Program-made: the position numbers and the translations under genes
Notes under the pieces: generated by a model
Told to the model about the DNA's origin: nothing
What the model saw: the letters and a program-made list of their open reading frames with translations, nothing else
Databases searched by the model: none
DNA from: Sulfurospirillum sp.
Lineage (GTDB): Bacteria > Campylobacterota > Campylobacteria > Campylobacterales > Sulfurospirillaceae
Direction: 5' to 3'
DNA length: 50,834 nt
Assembly: GCA_018058685.1 (NCBI GenBank)
Contig: JAGOZL010000003.1
Coordinates: 1 to 50,834 of the forward strand
Part shown: positions 1 to 50,834 of the stretch, one piece after another
Position numbering within the stretch: the first letter of the stretch is position 1
Layout: every line of letters starts with the position of its first letter

Positions 1-4
1 TTTT

Positions 5-28
5 AAGAGTGGTTGATAGCTCTTTTTT
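5..28 (+). terminator. Possible weak terminator of a gene left of the window
   Basis: AAGAG (5-9) pairs with CTCTT (20-24), and the stem is followed directly by a run of T to 28. The stem is only five base pairs, so this is a weak rho-independent terminator candidate. It would end a plus-strand gene that lies outside the window. Confidence 0.35.
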
Positions 29-34
29 GGCGGT

Positions 35-65
35 TTGATATTTACATGTAAAGCTTTGTTATAAT
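35..65 (+). promoter_or_regulatory. Putative promoter of the mscS-like gene
   Basis: A TATAAT box lies at 60-65 and a TTGATA-like element at 35-40. The 19-bp spacer is slightly long. One copy of the TTACATGTAA palindrome (42-51) sits inside the spacer, one of only two intergenic copies in the window. The start codon is at 93 and an AAAGG ribosome site at 81-85. Confidence 0.5.
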
Positions 66-92
66 ACTCCAAATCATGACAAAGGCTGTGTG

Positions 93-935
93 ATGGAAAA
101 AGAGCTTCAGAGTCTTCAAAAGTTTTATAACATCGTCATTGAGTTTTTAACGACGTACAGTTTTCAGCTCATTGGAGCATTTATTATCGTGCTTTTGGGC
201 TGGTTTGCTTCGAAGTATGTGTATGCGCTTTTGATGCGTATTTTTGAGAAAAATCATTTTGATATGACACTGGCTCGCTTTTTGGCAAGTGTGGCTAAGG
301 TGTTGGTTTTAGCGGCGATGGTTGTCGTGGCATTGGGAAAAATTGGGATTTCTATCGCTCCCTTTATCGCTGCCATTGGTGCGGTTTCTTTGACGGCGGG
401 TTTAGCGCTTCAAGGCAGTGTGTCAAACTATGCCGCAGGGGTTTTGCTCATCATCAACCGTCCTTTTAAAGTGGGCGATACACTCTCCGTCGCAGGAGTG
501 TATGGCGTGGTAGAGGAGATAAAACTTGCCTACACCGCCTTACGAAATGAAGACGAAGAACTTATCACCGTGCCTAACAAACAGATGATAGGCGATATAT
601 TGGTCAACTCATTTGAGTTTCGTGTCGTTGAGGCGGTCATTGGTGTGGCGTATGAGGGAAATCCTCAAAAGGCGATTGAGATTATCAAAGGGGTTCTTGA
701 CTCGTTTGATGAGGTTTCAAAAGAGCACAAGCCCGTGGTTGGCATCGCGAAGTTTGGCGATAGCGCTATTGAGCTAGGGCTTCGTTACTGGGTACCCACA
801 AAAAGTTTTTTTAAGAGCCAATACGAAGTTAATCTTGCCATTTATACTGCTTTACATGTAAATGGTATTACAATTCCATTTCCGCAAAGAGAAGTTCGCA
901 TTTTAGGAGAGAAGTTTGATTCCAAAGAAGTATGA
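93..935 (+). CDS. MscS-family small-conductance mechanosensitive channel
   Basis: This is a 280-residue inner-membrane protein of the MscS family, which releases solutes when membrane tension rises under hypo-osmotic shock. Three N-terminal membrane helices are visible (about residues 23-45, 63-85 and 88-125). The third ends in the Gly/Ala-rich pore helix with GLALQGSVSNYAAG and continues into the family motif RPFKVGD. A cytoplasmic beta and alpha/beta domain follows. I chose ATG 93 rather than GTG 90 because AAAGG at 81-85 gives better spacing. The 3' end overlaps the next gene by 20 bp. A TTACATGTAA copy at 852 encodes Leu-His-Val near the C-terminus. The length is normal for the short MscS class, close to the roughly 286 residues of E. 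coli MscS. Confidence 0.93.
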   Translation: MEKELQSLQKFYNIVIEFLTTYSFQLIGAFIIVLLGWFASKYVYALLMRIFEKNHFDMTLARFLASVAKVLVLAAMVVVALGKIGISIAPFIAAIGAVSLTAGLALQGSVSNYAAGVLLIINRPFKVGDTLSVAGVYGVVEEIKLAYTALRNEDEELITVPNKQMIGDILVNSFEFRVVEAVIGVAYEGNPQKAIEIIKGVLDSFDEVSKEHKPVVGIAKFGDSAIELGLRYWVPTKSFFKSQYEVNLAIYTALHVNGITIPFPQREVRILGEKFDSKEV

Positions 936-1143
936 GTTTGTGACATTTGCTTTTTTTATGTCACTGTTTATGAGTTTTTTAATGTCGTTTGTGATTACGT
1001 TTATTAACGTTGGGTTGGTGGACAATTTTATTATTTTATGGCTTCAAGCCTTTTGGAGAGCCTTTATCGTAGCATTTCCTGCGGTGATGACCGTTGTGCC
1101 TTTGGTGCGAAAGCTCGTTAAAAAGTTGGTTAAGCAAGGATAA
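916..1143 (+). CDS. DUF2798 small membrane protein
   Basis: This is a 75-residue protein with two hydrophobic helices (about residues 8-32 and 40-65) and a basic C-terminus ending in several Lys residues. The pattern matches the DUF2798 family of two-helix inner-membrane proteins, whose function is unknown. Translation must start at TTG 916, because no in-frame ATG precedes the first helix. AGGAG at 905-909 is well placed for it. The gene overlaps the MscS gene by 20 bp, which suggests translational coupling, and overlaps the end of the convergent DUF155 gene by 14 bp. Confidence 0.7.
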   Translation: MIPKKYEFVTFAFFMSLFMSFLMSFVITFINVGLVDNFIILWLQAFWRAFIVAFPAVMTVVPLVRKLVKKLVKQG

Positions 1144-1918
1144 ATTCAAGCAACATAATCCCAATAGCGATGGCAATAAAGATGATAACCACCCAATCAA
1201 GCACTTCGCTGTGTTTATGGTTAGACAGATCTAGCACCATGTCGATATCATCTTTAAGCCCTCTTAGTTTGTATTCGACAATCTCATAGCGATCTTTAAG
1301 CTCTAGCATGGATGAGAGTTCATTGTAGAGATTTTCCGCTTCTTCATTTTCCCATAAAATATTGGGTTTATCAAGCAAAAAAAGTTCAGTCACCATGTCG
1401 TATTGGATGAGGGTCAGCTCACTGGCAAAGCGTGTAAGGTGCGCTCGTTTTAAGGGCGAATAGCTACTGCTTAGTTCAATCAACTGTTTGCTTTGTTCAA
1501 AATAGATTTCTAACGCTTTTTCATGCTTCTCAAGCCCCACACTTTGAGAAACAACAAGGGCGATAATAAGAAGGAACAGAGGTGAGGGGATTTTGAGTAA
1601 AATGTAGTCATTGTTGATTTTACATGTAACGCTCAAATTAGCGTCAATACGAATAGGATAATCTTGATAAAGATAAAACTCTTCATAGCGATGCGCATGT
1701 TTAAGAGGCAGTTTATGCAAGGCTTCGAGAATAGCTTCACGGGAATAGTTGATAAAAGTGATGACATTAAACTGCGTAAAAACGATGTAACGCTCTTGCT
1801 CGTGTGCAAAAAATGCTTTTTCAATCCCCTTTTGTAAAGAACAGCCTAAAGATGTTTCTATCGTTTGACGGGTAAAAAGTTTAGGCAGTGCGATGGAGAT
1901 AAGATTTAGCTGAAGCAT
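1130..1918 (-). CDS. RMD1/DUF155 family membrane protein (copy 2 of 2)
   Basis: This 262-residue protein is of the RMD1/YagE (DUF155) type. It has a soluble alpha/beta N-terminal part, the conserved segment SQSVGLEKHE near the middle, the segment LFLLDKPNILW, and one C-terminal membrane helix preceded by an amphipathic region with NHKHSEVLDW. Its upstream neighbour (1930-2721) is a clear paralogue with the same motifs in the same order. Yeast members act in mitochondria and the bacterial role is unclear. It is the last gene of the minus-strand RND operon, 11 bp after its paralogue. A TTACATGTAA copy at 1620 is read in the Thr-Cys frame. The family call is from memory of the motifs. Confidence 0.72.
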   Translation of the reverse strand: MLQLNLISIALPKLFTRQTIETSLGCSLQKGIEKAFFAHEQERYIVFTQFNVITFINYSREAILEALHKLPLKHAHRYEEFYLYQDYPIRIDANLSVTCKINNDYILLKIPSPLFLLIIALVVSQSVGLEKHEKALEIYFEQSKQLIELSSSYSPLKRAHLTRFASELTLIQYDMVTELFLLDKPNILWENEEAENLYNELSSMLELKDRYEIVEYKLRGLKDDIDMVLDLSNHKHSEVLDWVVIIFIAIAIGIMLLEFILA

Positions 1919-1929
1919 GGCTCACACTC

Positions 1930-2721
1930 CTAATGTTTAAAAAACTCTACCGCCATCACGACGATTTCAATACCGATAAGAATGATAATAATCCACTCTA
2001 AAAATTCACTGTGCTTGTGATTGATAAGGTTGAGCACTCGAGCGATATCATCTTTGAGGTTACTGAGTTTAAACGCAACAATCTCAAAACGATCTTTAAG
2101 CTCTAAAATAGAAGCAAGGCGGTTGTAGAGATCTTCTGCCTCAGCGTTGTCCCATAAAATATTGGGTTTGTCGAGTAAAAAAAGATCGGTTAGCATCGCA
2201 TGGCGTATGAAGGTTAGCTCCTTCGCAAATTGCGCTAATTTAGAACGCTTGATGAGCGAGTGTCCCTTCGTCATATCCAAGAGTCGACGGCTCCTCGCAA
2301 AGTGCTTTTCTAAATCTTGTTCATGTTTTTCAAGCCCCACACTTTGTGAAATCACCAAAGCGATAATAATCAAAGAGAGGGGAGATGCCTCTTTTAAGGT
2401 AATGGACTCATTGGTAACGTGGCAAGCCTTAGATAATGAAGCATCGATGTAGATAGGATAGTCTTGGTAAAGTGTTGTGTGTTCATACCGATGTGCTTCA
2501 GGAACATCAAGCTTCTTAAGGGCTTCTAGCATTGCTTCTTTGTCCCAATTGATAAAGGTGAGGACATTAAAAGGGGTATAGATAAGGTACGTTCCTCGGT
2601 ACTCGGTATAAAAGGCTTTTTCGATTCCTTTTTTAAACGAACACTCAAGTCGTATCTCTATTTCATGGCGTGGAAGCAACGACGGAAGGGAAATAGAGAC
2701 CAGCGAAATGAGTCTAGACAT
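1930..2721 (-). CDS. RMD1/DUF155 family membrane protein (copy 1 of 2)
   Basis: This 263-residue paralogue of the next gene downstream also carries SQSVGLEKHE, LFLLDKPNILW and NHKHSEFLEW, followed by a C-terminal membrane helix. The ATG at 2721 shares a base with the TGA stop of the RND pump gene (TGATG arrangement), so the gene is probably translationally coupled to the pump. An in-frame TTG one codon earlier is less likely. The family's biochemical function in bacteria is unknown to me. The coupling suggests a role linked to the efflux system or to membrane stress, but that is inference only. Confidence 0.73.
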   Translation of the reverse strand: MSRLISLVSISLPSLLPRHEIEIRLECSFKKGIEKAFYTEYRGTYLIYTPFNVLTFINWDKEAMLEALKKLDVPEAHRYEHTTLYQDYPIYIDASLSKACHVTNESITLKEASPLSLIIIALVISQSVGLEKHEQDLEKHFARSRRLLDMTKGHSLIKRSKLAQFAKELTFIRHAMLTDLFLLDKPNILWDNAEAEDLYNRLASILELKDRFEIVAFKLSNLKDDIARVLNLINHKHSEFLEWIIIILIGIEIVVMAVEFFKH

Positions 2722-5700
2722 CAATCAGCCTTTTGAAAAAGAGACTTTACATCTTCAAGCATAAGATACATAGCAGGCACAAAAATCAATGAAATAACCG
2801 TTGAAAAAAGTATACCATAACCCAAAGAGATTGCCATTGGGATCATAAATTTCGCTTGGATAGAGGTCTCATAAATCATAGGCGCTAAACCGCCAAACGT
2901 AGTAGCCGTGGTTAAAAAGATAGGACGAAAACGTCTGGTTGCCGCTAAAACAATTGCTTCATAAGGCTTATGCCCCTCTTTTCGCATTTGATTGGCGTAA
3001 TCGACCATCACGAGCGTATCATTCACCACCACACCACACAAGGCGACAATGCCCATGATGCTTATCATGCTAAGGCTATAGCCTAAGAGTAAATGCCCCA
3101 AAAATGCACCCACAATACCAAAAGGAATAGCTAACATAATAATGAGCGGTTGGGTATAACTCGCAAAGGGAATGGCAAGCATGATATACAAAATCGCAAG
3201 CACAAGGATAAAACTTGTCATCAAGCTTTGACCACTCTCTTTAGCTTCGGCTTGCCTGCCTTGGTAGGAGATTTCAAGTTCAGGATATTTTTGCTGAAGC
3301 AAAGGGATAAAGTCTGTATCAAGGGAGGCGATGATTTGAGGCGTGTTGCGCTCAGGTTCGACATTTGCAGTAACATTTATCACCCGTTTTCCGTCTCGTC
3401 TAAAAATCTTCGTGTAAGCATTTCCCTCGATACTACGCGCCACGTCACCCAGACGAACAAAGCCGCCAGAAGGTGTTTTGATGGTGATTTCATCAATGGC
3501 TTGAAGGCTACTGCGCTCATGCTCACTTTGTCTGACCATGATTTTGACTTCGTTACGCCCTTGTTGCTCACGGATGGACTCTTTTCCATAGGTACTGTAG
3601 CGGACTTGACGCGCGATTTCATACGCACTTAAGCCCAACTTTTGACCCAAAGGAAGCAGTTCAAAATCAATTTGGCGTTTTCCCGTTGCAATGCCATTGT
3701 CAATATCTTTCGCAATGGAAAATGTTTTTAGATGTTCCGCTAACTCATTGGCAGCACTTTCAAGCAGGTGAATATCTCGATGGCTTAACTCTACGGTTAA
3801 AGCAGAGCGCCCACCTCCTGGTCCTCCAATATCCTTTTTAAGAACCAAAGAGTCAACGCCAGAGAGTATACCGATGTTTTTACGCCATCGTTCATTAAAC
3901 TCACCGGTAGAGATGGCGCGTTGTTGCTCATCGATAAGGTAAAATGTCACTTGGATGGAGTTTTCATTGATTTGGCTTTTGTAGCCTTGATTGAGGTTGG
4001 GTTCATTGACATCTTCGATGGTTTTTAATCCTGCGAGAATAAGCTTTTGATTGATGGCTTCTATCGTCGTACGAGGAGCTCCGATAGGAACGCTTACATA
4101 TGCGACGGCACGGTTGGACTCGACACGTGGCATCATCTCAAAGCCAAGTCGCCCGCTTTTAGCATAAGCTAAAACAATAACCAATAAAACAATACCGATG
4201 GTAATCGTGGTGTAGCGATTGTTGATACAAAATTTTAAAAAAGGTTGATAGACATTTTCAACCCAACGATTAAACGCCATCGCCATCTTTTGTTGGTTTA
4301 CATGTAAAAAGTGAACCACGCCTGTTTGCGAGACTTTTTCTTTAAAGGCAAGATGCGCTGGTAAAATAACGATAGACTCTAACCACGATATTGCAAAAAC
4401 CGTTGAAACAACGATGGGAATCGCATAAAATATTTTACCCAGCGTTCCTGGTAAAAACATCAAAGGGATAAAGGCAACAATATTGGTAATAATACTAAAA
4501 GTGACAGGCAGTGCGATATCTTTGGTTCCTTGAATCGCCGCGTCAATGTAGTTCATACCCCGTTGTTTGTATTCGTAAATATTCTCACCCACAATAATCG
4601 CATCGTCCACGACGATACCAAGAGCGATGATAAAGGCAAACATGGAGATCATATTGATCGAGATACCAAAATACTCTAAGAAAAGCAGTGAGCCTAAAAA
4701 TGACGTTGGAATACCAAGCGCCACCCAAAAAGCAAGTTTAAATTCTAAGAAAATCGTCAAGATAACCAAAACAAGCAAAAGCCCAACAGCACCATTTTTC
4801 AATAACAGTTCAAGCCTCGCATCGTACGTTTTAGAGTTATCATCGTTAATTACAATAGTGTAAGGGGTTGGAAGCTCTTTTTTTAACACTTCGACAACAT
4901 CCATCGTTGCTTTCGAGACACTTTTGGGTGTTTCTGCGCCTAAGCGGTACACTTCGATTTCGATGGCGGGTTTGTTATTGTAGGTGTAAGCGGTGTTGTC
5001 ATCGTAAAATGTGTTGGCAAGGGTGGCAATTTCGCCTAAAGTGACACTTACGCCTGTATTGCTGGTAAGAATTGGAAGTTTGGAAAATTCTTGTGCGTTG
5101 ATTTTACGTGTTTTAACACGTAGTAAAATTTCTCCAGAAGTGGTTTTAATACTGCCACCAGAGAGTTCTACGGACTCTTTTGCGATGATGTCTGAGACAT
5201 TTTGAATCGATAAACCATACTTTTGCATGGCAAGTTTATCAAGCGTGATTTCAACCTCATGGGTTTTAACGCCAACAAGTTCCACTTGGCTGATGTTTGA
5301 ACTTTGTAAAAGTCTATCGCGTGTTTTTTCAGCAAATTCTCTTAAAACATGAGGGTCATTATCGCCAGTAATCGCTAGTGAGACCACGCGACGTTTACGT
5401 GAACTCATCGAGATAATAGGTTTTTCAGCATCTTCAGGAAATGTTGAGATACTATCGACTGCTTGTTGGATATCTTGGTAGGTTTTGGTTTTATTCCCTT
5501 TTTCTAAAAGCTCGGCAATAATGCTCGCACTGTTCTCTTTTGCTGTAGCGGTGACTTCCTTTACCCCTTCAATGCTACGGATTTTTTCTTCAATGGCTAA
5601 AACGATGCCTTGTTCCACCTCTTCAGGACTCGCTCCTGGATAGGCAACAGAAATCGTGACCATGTCCAAATCAAACTCAGGAAATACCTCTTTTTTGATG

Positions 5701-5816
5701 AAAAGACTCATATACACGCCACCTAGCAGAAAGATGAGCATAATGATATTTGCGGTAACTTTGTTTTTAACCAACCATCCGATGATAGAATCAGGCTCTT
5801 TTTGACTTAGCATCAT
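2721..5816 (-). CDS. RND-family efflux pump, inner-membrane transporter
   Basis: This is a 1031-residue AcrB/HAE1-type proton-driven exporter, full length for the family. It has an N-terminal membrane helix (about 17-38), a large periplasmic loop with SVAYPGASPEEVEQ, a block of membrane helices around 340-480, a second periplasmic loop, and a final helix block from about 860. The charged TM4 motif with paired Asp is present (GIVVDDAIIVGENIYEY). The equivalent segment in the second half reads VVVNDTLVMVDYAN. It overlaps the fusion-protein stop (ATGATG/TGA at 5813-5816) and is followed by the DUF155 pair. The substrate cannot be read from sequence; drugs, bile-like compounds or solvents are all possible. 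Confidence 0.92.
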   Translation of the reverse strand: MMLSQKEPDSIIGWLVKNKVTANIIMLIFLLGGVYMSLFIKKEVFPEFDLDMVTISVAYPGASPEEVEQGIVLAIEEKIRSIEGVKEVTATAKENSASIIAELLEKGNKTKTYQDIQQAVDSISTFPEDAEKPIISMSSRKRRVVSLAITGDNDPHVLREFAEKTRDRLLQSSNISQVELVGVKTHEVEITLDKLAMQKYGLSIQNVSDIIAKESVELSGGSIKTTSGEILLRVKTRKINAQEFSKLPILTSNTGVSVTLGEIATLANTFYDDNTAYTYNNKPAIEIEVYRLGAETPKSVSKATMDVVEVLKKELPTPYTIVINDDNSKTYDARLELLLKNGAVGLLLVLVILTIFLEFKLAFWVALGIPTSFLGSLLFLEYFGISINMISMFAFIIALGIVVDDAIIVGENIYEYKQRGMNYIDAAIQGTKDIALPVTFSIITNIVAFIPLMFLPGTLGKIFYAIPIVVSTVFAISWLESIVILPAHLAFKEKVSQTGVVHFLHVNQQKMAMAFNRWVENVYQPFLKFCINNRYTTITIGIVLLVIVLAYAKSGRLGFEMMPRVESNRAVAYVSVPIGAPRTTIEAINQKLILAGLKTIEDVNEPNLNQGYKSQINENSIQVTFYLIDEQQRAISTGEFNERWRKNIGILSGVDSLVLKKDIGGPGGGRSALTVELSHRDIHLLESAANELAEHLKTFSIAKDIDNGIATGKRQIDFELLPLGQKLGLSAYEIARQVRYSTYGKESIREQQGRNEVKIMVRQSEHERSSLQAIDEITIKTPSGGFVRLGDVARSIEGNAYTKIFRRDGKRVINVTANVEPERNTPQIIASLDTDFIPLLQQKYPELEISYQGRQAEAKESGQSLMTSFILVLAILYIMLAIPFASYTQPLIIMLAIPFGIVGAFLGHLLLGYSLSMISIMGIVALCGVVVNDTLVMVDYANQMRKEGHKPYEAIVLAATRRFRPIFLTTATTFGGLAPMIYETSIQAKFMIPMAISLGYGILFSTVISLIFVPAMYLMLEDVKSLFQKAD

Positions 5817-7003
5817 TCGCCTTTTTTCGCTTTTTTCATGGCAGCAACGTCAATGACATCCATACCCTCAACCGCAGTGGTTAAGTAAGTCGTGATGATT
5901 TTATCCTCAGGACTAATCCCTTTTGCGAGTAGAACACTTTTCTCGTCTTTGGCGATGACTTCTACGGGTTTGATGGTCAGTTTATTCTCTTTGCTCATGA
6001 CCCAAACGGTGTTATTGGCGCGTAAAAATTGCGTGGGGATCACTAAGGCATTCTCATACTGTTTGGCATGGATTTCTACGTTGAGGGTATCGCCTAAGAG
6101 AAGTGTTTGATGTGGAGAATTTTCTTTTTTTTGCAATCTCAAAGGGTCTAAAATCTCAATAATGACTCTAGCTTGTTTTGTTGTTGCATCTAATTCAGGT
6201 AAAAGTTTGATGATTCGTGCATTAAAATCTAAGGTTTTTTTGGAGTTAGAAAGCGTTACATGTAAAGATGAAAGCTCTTTATTTGAGAGTGTGTCTAAAA
6301 ACGAGAGGTACGCTGTTGGAATGCTTGCATAGAGCCAAAAACTGTTTATTGCAACGATTTCAGCCACACTGCTTTGAGAGGTGATAAAACTACCAAGTTC
6401 GGCTGATTTTTTGGTGATAATACCATCATAAGGAGCGCTAATAGCACTCTCTTTTAGGTTGTTTTTTGCATTGAGCAAGGAAGCTTCAAGATGTGCGATG
6501 TTCGCTTTAACTTGTGCGAGTTGTGGCTCACGTAGTATGAGTGAGCGATTGAGTCCTGTGGGATTGAGTCCTGAAAGTTCAAGTTCTTTGAGTGCTGAGG
6601 CTTGTTGTCCAAGTTCTATTTGCTCGCTGGCTTTGGCAGAGTCTAGTTGAGCCTTGGTTTGGGCGAGAGCGAACTCATAGTCATTTTTATCGACTTGGGC
6701 TAGAATTTCGCCTTTTTTAACGATACCACCAGGAATAAATGAAGGGCTTGTTTGGATGATTTTCCCAGAAACTTTAGCGCTAAGCGTGGTTTTAGAAGAG
6801 GCTTCGACCGTGCCTATGGAAGAGATGATGACATCGTGAGAGGTTGGCTTTATCGTTGTGGTCTCTACCATCACTCCGCTAGCGGCTGGTTTTTGCATTT
6901 GGGCTTTGGGTGCACTAAATAAAAGGTATTTGATGCCAATCCCTCCTAAGACAATCACAAGTGCTGAGACAGCGATATTGAGTAAAATTTTTTTAGTTAT
7001 CAT
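5813..7003 (-). CDS. RND efflux membrane fusion protein (periplasmic adaptor)
   Basis: This 396-residue HlyD/AcrA-type adaptor bridges the inner-membrane pump and the outer-membrane channel. It has an N-terminal membrane anchor (about residues 8-28), a biotinyl-lipoyl half motif (GTVEASSKTTLSAKVSGKI), a coiled-coil hairpin rich in Ala, Leu and Gln, then beta-barrel and membrane-proximal domains. I place the start at ATG 7001-7003 because GGAG lies five bases upstream. A longer frame to 7048 exists but has no such site. It overlaps the end of the outer-membrane gene by 11 bp. TTACATGTAA at 6256 encodes Leu-His-Val in the adaptor. Confidence 0.9.
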   Translation of the reverse strand: MITKKILLNIAVSALVIVLGGIGIKYLLFSAPKAQMQKPAASGVMVETTTIKPTSHDVIISSIGTVEASSKTTLSAKVSGKIIQTSPSFIPGGIVKKGEILAQVDKNDYEFALAQTKAQLDSAKASEQIELGQQASALKELELSGLNPTGLNRSLILREPQLAQVKANIAHLEASLLNAKNNLKESAISAPYDGIITKKSAELGSFITSQSSVAEIVAINSFWLYASIPTAYLSFLDTLSNKELSSLHVTLSNSKKTLDFNARIIKLLPELDATTKQARVIIEILDPLRLQKKENSPHQTLLLGDTLNVEIHAKQYENALVIPTQFLRANNTVWVMSKENKLTIKPVEVIAKDEKSVLLAKGISPEDKIITTYLTTAVEGMDVIDVAAMKKAKKGE

Positions 7004-8372
7004 AATTTCTCCATTCTTTTTCAATGTCATGTTGGATAAAGCCACCACCTAAAGCACGGTGCAAGGCGATGCGGTATTTGATGTGTTCAAGGTGTTTGGA
7101 AAGCGCTGTTTGTTGTAACTCTTGTAAACTTTGTTGCGCGTTTAAAACACTTAAATACTCCACAACGCCAAAGAGGTATTTTTCACTTTGACGCTCTAAG
7201 ATAGCGTTTGCAAGCGTTGTGCGATGGCTTAATTGGCGCATATAAACCTCAAGATTTTTTTCACGCTCCAATGCCTCATTGACATCGTAAAAAGCTTGTA
7301 GCATGGTTTGTTTATAGCTAAGTGATCGCTCTTTTGAAAGCGCATGGGCTTGAATGACGAGGGCCTCTTTTGAACCGCCATCAAAGAGCGTACCACTAAG
7401 ACTTGCAACGGCTGAGCCTAAAATAGTATCAAGGAGGTCTGAGAACTGCGCTACGGTTTTTGTACTGCTAAGAGAGAGCGAAACGTTGAGGCTTGGGTAT
7501 TGGTTTTTAATGGCTTCGGCTAAAGAGGCGTTGGAAGCTAGAAGGTTATAATAAGCTTGTTTTACATCAGGACGACCCAGCAGTCTTATCGCAGGAATAC
7601 CCACTTCAGGTTGAGGTGGGAGTGTGATAAGCTTTGCGTGTGATTCAAGAGGAAGAGGACTGAGTACTGAGCGACCCAACAGAAGGTTGATGGAGCGTTT
7701 TTGTGCCTCAATATCGCCTTGAAGTGTTGTTTGTTGAGTTTTTAAAGAGGCGATGTACTGTTCTTGTTGCCACACATCGGTGATGGAGTTCTTTCCGCTT
7801 TGGTGTTTGAGCTTTGCGATGCTAAGAATTTTGCGCGCAACGTTTAATTGTTCTTCTAAAAGGGACAAACTTTGTTTTTTATACCCAAGAGTGTACCACG
7901 CATTTGCTAGTTCAGCCACAAGAGAAATGCTACTAACATGTAAGGCTTCAAAAGAGGCTAAAAAAGAGGCTTCTGCGGCGTTTAACGCGTCATTTTTCTT
8001 ACCAAAAATATCGATTTCATACGAAGCACTGAGGGTTGCTGTGTAGCTGTCTTGATACGATTCGACACCTTTGAGCTCTTCTTGAACACTGGCTCCCATG
8101 CTAGCTGCTAAGGAAGGACCTTTGAGTGCTTGTTTATTATGAACTGTCGCGTAGGCTTGCAAGATGCGCTCTTTAGCGGCTTTTAAGCTTAAACTCTCTC
8201 TTAAAGCATCAGACACAAGGAGGTCAAAGTGCTTATCACCTAACTCCATCCACCACGTATCGGTTTGCATAGTTTGAGTTGGGGGCGTGGGAAGAGGAGG
8301 CGGTGTGGGAGCAATACACCCACTTAATAAAAAAACTAAGCCCAAAGAGGCTAGTTGACAGGCGTGTTTCAT
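6993..8372 (-). CDS. TolC/NodT-type outer-membrane efflux lipoprotein
   Basis: This 459-residue protein is the outer-membrane exit duct of the tripartite pump and the first gene of the operon. A lipoprotein signal is visible: positive start, hydrophobic stretch and lipobox LLSGC with Cys19, followed by a Pro-rich linker. Two repeats of long helical and beta segments typical of the NodT/OprM class follow (for example AELANAWYTLGYKK and RPDVKQAYYNLLA). A near-match of the palindrome (TAACATGTAA, 7934) encodes Leu-His-Val-Ser. A likely promoter sits 28-33 bp upstream. Confidence 0.92.
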   Translation of the reverse strand: MKHACQLASLGLVFLLSGCIAPTPPPLPTPPTQTMQTDTWWMELGDKHFDLLVSDALRESLSLKAAKERILQAYATVHNKQALKGPSLAASMGASVQEELKGVESYQDSYTATLSASYEIDIFGKKNDALNAAEASFLASFEALHVSSISLVAELANAWYTLGYKKQSLSLLEEQLNVARKILSIAKLKHQSGKNSITDVWQQEQYIASLKTQQTTLQGDIEAQKRSINLLLGRSVLSPLPLESHAKLITLPPQPEVGIPAIRLLGRPDVKQAYYNLLASNASLAEAIKNQYPSLNVSLSLSSTKTVAQFSDLLDTILGSAVASLSGTLFDGGSKEALVIQAHALSKERSLSYKQTMLQAFYDVNEALEREKNLEVYMRQLSHRTTLANAILERQSEKYLFGVVEYLSVLNAQQSLQELQQTALSKHLEHIKYRIALHRALGGGFIQHDIEKEWRNYDN

Positions 8373-8399
8373 TCAAACTCCATGATAAATAGTAGGAAA

Positions 8400-8449
8400 A
8401 TTATACCTTGAAGCATATTAACAAATTGTAACGATGAATCAGCTATAAT
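8400..8449. promoter_or_regulatory. Divergent promoters for the efflux operon and proC
   Basis: Two TATAAT boxes face away from each other in the 99-bp gap. One is on the minus strand at 8405-8400, for the efflux operon starting at 8372. The other is on the plus strand at 8444-8449, for proC starting at 8472. Neither has a strong -35 element, which is usual for sigma-70 promoters in Campylobacterota. Confidence 0.55.
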
Positions 8450-8471
8450 TTTTCAAAAACGAGGAGAGATG

Positions 8472-9218
8472 ATGAAACTACTCTTAATAGGTGCTGGAAA
8501 TATGGGTGGAGCGATGCTTCAAGGCTTACATGTAAAAGACATTACCGTTGTTGAACGCGAAAACAGTAGAGCACATACCTTAAAAGAGCAGTATCCATCA
8601 CTTAAAATTGTTCAAGACATTCCTTCGTTGGAAGGGTATGTTGTTATCTTAGCGATTAAGCCACAAGCCTTTGGTGGACTTCAAACCCAAGGGGTTGCAG
8701 AAGCGGTTATCTCTATTATGGCAGGAGTAAAGCTAGAAACACTTAGAAGCGGTATTAAGGCAAAGCAGTATATCCGTTCCATGCCAAACATGGCGGCATT
8801 GGTGTGCAAATCAGCAACCTCTTTATGTGGTGATGCTTCGTTTAAAGAGAGCGCCATTGAGATTTTAAGTACTATTGGAAGGTGTTTTTGGGTAGAGAGT
8901 GAAAAAGAGCTTGATATCGCTATGGGTTTAACAGGGTGCGCGCCTGCGTGGATGGCTCTTGTTGCAGAAGCACTAAGTGATGGCGCTGTCAATTTGGGAA
9001 TGAAGCGAGAGCTGACCTATCCTATGATTGCGGCATTGCTTGAAGGCATGGGTGAAGTGTTGAAAAATGAACATCCTTCACTTTTAAAAGATAAAGTGAT
9101 GTCCCCTGCTGGAACAACAGTAGCAGGATATGCCAAATTGGAAGAAGGTGGCGTGCGAGATAGTTTTATCAAAGCAATGGAAGCTTCGTATGAGAGGGCA
9201 AAAAGTTTAGGAAAATAA
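8472..9218 (+). CDS. proC: Pyrroline-5-carboxylate reductase
   Basis: This 248-residue cytoplasmic enzyme catalyses the last step of proline synthesis, the NAD(P)H-dependent reduction of pyrroline-5-carboxylate. The N-terminal Rossmann motif is GAGNMGGAML. The C-terminal dimerisation and active-site segment carries the family signature with SPAGTTVAGYAKLEEGGVR. ATG 8472 is preferred over ATG 8469 because GGAG at 8463-8466 leaves five bases before it. TTACATGTAA at 8526 encodes Leu-His-Val after the glycine loop. The gene is monocistronic, with a hairpin just after the stop. Confidence 0.94.
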   Translation: MKLLLIGAGNMGGAMLQGLHVKDITVVERENSRAHTLKEQYPSLKIVQDIPSLEGYVVILAIKPQAFGGLQTQGVAEAVISIMAGVKLETLRSGIKAKQYIRSMPNMAALVCKSATSLCGDASFKESAIEILSTIGRCFWVESEKELDIAMGLTGCAPAWMALVAEALSDGAVNLGMKRELTYPMIAALLEGMGEVLKNEHPSLLKDKVMSPAGTTVAGYAKLEEGGVRDSFIKAMEASYERAKSLGK

Positions 9219-9224
9219 AGTAAG

Positions 9225-9246
9225 AGCGACTCTTTAAAGAGTCGCT
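9225..9246. terminator. Convergent hairpin between proC and the carboxypeptidase gene
   Basis: The 22 bp form a perfect inverted repeat: AGCGACTCTTT at 9225-9235 and its complement at 9236-9246. It lies between two convergent genes. No long T tract follows on either strand, so it may act as a structural 3' end or a weak bidirectional terminator. Confidence 0.6.
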
Positions 9247-9257
9247 TCGTAAAAGGC

Positions 9258-10178
9258 TTATGCGACTTTTTGGGTTGTTTTCTTTGTTGTTTTTTTCTTC
9301 GGTTGTTGGGCTTGTTTTTTCGTAGGGGCAAGCTTTTGAGGTTTTTCGTTTGTCTGCGTTACACCAGGGAGAACATCATCAAAGATAGTACGAATATCTC
9401 TCCAACGTTGTTCAGAGTTAAGCATGACTACTAAAACATCTCTGCCATCTTTTTGCGCACGTGCGATTAAACAAGGACCTGCTTTTTGTGTAAAACCTGT
9501 TTTGATGCCCACAGCGTATTTATAATTGTTCAGCAGTTTATTATGTGTATAAGCGGCATAATTTCGTTTGGTGTTGAGGGATTTGAAGTCGTGTCGTTTT
9601 AGTTTTGCCATCTCATTAAAAGCGCTATTTTTAATGGCATATTCACTCATTGCTAATAAATCTTGCGCTGTAGAGTAGTGGTTTCCGATGTCAAAGCCAC
9701 AAGGATTAGTAAAATTAGTATTTTTCATACCGATTTTTTTTGCTTTTTGATTCATCATGCCCGCAAATTTATCAACGTCACCATCACCCAAATAAACCCC
9801 TATTGCCATTGCCGCATCGTTTGCCGACATCACCATCGCCGCTTTGACCAAGTCTCTCAAATAAAATTTTTCACCCACACGCAAGTTTGCTTTGGTAGGT
9901 TCTACTTGAATCATTGGCTTTGTGATGGTCACAACATCATTCATTTTGCCACTTTCAATGGCTAAAATAGCCGTCATGATTTTGGTTAAACTTGCTGGCT
10001 GATTGACTTTATGAGCGTCTTTAGAAAAGATAAGTTGCTTAGAGGTCATATCTTTCGCGATAATCGCATCGACATTTTTTTTAATGCGTTCAGATGTTTC
10101 TTTATCAAGGTACATAGCATTTAAAGAGGATGTTAAAACAAGGGTGCTGCAAAAAAATGTTAGGAATTTACCAATCAT
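9258..10178 (-). CDS. D-alanyl-D-alanine carboxypeptidase (S11 family, PBP5/6-like)
   Basis: This 306-residue periplasmic enzyme removes the terminal D-Ala from peptidoglycan stem peptides. The three penicillin-binding motifs are in order: SxxK as SLTK near residue 62, SxN as SAND near 117, and KTG as KTGFTQ near 226. An N-terminal signal peptide is visible (hydrophobic residues 5-20, cleavage likely after the Ala of LNA). The C-terminus is a short Lys/Gln/Thr-rich tail instead of the longer beta domain and amphipathic anchor of E. coli PBP5, so membrane attachment may differ. It is a single gene, convergent with proC. Confidence 0.92.
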   Translation of the reverse strand: MIGKFLTFFCSTLVLTSSLNAMYLDKETSERIKKNVDAIIAKDMTSKQLIFSKDAHKVNQPASLTKIMTAILAIESGKMNDVVTITKPMIQVEPTKANLRVGEKFYLRDLVKAAMVMSANDAAMAIGVYLGDGDVDKFAGMMNQKAKKIGMKNTNFTNPCGFDIGNHYSTAQDLLAMSEYAIKNSAFNEMAKLKRHDFKSLNTKRNYAAYTHNKLLNNYKYAVGIKTGFTQKAGPCLIARAQKDGRDVLVVMLNSEQRWRDIRTIFDDVLPGVTQTNEKPQKLAPTKKQAQQPKKKTTKKTTQKVA

Positions 10179-10306
10179 ACGACTCTTTCATGTGTGGGAT
10201 GAGGCTTATAAGCGCTTAGAGATTTTAGTCAAAACTTCTTAAAAACTTGCTTTTAAATCGGCACATAGGGATTAATTTTTAAACGATGGCTATTTTTTAA
10301 ACAATA

Positions 10307-10371
10307 AGCGTTATATCTTTTAAGGTTATAACGCTATACTTTTGTCAGCGTTATATACTATGACTATATAA
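10307..10371 (+). promoter_or_regulatory. ModE-like operator and promoter region
   Basis: AGCGTTATA (10307-10315) is followed after 11 bp by its inverted copy TATAACGCT (10327-10335). A third copy, in direct orientation, lies at 10347-10355. It overlaps a second inverted repeat, TTATATA (10351-10357) and TATATAA (10365-10371). The spaced palindromes resemble the E. coli ModE box from memory (a TATAT-rich inverted repeat). They end just before the AAGGA ribosome site of the modE-like gene, which suggests autoregulation and molybdate repression of the mod operon. Confidence 0.65.
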
Positions 10372-10379
10372 GGATAACA

Positions 10380-11147
10380 ATGCTAGGTGTTATGCAATTT
10401 GATAAACCAGAGCTTCTTGAAAAACGTATTCGTCTCCTAGAAGCGATTGGAGAATTTGGCTCTATTAGCAGTGCTGCGAAAAAAGTAGGGCTTAGCTATA
10501 AAGCGGCATGGGAAGCCGTTGATACCATGAACAATCTTTCACATAATCCTTTAGTCGTGAAAGTAACAGGGGGGAGTGGAGGGGGCGGAACGACGCTTAC
10601 AGTCCTTGGACAAGAGATGGTTAATAACTACACTATCTTAAAGCATGAGTATGAGCGGTTTATCAAAACGCTTTCACATATCTCAGAATTTAATATTGAA
10701 CATATGAAAAACTTACAAAGGATTGCCATGCAAATCAGTGCGCGAAATCAGCTGATGGGAAAAATCGGCGAGATAAAACAGGCTAAGGTCAATGCAGAAA
10801 TTCATATTGTGCTTAAAAGTGGTGTGATTTTAGTCTCGACCATTACCAATTCCGCTGTGGAAGAGATGGGTTTATGTGTGGGGGATGAAGTAGTTGGCGT
10901 CATCAAGGCTTCGTCGGTTTTAGTGGCGAGTAATGACAACATCGCTACGAGTGCGCGCAATGTTCTTAAAGGTATCGTTTGTGATATCAAATTTGGAGAT
11001 GTCAATGCGCAGGTGAGTATGGATGTTGGTGAGGGGGATGTTATTGTTGCGACGATAACGTCTGAGTCTGTGAAGCGCTTAGGATTTAATGTCGGCTCAT
11101 CGGTCTGTGCGATTATCAAATCAAGCAGTATTATTATTGGAAAATAA
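10380..11147 (+). CDS. modE: ModE-type molybdate/tungstate-responsive regulator
   Basis: This 255-residue transcription factor has an N-terminal winged helix-turn-helix of the ModE/LysR kind (about residues 10-75, with GSISSAAKKVGLSYKAAWEAV). It is followed by two Mop/TOBE oxyanion-binding domains (about 118-185 and 188-253, each with a segment like SARNVLKGIV and a second lysine/serine-rich end). In E. coli, ModE binds molybdate and then represses the mod operon. The gene starts 5 bp after AAGGA and is the first gene of the mod cluster. ATG 10392 is a possible alternative start. Confidence 0.9.
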   Translation: MLGVMQFDKPELLEKRIRLLEAIGEFGSISSAAKKVGLSYKAAWEAVDTMNNLSHNPLVVKVTGGSGGGGTTLTVLGQEMVNNYTILKHEYERFIKTLSHISEFNIEHMKNLQRIAMQISARNQLMGKIGEIKQAKVNAEIHIVLKSGVILVSTITNSAVEEMGLCVGDEVVGVIKASSVLVASNDNIATSARNVLKGIVCDIKFGDVNAQVSMDVGEGDVIVATITSESVKRLGFNVGSSVCAIIKSSSIIIGK

Positions 11148-11159
11148 AAAGGAGTTCTT

Positions 11160-11909
11160 ATGTTGAAAATTTTACTTAGTAGTATGGCTTTATCGGTCTC
11201 TTTGCTTGCGGGTGAGATTAGCGTTGCGGTTGCGGCAAATTTGAGTGATGCGATTGAAGCGCTTAAAGCCGAGTTTGTTAAAACAAATCCTCATACGAAA
11301 GTCAATACAGTTTTAGGTGCGAGTGGCAAATTTGCAACACAAATCAAAGCAGGTGCGCCTTTTGATATTTTCATGAGTGCCGATATGAATTTCCCTGAAA
11401 CATTGTACGCAGAAAAATGGGCAGTCACAAAACCTATGGTTTACGCCAGTGGTGCTTTAGCGATGGTGAGCACAAGAGGGGTTGATTTGAGTAAAGGAGT
11501 GGCGCTTTTAGAGAGTGCTAGCATTGAAAAAATCGCTTTGGCTAACCCTAAAACAGCGCCTTATGGAACAGCGAGTATTGAGGCCTTTAAAAACGCAAAG
11601 GTGTATGAAAAAATCGAATCAAAGCTAGTGTATGGCGAGAGCATTTCGCAAGCCTTACAGTTTGCGACAACCGCTGCAGATGTTGGTTTTGTAAACAGTT
11701 CTGCCTTTTATGGTGAAAAGATGAAACGTTATGTTGAGGGGGTTCACTGGGTCAATGTCGATGCGAAGCTTTACACGCCTATTGCGCAGGGTATCGTGAT
11801 GCTCAAACAAGCTGAAAATAACGCTGATGCTAAAGCTTTTTACACGTTTATTTTAAGCGCACAAGCAAAAGCTATCTTCAAATCGTATGGATATTTGGTC
11901 AATGAATAA
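11160..11909 (+). CDS. modA: Periplasmic molybdate/tungstate-binding protein ModA
   Basis: This 249-residue solute-binding protein has a clear signal peptide (cleavage likely near residues 17-18, after SLLA). The mature start carries the ModA pattern VAAANL-like AVAANLSDAIEAL, then GASGKFATQIKAGAPFDIFMSAD, which holds the oxyanion-contacting Ser and Ala residues of the family. It delivers molybdate or tungstate to ModB/ModC. The gene is 12 bp after modE with a strong AAGGAG site and overlaps the following Mop gene by 8 bp. Whether it prefers W or Mo cannot be decided from sequence; the nearby AOR makes tungstate plausible. Confidence 0.92.
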   Translation: MLKILLSSMALSVSLLAGEISVAVAANLSDAIEALKAEFVKTNPHTKVNTVLGASGKFATQIKAGAPFDIFMSADMNFPETLYAEKWAVTKPMVYASGALAMVSTRGVDLSKGVALLESASIEKIALANPKTAPYGTASIEAFKNAKVYEKIESKLVYGESISQALQFATTAADVGFVNSSAFYGEKMKRYVEGVHWVNVDAKLYTPIAQGIVMLKQAENNADAKAFYTFILSAQAKAIFKSYGYLVNE

Positions 11910-12303
11910 GCTACCTGCACGTGTCACATCTATTGAAGGGGAACAAAACCTTCATATTATTAGCTTTGAAGCAGAGGGCTATCGTCTTAAAATGATGGGG
12001 CTTGATTTGCCTAAGGGTTTACATGTAAATACAAAAGTAACTCTTGGCATCAAGCCTTTTCATGTGGCGATTGCGAAAAATTTAAGCGGAGAGCTGAGTT
12101 ATTCAAACCAATTAGCTGCGACGATTGTGGGCATTGAAAATGGCGCATTGCTTACGAGTTTGATTTTACATGTAAAAGGCTTTGAGATGCAAAGTTTTAT
12201 CACCTGTGCTTCATCAAAACGTATGAATTTGCAAGTTGGCGACGCGGTTGTTTTGCTCATTAAAGCCAGTGAACTCTTTGTGTTAGAGGTGCATGATGCG
12301 TGA
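11902..12303 (+). CDS. Mop/TOBE-domain molybdate-binding protein
   Basis: This small cytoplasmic protein of about 133 residues is made of two TOBE/Mop-like halves (about residues 1-62 and 66-133). The second ends with the usual [16 protein letters not shown] pattern. Such molbindins store or buffer molybdate or tungstate. A similar small gene between modA and modB occurs in Campylobacter, to my recollection. The ATG at 11902 overlaps the modA stop. An in-frame ATG at 11887 would give five more residues, and neither has a strong ribosome site. It carries two TTACATGTAA copies (12019 and 12166), both read as Leu-His-Val. Confidence 0.8.
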
Positions 12304-12994
12304 AATACTCTCTTCTTTGGAATTTGCTCCCTTTTTGCTTTCGTTTAAATTAGCGGGGATTACGACAGTGATTTTATTGAGTGTTTCTCTTTTTATCGCT
12401 TGGTATCTTTCTCAAACACGCTCACGCTATAAGCCTTTTATTGAAGCAGTTACGGCATTGCCGATTGTTTTACCGCCTTCTGTGTTGGGTTTTTATATCC
12501 TTTTGACACTTTCTCACAACTCTCCTGTTGGCGCATTTTTTGATGAGGTTTTTGGAATAAAATTGGTGTTTAATTTCACAGGGCTGGTGATTGCCAGTTG
12601 TTTTTATTCGCTTCCTTTTATGGTGCAACCACTTCAAAGTGGTTTTGAAGCCTTACCTAAGAATATGCTTGAAGCCTCTTATATCGCAGGTAAAAGTAAA
12701 CTTGTCACACTTTTTAAAGTAGCGCTCCCTAATATTAAACCATCTCTTTTGAGCGCCATTGTGATTACCTTTGCGCACACAGTAGGCGAGTTTGGTGTGG
12801 TGTTGATGGTGGGTGGGAGCATTCCTGGACAAACAAAAGTCGCTTCGGTGGCGATTTATGAGATGGTGGAGATTATGGATTATGCTTCTGCGCATATCTA
12901 CAGTGGCATGATGGTGTGTATGAGCTTTTTGGTGCTTTTGGTCGTCTATCTTTTCAATCGTAAACACGCGCACCACTTTGGAGGTGTGGCATGA
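12296..12994 (+). CDS. modB: Molybdate ABC transporter permease ModB
   Basis: This integral membrane permease of about 232 residues has five to six helices. It carries the ABC-permease EAA-type loop ([27 protein letters not shown]) that contacts the ATPase. The segment [16 protein letters not shown] is typical of ModB. GAGG at 12286-12289 favours ATG 12296 over ATG 12293. It overlaps the Mop gene by 8 bp and modC by 4 bp, so the genes are translationally linked. Confidence 0.92.
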
Positions 12995-13857
12995 TAGAGA
13001 TTGCTATCTCCAAAGAGCTTTTGGGCTCTCTTGGGAAAATGGATTTACATGTAAATCTTTGTATTGAAAAAAATAGCTTTGTCGCTTTGAGCGGGCAAAG
13101 CGGAAGTGGTAAGACCACGTTACTTCGCATCTTAGCGGGTTTGGAGAGTGCGCAAGGAACCATTCGTGTGGACAATGAACTTTGGTTAAAAGGAAAAGAG
13201 GCTTTAGCACCTCAAAAACGAGGGATTGGGTTTGTTTTTCAAGATTACGCCCTTTTTGCCAATATGAGCGTTCTTGAAAATCTTTTATTTGTTTGTAACG
13301 ATAAAGCGTTGGCATGGCATCTTTTGGAGATGACAGAACTGAGTGAATTAGCCAAGCGAAAACCCCAAACGCTCTCAGGTGGGCAAAAACAGCGTGTGAG
13401 TTTATGTCGTGCGATGATGAATCGCCCTAAGTTACTTTTGATGGATGAACCGCTCTCTGCACTTGATCCGATGATGCGTACAAAGTTACAGCATGAGATT
13501 TTAGCACTGCATAAGGAGTTTGGTACGACAACCATTATGGTGAGTCACGACCCTAGTGAGATGTACCGTCTAAGTTCTCGTGTGGTGATACTTTCCCAAG
13601 GTAAAATTATCCAAGATGGCGATGCTAAAAGTGTGCTTCTTAAAACGCAAGGCAGTCAAAAGTTCTCCTTTGAGGGCGAATTGCTTGATATCATCAAAGT
13701 CGATGTGATTTATATTGCGATTGTCTCCATCGGACAGCAAATCGTCGAAGTGGTTTTAGATGCGAGTGAAGCTTTGGATTTACAGGTCGGCGATAGTGTG
13801 AGTATTGGAACAAAAGCCTTTGCGCCGATTCTTCAAAAGCATCAAAAAAGACTTTAG
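12991..13857 (+). CDS. modC: Molybdate ABC transporter ATPase ModC
   Basis: This 288-residue ATPase has Walker [10 protein letters not shown] (35-43), the signature LSGGQKQR (128-135), Walker B LLLMDEP (148-154) and a switch His in [11 protein letters not shown]-terminal TOBE segment (about 215-288) resembles Mop and may give trans-inhibition by the oxyanion, as described for some ModC proteins. It is shorter than E. coli ModC (352 residues), as if it has a single TOBE unit. TTACATGTAA at 13045 encodes Leu-His-Val just before Walker A and is part of a 16-bp palindrome. Confidence 0.93.
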
Positions 13858-13899
13858 TTTATTTTTGTTACAATCATTTTAAAGAATAAAGGCTTGATA

Positions 13900-14718
13900 A
13901 TGATGGATATGATACGTGAGGATATTGGGCTTATTGATATGACAACCGTTGGGTTGGAGATAGGGCATCAAAATGCCAAAATCACTTTTTCCACCAAAGA
14001 GCCTATTATTTTATGCGGTGTGGAGTTTGTCGATGATATGTGCAAACGTTTGGGACTTCATACACACTGTTTTAAGGTGTGTGGAGATAGCTTAAATGCG
14101 GGTGATGTTATTTTAGAAGCGTATGGCAGAGCCGATGCGGTGCATCAAGCGTGGAAGGTGAGTCAAAATATTTTAGAGTTTTTAAGTGGTATTGCGAGTA
14201 AAACGCATCGCATGTTAAGCCTTGCACGTGAAGCTAATCCTAAGATAGAACTCTTAACAACCCGTAAAATTTTCCCTCGCACAAAAGAGTTAGCCCTAAA
14301 AGCCGTTTATGCGGGAGGAGGGGCGCATCATCGCTTGGGATTGTATGATTCGGTGTTGGTGTTTAAACAGCACCGTGTTTTTTTTGAGAACGATGAAGCC
14401 TTTGAAGTACAGTTTGTTAAAATGAAGCAACGGTATTTGGAAAAGAAGATTGTGGTTGAGGTCGATAGTATCGAAGAAGCACATTATTTTGCGGCGCTGG
14501 GAGCCGATATTTTACAATGCGAAAAGATGGATTTTGATGCACTTAAGGCGTGTGTGGCTTTAAAACAAACCTTTCCTTCGCTTCTTGTGTCTGCTACAGG
14601 AGGTATAGGAGAGCATAATATTGCCTCGTATGCAAAGAGCGGTGTTGACTTTATCGTGACGTCTTCGCCCTATCATGCAAGCCCAAGTGATATTAAAGTT
14701 GTGATTGAAAGGGTGTGA
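13900..14718 (+). CDS. modD: ModD protein, nicotinate-nucleotide pyrophosphorylase-like
   Basis: This 272-residue protein of the ModD family is related to quinolinate phosphoribosyltransferase (NadC). The fold is visible from the N-terminal EDIGLIDMTT, the central SGIASKTHRML and TRKIFPRTKELALKAV (which in NadC binds substrate), GGAHHRLGLYDSVLV, and the C-terminal SATGGIGEHNIASYAKSGVDFIV. ModD sits in many mod operons and its exact reaction is not settled to my knowledge. ATG 13900 follows AAAGG by seven bases. A TTG at 13894 is less likely. It overlaps the next gene by one base (TGATG). Confidence 0.88.
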   Translation: MMDMIREDIGLIDMTTVGLEIGHQNAKITFSTKEPIILCGVEFVDDMCKRLGLHTHCFKVCGDSLNAGDVILEAYGRADAVHQAWKVSQNILEFLSGIASKTHRMLSLAREANPKIELLTTRKIFPRTKELALKAVYAGGGAHHRLGLYDSVLVFKQHRVFFENDEAFEVQFVKMKQRYLEKKIVVEVDSIEEAHYFAALGADILQCEKMDFDALKACVALKQTFPSLLVSATGGIGEHNIASYAKSGVDFIVTSSPYHASPSDIKVVIERV

Positions 14719-15305
14719 TGCAAACGATTGAGACCATCTTCTCAGCCTCTTTAGAAGAAAAGAAATCTACATTTTTAGCCTATCTTTGCCCTATTATTGC
14801 GTTTGATGCGTTACATGTAAAGCTCAAAAATGAGCATCCCAAAGCCGCTCATATCGTTTGGGCAAAGCGTTTTTTGAACGAATACCGCCAAATCGTCGAA
14901 AACAACTCCGATGATGGTGAACCTAAAGGCACGTCAGGTCCACCTGTTTTAAATGTCATGCGAGGCTTTGAGCTTGTGGAAGTGGGCATTTTAATTGTGC
15001 GTTATTTTGGAGGCGTCAAACTAGGCACTGGAGGCTTGGTTCGCGCGTATGGAAGCAGCGCCAAAGAGGTCATAGCCACGGCAACACTCACCCCTTTTGT
15101 CTTTAAAGAAATCGTTACATGTAAAACAGACTATCCGCTCGTTCCTCGCTTTGAACACTACACGTCACAGCAGAATTTACATATAAAAAATCGTTTGTTT
15201 GAAAATGATGGAGTTGTGTGGGAGTTAGAGATAAGCGAAGAGGAAAAGAGGGCTTTTCTGCTCTTCGCTGGGCATTTTGAAAGAGATGGATTTAGAGTTC
15301 TATAG
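14718..15305 (+). CDS. YigZ/IMPACT family protein
   Basis: This 195-residue protein has the UPF0029 domain in its N-terminal two thirds with the hallmark DDGEPKGTSGPP (about residues 72-83), then VRYFGGVKLGTGGLVRAYG. Bacterial members (YigZ) are linked to translation or RNA binding without a firm biochemical role. It is coupled to modD by a one-base overlap, though the functional link is unclear. Its 3' end overlaps the convergent YceI gene by 14 bp. It contains two exact palindrome copies (14811, 15115) and a one-mismatch copy (15177). Confidence 0.9.
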   Translation: MQTIETIFSASLEEKKSTFLAYLCPIIAFDALHVKLKNEHPKAAHIVWAKRFLNEYRQIVENNSDDGEPKGTSGPPVLNVMRGFELVEVGILIVRYFGGVKLGTGGLVRAYGSSAKEVIATATLTPFVFKEIVTCKTDYPLVPRFEHYTSQQNLHIKNRLFENDGVVWELEISEEEKRAFLLFAGHFERDGFRVL

Positions 15306-15858
15306 CTTCGACATCGACGACAATATTGACCGTTTCATCGACGGTTAAGCCACCGCCTTCTAAGATTTTGTTCCATGTCAAACCAAAATCTTTACGGTTG
15401 ATTTTACCCTCTAAGGTAAAGCCAACACGTTGTTTTCCTTGAAAATCTTTAATTACCCCATGCACTTTGGCATCAAGAACAATCTCTTTAGTAACGCCAT
15501 GAATGGTGAGCTTTCCATAGACTTTCCCCTCTTTCATAGAAGTCATCATAAAGTCAATGGTTTTAAACTGCGCCACATCAAAAAAATCAGCACTTTTGAG
15601 ATGATCGTCACGCTTTGCAATGCCCGTATCAATAGAAGAAGCATCAATCTTAGCGCTTAGTTTGTTGAAGAGTTTTTTATCCACATCAAAATCAATTTCG
15701 CCTGCATAAGTGTTGAAATTACCTTTGACATTTGAAATCATCATATGCTTGATAGAAAAGCCAACATTAGTGTGTGTGTTGTCGATGACGAACTCTTTTG
15801 CATGTGCCAAAGAGAAAACAAGGGAGATAAAAAGCAGGGCTTTTGTCAAAAGTTTCAT
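15292..15858 (-). CDS. YceI family periplasmic protein
   Basis: This 188-residue protein has a Sec signal peptide (cleavage likely after AHA, residue 20), followed by the YceI lipocalin-like fold: FVIDNTHTNVGFSIKHMM, then repeated beta strands with LTIHGVTKEIVLDA and RVGFTLEGKINRKDFGLTWN. YceI proteins bind isoprenoid quinones or similar lipids and appear under acid or osmotic stress in other bacteria. It stands alone and is convergent with the YigZ gene. Confidence 0.92.
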   Translation of the reverse strand: MKLLTKALLFISLVFSLAHAKEFVIDNTHTNVGFSIKHMMISNVKGNFNTYAGEIDFDVDKKLFNKLSAKIDASSIDTGIAKRDDHLKSADFFDVAQFKTIDFMMTSMKEGKVYGKLTIHGVTKEIVLDAKVHGVIKDFQGKQRVGFTLEGKINRKDFGLTWNKILEGGGLTVDETVNIVVDVEAIEL

Positions 15859-15951
15859 GGTCTATCCTTTAGATGAAATATAAGGAATTATAATACCATG
15901 AAACTTACAGCACACGTGTGAGTAAAAAGTAATAATCTGCTTTAAAGCAAA

Positions 15952-16404
15952 TTACATGAGCATGAGCAGTTGATAAACCCCCGCACTACAAATACCTGCG
16001 ATAATCCCCGCTAGTATATCATCACCCATAACGCCAAGTCCTCCTTTGACGTGGGCATCGATTTTCCCAATCAAAGAGGGTTTCCAAATATCAAAAAGGC
16101 GGAAAAAGAGAAAACTAAGTACGATTTGAATCCATGAAGTGGAACTTAGAACCAGCGCTAACCACATCCCAACCACTTCATCAATGACGATGCTTTTGTC
16201 ATCATGTTGACCGCCACCAGCCTCATAGCTATTAATCTCTTTAATGCCAGCTAAAGTGAGCAAAACAGCTCCTAAGAAAAGTGTTTCTAATGAGATGTAT
16301 CGTACGATGAGTACCCCACACACTAAAGCAAGTAAAGAGCCCACTGTTCCGGGTGCTTTGGGAGAGAGCCCTGTGTAGAAAAAAGTTAAAAAAAGACGTT
16401 GCAT
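15952..16404 (-). CDS. pgpA: Phosphatidylglycerophosphatase A
   Basis: This 150-residue inner-membrane enzyme dephosphorylates phosphatidylglycerol-phosphate in phospholipid synthesis. The family motifs are seen: GLSPKAPGTVGSLLAL (residues 13-28), then the acidic segment DDKSIVIDEVVGMW, FFRLFDIWKP and GVMGDDILAGIIAG. Four membrane helices are apparent. It lies 8 bp after the ATP-sulfurylase homologue and is the last gene of the ispDF-regulator-sat-pgpA minus-strand operon, an order I recall from Campylobacter jejuni. Confidence 0.92.
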   Translation of the reverse strand: MQRLFLTFFYTGLSPKAPGTVGSLLALVCGVLIVRYISLETLFLGAVLLTLAGIKEINSYEAGGGQHDDKSIVIDEVVGMWLALVLSSTSWIQIVLSFLFFRLFDIWKPSLIGKIDAHVKGGLGVMGDDILAGIIAGICSAGVYQLLMLM

Positions 16405-16412
16405 GCCATTCC

Positions 16413-17603
16413 TTACGTTAAAGAGGTCGTTTGGTGTAAACGCATAAGTTCAAGGTAAAAATCCCTTTCATCGTGCGCTTCAATGAGTCCGCTGTTTGGG
16501 AAAATGGCATCGTAAATTTTACTGATATTTTCAAAACGATTTTTAAAAAGCTCACTCAGTAAGAGTGCGGAGATATCTTTTCGCATAAAAATGGCAGGGG
16601 GAAGCATACCCGCTTTTAAAATTTCAAGAAGCGATTCAGCATGGTACTTAATGTGGTGATGTGAACCGTGTGGGCAAGTGTTGGTGCTCACCAAGGTTTT
16701 GCACTCATTGCAGTAAACAAATTCAGCTAAAAGCTCTACTTCTATGTCCAAATCTTCGTATTGGTCCAAAATTGACTTAGTTTCATTGTTGTCAAAATAA
16801 GCACCGATACCGCTATGGTTTTGGCTCAGGATTAATTTGTTGCATCCAAAATTGTGTGCGCAAATACTGTCTAACACAGCATTTTTATAACTGCTGAAAA
16901 GATAGGTATTTTCAAAAGGAACAATCAAAACGCGATTTTTTGGAAGATAGTTATCCACAAAAAATTGAAGCGCTTTTAAACGTAACTCATAAGAAAGGAT
17001 ATCTTGTTTGTAAGGCTTGAGTAAAAAAATAACGAGTAAGTCGCACTTTTCAAGGGTGATGCGAATGACTCTTTCATGAGCACGGTGAAAAGGCTTTGCG
17101 TTAATCATCATCGCTGAGACATGCTTTGCACCTAATTGCTCTTTGGCATTTTTGATACGCTCTTTGACATTTTTGATGTCATTAAACTCTAAAGTATACT
17201 CTCCACATACCGCAACATCGCCTAAACGCTTTAAAAAATTTTGAATGTCTGGGTTATTCACATCGTATGAACCAAACAGTTGTTCGATACGTTTTTTGCG
17301 GTCGACTTCAAAGACTTCATCCACGATAATCGTGCCTTTGATTTTCCCATCAACCACAAAATCAAGCGGTTCGCCTTGGTAAGCTGTTGTCAAAACTTCT
17401 TTGTTCTTATCACCTGAGGGCGCGATGATAAAAGGAAAAGGAAAGGGTTTGCCTTTGTAGTATCCTGTCTCTTCTACCTCTTTGGCTTCTTGTTTGCTCA
17501 TAAGTTTATCGACAGGATACAAGATACCTTCTTTTGCAAGGGCTAGGGTTGCCAAAAACTCTTTATCGATAAAAAGCTGTCTATTTTTCCTTATTGATTC
17601 CAT
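16413..17603 (-). CDS. ATP sulfurylase (sulfate adenylyltransferase) homologue with altered active site
   Basis: This 396-residue protein has the two-domain ATP-sulfurylase layout: an N-terminal PUA-like domain (to about 150) and a nucleotidyltransferase domain. The two ATP-site His residues are kept (H173 and H176 in NAKPFHRAHE). The sulfate-binding Arg and following Asn of the usual RNPxHRAH motif are Ala169 and Lys170. The GRDHAG motif reads SQNHSG (260-265). A probable zinc site C298-x2-C301-x8-C310-x4-H315 is intact. It may therefore adenylylate or bind something other than sulfate. No APS reductase or kinase is nearby. It overlaps the upstream regulator gene by 23 bp and starts after GGAAAAAGT. 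Confidence 0.8.
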   Translation of the reverse strand: MESIRKNRQLFIDKEFLATLALAKEGILYPVDKLMSKQEAKEVEETGYYKGKPFPFPFIIAPSGDKNKEVLTTAYQGEPLDFVVDGKIKGTIIVDEVFEVDRKKRIEQLFGSYDVNNPDIQNFLKRLGDVAVCGEYTLEFNDIKNVKERIKNAKEQLGAKHVSAMMINAKPFHRAHERVIRITLEKCDLLVIFLLKPYKQDILSYELRLKALQFFVDNYLPKNRVLIVPFENTYLFSSYKNAVLDSICAHNFGCNKLILSQNHSGIGAYFDNNETKSILDQYEDLDIEVELLAEFVYCNECKTLVSTNTCPHGSHHHIKYHAESLLEILKAGMLPPAIFMRKDISALLLSELFKNRFENISKIYDAIFPNSGLIEAHDERDFYLELMRLHQTTSLT

Positions 17604-18468
17604 ACTTTTTCCTTTTTTCCCATAGACTTTTACGTGAAATGCCCAATTTTTTAGAAAGCTCGGTGTCTGGGAATTTGTTTTGAAAATTGCAAATCACGTA
17701 TTTAACATAATCATCAATGCATAAAATATCGCCTTGATCTAAAATCTTACTATCGGTACTTAATTCGATTTGGGTGATTTCTGAGTCTTCATTGGGGTCT
17801 GTACTACAGATAATCGCGCGTTTGCCTTCTATCACATTGTATACTTTCGCTTTTTCACTCTTTTTGAGGTTTTGCATATCAATGATATAAATAAGCTCTT
17901 CATTGGGTGTGCGTGCAATTTTCTCAAAAACATTGTTGTGTGTAAGCGATACAAATGTAAATGTCTCATTTTGAGCATTGGCGTAGTTAAAAACAAGCGC
18001 ATCCGCATGTTTTTGAAAATTGGTTTTAATTAAAATAGGAAACTTTGTTTTTTTATCAATAGATTCAACATTGGCTGAGGTAAAAAGATTTTTAATGTAC
18101 TCTTTGTAGGTCACATTCTCTTTTTTGAGGTGTTTGAAATCGCTGAGATGTTGAAGCTTACGGATGAGTTCTTCAATCATAAAAGGTTTCTGAATATAAT
18201 CGCACGCACCTGCTTTGATAGGATTGGTTACCGTATCGTTGCTGATGTAGGAAATCATCAAAATAATGATAGAAGCGCGATGTTTTTCAATCACAGGGTA
18301 AAAATTTTGTCCTGAAATATTGGTGGAGAGCAGTACAGCATCGTACTTTTCATCTTTTAAGGCATCTTTGATACTGGTGGCAATTTCGCACATATGACCG
18401 ATTTCCATAAGCTTTGAAGCAATACTTTGAGCAAGGTAAATCTCATTTTCAACAATAAGGATTTTCAT
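17581..18468 (-). CDS. HP1021/Cj1608-type atypical orphan response regulator
   Basis: This 295-residue protein has an N-terminal receiver-like domain (1-120) and a C-terminal Fis/NtrC-like helix-turn-helix (about 262-290, ELSKKLGISRKSLWEKRKK). The phosphoacceptor Asp is replaced by Ser48 (DAVLLSTNISG), while the Lys of QKPF is kept, so it probably works without phosphorylation. In Helicobacter pylori the homologue next to ispDF (HP1021) controls replication initiation and redox response. Assignment rests on gene order, size and the missing Asp. ATG 18468 overlaps the ispDF stop as ATGA, and a longer frame to 18480 is unlikely. Confidence 0.83.
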   Translation of the reverse strand: MKILIVENEIYLAQSIASKLMEIGHMCEIATSIKDALKDEKYDAVLLSTNISGQNFYPVIEKHRASIIILMISYISNDTVTNPIKAGACDYIQKPFMIEELIRKLQHLSDFKHLKKENVTYKEYIKNLFTSANVESIDKKTKFPILIKTNFQKHADALVFNYANAQNETFTFVSLTHNNVFEKIARTPNEELIYIIDMQNLKKSEKAKVYNVIEGKRAIICSTDPNEDSEITQIELSTDSKILDQGDILCIDDYVKYVICNFQNKFPDTELSKKLGISRKSLWEKRKKYGINKEK

Positions 18469-19589
18469 ACATTCTTCCAATTCGCATATTTTAACGTTGC
18501 CGTCGCACTGACTGCGACACCTTCTTTTCGACCAACGAACCCAAGTTTTTCTGTGGTGGTGGCTTTGACATTGACGTGGTGAGGCGCCAAGCCTATAAGT
18601 TCACTTAAGCAAAAGCGTAGCGTATTTTTTAATGCTCCTAATTTTGGGAATTCTGCCATGATAGCAATGTCACAATGGATAATTTCAAACCCAACACGTT
18701 CTAAAAATGAACACACTTCTTTCAAAAGTGCTTTCGAGTCAATCCCTTTGTAGCGCTCATCCGTATCAGGGAAAAGTTCTCCAATATCTCCTGCACCCGA
18801 AGCTCCCAAAAGTGCGTCGATGAGGGCATGAATGGCAACATCACCATCAGAGTGTGCTCGAAATCCAATGTTTGGATGAACTTCAACACCTCCTAACATC
18901 ATTGGTTTTCCTTCTTCAAAGGCATGGACATCAAAGCCATAACCGACAAATGTGTCAGAGGATGGCTTTTCAAGGCAAGGAATAAGGTTCAAATCTTCTT
19001 TACATGTAATCTTTTTAGCGTTTGAATTGCCTAAAACATAGGTTACTTTTCCTCCCATCGCACTGATGGCGCTGCTATCATCAGTATAAAGCGTATCGGT
19101 TTGAAGAGCTTTTTTTAGAAGTGTTGTGGAAGAGAGTTGGGGTGTTTGTATCAGTTTAATGCGTTCTCTATCAATGGAAGTGGTTTCATAGATAACCGTA
19201 TCGACCACGGGGAGATAAGGAACAACACAATCACTTGTTTCCATAGGTTCTAAAATACGCTTTAGCATTGCTTCATCAATGCAAGGACGTGCGATATCAC
19301 TGACAAGAACGTAAGGTGTTTTTACATGTAAAAGAGCATTGTTTAAAGAGGCTTGTCGAGTGTTTCCCCCTTCCACAAAGGTGATTGTGTTACTAAATTT
19401 TTGAACATAGCTAAGTTCATCCAAACTTGCCGTAACAATGATTTGCTTAAATGGGTAAAGTGAGGAGAGATTTTGTGTTGCATAGAGCCATAAAGGAAGG
19501 TCTCCAATGCGTAACCACTGCTTTTTTGTCTTTTGATGAAACCGTGAGGAACTCCCAGCGCCAAGCATCACCAAGGTTAAATCGGGCAA
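18465..19589 (-). CDS. ispDF: Bifunctional IspDF, MEP isoprenoid pathway
   Basis: This is a 374-residue fusion. The N-terminal IspD half (to about 205) is a cytidylyltransferase with LGAGSSSRFHQKTKKQW. The C-terminal IspF half (from about 218) is the MECDP synthase, with GYGFDVHAFEEGKPMMLGGV and the metal-site segment AHSDGDVAIHALIDALLGA. It makes 2-C-methyl-D-erythritol 2,4-cyclodiphosphate from MEP after CTP activation and cyclisation. The fusion is common in Campylobacterota and alphaproteobacteria. The start is TTG 19589, with AAAGGA upstream. A minus-strand TATAAT lies at 19626-19621. Two palindrome copies (19000 and 19322) fall in the IspD half. Confidence 0.94.
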   Translation of the reverse strand: MPDLTLVMLGAGSSSRFHQKTKKQWLRIGDLPLWLYATQNLSSLYPFKQIIVTASLDELSYVQKFSNTITFVEGGNTRQASLNNALLHVKTPYVLVSDIARPCIDEAMLKRILEPMETSDCVVPYLPVVDTVIYETTSIDRERIKLIQTPQLSSTTLLKKALQTDTLYTDDSSAISAMGGKVTYVLGNSNAKKITCKEDLNLIPCLEKPSSDTFVGYGFDVHAFEEGKPMMLGGVEVHPNIGFRAHSDGDVAIHALIDALLGASGAGDIGELFPDTDERYKGIDSKALLKEVCSFLERVGFEIIHCDIAIMAEFPKLGALKNTLRFCLSELIGLAPHHVNVKATTTEKLGFVGRKEGVAVSATATLKYANWKNV

Positions 19590-19696
19590 ATTTTGTCCTT
19601 TATTTCTGAAGTGTTACAATATTATACATTTTGAAAGCTTTTTTTTATCTTTTTTGTGTTAAATTCCGCCATCAATTAACGAAAGAGGTTTGAAAA

Positions 19697-20821
19697 ATGT
19701 TAACCAAAGATGCCATTTTGGCGAAATTAAAAGAGGTCAAATACCCTGGTTTTGAAAAAGATATCGTAACCTTTGGATTTGTAAAAGATATTGATATTAA
19801 AGAGAGCAATGTGTATGTTGAAACAGAAATTGTTTCTTCAGCTAAAGAGGTTGCTGACGAATTAAAAGTAAATATTGAAAGTGCGATGAAGGCTTTGGGT
19901 GCGACACGTATTGATGTTGTGGTCAAACAACCTAAAGCGCCTACGGAAAAAAGCAACTCTCAATCGGGAAAAAACATGGCGCCGCACATCAAAAACTTTG
20001 TGATGGTCAGTTCTGGTAAAGGAGGTGTTGGGAAAACCACCACAACGGTGAATCTTGCCATAGCCCTTGCGAGTCAAGGCAAAAAAGTAGGACTTTTGGA
20101 TGCCGATATTTATGGACCAAATGTCCCTCGAATGCTAGGTGTTGTTGATGTTCATCCTGAAATCGTTGGACAAAAAGTAAAACCTATCGTAGCATACGGT
20201 GTTGAGATGATGAGTATGGGCTCTTTGATGGAAAGTGGTCAATCACTCATTTGGAGAGGTTCTATGATTATGAAAGCGATTGAGCAACTCTTGCGTGATA
20301 TTTTGTGGAGTGATTTAGATGTACTTTTCATCGATATGCCTCCAGGAACAGGTGATGCACAACTTACCTTAGCGCAAAGTGTTCCAGTAACTGCTGGTAT
20401 TTGTGTTACCACGCCTCAACAAGTTGCCCTTGATGATACGGAGCGAAGTTTAGATATGTTTAAAAAACTTCATATTCCAATAGCGGGTATTATGGAAAAC
20501 ATGAGTGGATTTATCTGCCCTGAAACCAATAAAGAGTACGCCATTTTTGGTAAAGGCACGACGCAACCGTTGGCGGAAAAATTTGAGACGATTGTGATTG
20601 GTGAAATTCCTATTGAACCAGCCGTGCGAGAAGGTGGCGATGCGGGTAAACCTGTAACATTTTTCCATCCAACGAGTGAAACAGCGAAACGCTACCAAGC
20701 ATCTGCTTCTAAACTATGGGAAACGATTGAAAAAGTCAACGCTGAGGGTGGTGCGAGTAATGAAGCCATTCAGCCAACCATGGGTGTCAATGGCAGTCCA
20801 AGTGCGTGTTCAAGCAAATAA
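19697..20821 (+). CDS. mrp: Mrp/ApbC-type Fe-S cluster carrier ATPase
   Basis: This 374-residue P-loop protein has an N-terminal DUF59/MIP18 domain (about 1-80), a deviant Walker A SSGKGGVGKTT (105-115), switch motifs DADIYGPNVPRMLG and DMPPGTGDAQL, and a C-terminal Ser/Cys tail. Mrp proteins carry and transfer Fe-S clusters. The usual CPxC pair that bridges the cluster reads C274-P-E-T here, so only one Cys remains at that site. A further Cys lies in the tail (SACSSK). It is divergent from ispDF and is followed by dapD 60 bp downstream. Confidence 0.92.
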   Translation: MLTKDAILAKLKEVKYPGFEKDIVTFGFVKDIDIKESNVYVETEIVSSAKEVADELKVNIESAMKALGATRIDVVVKQPKAPTEKSNSQSGKNMAPHIKNFVMVSSGKGGVGKTTTTVNLAIALASQGKKVGLLDADIYGPNVPRMLGVVDVHPEIVGQKVKPIVAYGVEMMSMGSLMESGQSLIWRGSMIMKAIEQLLRDILWSDLDVLFIDMPPGTGDAQLTLAQSVPVTAGICVTTPQQVALDDTERSLDMFKKLHIPIAGIMENMSGFICPETNKEYAIFGKGTTQPLAEKFETIVIGEIPIEPAVREGGDAGKPVTFFHPTSETAKRYQASASKLWETIEKVNAEGGASNEAIQPTMGVNGSPSACSSK

Positions 20822-20881
20822 GCCCTAAGTTTAGGGAAAATATTTTAGAATTAGATTTTAAATTTAGTAAAAAGGAAGAGT

Positions 20882-22099
20882 ATGGCACTGCGTGTAACAA
20901 TAGATGAAAACGATTTTAAAGTATTGGTAAACGAAATTGAGTCCCAAGAAGGGTATCGAAAACCGATTGGGTTTGGTATCGCACGGGTGGATCGTGGACA
21001 GCTCAATCCTGAAAAAATCTTACAAGCAACCTTTCCTGTTATCAATTGGAATGAGAATTTTGGAAGTGCCGCTATTTTAATCGGAGCATTGCAAGAAAGT
21101 GGTGTCGAAGTTGATTTTACGAGCAGTGAGTTTGTCTATGATGTTAAAAAGAAGTTTATCAAACATGCGATGAACGCTTTTACTCCGTATCTCAATAGTG
21201 CTTTTGGAGAAGCACATAAAAATGTCCAAGTGATTAAAACGCTTGATTGGATTGCTCAAAATGAAGAGTTTAAGAAAAAATATCGCGTTGTCTTTTTATT
21301 TGAAGATGATAAGCCTTTAAGCCCAGAAGCGGTCTACCTTAAACTGTACGCACTTTCTACAGGAAAAGCTCCTCTTCGTTCAGTCAATCTCACAGGTGCT
21401 TTTGGTGTGTTAGAAAATGTTGCATGGTCATTTGGTCAGCCTTTAGAGCTTGATTGGCTTAGAATGCATGAGATTGAGATGAAACTTTTGGGTGAATATC
21501 CACTCATTGAATCAGTCGATAAATTCCCACGTTTCTTATCACACATTATTCCTGCAAACAATACACGTATCTTAGATACCAGTAAAGTACGCATGGGTGC
21601 GCAATTGCATGCGGGTACGACTATTATGCCAGGTGCTAGCTATGTGAATTTCAACGCAGGAACCACAGGGGCTGTGATGGTCGAAGGACGCATTAGCTCT
21701 TCTGTTGTCGTAGGCCGTGGTAGTGATGTTGGCGGGGGTGCAAGTATTTTAGGCGTGCTGAGTGGAACCAATGGCAATCCTGTAAGTATTGGCGAAAACA
21801 CGCTCTTAGGTGCAAACTCTGTTACGGGTATTCCATTGGGCGATGGGTGTATTGTGGATGCGGGTATTGCTATTTTAGAGGGTACAAAAATTGGTATGAG
21901 TGCGACAGACCTTGCAAAAATTGCTGAAGCCAATCCTAAAGCAAAACTCAAAAAAGCAGGCAAAGAAGAGATGGTGTTCTTTAAAGGTTTAGAGCTAGCA
22001 GGACTTCATGGTATTCATTTCCGCCAAAACAGTGTGAATGGGATGATTATCGCAACACGCAGTAAACGCGAAATCAAGCTTAACAGCGAACTGCATTAA
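20882..22099 (+). CDS. dapD: Tetrahydrodipicolinate N-succinyltransferase (long type)
   Basis: This 405-residue enzyme of the lysine and meso-diaminopimelate pathway transfers succinyl from succinyl-CoA to tetrahydrodipicolinate. The C-terminal left-handed beta-helix hexapeptide repeats are clear from about residue 235 (VRMGAQLHAGTTIMPGASYVNFNAG, then isoleucine-patch repeats). The N-terminal domain is about 220 residues, much longer than in E. coli DapD (274 residues in all), as in Campylobacterota and actinobacterial types. A good AAGGAAGAGT site precedes ATG 20882. Confidence 0.93.
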   Translation: MALRVTIDENDFKVLVNEIESQEGYRKPIGFGIARVDRGQLNPEKILQATFPVINWNENFGSAAILIGALQESGVEVDFTSSEFVYDVKKKFIKHAMNAFTPYLNSAFGEAHKNVQVIKTLDWIAQNEEFKKKYRVVFLFEDDKPLSPEAVYLKLYALSTGKAPLRSVNLTGAFGVLENVAWSFGQPLELDWLRMHEIEMKLLGEYPLIESVDKFPRFLSHIIPANNTRILDTSKVRMGAQLHAGTTIMPGASYVNFNAGTTGAVMVEGRISSSVVVGRGSDVGGGASILGVLSGTNGNPVSIGENTLLGANSVTGIPLGDGCIVDAGIAILEGTKIGMSATDLAKIAEANPKAKLKKAGKEEMVFFKGLELAGLHGIHFRQNSVNGMIIATRSKREIKLNSELH

Positions 22100-22111
22100 G
22101 AGTTAAAAAGA

Positions 22112-22140
22112 GGCGAAGAGAGCTTAAGCCTCTCTTCGTC
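22112..22140. terminator. Bidirectional hairpin between dapD and the small Cys protein gene
   Basis: CGAAGAGAG (22114-22122) pairs with CTCTCTTCG (22130-22138) around a 7-base loop. Flanking GG/TC bases allow a slightly longer stem. It lies 13 bp past the dapD stop and overlaps the last codons of the convergent gene at 22124. No long T tract follows. Confidence 0.6.
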
Positions 22141-22345
22141 CGACGAGTTTATTGTGTCTTTCTGCCCATAAGGTGCTAATGGTTTGATACGTTTCGTTGG
22201 CAACAGCATTAGCTTTAAAAAGTTGGTCTTCACAACTCTCACAAACTTCCATTTGCATAAACATAGATTTTTCTGATAAATTTAAAAATCCTTCTCGTTT
22301 CTGTTCACACTCGGTTTGAGTACATTTTGGCTGATGGTTTGTCAT
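22124..22345 (-). CDS. Small four-Cys protein, paralogue A (unknown function)
   Basis: This 73-residue soluble protein has two cysteine pairs, KCTQTEC near the N-terminus and CESC in the middle, then a helix ending ETYQTISTLWAERHNK. The four Cys look like a zinc ribbon or small metal site. Its neighbour at 22481 shares the same layout and the ETYQ...S..WAE..NK signature, so the two are paralogues. The start at ATG 22345 has AGGAG upstream. The frame is open to 22435, but the extra N-terminus is unlike its paralogue and lacks a ribosome site. I do not recognise the family. Confidence 0.72.
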   Translation of the reverse strand: MTNHQPKCTQTECEQKREGFLNLSEKSMFMQMEVCESCEDQLFKANAVANETYQTISTLWAERHNKLVGRREA

Positions 22346-22480
22346 AACTATTCTCCTAATGATGAGAATGAAAGTATAGTAGACAAGTGTTGCATTCGTG
22401 TTGTATGAAACATGTCGTACAAAAAATACAAACATATAGAAAATGACGAAATAAAAGAAGAGAGGCTTTTAAGAGGAACT

Positions 22481-22696
22481 TTAGCGTATCATTGTGATTT
22501 TATTGAACTCTTCTGCCCATTTTAACGAGACTTTTTGGTACGTTTCTTGCGCAGTGATATTGTCTTTTAAAACCCAATTACCGCAAGTTGAGCATTGACT
22601 TGCATACTTTTCTAGGTCTTCAAAGCTCATAGCATCTACTTCCTTTTGTCGTGTTCGGCATTCGGAGAGAGAACATTTTAATCCATTTTCGCTCAT
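22481..22696 (-). CDS. Small four-Cys protein, paralogue B (unknown function)
   Basis: This 71-residue protein has KCSLSEC (residues 7-13), CSTC (35-38) and a C-terminal helix with QETYQKVSLKWAEEFNK. It shares the spacing of both cysteine pairs and the C-terminal signature with the gene 135 bp downstream. A zinc-binding role is the simplest reading. I do not recognise the family and infer no function. The region upstream contains AAAGGATTTATC before ATG 22696, a good ribosome site. Confidence 0.72.
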   Translation of the reverse strand: MSENGLKCSLSECRTRQKEVDAMSFEDLEKYASQCSTCGNWVLKDNITAQETYQKVSLKWAEEFNKITMIR

Positions 22697-22754
22697 GATA
22701 AATCCTTTTATGCAAAAGTTGGATTATTGTACTATAATTTTTAGTAATTATACG

Positions 22755-23972
22755 TTAATGCGAAATAAGACAGTTTCGACCACTCTCTTTGGCTTTATAC
22801 AGGGCTTCATCGGCAAGTTTTACAATTTCATGTGGTGTTTTATTTTTACGAGATATTGCAAAACCAATACTGACACTTAAGCGTTCTTTTTTGATAGAGG
22901 TTTGTTTTTCACCCTTTTTAGGTGCTTTTTCTGGGCGGCTTTTATCGCGTATGGCAAAGCCTCGCGCAAAAATCTTTTCACGTATCTCTTCTAGGGCTAA
23001 AACACACTCTTCTTGTTTTGTCGAATGAAATAAAATCGTAAATTCTTCACCCCCATAGCGGTATACTTTGCCTCTATTTTTAACCGTTGCTAAAATAGTT
23101 GCGACCAATTTTAAGACTTCATCGCCCACATCGTGTCCAAATCTATCGTTAAATTTTTTAAAGTGGTCGATATCGACCATTGCGATGCTATAACGAGAAC
23201 CCAGACGTAAAAAGCTCTCTTCCAAGGCTCTTCTGCCTGGCACTCCTGTGAGTGTATCAATGTATGCCATACGATACGCATCGTGAATCAAAGCAGCAAT
23301 GGCGATAAGAGATGCAATTAAAGAGAAGAGAATAAAGCTATTTTTATCCTGAATCCAAAGGGTAGGAATGAGTTGTGCGCACAGCATCCAAAAAGGTGCT
23401 TTTTGGGTATTGACTTCAAATAAAAGGGAAACAAAGAAGATAAAAATAAGTGTAATCAATGAGATAATAACCACAAAATCAGGCGCTTTAAACAAGGCTT
23501 TAAGACTTACATGTAATAAGTCGCTCTCTAACGCTTTTTGCATTTGCGGAGAGAAGTTTTTCAATAAGAGAAAACTGCTTGTGAGAATCGCTAAACCAAT
23601 ACCGCTTCGTAAGAGACCAAACGAACTAAAAAGACCTCTTTCTTGCAAGGCATAAATAAAAAGATACCCAAGTGAAAGAGCTAGTGGGGTAATATACCAA
23701 AAAGCAGGCGCAGAGAGTTTTGTAAACAAGGTACTAGGAAATGCGAGAGCGAGGTTGAAAAAAAGTGGAAATAGGAGTAGAACAAAGAGTTTGCTTTTAT
23801 TGAAATAGATACTGAGCCCAAGAGCAATAATGAGAAAAACAAAGGTACTTTGTAAAACGAAGTAGTAAGCGTAATTTGGAATAAGACCTGCGGCAAATAT
23901 GAGTACCCCCAGCACAATAGCACCCAAGCAGAGTGTATGAAAAGTGGAGAGTAACTCTTGAAATCGTTGCAT
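22755..23972 (-). CDS. Membrane-bound diguanylate cyclase (GGDEF)
   Basis: This 405-residue protein has seven or so hydrophobic helices in residues 15-225 and a C-terminal GGDEF domain (about 240-405). The active site is intact: DIDHFKKFNDRFGHDVGD and YRYGGEEFTIL. A Lys/Glu-rich insert (about residues 345-362, SRPEKAPKKGEKQ) lies late in the domain. It should make cyclic di-GMP in response to a membrane or ligand signal sensed by the helix bundle. A palindrome copy at 23507 encodes Leu-His-Val in the membrane part. It is a single gene between the small Cys proteins and the ThiF-like gene. Confidence 0.9.
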   Translation of the reverse strand: MQRFQELLSTFHTLCLGAIVLGVLIFAAGLIPNYAYYFVLQSTFVFLIIALGLSIYFNKSKLFVLLLFPLFFNLALAFPSTLFTKLSAPAFWYITPLALSLGYLFIYALQERGLFSSFGLLRSGIGLAILTSSFLLLKNFSPQMQKALESDLLHVSLKALFKAPDFVVIISLITLIFIFFVSLLFEVNTQKAPFWMLCAQLIPTLWIQDKNSFILFSLIASLIAIAALIHDAYRMAYIDTLTGVPGRRALEESFLRLGSRYSIAMVDIDHFKKFNDRFGHDVGDEVLKLVATILATVKNRGKVYRYGGEEFTILFHSTKQEECVLALEEIREKIFARGFAIRDKSRPEKAPKKGEKQTSIKKERLSVSIGFAISRKNKTPHEIVKLADEALYKAKESGRNCLISH

Positions 23973-23995
23973 GAAATTCCCTAGTTTTTATGCGA

Positions 23996-24781
23996 TTATA
24001 GCAAATTAAGCTCATACTCCCATAAATCAGCCATCAAAGGGCTTTTAAGATGGGCCTTTCCGAGTAATAATTTCACCACTTCAGCACTTTGGATAGACGC
24101 GGCAAAGCAGACTGTAAATGAGGGATTGCCAGAGGTTTTCTCAGCACCATCACCGGGTGTTCGGTAGAGGTTTTCCAGTGTATCACAGCTTGAAAATTGC
24201 GCATAATGTCCCGCAATAGCGCCATGAACAAAAGCACTATTGTTTTCTTTTGCCCATCTAGCAACACTGCATTTAAGCTCAGGATTGTCTAGTGCATCGA
24301 CGATGACGTTAGCGTGTAAGAGCAGATTTTCATCATCTGGAAGGGATAAAAAGGTGGGCTGAATATTTACATGTAAAGCGGGGTTAATCTCTTGAAGTTT
24401 TTGAGCTAAAACTTTAGCTTTATTTTGCCCTAGCGTTTGAATGGAGGAAAAGTTTTGTCGGTTGAGGTTATGCTCTTCAAAAACATCGCCATCAATGAGT
24501 GTTAACGTACCCACTCCAATGCGTGTAAGCATCTCACTGACAAATCCGCCTAAGCCTCCACACCCAATAATCACGACATGCGATTGAAATAAGGCGTACT
24601 GTTCTTGTGTTGAAATTGTCTTTTGATTGCGTTTATATCGAAGTGGCAAAATACCTTTGCTAAGTGCTGTTTCCTCAACCTCACGAAAGTTACATGTAAA
24701 GCGTTCCATCGCTTCAAAGCTTGCGCTTAAAGGTAAAAATCCCTCTTTTAAATGGGTTTTGATAAAATCGATGAGTTCCAT
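23996..24781 (-). CDS. ThiF/MoeB/HesA family E1-like activating enzyme
   Basis: This 261-residue protein has an extra N-terminal region of about 60 residues and then the adenylation fold: VVIIGCGGLGGFVSEML (nucleotide loop), LIDGDVFEEHNLNRQ, and DALDNPELK. Such enzymes adenylylate the C-terminal Gly of MoaD or ThiS. The paired CxxC zinc motifs of MoeB are absent. Single Cys residues occur in SSCDTLENL and FTVCFAAS. The position next to MoaD-like genes and AOR suggests it activates a MoaD-like protein for tungsten- or molybdenum-pterin synthesis. The exact partner is inferred. Palindrome copies lie at 24367 and 24690. Confidence 0.83.
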   Translation of the reverse strand: MELIDFIKTHLKEGFLPLSASFEAMERFTCNFREVEETALSKGILPLRYKRNQKTISTQEQYALFQSHVVIIGCGGLGGFVSEMLTRIGVGTLTLIDGDVFEEHNLNRQNFSSIQTLGQNKAKVLAQKLQEINPALHVNIQPTFLSLPDDENLLLHANVIVDALDNPELKCSVARWAKENNSAFVHGAIAGHYAQFSSCDTLENLYRTPGDGAEKTSGNPSFTVCFAASIQSAEVVKLLLGKAHLKSPLMADLWEYELNLL

Positions 24782-24819
24782 TTGACTTTCTTTGTGTATA
24801 ATTTTTAAAAGGAGTGACG

Positions 24820-25095
24820 ATGCATATTATACTCAATGCCTTCTCATTTTTACGCGAAAAACTACGAGCCAAAAACATCGCGTATCTTGATGCAAACCTT
24901 GAAATCAAAGAGGGGATAAATGTTCATCAACTCGTTGAATTCTTAGGACTTGAATCTTCTGATGTTGAAGCTGTTTTTATCAATCATACGGTACGCCCCA
25001 AAGAGACCCTTTTACAAGAAAATGACAGAGTTGCACTCTTGCCTCCAGGGACTCCTGGGTCGTACCGTTTGATTTTAGGGTTAAAAGAGCATTAA
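24820..25095 (+). CDS. MoaD/ThiS-like ubiquitin-fold protein without C-terminal GG
   Basis: This is a 91-residue beta-grasp protein with INVHQLVEFLGLESSDVEAVFINHTV and NDRVALLPPGTPGSYR. The normal MoaD or ThiS end, Gly-Gly, is missing. The chain instead continues 11 residues past PPGTPG (SYRLILGLKEH is the end). Activation by the E1-like enzyme would need trimming, or the protein acts differently. I set the start at ATG 24820, five bases after GGAG; the frame opens at GTG 24814. It is divergent from the ThiF-like gene with a 38-bp gap and convergent with moaD, overlapping it by 4 bp. Confidence 0.78.
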   Translation: MHIILNAFSFLREKLRAKNIAYLDANLEIKEGINVHQLVEFLGLESSDVEAVFINHTVRPKETLLQENDRVALLPPGTPGSYRLILGLKEH

Positions 25096-25319
25096 CCTCC
25101 GCCCACTTTTGGGAAGAGGGAGATGACATCTCCTTCTTTTAAAAGATAGCTTTGAGATTCGTGTCGTCCATTGACCATTAAAACGCCTAAGGGCAACTCT
25201 TTGGCAACACCGAGCTCATCAATAATCTCTTGAGCACTGATACCTTCGTGATACGCTCTTTCCTCAACCTTAAAGCGTCCTTCTCGGTATTGCGCAAACA
25301 GTTTTACCGTCACAAGCAT
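25092..25319 (-). CDS. moaD: MoaD-type sulfur carrier protein
   Basis: This 75-residue beta-grasp protein ends in KVGGG, with the Gly-Gly needed for adenylylation and thiocarboxylate formation. Typical MoaD elements are VTVKLFAQYREGRF, ISAQEIIDELG and LLKEGDVISLFP. It supplies sulfur for the dithiolene of molybdopterin or tungstopterin. ATG 25319 overlaps the AOR stop (TGATG), so it is translationally coupled to the enzyme that needs the cofactor. A frame extending to 25331 is less likely. Confidence 0.87.
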   Translation of the reverse strand: MLVTVKLFAQYREGRFKVEERAYHEGISAQEIIDELGVAKELPLGVLMVNGRHESQSYLLKEGDVISLFPKVGGG

Positions 25320-27055
25320 CAAAAATTCCAAAACTCGTCAATTTCTTCATTGGTAAAATCCCAAACGACATCATGCGGTGGGAGTTTTTCATATTTCATA
25401 AATTCTGGTATACGATCACTCGCACTGTTAAGTCCCGCTTTGATATTAAAGGCATGTTCTATTTTGAGAATATTTTTACCTAAATTCATCACATCATCAA
25501 TGGTTAACGCAATACCAAAACGCGCGTTAATCATATCAATAAGTGCTGGCAAACAAGCAGGATCATCAAGAGCAGGGAAAGCTGTAAAGATACACATACC
25601 TGTACTATCAACCGCGGCTGAAGCGATTTGAAGGTTTCTAGCAAGTGCGACTTGACCTTCTTTTTTAAGAGGATCAACATAACCACCGCTGTTTAAGATA
25701 TTGGTCGCAACCGCGTAACCTGCGGTATGGTCTGCTCCCATTGGGGTAGTCACATACGTGATGCCTTGACCTTTGATGGCGCGAGGTTCATACGCAGGGA
25801 TACTTTGTCCTTTGACCACAGGCACACGAACCAAGCCATAAAGCTTACCAAGGTTAGCTGCACCTGAGCCTAAAATACGTCCTAAGTGTGTTCCTTTTGC
25901 CATTTCATTGGCGAGCAAATCATACGCTCTCTCACCATCGCCATACTCTAAGATACCAGCATCGACTGCAAGTCCTAGTGTCACACCTGTCTCGATTGCA
26001 TCCACACCCATATCATCCATCAACGCGTCGATTTTAGCGATTTGGTCCAAGTCTTTGATACCTAGATTTGCACCAAAAGCCCAAATCATTTCATATTCAA
26101 ATCCTGAAGTGAGGTATTTGCCTTCTTTATCATTGTAGGTTTGAGAACACTGGATGACACAGCCTGCGTGACAGCCATGCGTGGTATCGCCACCTCTTTG
26201 TTTGATATTTTCCGCCATCGTTTCACCCGAGATGTTTTCCGCAAACTCAAAACGTCCGCTTCTAAAGTTTCGTGTCGGCAAGCCACCCGCTTCGTTGATG
26301 ATATTGACCAAGATGTTCGTTCCAAAAGCAGGAAGTCCTTGACCACTGATAGGATTTTCTTGGAGTGCTTTGGTAAAGATTTTACTGGCTGCTTTAAATT
26401 TTTCATTATCAACAATCGTCACTTCTTTATAATCTGCCGCGTCTACGGTGATACATTTGATTTTCTTAGAGCCCATCACCGCACCCAAACCACCCCGTCC
26501 GTGGCTTCTGAGTTTTCCTTTAGGATCTTTAACCGAAACATTGGCGGTTAGCATTTTCATCTCACCCACACGACCGATACTCATCACAGCTACTTTTTTA
26601 TCGTATTTGGCAAGCATGGCATCAAGAACGAAATAGTTGTCTTTACCAACGAGTTCAGGTACAGGAATAAACTCAACCTTGTTTTTAGTTACATGTAATT
26701 GATAAAAGGTGTTTTCATCTGCTGGCAAACCTTCGATAATCAGCGCTTTAACGCCCAATTTTGCAAAGATACCTGCACTCGTACCTCCCACGTTTGATTC
26801 TTTGATACCACCGGTTAATGGGCTTTTTGCACCCAAAGAGTTACGCCCCGAGTTAGATGCACTTGTTCCCGAGAGAAGTCCTGGAGCAAAAACGAGTTTA
26901 TTGTTAGGTCCTAAAGGATGACACTCTGGATCAACTTCTTTAGCAACAATCGTCGATGTTAAACCACGACCACCCAGCCCCATCCATTCGGAAGGAACCT
27001 CTTCAATTTTAAAACTTAGGTTAGACATATTGACACGGTAAATCAGATCAGCCAT
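25319..27055 (-). CDS. aor: Tungsten-type aldehyde:ferredoxin oxidoreductase
   Basis: This 578-residue cytoplasmic enzyme oxidises aldehydes to acids and reduces ferredoxin, using tungstobispterin and one 4Fe-4S cluster. The family pattern is clear: N-terminal WMGLGGRGLTS, FAPGLLSGTSASNSGRNSLG, GRVGEMK, RGGLGAVMGSKKIK. The cluster Cys set is C-x3-C-x3-C (residues 295, 299, 303 in CHAGCVIQC), with a later Cys in STGMCIF and the pterin-site segment DAIETG. ATG 27055 is preferred, with AAGGAG upstream, over a frame open to 27085. It forms an operon with moaD and is divergent from hyf. Confidence 0.92.
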   Translation of the reverse strand: MADLIYRVNMSNLSFKIEEVPSEWMGLGGRGLTSTIVAKEVDPECHPLGPNNKLVFAPGLLSGTSASNSGRNSLGAKSPLTGGIKESNVGGTSAGIFAKLGVKALIIEGLPADENTFYQLHVTKNKVEFIPVPELVGKDNYFVLDAMLAKYDKKVAVMSIGRVGEMKMLTANVSVKDPKGKLRSHGRGGLGAVMGSKKIKCITVDAADYKEVTIVDNEKFKAASKIFTKALQENPISGQGLPAFGTNILVNIINEAGGLPTRNFRSGRFEFAENISGETMAENIKQRGGDTTHGCHAGCVIQCSQTYNDKEGKYLTSGFEYEMIWAFGANLGIKDLDQIAKIDALMDDMGVDAIETGVTLGLAVDAGILEYGDGERAYDLLANEMAKGTHLGRILGSGAANLGKLYGLVRVPVVKGQSIPAYEPRAIKGQGITYVTTPMGADHTAGYAVATNILNSGGYVDPLKKEGQVALARNLQIASAAVDSTGMCIFTAFPALDDPACLPALIDMINARFGIALTIDDVMNLGKNILKIEHAFNIKAGLNSASDRIPEFMKYEKLPPHDVVWDFTNEEIDEFWNF

Positions 27056-27097
27056 GATAACTCCTTTGAATATGGTTGTTTCCAAACATCATATTTA

Positions 27098-27119
27098 AAG
27101 TGTATAGCATGAAAATAGC
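27098..27119 (-). promoter_or_regulatory. aor-proximal copy of the 22-bp inverted duplication
   Basis: On the minus strand this reads GCTATTTTC, A, then TGCTATACACTT. It matches the copy at 27298-27319 at 21 of 22 positions. TGCTATAC resembles an extended -10 box (TGnTATAAT). It ends 42 bp before the aor ATG, so it may be the promoter core or a bound operator. Confidence 0.7.
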
Positions 27120-27297
27120 AAAGTCAAGAAAAAGAGAAAAATAAAAATATGGCTTTTTTGCATATTGTTTTTTTACACACTTTTATGTCAGTGGACATGC
27201 TGTTTTATGTAAGTTATAGAAAGACATCATTCGTAAAAACTCTCAATATTTTTTAAATTTTTTTATTAGTATGTTCTTTTATATTACAAATAAATAA

Positions 27298-27319
27298 GCT
27301 ATTTTCGTGCTATACACTT
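27298..27319 (+). promoter_or_regulatory. hyf-facing copy of the 22-bp inverted duplication
   Basis: This reads GCTATTTTC, G, then TGCTATACACTT, facing the hyf operon 162 bp upstream of the hyfA ATG. Its right part overlaps the short inverted repeat TATACA-N5-TGTATA (27311-27327), which the aor copy lacks. Confidence 0.7.
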
Positions 27320-27386
27320 GATGTATACTTTTCCCAATAAAACAATGTGAGATAATTTAAAGAATTTGTTAAATAAAAACAAGCTG

Positions 27387-27415
27387 TATCATAACGAAGT
27401 CATTTTGTTATGATA
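27387..27415. promoter_or_regulatory. Spaced palindrome upstream of hyfA, possible operator
   Basis: TATCATAAC (27387-27395) and its exact complement GTTATGATA (27407-27415) are separated by 11 bp. The centre-to-centre distance is about two helical turns, as for a dimeric regulator. It lies 67 bp before the hyfA start. The regulator is unknown. The arms differ in orientation from the modE operator. Confidence 0.5.
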
Positions 27416-27481
27416 TATTTCTTAAAGAATTAGAGTAAATTTTTTAATAAAGTAAGCTAAACAAACCATAGAAGGTGGTCT

Positions 27482-28123
27482 ATGTCAAAAGTTCATAAAT
27501 TTGTGATTACCAACCCTGAGCTTTGCATTGCGTGTAACGCCTGTATGAAAACATGTGTAAAACATGCCTATATGCGTGGAAAACTCTCTAAAAAAAGGCT
27601 GGATGTTCTCACGCTAGAAAGTGGAAAAATGCCCAATCAATGCCGTCAATGCGATGATGCTCCGTGTGCCAATGTCTGCCCAACGGGAGCACTTCGTATC
27701 AATAATGCTTGTGTGGAACTGTGCGAAGAGATATGTATCGGCTGTAAGCTGTGTACCATCGCGTGTCCTTACGGAGCGATTAACATTGATGCAGAGTTTC
27801 CTCCCTCCGTGCTCGATGAGGTGGAGAGACACTTGGAGGCAGGGTGTATCAGTGGGCTGAAGAGCATAGCTATCAAATGCGATATGTGCGATGGTATCGA
27901 TAGTGGTCCTGCGTGTGTGGGTGTGTGTCCCACAGGAGCATTAGTATTTATAGACCCCGTATCTGGAGAATGTAAATTTGGTAAGAAAGTCAAAGGGGAT
28001 ATGGCACCTTTTTTAAAGCGCATCGTACCTGAGATGGAGTGTAAAAATATTCCTGAAGCTTTTGTGAAAAAGCCAAAAATAGCATCAGATGAAGCCACAA
28101 AAACCAACAGTGAGGAGCTATAA
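27482..28123 (+). CDS. hyfA: Hydrogenase 4-type ferredoxin subunit HyfA (HycB-like)
   Basis: This 213-residue electron-transfer protein has cysteine clusters for four 4Fe-4S centres: CIACNACMKTC (residues 15-25), CRQCDDAPCANVCP, CIGCKLCTIACP, and CDMCDG...CVGVCP. It lies in the cytosolic arm of the Hyf complex and would pass electrons from a partner (formate dehydrogenase in E. coli, possibly ferredoxin here) to the hydrogenase. It is the first gene of the operon and shares its stop with the hyfB start (TAATG). Confidence 0.88.
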   Translation: MSKVHKFVITNPELCIACNACMKTCVKHAYMRGKLSKKRLDVLTLESGKMPNQCRQCDDAPCANVCPTGALRINNACVELCEEICIGCKLCTIACPYGAINIDAEFPPSVLDEVERHLEAGCISGLKSIAIKCDMCDGIDSGPACVGVCPTGALVFIDPVSGECKFGKKVKGDMAPFLKRIVPEMECKNIPEAFVKKPKIASDEATKTNSEEL

Positions 28124-30063
28124 TGCACATCATATACACGCTATTCCTCTTAGCGACACTTGCATCTCTTGTTCTGTATAAAAAACCTCGTTTGGCTCAA
28201 AAAGTTGGGTTTGGTTTAGCCAGTGTGCTGTCACTTTATGCAACACTCTTTTTCTTTTCCAATCTTGGCGAAACATTGATATGGGAATTGCCTGGAAATT
28301 TTATCAGCACTCCTGTTTTTAGACTTGATTCTCTTGGCATGTTTTTTAGCTTTTTGGTGAGTCTTATTGCTTTTGCAGTTTCACTGTTTAGCTTTGATTA
28401 TGTGAAATTTTATGAAAGCAAAGCCAATTTAGCTGTTTTTGCGTCACTTTTTAATGCCTTTATTCTCTCCATGCTTTTAGTGATTGCCAGCGACAATGTT
28501 TTCTCTTTTATGCTATTGTGGGAAGTGATGACACTGATCTCTGCACTTCTTATTTTAATGAATGATGGTAAAGAGGCTTCTAAAAATGTGATGATTTATT
28601 TGGGAATTGCCCAAATTGGAGCTTTTTGTTTAATGATTGCTCTTTTAATTATGGCAAGCTTCGCGGGTAGTTTTGAGTTTAGTCATTTTGCAGGCATGAA
28701 CATTGGCTTTGGGATGAGCTTAACACTTTTTGTGTTATTGCTTGTCGGACTTGGTTCCAAAGCAGGGATGTTTCCTTTTCATGTATGGTTACCTCTTGCG
28801 TATTGCCGATGTCCTTCAAATGCCTCGGCACTCATGAGTGGGGTTATGATCAAAGTAGCCCTTTTTGCGTTTATCAAATTTTCACTCCTTTTACCACAGT
28901 TTGCCCAGTTTGGTTATATCTTACTCTTCATGGGAGCACTGAGTTGCGTTTTTGGCATTATCTATGCACTCGCTTCCAACGACTACAAAGCGTCCATCGC
29001 ATACAGTTCATGTGAAAATGTCGGCATCATCTTTTTGGGGTTAGGTGGGGCATTTTATGGATTAGGAACGCATTCACCTGTGATTGCACTACTGGGTTTT
29101 ATCGCAGCTTTTTTTCATATATTAAACCATGCCATTTTCAAATCACTCCTGTTTATGTTAAGTGGTAACGTCTTTATGGCAACCAAAACACGTGATATGG
29201 ATGCCCTTGGAGGATTGCATAAAAAAATGCCACTCACCTCTATTATCTTCTTTGTGACCGTTCTCTCCATCTGTGCTTTACCACCACTGAATGGTTTTGC
29301 CAGTGAATGGGTGGTGTATAAAACGATGGTTATGGGTGGTGTTGATGAAGGTGTGGCATCGCGCTTCTTCTTTACGCTCGCTATTATTGCTCTTTCCATT
29401 ACGGGCGCTATGGCGATTATGGCATTTTCAAAAATGTACGGTTCAATTTTTTTAGGGATAGCCCGTGATACCCAATGCGTAGAAGAAGTAAAAGAAGCTC
29501 CCTTTATAAGGCTGTTACCACTGGGATTATTAGCGAGTCTTTGTGTGGGAATAGGTATTTTTATGAATGATGTCGTGGGTATGCTCTCAAAGATTGTGCT
29601 AACATTGATACCTCAAACAAGCCAGAGCGTTTATGGACTCATCTCTATGCCTCTTATTATCATGATTATGTTTTTGTGTGCCATCATTCCTTTTATCTTT
29701 CTTTACCTCTTAAAAGCAAACCATAACAAGGTTCGCGTTACTGAGCCGTGGGCATGTGGTTTTCTTTACAACAAAAATATGCAAATTGGTTCAAACTCCT
29801 TTACGGGGGATATCAAAAAAGCACTCAGCTTTATTTTGAGATATGAGCAAGAAATGAAGATGGAGGGATACTTTTCAAAAGTAGTCTATACGCAAAAAGC
29901 GCATGATCTTTTTTGGGATAAGCTTTATGAACCTGTTATCCGTTTTATCATGGTGGTTTCCGATAAGATAGGTATCTTTCAAAATGGTCGAACAAATCTT
30001 TATGCGGGATATATTTTGATGTATCTTTGTCTGGTACTCATCTTTGGGTATTACTATCTATAA
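28123..30063 (+). CDS. hyfB: Hydrogenase 4 membrane subunit HyfB (NuoL/MrpA-like antiporter)
   Basis: This 646-residue membrane protein with about 15 helices is related to the proton-pumping antiporter subunits of complex I. Conserved charged residues in membrane helices are visible, such as the Glu in LLWEVMTLIS, Lys in GLGSKAGMFPFHVWLP, and Lys and His in FHILNHAIFKSLLFMLSGNV. The C-terminus is a lateral extension. It probably couples H2 evolution to ion translocation, which is inferred from the family. A HyfD-type third antiporter gene is absent from this cluster. Confidence 0.88.
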   Translation: MHIIYTLFLLATLASLVLYKKPRLAQKVGFGLASVLSLYATLFFFSNLGETLIWELPGNFISTPVFRLDSLGMFFSFLVSLIAFAVSLFSFDYVKFYESKANLAVFASLFNAFILSMLLVIASDNVFSFMLLWEVMTLISALLILMNDGKEASKNVMIYLGIAQIGAFCLMIALLIMASFAGSFEFSHFAGMNIGFGMSLTLFVLLLVGLGSKAGMFPFHVWLPLAYCRCPSNASALMSGVMIKVALFAFIKFSLLLPQFAQFGYILLFMGALSCVFGIIYALASNDYKASIAYSSCENVGIIFLGLGGAFYGLGTHSPVIALLGFIAAFFHILNHAIFKSLLFMLSGNVFMATKTRDMDALGGLHKKMPLTSIIFFVTVLSICALPPLNGFASEWVVYKTMVMGGVDEGVASRFFFTLAIIALSITGAMAIMAFSKMYGSIFLGIARDTQCVEEVKEAPFIRLLPLGLLASLCVGIGIFMNDVVGMLSKIVLTLIPQTSQSVYGLISMPLIIMIMFLCAIIPFIFLYLLKANHNKVRVTEPWACGFLYNKNMQIGSNSFTGDIKKALSFILRYEQEMKMEGYFSKVVYTQKAHDLFWDKLYEPVIRFIMVVSDKIGIFQNGRTNLYAGYILMYLCLVLIFGYYYL

Positions 30064-30075
30064 AAGGGAGAATTC

Positions 30076-30996
30076 ATGGACTTTTTCTATCTCTTATTAC
30101 AACTTATTTCGGCAATACTCATCGCACCTCTTTTTGATGGAATTTCTAGAAAACTAAGAGCAAAATTTCAATCTCGCATTGGGCCGAGTATCTTTCAAAC
30201 GTACCTTGATCTTTTTAAACTCCTCAAACGTGGACGTACAAAGTCACATAGTACAAGTTATATCTATCAAATCTCACCGTATGTTCTCTTTGTATGTGCT
30301 GCAGCGATGTTTTGTGCTTTACCCATTACGTATGGTACTGATTCTATTGTATTGTCACCATTTTCGGATATCTTTGTTTTACTCTATTTAGGAGCTCTTT
30401 TTCGATTTATGTTTATCGTTGCGGGTATTGATACTGCTAACCCTTTTGCAGGAGTGAGTGCTAGTAGAGAAGGAACGCTTGGCTTTTATACGGAAGAAGT
30501 CGCTGTGATTTGTCTTATCGTGGTAATGATGGGAGCTGGAAGTACCAATTTAGCATTTATTACGGATTGGGTGCAAGAGGGAAGTTACGGGTATGCCATT
30601 CCTTCATTTTCCATCGCAGCTACTGCCTTTTTGTGGGTAATGTATGTTGAAACGGGTCGAAAACCTTATGATTTGGCTGAAGCGGAACAAGAGTTACAAG
30701 AGGGTGTTTTGGGCGAGTATTGTGGAAAAGACCTTGCCATCATTGATGTAGCATTGTTACTTAAGCAATTTGCCGTGTTAGGATTTTTCTTGGTTATTTT
30801 CATCCCTTGGAGGTTTGAAAATCCTATTTTATCATTGATTGTTTTTTTGGCTGAAGTGGGCTTTTTGTATGTTATGGGCGTTTTTATTGATAATTTTGGA
30901 CCAAGATTTACCGTCAACAATGGGATAAAAAGAACGATGCTCTTTGCTCTTTCTATTGCATGTACGGCTCTCGTACTTTATATTATAGGAATTTAA
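30076..30996 (+). CDS. hyfC: Hydrogenase 4 membrane subunit HyfC (NuoH/HycD-like)
   Basis: This 306-residue membrane subunit anchors the hydrogenase heterodimer and forms the junction to the ion channel, as NuoH does. It has eight or so helices. NuoH/HycD motifs are visible: RIGPSIFQTYLDLFKLLKR, ANPFAGVSASREGTLGFYTEE, and the acidic loop ETGRKPYDLAEAEQELQEGV near residue 195. The ribosome site AAAGGGAG lies before ATG 30076 and hyfE follows after 2 bp. Confidence 0.9.
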   Translation: MDFFYLLLQLISAILIAPLFDGISRKLRAKFQSRIGPSIFQTYLDLFKLLKRGRTKSHSTSYIYQISPYVLFVCAAAMFCALPITYGTDSIVLSPFSDIFVLLYLGALFRFMFIVAGIDTANPFAGVSASREGTLGFYTEEVAVICLIVVMMGAGSTNLAFITDWVQEGSYGYAIPSFSIAATAFLWVMYVETGRKPYDLAEAEQELQEGVLGEYCGKDLAIIDVALLLKQFAVLGFFLVIFIPWRFENPILSLIVFLAEVGFLYVMGVFIDNFGPRFTVNNGIKRTMLFALSIACTALVLYIIGI

Positions 30997-30998
30997 CG

Positions 30999-31646
30999 AT
31001 GGCAAATATAATTGATATTATTGCAGTGTTGATGATGGTAACGAGTTTCGCGGTATTTGGCTTAAGACAATACCGTCATAGTATTCAAGCTTACGCCTTG
31101 CAAACGCTTTTATTAGTAATGATCTTTCTGGCGTTATACTTTAAATACGGCACACATGAACTCCTTATTTGGGCAATCACAGCGTTTGTGATTAAAGTGC
31201 TCTTTGTGCCTTTTTATCTATTGAGGCTGGTTAAAAAATTGGGTGTTGTGATGGAAGATGAGCCCGTAGGTGGCTTTTTTATATCACCGGTTGTTGCGCT
31301 TAGTTTTTCACTCGCAGTTGCGATGATGTTTTACAAAGTGTTCATCCATTTTTCACTTTTTCAAGATGTTTTACCATTGTTTGCAGCATCATTTATCTTT
31401 ATGATGGGCATTTTTGGATTTATTTTGAGAAACTCATTTCTCAAACAAATTCTCTCTTACTGCCTTTTTGAAAATGGCATACACCTAAGTCTTGCGCTTA
31501 TGGCGTATAGTTCTCATGAGTTAGTTGAGATTGGCATTTTAACCGACGCTATCTTTGCGGTTGTGATTATGAGTGTTTTAGCGAAGCGATTTTATGCCGC
31601 TTATGGAAGTCTTGATACCTCCAAAGCCATCAATTTAAGGGGATAA
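30999..31646 (+). CDS. hyfE: Hydrogenase 4 membrane subunit HyfE (NuoK-like)
   Basis: This 215-residue protein has six or seven membrane helices of the HyfE type, which includes a NuoK-like core. The Glu in the conserved LFENGIHLSLALMAY segment (about residue 160) corresponds to the membrane Glu of NuoK. The ATG at 30999 follows AGGA (30987-30990) and is preferred over an open frame extending back into hyfC to 30960. The next gene begins one base after its stop. Confidence 0.85.
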   Translation: MANIIDIIAVLMMVTSFAVFGLRQYRHSIQAYALQTLLLVMIFLALYFKYGTHELLIWAITAFVIKVLFVPFYLLRLVKKLGVVMEDEPVGGFFISPVVALSFSLAVAMMFYKVFIHFSLFQDVLPLFAASFIFMMGIFGFILRNSFLKQILSYCLFENGIHLSLALMAYSSHELVEIGILTDAIFAVVIMSVLAKRFYAAYGSLDTSKAINLRG

Positions 31647-31647
31647 A

Positions 31648-33117
31648 ATGGATATTTTAGTCTTAATACTCACGGTGCCTTTTGTTTTTGGCGTGATTAT
31701 GTTTTTTATGCCACTTCAGTTTAAACTCTTGCAAAATCTTCATATCTTTTTAAGTGTGATTGTTTCATCACTCTTGCTCAGTGCTGTAGGAAAAGTTGTG
31801 AACGAGGAGGCGCTTTCTACATTTCATCATTATATCTTCTTAGATGCTTTGGGTGCTATCTTTTTATCTTTAATTGCCATTACAGGGTTACTGGTCAATG
31901 TCTATGCGACGACCTATATGAAATGGGAATTGGAAGAGGGGCATGTGGATATAAAAGAAATCAAGAATTACTTTGCGCTAAGCTTTATTTTTACAGGAAC
32001 AATGAGTTTAAGTGTACTGTGTAACAATATTGCCTTTATGTGGGCGGCGATTGAGGCAACCACATTGGCTTCCGTTTTTCTTGTAGCGGTTAAAAAAGAT
32101 AAAAAATCCACAGAAAGCGGTTACAAATACATTGTTTTATGTAGCATCGGTTTAGCGTTTGCTCTGTATGCGACGATACTGCTCTTTTCCGCAGCCAATG
32201 GTAAAATTGATGGGGAAGCGATGCTGTATACCAATCTTTTAGCCAATGCTGACCGTATTGATAGCATGGCTTTAAAATTGGTCTTTATCTTTGCTTTAAT
32301 TGGATTTGGAACCAAAGCAGGACTTGCTCCAACACATACATGGCTACCCGACGTTCACGCCGAAGGCCCCGCCCCTACATCTGCGTTGCTTTCGGGGGTG
32401 CTTTTAAAATGTGCGATGTTGGGACTTATACGCTACTACGCTATTGTCGCTAATGGTGTTGGTTTTGATTTTGTGCAAACCGTGATGATAGTGAGTGCAA
32501 CATTGACACTATTTATATCTGCATTCTTTCTGATTCGTCAACACAATGTTAAAAGGATGTTTGCGTATCACTCTGTGGCACACATGGGTGTTATTGCTTT
32601 TGGTCTTGGTGTAGGTGGAGCCATTGGGCTTTTTGCAGCACTTTTTCACTGTGTCGCACACTCGTTTACTAAAGCTTTAGCTTTTTGTTCAACCGGCAAC
32701 ATTGCCAGAATTTACGGCACTAAAGATATGACGAAGATGGGTGGTATGATACGCATTGCTCCACTGAGCGCAGTTTTATTTGGTATTGCCATCTGTTCAT
32801 TGGTTGGTGTTCCTGGATTTGCGATTTTCGTGAGTGAGTTTCTCATTTTTAAAGCGGCGGCACTTGATGGTAAATACCTTTTGATGGGAATTTTTGCAAT
32901 TGCCTTAGCGATTATTTTTATAGCAGATTTTTCACACTTCTTTCTTGCAACCTTTGGTAAAGTAGAAGGAAATGTTGTGCATAACAGCGAAATGAAACTC
33001 AGTGAAAATTTACCTTTGGTTGCGTTAGCCATTTTGATCGTAACCTTTGGTGTATGGCAATTTGATTCCTTTACGTTTCTTTTAGATGAGAGCGTAAAAA
33101 GTATCATGAAACAATAA
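31648..33117 (+). CDS. hyfF: Hydrogenase 4 membrane subunit HyfF (NuoN/NuoL-like antiporter)
   Basis: This 489-residue membrane protein with about 14 helices is the second antiporter-type subunit of the complex. Family motifs include AFMWAAIEATTLASVFLVA with a membrane Glu, GFGTKAGLAPTHTWLPDVHAEGPAPTSALLSG with the key Lys and His, and FHCVAHSFTKALAFCSTGN. It is likely to take part in ion translocation. It is placed between hyfE (1 bp gap) and hyfG (11 bp gap). Confidence 0.9.
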   Translation: MDILVLILTVPFVFGVIMFFMPLQFKLLQNLHIFLSVIVSSLLLSAVGKVVNEEALSTFHHYIFLDALGAIFLSLIAITGLLVNVYATTYMKWELEEGHVDIKEIKNYFALSFIFTGTMSLSVLCNNIAFMWAAIEATTLASVFLVAVKKDKKSTESGYKYIVLCSIGLAFALYATILLFSAANGKIDGEAMLYTNLLANADRIDSMALKLVFIFALIGFGTKAGLAPTHTWLPDVHAEGPAPTSALLSGVLLKCAMLGLIRYYAIVANGVGFDFVQTVMIVSATLTLFISAFFLIRQHNVKRMFAYHSVAHMGVIAFGLGVGGAIGLFAALFHCVAHSFTKALAFCSTGNIARIYGTKDMTKMGGMIRIAPLSAVLFGIAICSLVGVPGFAIFVSEFLIFKAAALDGKYLLMGIFAIALAIIFIADFSHFFLATFGKVEGNVVHNSEMKLSENLPLVALAILIVTFGVWQFDSFTFLLDESVKSIMKQ

Positions 33118-33128
33118 TAGGACATGTC

Positions 33129-34868
33129 ATGAAATGCGATACATTTATAGAAGCCTTAAGTGCTAGAGTTAAAGTTTTAGAAGTCACAAGGCAATGCGAA
33201 GACCAAGTGACTGCTTTGGTTGAGTTAAACGACCTTCCAGAAGCTGTGCGCTTCTTGTATTACGATATGGGTGGTTATCTTACGACAATGATTCCCAATG
33301 ATGAAAGAAGCATTAATAAGCACTATGCTCTTTACTACGCACTCTCTATGGAGGGTGGCAAAATGTTTGAAGGAGATGAGATTGCGCAAGACGAAAAATG
33401 TTTTATTACCGTAAAAACACTTATTTCTCCTGATAGTCTTGTTTTCCCCTCCGTTACACCATTAGTGCCTGCTTGTGTTTGGTATGAAAGAGAAGCGTAT
33501 GATATGTTTGGACTCGTAGCAGAGGGCTTGCCGGACAAACGTCGTTTGGTGCTGAGTGACGATTGGCCCGATGGGCTCTTCCCACTTCGCAAAGACGCGA
33601 TGGACTACCGCTATCGCCCTGACATGCGTGAGCATTACATGGAGCCTGAATATGAATTTTTAAGACCTGAGGGATCTGGCATTATCGACGTGCCTTTAGG
33701 TCCTTTGCATATTACGGCTGATGAACCGGGGCACTTTAGGCTTTTTTGTGATGGCGATACGATTATTGATGCCGATTACAGGCTTTTTTACCAACACAGA
33801 GGCATGGAGAAACTCGCTGAAAATCGTATGAATTATGACCAGATGGGCTATTTAGCTGAACGAGTGTGCGGCATCTGTGGCTATGCCCATGCGATTGCGT
33901 GTATCGAAGCGGCTGAAAAGGCGATTAACTTAGAAGTTCCTGCTCGTGCACAAGCGATTCGCGTTATTTGTTTAGAAATTGAGCGTTTGCATAGCCACCT
34001 TTTAAATATTGGACTGGCATGTGAAGTAACAGGTAACTACAATGCATTTATGCACATTTTTAGAATCCGTGAATACTCGATGAAACTAGCAGAACTGGTT
34101 ACGGGTGGACGAAAAACCTATGGGAATGTTGTCATGGGTGGATTAAGACGCGATATCACCGGAATTGAGATAAAAGAGAGCTTACGAATACTGCAAATCA
34201 TCGAAACACAAGTTGACGAAGTGTGGGATGCTGTGATGGATGACAAACGCCAAATGAGTCGTTGGAAGGGTGTGGGAATTTTAGATAAACAAATTGCACG
34301 TGATTTTTCACCCGTAGGTCCTAATATCAGGGGAAGTGGTATCAAACGCGATACACGCTACGACCATCCGTATGATTTTTTCAACAAACTGGATTTCAAG
34401 GTTGCCGTTGTAGAAGGAGGCGATGTTTTTGCGAGAGAGATGGTTCGCTATATGGAGCTTAAAAGTTCTGTTTCTATCATCCGACAATGCTTTGAACTGA
34501 TGCCTCAAACACCGATTATTATTGAGCCAAAATTCCATGTTAAGCCTGAGAATTATGCACTGGCTTATGTTGAAGCCCCACGAGGGGAGAATGTGCATTG
34601 GATTATGCAAGGGAGTGCTCAAAAGGTGTTTCGCTGGCGTTGTCGTGCTGCTACGTATAACAACTGGCCAAGTCTTCGTTTTCAATTCCGCGGAAACAAT
34701 CTTGCCGATGCCGCACTCATTGTGTGTAGCTTAGATCCGTGCTATTCGTGTACAGAGCGTGTTACGGTGGTGGATGTGAAAAGCAAAAAAAGCAAAATTT
34801 TAACCAATGCCGATTTGAAAAATTTCGCTAGGACACAAAAAAACAGTCCGCTAAAGGATTTAAGATGA
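33129..34868 (+). CDS. hyfG: NiFe-hydrogenase large subunit HyfG (HycE-like, NuoC-NuoD fusion)
   Basis: This 579-residue catalytic subunit has an N-terminal NuoC-like domain (about 1-170) and a C-terminal group 4 NiFe large subunit. The Ni-Fe ligands are intact: L1 motif RVCGICGYAH (about 245-254) and L4 motif DPCYSCTER (about 536-544). About 35 residues follow the last Arg, the typical tail removed by the maturation protease. No selenocysteine replaces the ligand Cys. It reduces protons to H2 at the cytoplasmic face. A plausible GGACATGTC site lies just before ATG 33129. Confidence 0.94.
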   Translation: MKCDTFIEALSARVKVLEVTRQCEDQVTALVELNDLPEAVRFLYYDMGGYLTTMIPNDERSINKHYALYYALSMEGGKMFEGDEIAQDEKCFITVKTLISPDSLVFPSVTPLVPACVWYEREAYDMFGLVAEGLPDKRRLVLSDDWPDGLFPLRKDAMDYRYRPDMREHYMEPEYEFLRPEGSGIIDVPLGPLHITADEPGHFRLFCDGDTIIDADYRLFYQHRGMEKLAENRMNYDQMGYLAERVCGICGYAHAIACIEAAEKAINLEVPARAQAIRVICLEIERLHSHLLNIGLACEVTGNYNAFMHIFRIREYSMKLAELVTGGRKTYGNVVMGGLRRDITGIEIKESLRILQIIETQVDEVWDAVMDDKRQMSRWKGVGILDKQIARDFSPVGPNIRGSGIKRDTRYDHPYDFFNKLDFKVAVVEGGDVFAREMVRYMELKSSVSIIRQCFELMPQTPIIIEPKFHVKPENYALAYVEAPRGENVHWIMQGSAQKVFRWRCRAATYNNWPSLRFQFRGNNLADAALIVCSLDPCYSCTERVTVVDVKSKKSKILTNADLKNFARTQKNSPLKDLR

Positions 34869-35404
34869 TGAAACTTCTTGATATCAGCAAAAAATACGGT
34901 GAAATTACCCATAAATATCCGTTTGAACCCTATAAGGTTTCAGAAAATTTTCGTGGAAAGCCCGCTTATATTTTTGATTTATGTATTGGTTGTGCCGCGT
35001 GTGGTATTGCCTGCCCCTCTAATGCGATTACGGTGGTGTTTAATGATGATAAAAGTAAGCTCATTTGGGAGTTTGATTGCGGAAGGTGTATCTTTTGTGG
35101 TAGATGCGATGAAGTGTGTCCTACAGGGGCGATAAAGCTCAGTGAAGAGTTTGAGCTGGCTGTTAAATTTGATAAATCTGCCTTGATTCAAAGAGGAGAA
35201 TTGGATGTTCAATGTTGCACAACGTGCAAAAAGCCTTTTAGTGCTAAACGGCTCGTCAAGTATAGCTTTGAGTGTTTAAGTAAGGCAAACGTGAGTGAAA
35301 AAAGGCTTGAAGAGGCTAAAAATTATCTGTGTATGTGTCCTACATGTAAAAAAATAGCTACGGTAGCAGACTTTACCAGTGGCAAAGAGACGGTGATAGA
35401 ATGA
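34865..35404 (+). CDS. hyfH: Hydrogenase 4 ferredoxin-like subunit HyfH (HycF/NuoI-like)
   Basis: This 179-residue subunit has two 4Fe-4S motifs, CIGCAACGIACP (about 41-52) and CGRCIFCGRCDEVCP (about 71-85). It also has C-terminal CCTTCKKPF and CMCPTCKKIA pairs, as in E. coli HycF. It relays electrons between HyfA and the small subunit. ATG 34865 (after AAAGGA) overlaps the hyfG stop; ATG 34868 is the alternative. A one-mismatch palindrome (CTACATGTAA, 35340) encodes the last Cys pair. Confidence 0.9.
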   Translation: MMKLLDISKKYGEITHKYPFEPYKVSENFRGKPAYIFDLCIGCAACGIACPSNAITVVFNDDKSKLIWEFDCGRCIFCGRCDEVCPTGAIKLSEEFELAVKFDKSALIQRGELDVQCCTTCKKPFSAKRLVKYSFECLSKANVSEKRLEEAKNYLCMCPTCKKIATVADFTSGKETVIE

Positions 35405-36225
35405 AAACATATGAAATGCCAAGCGAGATTGAGCTTGCCAATACCTTAGAGCAAAAACTTGAGCTATTAAAGCATATCGGTCGAAGTTTTAGTGTTTATC
35501 GAATTGATTGTGGGAGTTGTAATGGCTGTGAGATAGAGATTTTTGCAGCTATTACGCCGTTGTGGGACCCTGAGCGTTTTGGCTTTAAATTGGTTGCCAA
35601 TCCTCGTCATGCCGATATCCTTCTGTGTACCGGCCCTGTGACACGTCAGATGTACTATCCGCTTCTTCGTGCCTATGAAGCCACACCCGATCCAAAAATC
35701 GTTGTAGCCCTTGGTGCGTGTGGAGTAACGGGAGGTATTTTTTACGATGCGTACAGCGTTTTAAGTGGTATCGACAAAATCATCCCTGTTGATGCCTACA
35801 TTCCAGGTTGTCCTCCGCATCCTGCGAGTATCATCTATGGACTCACAACAGCCCTTGGTGTGATGGAACAAAAACTTCAAAAAGTTAGTTTTGAACACGA
35901 TGGCGATCTACCGCCTCTTGTAGAAGATTCAGTCCTTGGCAATACCCTTTTTGAAAGAGATTTACTCGTACATGCTAAAAAATTGATGAGTTATGTGTTT
36001 GGGCGCAAATTGTTCGATAAGTACCTCAGTGCACTCGTCAGCAGTGGCAATACCAAAGATGCCAAAGCGACGAAAGCCTCTATCACCCAAGCCATGCGTA
36101 TTGAAGATGATCCACGCTATGCAGAGTGTATGGGAATTTTGCACAATGAGATTTATACCCAATATGTACTCTGCCAAGAAGAAGATAAAATTGATTTGCA
36201 TAGAGTTAAGTGGGGAGCAAAATAA
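35401..36225 (+). CDS. hyfI: NiFe-hydrogenase small subunit HyfI (HycG/NuoB-like)
   Basis: This 274-residue small subunit binds the proximal 4Fe-4S cluster. It has IDCGSCNGCEIE (residues 38-49), DILLCTGPVTRQM, LGACGVTGG and VDAYIPGCPPHPASIIYG, which supply the four Cys ligands as in NuoB. The C-terminal region beyond residue 165 is long and less conserved. It overlaps hyfH by 4 bp (ATGA). It pairs with HyfG. Confidence 0.92.
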   Translation: MKTYEMPSEIELANTLEQKLELLKHIGRSFSVYRIDCGSCNGCEIEIFAAITPLWDPERFGFKLVANPRHADILLCTGPVTRQMYYPLLRAYEATPDPKIVVALGACGVTGGIFYDAYSVLSGIDKIIPVDAYIPGCPPHPASIIYGLTTALGVMEQKLQKVSFEHDGDLPPLVEDSVLGNTLFERDLLVHAKKLMSYVFGRKLFDKYLSALVSSGNTKDAKATKASITQAMRIEDDPRYAECMGILHNEIYTQYVLCQEEDKIDLHRVKWGAK

Positions 36226-36570
36226 GTGATAAAAGTGTACAGACTCATCAAACGGCATCTTGATGGCGCAAAATGCGATGATGCTAAACTTGAACAGATT
36301 AAAATCTTTTCTACGTGTATCGGACATGGTGTGGGTACGATTGATTTTAGTGAAAAGGTTTTAGAGATTGAAGTATCTACATTTGAAGAGATTTTGAAAA
36401 ACGGTGATGAATATTTAAAATTTAAGCTGGGTAATTTGAGCAAATATTTTGAAATCGAGATTTTCCCAGAACATGCTGTACGTCTTTTACCTCACATGAT
36501 AGAATGCCCTTTGAAAGAGATACTTGTCAGTTTGAAAGAGGGTTATTTAGTCCTTCGGAAGGATTTTTAG
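36226..36570 (+). CDS. hycH: HycH/HyfJ-type hydrogenase maturation protein
   Basis: This 114-residue protein of the formate-hydrogenlyase maturation HycH family is recognised by CIGHGVGTIDFSE and the conserved C-terminal EIEIFPEHAVRLLP. The E. coli homologues assist assembly of the large subunit. Translation starts at GTG 36226, right after the hyfI stop with GGGGAGC upstream, and ends in a TAGTG overlap with the protease gene. Confidence 0.78.
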   Translation: MIKVYRLIKRHLDGAKCDDAKLEQIKIFSTCIGHGVGTIDFSEKVLEIEVSTFEEILKNGDEYLKFKLGNLSKYFEIEIFPEHAVRLLPHMIECPLKEILVSLKEGYLVLRKDF

Positions 36571-37016
36571 TGAAAAAAGCACTCTTATGCGTTGGTAATG
36601 AGCTCAGAGGTGACGATGGTGTTGCGATTGCAGTGGGCAGAGTTGTGGAAAAAAACATGGCAGATTGGAGGGTTTTTTTTGGTTACGACACCCCTGAAGA
36701 TGAGTTTGCTGCTTTGCGTGAGTATGCTCCTGATGTGATTGTGGTTGTAGATGCGATGAGTGGTTTTAAAGAAGATAAAATCGAGTTTATAGACCTTAGC
36801 GATGAACGCACCTACATCTACTCTACCCATAATCTTCCTACCCCCATTCTTATCAGTTATTTAAGAGATATTTGTACCAAAACTATTTTCTTGGGTATTT
36901 GCGTTTTACTTGAAAATGTTTTGCACTTTAGCGAAGGTTTGAGTGATAGTGCTAAAATATCTGTGACGCGAGCCGTTGATAAACTCAAAGAGCTTGATGT
37001 GTTGCTTCATGAGTGA
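36570..37016 (+). CDS. hycI: Hydrogenase maturation protease HycI-like
   Basis: This 148-residue endopeptidase removes the C-terminal tail of the hydrogenase large subunit after Ni insertion. The metal-sensing residues typical of the family are present in GNELRGDDGVA (residues 9-19), VVVDAMSG and STHNLPTP. It starts at GTG 36570, which overlaps the previous stop and follows AAGGA. A longer in-frame ORF from 36504 would lie inside hycH and is rejected. It is the last gene of the hyf operon. Confidence 0.9.
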   Translation: MKKALLCVGNELRGDDGVAIAVGRVVEKNMADWRVFFGYDTPEDEFAALREYAPDVIVVVDAMSGFKEDKIEFIDLSDERTYIYSTHNLPTPILISYLRDICTKTIFLGICVLLENVLHFSEGLSDSAKISVTRAVDKLKELDVLLHE

Positions 37017-37063
37017 GGAAAGAACTTTAAGGAATGACAGATAAAAATGGTATCTTTTCATAC

Positions 37064-37723
37064 CTAATTGAGGATTTTTATCAAATAACCAATACCTCGG
37101 ACATTGATAACAAAGTCTTCTTTTAAAATACTTTTTAAACGATTAACTTCGGCACGAATGGTCGCAGCATCAACATCAATATCATCCCATACGTATTCCA
37201 TAAACATCTCGTAACTACACACAAAGCCTTGGTTACGTGCAAGAAAATCGATGATTTTAAGCTGACGTTTAGAGAGCTTTTGTGGTTCGTGATTAAAAAA
37301 GAGTGTCATCGTATCCGCATCAAAACTGTAGCACTTTGAGAGTCGTTTGTGGTGTATATCGATACGCGTTGTTTGTACGATTTTGTTGATGCGAAGGGAG
37401 AGCTCTTTGAGATGAAACGGTTTTTTTAAATAATCAAAACAGCCTAATTCAAAAGCTTTTGAGATATCTTCAATATCAATCAGCGTCGAGATAAAAATAA
37501 TCGGCACAACTTTTTTGATAGCCTGTAACTTTTCCACTATACTTAAACCATCAATATTAGGCACATTAATATCTAAAATGAGTAGATCGAACGTTGTTTC
37601 GTACAGGATGTTTAAGCAGACATTGCCATCTCGTACAGGAGTGATATCATGGCCTTCCGAAAAGAGGTATTGGGATATAGCTTCGTTGAGTAAGATATCA
37701 TCTTCTAAGAGTAAAATTTTCAT
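37064..37723 (-). CDS. OmpR-family response regulator
   Basis: This 219-residue two-component regulator has a receiver domain with acidic pair EDD (7-9), phosphoacceptor Asp51 in LLILDINVPN, Thr/Ser in FISTL and Lys in KKPFH, then a winged-helix DNA-binding domain (LSKRQLKIIDFLARNQG and ATIRAEVNRLKSIL). It overlaps the kinase gene by 4 bp and is its cognate partner. It is convergent with the hyf operon. The target genes are unknown. Confidence 0.9.
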   Translation of the reverse strand: MKILLLEDDILLNEAISQYLFSEGHDITPVRDGNVCLNILYETTFDLLILDINVPNIDGLSIVEKLQAIKKVVPIIFISTLIDIEDISKAFELGCFDYLKKPFHLKELSLRINKIVQTTRIDIHHKRLSKCYSFDADTMTLFFNHEPQKLSKRQLKIIDFLARNQGFVCSYEMFMEYVWDDIDVDAATIRAEVNRLKSILKEDFVINVRGIGYLIKILN

Positions 37724-39606
37724 GGTGCTTCCAGTAAAAATTGGTAGGAAAAGATAGTTTTCTCTTCATCAGAGTGTAGATGAATGCCGATATTTTCCTC
37801 ATCACAGATATTTTTTACAAGGGTAAGTCCTAACCCAAATCCATAGTGTGCGCTATTTTCACGATAATACTCTTCAAAAACTTTTTCAGGTTCTAGTATT
37901 TTTCTTGAGTGCGATGCAATAGAAAATGTACACACTAAATTCTTTACATGTAAAACGATGTGAATCGCACTATTCTCAAACGTATATTTAATGGCATTGG
38001 TGAGATTATTATCGATAATGCGTTGCAGTTTTGTCTCATTAAAGAAGATATTTGCATGAGAGACGTTACTTTCAAAGATAAAATGGGATTTGGCTTTAAG
38101 TACGACTTGGGTAAAAAAATCAATTCGACTGCGCACATAATCAACCAAATCAATCGAACGTTTTAAAGAGGGAAGATGGTCTTTTTTGACCAAATAGCTT
38201 AAATCATCATATAAAGAGAAGATGCTTTTTAACCCAACTTCGATATTTTCCAAATAACGACTTTTCCCAAACTCCATTTCATGTAGTTCGATATTGTTCA
38301 TAATAACACTCAAAGGGGTATTCATCTCATGAACGCTGTAACGTAAGAATTGTCTGTGTGAGGCTAGTAGATTTTTTGAGTAAGCAATTTGTTCTTCAAG
38401 TTTTTTAGATTGTTCTTCATAATCTCGGTTGCTTTGCTGAACCAGATTACTCAAGGATTGAATCGTTTTTGCGTACGATGTTTCATCCATAAGGGTGTAA
38501 TGTGCTGTTGAGGTAGGTATCTCTTTTTCAAGAAGCGTTGTTTTTTCGCTGAGTGCAACAACGCTTAAGGTTTGATTGAGTAATTCATTGTGGTCATTTT
38601 CATGGTAAAACTCTGAATAGGTAAAAAATCCAACACTAGGTGCTAGTTTAGAAAAAGGCGCAATTTCAAGATGAATAAGATCAGGAATGTAGCGTCTTCG
38701 AGCCATACAAGAGTAGATAAAAAAAGTTTGGACATCTTTTGTGTTAAGTCGATTCATCGCTTTTGTAGGATCTGTGAGCAAAGACTTTGCATCGCCAAAG
38801 CCAATTCTAACTTTATCTCCTTTTTGAAAATTTCCACTGCAATGGACACTGCCATCATCATTTTTGCTGATGACAGCACGTGCTCGTGCAATGCCATTTT
38901 TTTCAATAATTAATGGAAATTCAGTGGGTGAAATTTGACTTCCCAAATATTTTTCATAAAATTTAACAGGAGTCATATCATCGATTTGATAGATTCGATT
39001 TCCATCGGCTTTTTCAATTGTGTGTTCAAGTCCAATGGTTTTCCAATCAAATTTAAAATCCGTTGAAACCTCTAAGCAATCTGAATTTAAAGAGACACCA
39101 ACAACTCCTTGTTCCAAAAGAGTGGTTTGAGCTGAGATAAACGTTTGTAAAAAGTTTCCATTATCGCCCGCCATACCACCACAAATGGGAATAGAGGGAT
39201 TGTATGATTCGATACCTTTGAGAAATTCTTCCGCATTGATAGACGTTCCATCTGAATAAAGAATCAAAAGTTTTGTTTGAGGCGTGATAAGGTTAGAAGC
39301 CAAGTTTTGACCACAGGTAAATGCGCTTGCATGATTTTCAAAGGCTATTTTTAAAAAAGTTTCTTCAAAGAGTGTGATGGAGATGATGGTGCGATGAGTG
39401 GTGACTAACGCATTATTGATTTCGCCATCGGTTGTCGTTCCAATACAAATAGCATGTGGTAAAAATGAGAAAATAGTTTTAATAGCTTCTTCTAATACCT
39501 CTTTGCCTTGTCCGCAAAAAATCTGTACCAGAATATTTTTTTCATCTTTAAAGCGCTCAAAATCATATGCAACAGCGGGTAAAAATGTGTAGGTATATGT
39601 TTTCAT
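37720..39606 (-). CDS. FIST-domain sensor histidine kinase
   Basis: This 628-residue soluble sensor kinase has no clear membrane helix. FIST_N and FIST_C sensory domains cover about residues 1-375 (with GTTTDGEINN and ICGGMAGDNG). A coiled segment (380-415) leads into a HisKA domain with a His in FLRYSVHEMNTPLSV, and a HATPase domain follows (NNLTNAIKYTF and GFGLGLTLVKNIC). FIST domains are thought to bind small ligands such as amino acids in the cytoplasm. It is first in a two-gene operon with the regulator. A palindrome copy at 37944 lies in the ATPase part. Confidence 0.9.
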   Translation of the reverse strand: MKTYTYTFLPAVAYDFERFKDEKNILVQIFCGQGKEVLEEAIKTIFSFLPHAICIGTTTDGEINNALVTTHRTIISITLFEETFLKIAFENHASAFTCGQNLASNLITPQTKLLILYSDGTSINAEEFLKGIESYNPSIPICGGMAGDNGNFLQTFISAQTTLLEQGVVGVSLNSDCLEVSTDFKFDWKTIGLEHTIEKADGNRIYQIDDMTPVKFYEKYLGSQISPTEFPLIIEKNGIARARAVISKNDDGSVHCSGNFQKGDKVRIGFGDAKSLLTDPTKAMNRLNTKDVQTFFIYSCMARRRYIPDLIHLEIAPFSKLAPSVGFFTYSEFYHENDHNELLNQTLSVVALSEKTTLLEKEIPTSTAHYTLMDETSYAKTIQSLSNLVQQSNRDYEEQSKKLEEQIAYSKNLLASHRQFLRYSVHEMNTPLSVIMNNIELHEMEFGKSRYLENIEVGLKSIFSLYDDLSYLVKKDHLPSLKRSIDLVDYVRSRIDFFTQVVLKAKSHFIFESNVSHANIFFNETKLQRIIDNNLTNAIKYTFENSAIHIVLHVKNLVCTFSIASHSRKILEPEKVFEEYYRENSAHYGFGLGLTLVKNICDEENIGIHLHSDEEKTIFSYQFLLEAP

Positions 39607-39670
39607 AAAGCCTAAATCTTTTTAATACGAGTATACTCAAAGATTAAATAAAAGAGTATAAGGAGAAAAG

Positions 39671-39705
39671 AAAAAAAGATATGCTTTTTTGGCATATCTT
39701 TTTTT
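39671..39705. terminator. Strong rho-independent terminator after the glucan synthase gene
   Basis: A perfect 14-bp inverted repeat, AAAAAAAGATATGC (39671-39684) and GCATATCTTTTTTT (39692-39705), surrounds a 7-base loop. The A-rich 5' arm and T-rich 3' arm allow termination in both directions. It lies between the minus-strand genes ending at 39741 and starting at 39606. Confidence 0.88.
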
Positions 39706-39740
39706 ACACATTTTTTGAAAACGAGAAGAGAAGTGGCTGT

Positions 39741-42335
39741 TTAAGCAGCCACCTTTTGTTTTTCAGAATGCAATTCAATCCATCGTAAGATAATCGCAGA
39801 ATAGTAAGGAATACTTTGGATAAGAAGCGTAAATGCAAAGACATAAATCTCAGTGATACGCGTATAGTTTGTAAAGTAAAGAGCAAAAAAGGCAATGGTA
39901 AGAAGCGTTGCTAAGATAATCTCATGTTTGATTGGGCTACCCTTTTTGCCTTTTTTGGTATTGCCACCTTTTTCAGTTCGCTTAAAAGGCAGTCCATCTT
40001 TAACAAAACCATCGTAGACGGCTTTGAAAATCACTAACTGTAAACTCATAGAGGCAATGGCGCTTAAAATCGTCTCTTTGATGCTCATCTTCACACGGGT
40101 GTGGTACAAGATAAATGCGTGTAAAATATTGACTAAAAAAGCAACAACAATAGGCAGTGTCAGAGGCAATGTTGGGATGGTTACACCGACAAAAATGATA
40201 AATGGAACCCAAAAAATATTTAAAAATGCAGTTAAAGCACCAAAGGCATCAGAGAGCCAGAAAAACCAGCCTGCCACAAAGTGGTATTTTTGATACGGGG
40301 TCAATGTTTTGGATGAAGGCATAAAATGAGGCCAGTGGCGTTTTAAAATCTGAATAGCTCCATATGCCCAGCGGTGGCGTTGTGTACGGAAGGCTTCAAC
40401 AGTATCTGGGAGTAAGCCCCAACCATAACGTCGGTTGGTGTAGTGTGCGGTGTAGCCTGCTTCAAACAAACGAAGCCCAAGTTCTGAATCTTCAACAATC
40501 GTGTACGTTGTCCAATCGCCCACTTCATGCATCGCAGACAAACGTGCCATGAGCATCGTGCCATGTGCGACAATGGCATTTTCCTCATTGCGCTCGACCA
40601 TCCCGATATCAAAAAAGCCAGCGTATTCTGCGTTCATCGCTTTTTTAATTAACGATTCTTGTCCATCTCGGTGGTCTTGAGGTGCTTGAACGAGAGCTAC
40701 TTTTGGGTCATCAAAGACTGGGACTAAATCAACGAGCCAATTTTCACTGACCATGTAATCCGCGTCAATGACTGCTAAAATTTCTGCTTTTTCATTGGTG
40801 TATTTAAGAGCTTCATTCAAAGCTCCTGCTTTAAATCCTTTACATGTAATGTTAAGAAAAATAAATTTTTCACCTAACTTTTTGCAATGCTCTTCAATAG
40901 GCTTCCAATAAAATTCTTCAGGCGTGTTGTTGATAACCACTAAAACTTCATAGTTGGTGTACTTCATGCGTGATAAAGAATCAAGGGTTTCAATCAAAAC
41001 GTGCGGTTGTTCTTTATAGGCAGGAACATGAATAGAAACGAAAGGAATGGTGTCGGATTTGAGGTTGAGTGGCACTAAACGCTCAGGTGCGATACCAAGG
41101 GTACATTTAAATAATTCATTGATTTTAGCTAACGTTATAATCACCAATGGAATCATCAGAATAATTCCCATCGTCCACATAATCCACATACCAAAGTTGA
41201 GGTAATAGATAAAAGGATACGTCGCTGCCATAGCGATACCAAAGCCCATCGCTTGCGCAGCTGCGGCATAGGTGAAGGCATGAGCAAAATTGACGCGTTG
41301 ATTTCTTAACCCATAAAAGGTGAGCAAAATACCAAAAAAGATAGAACCTGCCATTTGATAACGCCACAGAGGATTGATGATGGTTTGCTCTTCAAAGCTA
41401 AATTTTGGCATTTTGTTGATATCAAACATACCCCAGTATGGTCCAACACTTCCCTCGTGTACCCCTTTCCAAGGTTGGTCAAAGGCTTCGACGATGTTGT
41501 AACTCCACTGTTGTTCTTTGACCAGCTCTAAAAAGCCAGTGATAGCTCCGATTTGGTTGGTGAGGGTTGCTTCCGCTTTTTCATTGTTATAACCACTGCT
41601 TGGCCAACCAAACTCGCCGATGGTAATAGGTTTTTTAGGATACATTGCACGAATGGCATCGTACTTTTCTTTGGTAAAAGCCAGCGTGTTTTGAATAGGA
41701 ATTTTTTCCCAATACGGAAGAATATGCACGTTAATAAAATCAACGTGTTTGGCAAGTTCTTTATTGGTCAACCAAACGTGCTGTACTTCCGCTGTTGTGA
41801 CAGGAATACGCGTTCGTTTTGAAACTCTGTCGATGTATTCGATGAGTTCTTCAGAGGTTAAATCAGCACGTAAAAGAACCTCGTTCCCGACAATAATAGA
41901 CGAAATTTTTGGACTATAATATTTTAACGCTTCAAACAAAGCTTCGACTTCGTTTTCATTAGCCCCTTTATCGGTCGAAAGCCATAAGCCAACATCCACT
42001 TTCAGCTTTGTTTCGCCTAAGTTTGTCAAAACAATTTTGGCATCATCCATCGCATACGTTCGCACTTTTCGAGCAATTTTAGCGATGGTTTGCATGTCTT
42101 GCGCTATCTCTTCATTACTTTTAAGGGCTTTTTCAAATCCTTTAAACGGTGTGTAGGAAACAGATTCGAGTTTGTCGCTGATTTGTGGAGGAATGATGAC
42201 TTTATCACCGCCTTTTGTCCAAATAAAGCCTTGCCCAAGTGAGGTGAGAATGATGGCTAAGAAGATAAATTTAAAGTATTTCAACCGTATGCTCCATGAA
42301 AAATTGCGTGATTTTACAATAAATTGGTTTAACAT
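39741..42335 (-). CDS. GH17-GT2 fusion, membrane beta-glucan synthase (NdvB-like)
   Basis: This 864-residue protein joins a periplasmic glycoside hydrolase family 17-like domain (about 45-330) to a membrane-bound family 2 glycosyltransferase (about 335-830). The GH17 acid and nucleophile Glu are seen in IIVGNEVLLRA and TIGEFGWPSSG. The GT2 part has AVIDADYMV, VEDSELGLRL and QRHRWAYGA, the D, DxD, ED and QxxRW-like set of processive synthases, with several membrane helices. It probably makes and remodels a beta-1,3-type glucan. A short Lys/Gly-rich loop lies near the C-terminus. A palindrome copy lies at 40840. Confidence 0.87.
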   Translation of the reverse strand: MLNQFIVKSRNFSWSIRLKYFKFIFLAIILTSLGQGFIWTKGGDKVIIPPQISDKLESVSYTPFKGFEKALKSNEEIAQDMQTIAKIARKVRTYAMDDAKIVLTNLGETKLKVDVGLWLSTDKGANENEVEALFEALKYYSPKISSIIVGNEVLLRADLTSEELIEYIDRVSKRTRIPVTTAEVQHVWLTNKELAKHVDFINVHILPYWEKIPIQNTLAFTKEKYDAIRAMYPKKPITIGEFGWPSSGYNNEKAEATLTNQIGAITGFLELVKEQQWSYNIVEAFDQPWKGVHEGSVGPYWGMFDINKMPKFSFEEQTIINPLWRYQMAGSIFFGILLTFYGLRNQRVNFAHAFTYAAAAQAMGFGIAMAATYPFIYYLNFGMWIMWTMGIILMIPLVIITLAKINELFKCTLGIAPERLVPLNLKSDTIPFVSIHVPAYKEQPHVLIETLDSLSRMKYTNYEVLVVINNTPEEFYWKPIEEHCKKLGEKFIFLNITCKGFKAGALNEALKYTNEKAEILAVIDADYMVSENWLVDLVPVFDDPKVALVQAPQDHRDGQESLIKKAMNAEYAGFFDIGMVERNEENAIVAHGTMLMARLSAMHEVGDWTTYTIVEDSELGLRLFEAGYTAHYTNRRYGWGLLPDTVEAFRTQRHRWAYGAIQILKRHWPHFMPSSKTLTPYQKYHFVAGWFFWLSDAFGALTAFLNIFWVPFIIFVGVTIPTLPLTLPIVVAFLVNILHAFILYHTRVKMSIKETILSAIASMSLQLVIFKAVYDGFVKDGLPFKRTEKGGNTKKGKKGSPIKHEIILATLLTIAFFALYFTNYTRITEIYVFAFTLLIQSIPYYSAIILRWIELHSEKQKVAA

Positions 42336-42375
42336 TTACATGTAAAGGGAATTGAGGGCACCCTTATGTTATAAT
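42336..42375 (+). promoter_or_regulatory. Promoter region of the ABC-F gene with intergenic palindrome
   Basis: A TATAAT box at 42370-42375 precedes the ATG at 42405. The second intergenic copy of the dispersed palindrome lies at 42336-42345, directly against the start codon of the minus-strand GH17-GT2 gene. It would fall in that gene's leader, at its ribosome-site position. Confidence 0.5.
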
Positions 42376-42404
42376 TCGCGAAAATTTAAGGTAAAAGAGA
42401 ATCA

Positions 42405-44000
42405 ATGGTTGAAGTTAATAATATCACGATGCGTTTTGCGCATCAGCTCTTGTTTGAAAATATCAATTTAAAATTGGACAAGGGAAAACGCTATGGTCTT
42501 ATCGGTGCAAATGGCGCAGGCAAGACTACTTTTTTAAAAATTTTATCACGGGAGCTTGAACCAACGAGCGGTAATATCTCGGTTGAAAATGGTTTGCGTG
42601 TAGGCGTTTTGAGTCAAAATCAATATGCCTATGAGAATTTTACACTCAAAGATGCGGTAATGATTGGCAATAAGCGTTTGTATGATGCCATTAAGGAAAA
42701 AGAAGAGCTTTATGTGACAGGTGATTTTTCAGACGATAAAGTCAATGACCGCTTGGCAGAACTTGAGATTATCTGTGCAGAAGAAGACCCGACCTATGAA
42801 GTTGATGTGACGATTGAGAAGATTTTGGCTTCTTTAGGGTTTCCTGTATCGATGCAAGAGAGTTTGATGAGTGAACTTACAGGTGGCGATAAATTTAAGA
42901 TTTTGTTGGCACAAGTGCTTTATCCAAAACCTGATGTCCTTTTCTTAGATGAGCCTACGAATAACTTAGACCTTGAAGCGATTTCGTGGTTAGAAGAGCA
43001 GTTGATTCGCCATGAGGGAACAATGGTGGTTATCTCTCACGATAGGCACTTCTTAAATGCCGTTGTAACGAATATCTTAGATGTGGATTTCAAAAAAATT
43101 CGTGAGTTTACGGGCAATTACGACGAATGGTATATGGCGGCTAATTTAATTGCTAAACAACAAGAGATGGACAGAGATAAAAAACTCAAAGAGAAAGAAG
43201 AACTTGAAGCCTTTGTAAGACGTTTTTCTGCCAATGCTTCAAAAGCAAAACAAGCAACATCACGTCAAAAGCGTCTTGAGAAGCTTGATATTGCTGACAT
43301 CCAAACTTCGTCACGACGTGATCCTAGTATCGTTTTTCGTATGGGACGCGATATTGGAAATGAAGTCTTAGAGGTTGAAGCTATCACAAAAAGTTATGGT
43401 GATAATCACGTCCTTCAAAACTTTAGCTTTAAGATGGAAAAAGGTGAAAAAATAGCACTTATTGGACACAATGGTGTGGGTAAAACAACCTTGTGTAATA
43501 TTTTGATGGAAGAGCTAAAAGCCGATAGTGGAGCAGTAAAATGGGGTGCGACTATTGTGCCAAGCTATTTTCCTCAAAACACGACCGATGTAATCACCGG
43601 TGAGATGCAACTTTTTGAATGGCTTCAGCAGTACGATGAGAAGAAAGATTTGGATGAGATTCGTAAATGTCTTGGGCGTATGCTTTTTTCAGGTGAAGAG
43701 CAAAAAAAGAGTGTGAGTAAACTAAGCGGTGGTGAAAAACACCGTATGATGCTCTCTCGTATGATGCTTCAAAAAGGAAATTTTTTAGTACTCGATGAAC
43801 CCGATAACCACTTGGATTTGGAAGCCATTATCGCCTTAGGCGAGGGATTGTTTAAGTTTCCAGGTAATGTTATTTGTGTGACACACGATAGAGAGTTGAT
43901 CGATGCGTTTGCTAATCGTATTATTGAAATTCAAAGCGATGGAACGTATATCGACTTCAAAGGTGATTATGAAACTTTTAGAGAGACATATGGCAGGTAA
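42405..44000 (+). CDS. ABC-F translation factor ATPase (YbiT-like)
   Basis: This 531-residue soluble protein has two ABC ATPase domains: Walker A GANGAGKTT near 36 and GHNGVGKTT near 353, signature LTGGDKFK and LSGGEKHR, Walker B DVLFLDEPTNNLDLE and LVLDEPDNHLDLE. A charged linker of about 80 residues lies between them. The length and motif spelling match YbiT more than EttA or Uup. ABC-F proteins act at the ribosomal E site and modulate translation. It overlaps a SUI1-domain gene by 11 bp. Confidence 0.9.
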   Translation: MVEVNNITMRFAHQLLFENINLKLDKGKRYGLIGANGAGKTTFLKILSRELEPTSGNISVENGLRVGVLSQNQYAYENFTLKDAVMIGNKRLYDAIKEKEELYVTGDFSDDKVNDRLAELEIICAEEDPTYEVDVTIEKILASLGFPVSMQESLMSELTGGDKFKILLAQVLYPKPDVLFLDEPTNNLDLEAISWLEEQLIRHEGTMVVISHDRHFLNAVVTNILDVDFKKIREFTGNYDEWYMAANLIAKQQEMDRDKKLKEKEELEAFVRRFSANASKAKQATSRQKRLEKLDIADIQTSSRRDPSIVFRMGRDIGNEVLEVEAITKSYGDNHVLQNFSFKMEKGEKIALIGHNGVGKTTLCNILMEELKADSGAVKWGATIVPSYFPQNTTDVITGEMQLFEWLQQYDEKKDLDEIRKCLGRMLFSGEEQKKSVSKLSGGEKHRMMLSRMMLQKGNFLVLDEPDNHLDLEAIIALGEGLFKFPGNVICVTHDRELIDAFANRIIEIQSDGTYIDFKGDYETFRETYGR

Positions 44001-44328
44001 GCAAGCCCCTTTTTCTTTAGGATCATCACTGGATAATGATGCTTCATGGCATTTGGAACAGGCGAAGTCTGCTCCAAAACCACAAGAGATAAAACTTCCT
44101 GCAAAGCATCTTTTGGTGTTGAAAATGGAAAAGAGGTTAGGGAAACCTGTCAGCCTTGTGGGGCCTTTTTTCCTCTTTGAAGATGTGATGAATGCGCTGT
44201 GCTCAAAAATCAAAAAAAAGCTTGGCAGTGGTGGTACATGTAAAGAAGCATGGATGGAGTTTCAAGGTGAATGTCGAGAAAAATTGCGTTCGTTCTTGGA
44301 GTTAGAAGGATTTCGATTTAAAGGCTAG
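43990..44328 (+). CDS. SUI1/YciH-family (eIF1-like) protein
   Basis: This 112-residue protein has a C-terminal half resembling the SUI1/eIF1 fold: HLLVLKMEKRLGKPVSLVGP, then IKKKLGSGGTCKEAWMEFQG and REKLRSFLELEGFRFKG (compare LKKxxGxGGxxKxxxIExQGD). The N-terminal 35 residues are flexible. Bacterial YciH influences initiation fidelity. ATG 43990 overlaps the ABC-F stop by 11 bp, so the two ribosome-related proteins are translationally coupled. The frame is open back to 43903 inside the ABC-F gene, which I reject. A one-mismatch palindrome lies at 44234. Confidence 0.8.
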   Translation: MAGKQAPFSLGSSLDNDASWHLEQAKSAPKPQEIKLPAKHLLVLKMEKRLGKPVSLVGPFFLFEDVMNALCSKIKKKLGSGGTCKEAWMEFQGECREKLRSFLELEGFRFKG

Positions 44329-44331
44329 TCT

Positions 44332-45243
44332 ATGACACTTATTCTTAATTCGCTTTTACCCATTTGTATCTTGATTTCAGTAGGGTATGCGTTTAAGTAT
44401 CTCAAGTTTCCTTCCACAGATTTTTGGCCGATGGCGGATAAATTTACCTATTATGTTTTGATGCCTTCTTTGCTTATTTATAAACTCTCTATTGCTAAAA
44501 TTGACTTGTCGCATACGGTGAGCCTTGTTGCAACCACGCTTAGTAGTATTTTTCTAGTTTTAGTTTTACTCGTACTACTCAATTTTTTACTTCACTTTGA
44601 AAACAAAGCCTTTACCTCAATTGCTCAAGGGGGGATTCGTTTTAACACCTATGTTTTTTTAGCATTTGTCGATACGGCTTATGGAGATAAAGGTTTAATT
44701 TTAGCGGCTATTGTGATGGCGTTTGCCATCCCTTTTATCAATGTTTTGTGTATCAGTGTATTTGCTATTTACACACGCAATGGTAAATTTTCACTGCTCT
44801 CTTTTCTTAAAACCATTATTAAAAATCCTTTAATTGGTGCATGTGTGATTGGCGGGGTGATTAACGCCACGGGATTACCGTTACCTCTTTTTGGACTAAA
44901 AGCGCTTTCTATTTTAAGCAATGCGGCACTTCCTATTGGTCTTTTATCGGTTGGTGTTGGGCTGGAGTTGAAGTATCTTAAGCATGCTAAAAAAGAGTTA
45001 GTAGTGGCAACGGTAACCAAGCTACTCTTATTTCCTTTACTCTCGTATGGTGTTGGTCTTTTATTTGGATTAAGTGGTATAAGCTTAAGTATTGCGGTTA
45101 TTTTTGGTGCAATGCCCACAGCAGTATCCGCATACATTTTGGCGCGGGAGCTCGGGGGAGATGTTTCATTGATGGCTTCGATTATTACGCTTCAAACCAT
45201 CGCATGTATGGGAACGCTTTTTTTCATCGTTCCCTTTTTATAA
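44332..45243 (+). CDS. AEC-family permease (auxin efflux carrier type)
   Basis: This 303-residue membrane protein has ten helices in two inverted halves, typical of the AEC family, which includes malate and malonate transporters. The first half starts LLPICILISVGYAFKY. The second contains ALPIGLLSVGVGLELKYLKH and the family-like IFGAMPTAVSAYILARELGGD. The substrate cannot be read from sequence. It follows the SUI1-like gene by 3 bp, with AAAGG upstream, and so may belong to the same operon. It is convergent with the selenoprotein gene 5 bp away. Confidence 0.88.
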   Translation: MTLILNSLLPICILISVGYAFKYLKFPSTDFWPMADKFTYYVLMPSLLIYKLSIAKIDLSHTVSLVATTLSSIFLVLVLLVLLNFLLHFENKAFTSIAQGGIRFNTYVFLAFVDTAYGDKGLILAAIVMAFAIPFINVLCISVFAIYTRNGKFSLLSFLKTIIKNPLIGACVIGGVINATGLPLPLFGLKALSILSNAALPIGLLSVGVGLELKYLKHAKKELVVATVTKLLLFPLLSYGVGLLFGLSGISLSIAVIFGAMPTAVSAYILARELGGDVSLMASIITLQTIACMGTLFFIVPFL

Positions 45244-45248
45244 CTTAA

Positions 45249-45494
45249 TTACATATTTTTTTGTTTTAAAAGAGCAACAATTTCTCCGATTTCAGGGAAA
45301 CGCTCAATCGGTGTTCCTATCTTTTCTGTTTTGGAAAAGAGGATAACATCATCAACGATGACATCAAAAAAGCCCCCTGTTTTTGGGGATAGGGTAATAT
45401 GTGAATCAGGATATGCTCGTTGGATTTCTTCTCTGACACGCAGAGCTCTTGGCATATACCCTCACTTAGTGCAGTAAACAATCTTTACATTCAT
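45249..45494 (-). CDS. SelW-like (Rdx family) selenoprotein, UGA decoded as Sec11
   Basis: Read from ATG 45494 this gives 81 residues: an N-terminal MNVKIVYCTK, then an in-frame UGA (45462-45464), then GYMPRALRVREEIQ and the rest of the SelW thioredoxin-like fold (SPKTGGFFDVIVDDVILFS, GEIVALLKQ). The UGA falls exactly at the second position of the CxxC/CxxU redox motif. AAAGGA lies before ATG 45494, and that ATG overlaps the stop of the EAL-HDOD gene (ATGA). A hairpin lies 16 bases after the UGA. A caller that ignores Sec would start at ATG 45455 and lose the active site. Confidence 0.87.
45431..45445 (-). promoter_or_regulatory. Candidate bacterial SECIS hairpin
   Basis: On the mRNA, CUCUG pairs with CAGAG around the loop CGUGU. 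The stem begins 16 nt after the UGA codon, so the apical loop lies about 21-26 nt downstream, within the range seen for bacterial SECIS elements. The stem is short, and lower pairing is not obvious by eye. Confidence 0.55.
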
Positions 45495-46744
45495 GATTTT
45501 TCCTTTAGCGTTTGATTAGTCTCTTCGACAAAGAGGTTTGCTTCATAGCAGGCCTCATAAAGAAGTTCTTTTTTAAAGCAAGGATTTGCTCCAAGTCTAG
45601 CGATAGTCTCATCAATATCATTAGAATGGTTCATCTCTTTAGCGACCCATAAAAGCTCACCCAAAGCACCTTCACCTTTTAAAAGAGCCAAACTAATCTC
45701 TTTGTCTAAGTGAATTTCTTCTAAAAACTCTTCCATAGAGATATGCAGATACGCATCAATTAACGAAAGACTTCCTGTTAAAAAAGCACGCGTAGCAAGC
45801 TCGTGATTATTGCATTTTAAGGCGAGGGCTTCCATAAATTTGGCTCTAAATTTTGCACTGTTAAAGAGTTCTTCTCCAAAAGGCACATTTCTTGGATTAC
45901 CATAAAGAAAAAGTCCAAGCCATGAGAGAAGTTTTTTAGGACCTAATAACGTTATCATTTGCCCAATATTGGTGATTTGTTGTTTGAAGTGGTATGCGCC
46001 AGAGTTGATATGTCTTAAAAGGTTGTAGACCAAATCTGGGCACATCGAAAATTTTTGAGAGATATGCTTAATCTCATCGGTTTCATGGATACAATTAATT
46101 ACTCGAATTGCATTAACGGTATTTGGCTCAATTCTTTTACCTGATAGAATAAGAGGTTTTTCAAAGAAATAGCCTTGGAAATAAGTAAAGGGAAAAGCTA
46201 AACAAGCTTGGTATTCTTCATGGGTTTCGATTTTTTCTGCGAGTAAGGTGAGGTTATACTTTTGAATTTTGGAAAGAGCTGAAGCAAGGTTAGGTGTTCC
46301 GATAGCTAAGATATCCACTTTAAGGATATCGATGTAAGGGAAAAGAGGCTCATACTGTTTAATCATCGCATCCGTACAGGCAAAATCATCGAGTAAAAAA
46401 CGATACCCTAAGGCGTGAAGGTGTTTAATACGCTCACACAAAGCTAATGTGACTTTCGTGTGTTCTAAAATCTCAAATCTAAAATGCTCTTTAGGAAGGA
46501 GTAAAAGCGCATCGCTGAATAAAATCGTTTCATCCACATTGATAAAGCCCATCTTTTGCCCAATGATGGTTTTGAGTCCTAGATTGTGAATGAGATTTGC
46601 TATGACACGCGCAGTTGCTTTTGAGTTATCCTCAAAGGTAGCGGCATTATTGATATCGCACGAACGATAGAGCAATTCATAAGCAAAAGAGTGACCATTT
46701 TTATCAAAAATCGGTTGTCTCCCTATATAGGTGTGCACACTCAT
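45491..46744 (-). CDS. EAL-HDOD signalling protein (YuxH-like)
   Basis: This 417-residue protein has an N-terminal EAL-type domain (about 1-200, starting YIGRQPIFDKNG) and a C-terminal HDOD domain (about 205-395). The catalytic EAL motif reads ELL (in FAYELLYRS), so phosphodiesterase activity is doubtful and the domain may only bind cyclic di-GMP or partners. Later positions include ILKVDILAIG and LAEKIETHEEY. Its stop overlaps the selenoprotein start, and it follows the Csd4-like gene by 12 bp. Confidence 0.88.
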   Translation of the reverse strand: MSVHTYIGRQPIFDKNGHSFAYELLYRSCDINNAATFEDNSKATARVIANLIHNLGLKTIIGQKMGFINVDETILFSDALLLLPKEHFRFEILEHTKVTLALCERIKHLHALGYRFLLDDFACTDAMIKQYEPLFPYIDILKVDILAIGTPNLASALSKIQKYNLTLLAEKIETHEEYQACLAFPFTYFQGYFFEKPLILSGKRIEPNTVNAIRVINCIHETDEIKHISQKFSMCPDLVYNLLRHINSGAYHFKQQITNIGQMITLLGPKKLLSWLGLFLYGNPRNVPFGEELFNSAKFRAKFMEALALKCNNHELATRAFLTGSLSLIDAYLHISMEEFLEEIHLDKEISLALLKGEGALGELLWVAKEMNHSNDIDETIARLGANPCFKKELLYEACYEANLFVEETNQTLKEKS

Positions 46745-46756
46745 CCTTTTATCGAA

Positions 46757-48073
46757 CTATTTTTTAGCTTTTTTGTCATCTTCAAATTTAATAGTAATCA
46801 TACCGCAAAACTTTTTATCTTTGTAAAATTGTACCATATAAGTTGTTTCAGCTTTATCAATTGCATAGCTTTTCACAATATCTTTGGCTTCAATTTTAAG
46901 ACCACCTTCACTGACGACACCCGCTTTTGAATAACCAATAACATTGATACGATAGCCATTAATGGGGTCTATTTGAAAAGAGTTTTTTGCATTGACCATA
47001 GCACCCATTTTGGCACTGATTTTCTTGCCATCAAGGTTTAGCCCAATTTCATTTAAAGAGTTATCAAGTTCTGCGTAATCTGGTTTTAATTTTGAGACGA
47101 GAATATTTCCGTTCATGATTTTATATTCATCTTTTTCTTTAATAACTGCGACTAAAGGGTTATTGCTTTTATAGATGAGTTTGTCTTTTTCCATTGGGAA
47201 AAATTTGATGTACGGTTTTAATGTGGAAAGGTCTAAGGTAATTTTCGTTGGGGGAATTTCTAAAATACCATCGTCTTCAAGGAGTTTTTTGATGGTGGTT
47301 TGATTGAGCTCAAAGGGGCGAGTAAATTTGATATTCATCAAATTCATAAACTCTTCAATGGTTTTGAGTTGGTAAAAAACCTTTTGGGATAAATCGGTGA
47401 TGTTTTTACTGGTTTCGATAGCAAAGGCTGGTTTGTTATTTTGAATGGCAAAGTAGGTTAAGCTTTGTTGCATCTCTTTGTCTTGCGTTTTAGTGTTGGT
47501 GTTTTTAAGGTTAAACTCATGCAAATCTTCAAAAAGCTCGACATTAGTTCCTTTATTGACTTTTTTTGCTATCTCGGCAAGATTTCCAAATTTTGCCCCT
47601 GAAATTTGTTGTTGGTCAATCACCGTTGCTTGTCCCCATGCCTTAGGATTAACATCTTTATTAATCGTTTGTTCACGGTAAAATCCTTTACCGTCGTGAA
47701 GATTCAAAATCAAATCAACTTTAGGGGTGAGAAGAAGTTTTTTGATGTCGGTAATAATTTCAAAATCTTTATCTTTACTCTCTATCTTGGCAAATTTACG
47801 GTTCATATCACCGTATGAGCCACGAGAGTTTTTAACGATGCTGTCAAAATTGAGATTGGGTACGACCCAGACATTGCCACTTTCAATTTTATAGTGTTTA
47901 GCTAAAAGCATGGGAGCAAAATAAGCACCCGGTTCGTCTCCGTGAATACCGCCGACAATTAAAAGCGTATGTCCCTCTTTGCCACTCTCTTTCTTAATCA
48001 AAGAGTAGTGAAGGTTTGCACTAAATGCACAGGTTGATAAGAGTAAAAGAAGTGTCGCCAGTCGTTTTTTCAT
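46757..48073 (-). CDS. Csd4/Pgp1-type peptidoglycan D,L-carboxypeptidase (M99)
   Basis: This 438-residue periplasmic metallopeptidase has a signal peptide (cleavage near residue 19, after FSA) and a zinc carboxypeptidase domain (LLIVGGIHGDEPGAY, with His44 and Glu47, and NLHDGKGFYRE for the third ligand). A C-terminal two-part domain typical of the M99 family follows. In Helicobacter and Campylobacter such enzymes trim tripeptides to dipeptides and give helical shape. Helicobacter Csd4 is known for a Gln as first zinc ligand, whereas here the position is His. The size equals that of Csd4. Confidence 0.87.
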   Translation of the reverse strand: MKKRLATLLLLLSTCAFSANLHYSLIKKESGKEGHTLLIVGGIHGDEPGAYFAPMLLAKHYKIESGNVWVVPNLNFDSIVKNSRGSYGDMNRKFAKIESKDKDFEIITDIKKLLLTPKVDLILNLHDGKGFYREQTINKDVNPKAWGQATVIDQQQISGAKFGNLAEIAKKVNKGTNVELFEDLHEFNLKNTNTKTQDKEMQQSLTYFAIQNNKPAFAIETSKNITDLSQKVFYQLKTIEEFMNLMNIKFTRPFELNQTTIKKLLEDDGILEIPPTKITLDLSTLKPYIKFFPMEKDKLIYKSNNPLVAVIKEKDEYKIMNGNILVSKLKPDYAELDNSLNEIGLNLDGKKISAKMGAMVNAKNSFQIDPINGYRINVIGYSKAGVVSEGGLKIEAKDIVKSYAIDKAETTYMVQFYKDKKFCGMITIKFEDDKKAKK

Positions 48074-48144
48074 GCGTTTTATGTACCATTTTTAATTTTT
48101 TTTACTCAGGAGTCTATCAAAAGAGAGATAAAAATAACCCCAAA

Positions 48145-48522
48145 TTACTCTAACTTTGATAACTTTTCTTTAAGAATAGTGACAAATGTTTCAAAACTTG
48201 GCAAATGCAGTAAACCTTCTCTTTGTTTCATTCCCCACATCGGTTCAGGAAAATGGGAGTCATTTCTAAATCGCGCCATCACATGAATATGCAAATGCGG
48301 AACATAGTTCCCAAACATCGCGATGTTCACTTTTGTGGGTTGATAATACTCAATCATCGTTTTTTCAACTATTAGCATGGCTTGCAACACTTTTTCTTGT
48401 GTCAACGCATCGCAATCGCTTAGTTCCTTGTAAGGCTTTTGTGTGAAAATTTTAATCCAAGGAATCGAAGACTCTTCTTTGAGAATATAAAAATAACTGT
48501 TTTCATAAAATTTGCTGATCAT
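48145..48522 (-). CDS. HIT family nucleotide-binding hydrolase
   Basis: This 125-residue protein has the histidine triad motif HLHIHVMAR (residues 76-84; the catalytic triad His-x-His-x-His) preceded by NIAMFGNYVP. HIT enzymes cleave AMP or ADP phosphoramidates and dinucleoside polyphosphates. The start overlaps the stop of the radical SAM gene (ATGA). The 71 bp after the gene up to the Csd4 start are AT-rich with no clear hairpin. Confidence 0.9.
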   Translation of the reverse strand: MISKFYENSYFYILKEESSIPWIKIFTQKPYKELSDCDALTQEKVLQAMLIVEKTMIEYYQPTKVNIAMFGNYVPHLHIHVMARFRNDSHFPEPMWGMKQREGLLHLPSFETFVTILKEKLSKLE

Positions 48523-49394
48523 AGTTTCTCCTTAAATCGTTCTTTGTAAAGGCATTTTTGACACAAGGTTTCTACCGCACATCCTGCTTTAAATCCTTTG
48601 CGTATTGCTTCAACTCTTTGAGAAGAGAGAATCTCATCTAAGCGATTTACATGTAAATCCCCTAGTGCGATGACACCGTCTTTATCCAAACAGCATGGCA
48701 CGACAGTCCCATCGGATAAAATACCAAAGTGTGAATCCATCCCTTGGCATGAGCCGTGCGATAGATGTGCTGAGTGAAGAGATGGCCATTCAAAATAGGT
48801 ATCAAAATGGAGTAAAATCTTTTCGTCTAGTCGTATGGATTTTGGTTTTTGAACGTATACGTCTTTTACATGTAAAGGGATAGAAAAATTTTTTTCAAAA
48901 AGTGCAAACAGCTGTTCGTTAAATGCTTTTTCGCTTTGTGCTTCATCGATATTCCACAGCCTTAGGTTGATGAATAGCTCTTTTCGTTTTTGGCTTTTGA
49001 GGGCGCATAGTTCTAAAATAGGTTTCATATAAGCTTCAAGGGATAAGGGCATATGGTTTTTATTGTAACTGTTGAGTGAAAAATTGATTTGTTTAATGAC
49101 AGGGTGCAGAAAGGTTGAAAGAGAGTGCTTGTTAAGATAGTAGCCACTGGTGGTGAGGGAGACTCTAAAGCCTTTTTGAAGTGTTGCATCTAAATAGGCT
49201 TGAAGGTTTGAAAGGGCAAGAGGGTCACCCACGATATGGTAGGCAAGCTCTTTGGTAAAAGGACGAAGTTCTTCTAAAACATGCTCAAAAAATGAAAGTG
49301 ACATGGTGTTTGTTGGGCGAATTTTTGGAGGGCAAAAACTGCATTGAAGTCCGCAAATGTTTGTCAACTCAATATAAACACGGTGAAATTTCAT
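48519..49394 (-). CDS. Radical SAM/SPASM protein
   Basis: This 291-residue enzyme has the S-adenosylmethionine 4Fe-4S motif CGLQCSFC (residues 14-21, Cx3Cx2C) and a C-terminal SPASM-like set of Cys (GSCQGMDSHFG, VPCCLDKDG, GCAVETLCQKCLYKE) for extra clusters. The substrate is unknown. SPASM proteins often modify peptides or proteins, but no small precursor gene is visible next to it. It is coupled to the cytochrome gene (TAATG) and to HIT (ATGA). Two palindrome copies lie at 48647 and 48866. Confidence 0.87.
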   Translation of the reverse strand: MKFHRVYIELTNICGLQCSFCPPKIRPTNTMSLSFFEHVLEELRPFTKELAYHIVGDPLALSNLQAYLDATLQKGFRVSLTTSGYYLNKHSLSTFLHPVIKQINFSLNSYNKNHMPLSLEAYMKPILELCALKSQKRKELFINLRLWNIDEAQSEKAFNEQLFALFEKNFSIPLHVKDVYVQKPKSIRLDEKILLHFDTYFEWPSLHSAHLSHGSCQGMDSHFGILSDGTVVPCCLDKDGVIALGDLHVNRLDEILSSQRVEAIRKGFKAGCAVETLCQKCLYKERFKEKL

Positions 49395-49882
49395 TACAAG
49401 CTGCCTAGCTTCATCTCTAAAAAGGCTTTACGTTTTTCAAGTCCCACATAACGCTTTAAAGTCAAATCAGGAAAAGCACCACCGAGTCCTTTACCATCAT
49501 TACCATGACAGCCACCGCAATTGCTGGTATAAAACAGCTCAGATTTAGCTCCCAATGCAGCATCACTGCTTTGGCGTTTTGAAAGTGACATGACGTAGCG
49601 AGCGATATTTGGAGCATCTTCAGGTGTGGCAAAACCTGCATCCATCACTCCTCCGCTAAAACCTAAAGTACCTTTTGAACCTTCGTTGATGATGCGAATA
49701 ATATAAGCTTCAACATACGCATCCGTATCAAGCTCACTGAGCTCTTTTTGAAGTGTGGCGATATCTTCACTAAGTTTAGGTTGTTCTTTATTTACATGTA
49801 AAAGTGGTTGAGGTTTTTTAGGCTCTTCGCAACCCACACAGGCAAGCACAAAAAGAAATAGAAAAGAGCGTTTAAAATTCAC
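49394..49882 (-). CDS. Periplasmic c-type cytochrome lipoprotein (single heme)
   Basis: This 162-residue protein has an N-terminal lipoprotein-type signal (VLAC15 or CVGC18) and a linker rich in Lys and Pro, then a helical domain. One heme-binding CGGCH lies near residue 117, in NCGGCHGNDGKGLGGAFPDLT. The Met ligand candidate is in FLEMKLGSL at the very C-terminus. The N-terminal half (GGVMDAGFATPEDAPNIARYVMSLS) resembles the second, heme-less or degenerate part of a diheme cytochrome such as the CcoP type. It probably transfers electrons in the periplasm. It overlaps the GGDEF gene by 11 bp and carries a palindrome copy at 49792. Confidence 0.84.
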   Translation of the reverse strand: MNFKRSFLFLFVLACVGCEEPKKPQPLLHVNKEQPKLSEDIATLQKELSELDTDAYVEAYIIRIINEGSKGTLGFSGGVMDAGFATPEDAPNIARYVMSLSKRQSSDAALGAKSELFYTSNCGGCHGNDGKGLGGAFPDLTLKRYVGLEKRKAFLEMKLGSL

Positions 49883-50834
49883 TCTTCATCTCTTTTCCTT
49901 CAACCATTGCTACGTCAAAGACTTTGACACAATTTCGTCCACTCTCTTTGGCGTTGTAAAGAGCAATGTCAGCAAATTTGATACATTTCCACATCGAATC
50001 AGAATTTTTAGGGAAGATAGAAGCTCCTACACTAAGCGTTTTGTAAAAACTGGAACCATTATTGGCTTGGATAGGTGTTTTTTCAAAAGCGAGGCGAATT
50101 TTATGCGCCACATGTTCAATCATCTCTTCATCACACTGATACAGAAGCACTAAAAATTCTTCGCCTCCAAAACGAAATGCGGTATCGGCTTCTCGAATAT
50201 TGTCACGTAAGATTTTAGAGAGCGCTTTAATGGCTTTATCACCGACATCATGCCCATACGTATCATTGACCATTTTAAAATAATCAATGTCTATCATCAA
50301 GATACCATACACAATGCCATTGCGTTTAGCTTGTGAGAGTGCTTTTTCGATGTACTCATCTAAATATTTACGGTTATAAAGCCCTGTAAGTGCGTCTGTT
50401 GTCGAAGAGATTTTTAAAATCTGCATCAAGTTTTTACTGACAAGCTCAGGTCGTGCGGCATCAATATAGTTTTGAATATGCGGAAGTTTTGATTTGATGA
50501 GTTCGAGGTCTTCACTCGAAGAAGCAGTGATACTTAAGAGTAACTCAAAATCATTGCTAATGACATAAGGCGCGCACACATAGTTCGCACAGACTTCCCC
50601 ACAAGAACGACAGATATTTTTAAATTGGTCTGAGTAGACAGCTTGTTTGGTTCTAAGGGCTCTACAGGTTGGGTCAATGTTACGCTTGAGAATAGAAGCA
50701 TCATAGACAACAGTTGGATTGATATTGTTTTTACCTGATTCGATGAGCATAAAATCTTTAAGCCCAAATGTTTCGGTTAAAATGATACCAATGCGTTGAT
50801 ACACCTGCTCTTTGGTCTCGTCAAATTCGATGGT
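49872..50834 (-). CDS. Diguanylate cyclase with Cys-rich sensor region (5' end off window)
   Basis: The frame is open to the right window edge, so the true start lies beyond 50834. A GTG at 50804 is in frame but looks internal. An N-terminal GAF-like region holds CRSCGEVCANYVC (C-x2-C-x3-C-x4-C), about 65 residues after that GTG. The C-terminal GGDEF domain is active by motif: DIDYFKMVNDTYGHDVGD and FRFGGEEFLVLL. The Cys cluster could bind iron-sulfur, zinc or heme iron and make cyclic di-GMP synthesis redox-sensitive, which is inference. Confidence 0.88.
   Translation of the reverse strand, partial: TIEFDETKEQVYQRIGIILTETFGLKDFMLIESGKNNINPTVVYDASILKRNIDPTCRALRTKQAVYSDQFKNICRSCGEVCANYVCAPYVISNDFELLLSITASSSEDLELIKSKLPHIQNYIDAARPELVSKNLMQILKISSTTDALTGLYNRKYLDEYIEKALSQAKRNGIVYGILMIDIDYFKMVNDTYGHDVGDKAIKALSKILRDNIREADTAFRFGGEEFLVLLYQCDEEMIEHVAHKIRLAFEKTPIQANNGSSFYKTLSVGASIFPKNSDSMWKCIKFADIALYNAKESGRNCVKVFDVAMVEGKEMKSEF

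Follow-up and report, generated by a model that had tools for sequence, protein, structure and literature searches.

In the 50,834-nucleotide stretch of a Sulfurospirillum sp. contig that we analysed (hereafter the window), the genes for a tungsten aldehyde:ferredoxin oxidoreductase (aor) and for a hydrogenase-4-type enzyme (hyf) probably belong to a regulon that is new but works by a known type of mechanism, and whose probable regulator is encoded in the same window. Each operon is preceded by a copy of the same 22-bp element, which we read as the binding site of a dimeric response regulator of the OmpR/PhoB type. A kinase carrying a FIST domain, together with its partner regulator, would read both copies and co-activate aor and hyf—an interpretation to which we assign a probability of roughly 80%. 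It draws on the repeat itself, on a -10 box at a fixed distance, on the genus-wide occurrence of the element and on its linkage to the kinase/regulator pair, all of which can be seen directly in the genomes compared.

The two copies are identical at 21 of 22 positions and inverted, each being directed into its own operon, just as the initial annotation had recorded at the same positions (Table 1). A repeat search extended the pair to 29 nt (27091-27119 and 27298-27326; 86% identity), with a spacing of 178 nt between the arms. At up to three mismatches, the window holds just these two copies (as opposed to none in 100 shuffles), and the whole draft genome (1.82 Mb, 86% complete) contains no further genuine one. 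An extra match with three mismatches (C37:2782) was rejected, as it lacks a -10 box and falls within coding sequence, and weaker matches to a relaxed pattern were discarded for want of a -10 box or for lying in coding sequence. With two genuine copies only, the element is not a common genome-wide repeat unrelated to particular genes, a possibility that had been raised when the duplication was annotated. An inverted match of at least 21 of 22 positions arose in 7 of 2000 dinucleotide shuffles of the intergenic region (24% GC), a count that takes in simple palindromes. By this test alone a chance origin of the pair is unlikely, and chance duplication is ruled out because the element is kept across relatives.

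Table 1 Features of the window, with strand and supporting detail.
Feature	Position	Strand	Detail
aor, tungsten aldehyde:ferredoxin oxidoreductase	25319..27055	-	Pfam PF02730, PF01314 (AFOR_N + AFOR_C)
-10 box TATGAT, putative aor promoter	27088..27093	-	4 nt after the 22-mer
aor copy of the putative 22-bp regulator site	27098..27119	-	GCTATTTTCATGCTATACACTT; half-sites GCTATTT 27113-27119, GCTATAC 27102-27108
hyf copy of the putative 22-bp regulator site	27298..27319	+	GCTATTTTCGTGCTATACACTT; half-sites GCTATTT 27298-27304, GCTATAC 27309-27315
-10 box TATACT, putative hyf promoter	27324..27329	+	4 nt after the 22-mer
Second, hyf-specific dyad TATCAT-N4-AAGTCA-N7-ATGATA	27387..27415	+	hyf leader, 29 bp
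hyfA-like [4Fe-4S] subunit, first gene of the hyf operon	27482..28123	+	HydN-type ferredoxin family
Remaining hyf (hydrogenase-4 type) operon	28123..37016	+	HyfB 28123-30063, large subunit 33129-34868
OmpR-family response regulator, proposed site reader	37064..37723	-	Response_reg + Trans_reg_C; co-occurrence, linkage
FIST-domain cytosolic sensor histidine kinase, the regulator's partner	37720..39606	-	FIST, FIST_C, HisKA, HATPase_c

The anatomy of the element emerged from an alignment of 140 distinct sites, in the selection of which the GCTA letters of the half-sites had been demanded, while neither their remaining letters nor the downstream sequence had been used. Half-sites of the form GCTA(T/C) occupy positions 1-5 and 12-16, giving an 11-bp period, and TTTCAT is conserved between them; with the first G of the 22-mer taken as position 1, TANNAT follows at positions 27-32 in 96% of the 140 sites. 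The 22-mer is a tandem direct repeat, (G)CTATT-N6-CTATA, laid out head-to-tail as GCTATtT-tcAt-GCTATAc. It occupies the -35 region, where the sequence reads ATTTTC and not the consensus TTGACA, and the -10 box begins exactly 4 nt past its end. At this fixed offset, a TANNAT-type box was found at every site before aor (21/21), hyfA (20/20), ferredoxin genes (19/19) and porin genes (14/14). Transcription is expected to start near 27081 for aor (about 27074-27083) and near 27336 for hyf (about 27334-27339).

The direct-repeat reading is unambiguous because promoters of molybdenum oxidoreductases (loci L300, L301 and L303) bear three to five head-to-tail 11-bp units; four such units are found at the promoter of an Arcobacter-like aldehyde dehydrogenase of the ExaC type (L280). 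At L301 (4218-4280, genome G017), five consecutive GCTATATTYNT units of 11 bp stand before the gene for a Mo-aldehyde oxidoreductase. Response regulators of the OmpR/PhoB type typically bind repeats of this kind, arranged head-to-tail every 11 bp across the -35 region. Judged from its layout, the site has the geometry of a promoter that such a regulator would bind and activate: the half-sites stand in tandem, a sigma-70-type -10 box lies at a fixed distance without a consensus -35, and a candidate cognate regulator co-occurs.

To determine the prevalence of the element, we scanned 24 Sulfurospirillum genomes with the pattern GCTATTTTCATGCTATAMACTT, allowing up to three mismatches. All 24 contained it, at one to nine copies each, and the reversed pattern returned nearly nothing. 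About 120 regions were taken and their sites sorted by downstream gene. The search before orthologues, which the initial annotation had proposed, found the 22-mer about 62 nt before the aor start at 21 loci—including relatives without an adjacent hyf—and upstream of hyfA at 20 loci, counts that come from related genomes and overstate independence. At most site-bearing loci, aor and hyf are not adjacent. The same non-independent tally comprises 26 sites at 21 loci before genes for a Mo-aldehyde oxidoreductase of the xanthine-oxidase family, 19 before 2[4Fe-4S] ferredoxin, 14 before OprD-type porin, seven before a FIST-domain chemoreceptor (FIST-MCP), with other chemoreceptors (MCPs) being preceded by sites too, four before an HbpS-like protein, two each before a MoaD/ThiS-like gene and the tungstate-binding protein WtpA (NCBIfam, above cut-off), and one before DUF3360. 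In the window's own genome (G000; small, 86% complete), no Mo-aldehyde oxidoreductase homologue was found, and this genome seems to rely on aor alone. Orthologues of hyfA were present in 23 of the 24 genomes. At the end of hyf, a 170-aa reading frame (36504-37016) is conserved with the operon (82% in genome G007) and matches no Pfam family.

The predicted regulon spans at least ten gene families throughout the genus, and the target set makes metabolic sense: it unites aldehyde oxidation by tungsten and molybdenum enzymes, the supply of metal and cofactor, the ferredoxin that is reduced and the hydrogenase by which it is reoxidised. The make-up of the regulon varies, as a close relative of the window's aor (90% identical, locus L004) has no recognisable site. 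In two to three genomes (L180, L211, L222), the gene after a site encodes an arsenite efflux transporter of the ACR3 family, an odd companion in a regulon of aldehyde and hydrogen metabolism. Of the initial annotation, the notion of shared promoter and operator logic has held, as a common element of which each copy serves its own operon, and so has the coupling of the two operons; its scope was much too narrow. What it missed is the direct repeat of 11-bp period, the genus-wide regulon and the likely regulator within the same window.

The initial annotation had also taken TGCTATAC, within the 22-mer, for an extended -10, in which case the shared sequence would merely be core promoter plus operator. 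TGCTATAC is indeed similar to TGnTATAAT, and the sites lie at plausible promoter distances. However, the corresponding columns 16-20 vary among copies (TGCTACGAAC being common), leaving no conserved TATAnT-like hexamer there, while the TANNAT box 4 nt downstream is nearly invariant; nor do periodic GCTAT repeats ahead of a separate -10 box fit a -10 role. Because these columns vary and a separate -10 box is conserved, TGCTATAC is the second half-site and not a -10, and the earlier assignment now appears very improbable. Near-identical inverted copies so close to each other might also be a recent local inverted duplication, or the terminus of a mobile element, with no regulatory meaning. Yet other copies are absent from the genome, no transposase reading frame lies between the two, and both recur at orthologous places, at an unchanged distance from the -10 box, in genomes that have aor and hyf about 12.5 kb from each other or not linked at all. 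This orthologous conservation makes a meaningless duplication next to impossible, and we rejected it.

Further conserved sequences accompany the element. The second dyad, in the hyf leader (Table 1), occurs at hyf in at least 12 genomes of the genus and at no other recurrent place. A covarying RNA hairpin is unsupported, as pair changes in the dyad do not exceed those in shuffles; a DNA operator is therefore as likely, possibly that of a second, hyf-specific regulator. At the predicted aor start of the window (27070-27090) and in the aor leaders of L156, L185, L209 and other loci, we observed a short palindrome with changing arms (GGTTGTAACAACC, GGGCTTATAACCC). A conserved block, AAAAAAGCATATTTTTGTTTT, lies about 20-40 nt upstream of the aor site at some 17 loci and could act as a terminator or as an additional upstream element.

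With respect to the protein that reads the 22-bp site, genome comparison points to the FIST-domain kinase and OmpR-type regulator encoded at 37064-39606 as the probable candidates. In the window, this pair adjoins the far end of hyf, away from the sites. The kinase has no 19-residue window above 1.6 in hydropathy and is apparently soluble. Orthologues of kinase and regulator were found in all 24 genomes of the genus, and in about 19 of these the operon for kinase and regulator and a Mo-aldehyde oxidoreductase gene diverge from a common intergenic region that contains a site. Two genomes (G146 and G019) show the gene order kinase, regulator, site, aor, and in a further one (G022) the FIST pair lies upstream of aor. 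G002 (L287) has an extra copy of the regulator gene directly upstream of aor. This copy has no FIST kinase gene beside it; the kinase gene seems to have dropped out of the interval that separates a glycosyltransferase gene from the regulator gene.

Co-occurrence extends beyond the genus. Within the family but outside Sulfurospirillum, sites were present in 3/3 regulator-positive as compared to 1/8 regulator-negative genomes (Fisher p = 0.024). Beyond the family, weak pattern matches occurred in 10 of 37 genomes with and 32 of 233 without the regulator (p = 0.05); among the 30 matches read there, a -10 box was present in five of six from regulator-positive and two of 24 from regulator-negative genomes (p = 0.0008). 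In Arcobacter-like genomes, genuine sites stand before chemoreceptor genes and a PQQ alcohol dehydrogenase cluster, before the gene for a phosphotransacetylase, whose name is based on no more than its N-terminal sequence, and before that for an ExaC-like aldehyde dehydrogenase, which is divergent from the FIST kinase gene. The association with alcohols and aldehydes thus accompanies the regulator from one family to another.

Published proteomics offer a view of the system in operation. During pyruvate fermentation, S. multivorans raised its Hyf subunits 4-27-fold and the Mo-aldehyde oxidoreductase SMUL_2101 142-fold, and the source of the aldehyde was ‘obscure’ to the authors (PMC6242987). Genome G007 of our set matches S. 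multivorans in having an exact pceP, and the gene for its single Mo-aldehyde oxidoreductase of the family is preceded by a site and runs divergently to the FIST pair. From its uniqueness and map position, we infer that this enzyme is SMUL_2101. The induction of both Hyf and SMUL_2101 fits the proposed mechanism. The main ferredoxin gene of G007 (probably SMUL_0303 by map position, 6-fold induced) has no site, and a paralogue at ~885 kb carries one; we therefore dropped the induction of SMUL_0303 as independent confirmation.

The element invites comparison with that of PceP (RR2), an OmpR-type regulator of tetrachloroethene respiration in the same genus. PceP binds CTATW repeats in EMSA, with 6-nt gaps, overlap of the -35 region and a TANNAT -10 box, and pceAB has CTATA repeats spaced by 6 nt (PMC7755780). 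Both window copies contain half-sites of this form, CTATT and CTATA, with the same gap and placement. PceP, however, needs CTATW-N17-CTATW, the outer repeats of three, whereas the window sites consist of two repeats, CTATT-N6-CTATA, plus extra conserved letters; at positions 24-28, where a second CTATW would follow after N17, they read AAATA (aor) and ATGTA (hyf). The window regulator is 24% identical to PceP, differs in the recognition-helix region (ATIRAEVNRLK vs PAIRTLVKDLR) and is not its orthologue. The kinases are likewise distinct, being cytosolic with a FIST domain in the window and membrane-bound in the PceP system, and so are the target genes. Given the absent N17 repeat and the low identity of the regulators, we reject identity with the PceP element.

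The pho box of class II promoters activated by PhoB likewise consists of tandem 11-bp direct repeats in the -35 region, with the -10 box just downstream. It shares its geometry and an OmpR/PhoB-family reader with the element described here, but half-site sequence, sensor and regulon differ. In E. coli, the hyf and hyc operons for hydrogenases of the 4/3 type are under sigma-54 control by regulators of the FhlA/HyfR type. The window also concerns control of such a hydrogenase, but with a -10 box of the sigma-70 type and a two-component regulator, and the target set is without formate dehydrogenase genes. Pseudomonas exa/ped circuits resemble the window in placing alcohol/aldehyde oxidation under two-component control (PMC12997753). 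They are not homologous as systems, and the Sulfurospirillum regulon feeds AOR, ferredoxin and hydrogenase. The PQQ alcohol dehydrogenase cluster and the ExaC-like aldehyde dehydrogenase of Arcobacter-like relatives are associated with the FIST pair or with its sites. As to the sensor, NosP binds NO through haem and has a separate kinase partner. The window kinase has the FIST_N/FIST_C module in common with NosP (NCBIfam NF041558; E=4e-10), but scores 39 bits, far below the family cut-off of 450, and here FIST is fused to the kinase.

Most genomes of the genus encode two further OmpR-type paralogues (~48% and 36-38% identical), and one of these, or an activator outside the two-component class, might bind the 22-mer, the FIST pair being a mere neighbour or target. 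Since chemoreceptor genes with a FIST domain are among those preceded by the site, FIST genes could be members of the regulon instead of its controller. Against this, site-bearing genes are repeatedly found next to the FIST pair (in about 20 genomes, some of them from other genera), the presence of the pair is predictive of sites that are genuine in having a -10 box, and no clear autoregulatory site precedes the kinase/regulator operon, the intergenic sites facing the Mo-oxidoreductase gene. A different reader is, in our judgement, rather unlikely. The same regulator might alternatively act as a repressor, blocking polymerase at the -35 region until a signal releases it, and overlap with this region would suit a repressor too. 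However, an alternative -35 consensus is not recognisable beneath the repeats, and the spacing between half-site and -10 box is rigid, as in class II activation by OmpR/PhoB-type proteins. Furthermore, PceP, of the same geometry, was argued to be an activator (PMC7755780), and Hyf and SMUL_2101 show strong joint induction (PMC6242987). We thus consider repression quite unlikely.

For the FIST pair as activator, we infer the following course of binding, activation (rather than repression) and ligand response. The cytosolic FIST domain would sense a metabolite—an aldehyde, probably, or a product of alcohols or aldehydes—and the kinase would then phosphorylate the OmpR-type regulator. A regulator dimer would occupy the two head-to-tail half-sites in place of a -35 box and, by class II activation, recruit RNA polymerase, which would transcribe aor one way and hyf the other. 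The cell would thereby switch on, at one time, the AOR reaction, in which aldehyde is oxidised and ferredoxin reduced, and the Hyf reaction, in which protons are reduced and ferredoxin is reoxidised. The shared sites and their association with the regulator support the link between aldehyde oxidation and H2 evolution proposed in the initial annotation. The ligand is guessed at from the genes in the set, and may instead be NO, as for NosP. Tentatively, the FIST domain might serve twice as an intracellular sensor of aldehyde or alcohol metabolites: in the kinase, governing tungsten and molybdenum oxidoreductases, ferredoxin, tungstate uptake and hydrogenase, and in FIST-MCP, a chemoreceptor that this regulator would itself switch on. 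If so, metabolism and taxis would follow one ligand.

We found no account of this regulon in the literature searched. Few ligands of FIST sensor modules are known, and the regulon suggests a physiological role for one kinase with such a domain. For pyruvate fermentation by S. multivorans, it provides a testable cause of the unexplained 142-fold induction of the aldehyde oxidoreductase and of the induction of Hyf. Aldehyde oxidation, ferredoxin and the H2-evolving hydrogenase would be governed by a common promoter element and a single candidate two-component system, which would explain how Sulfurospirillum could switch to a fermentative, H2-releasing metabolism.
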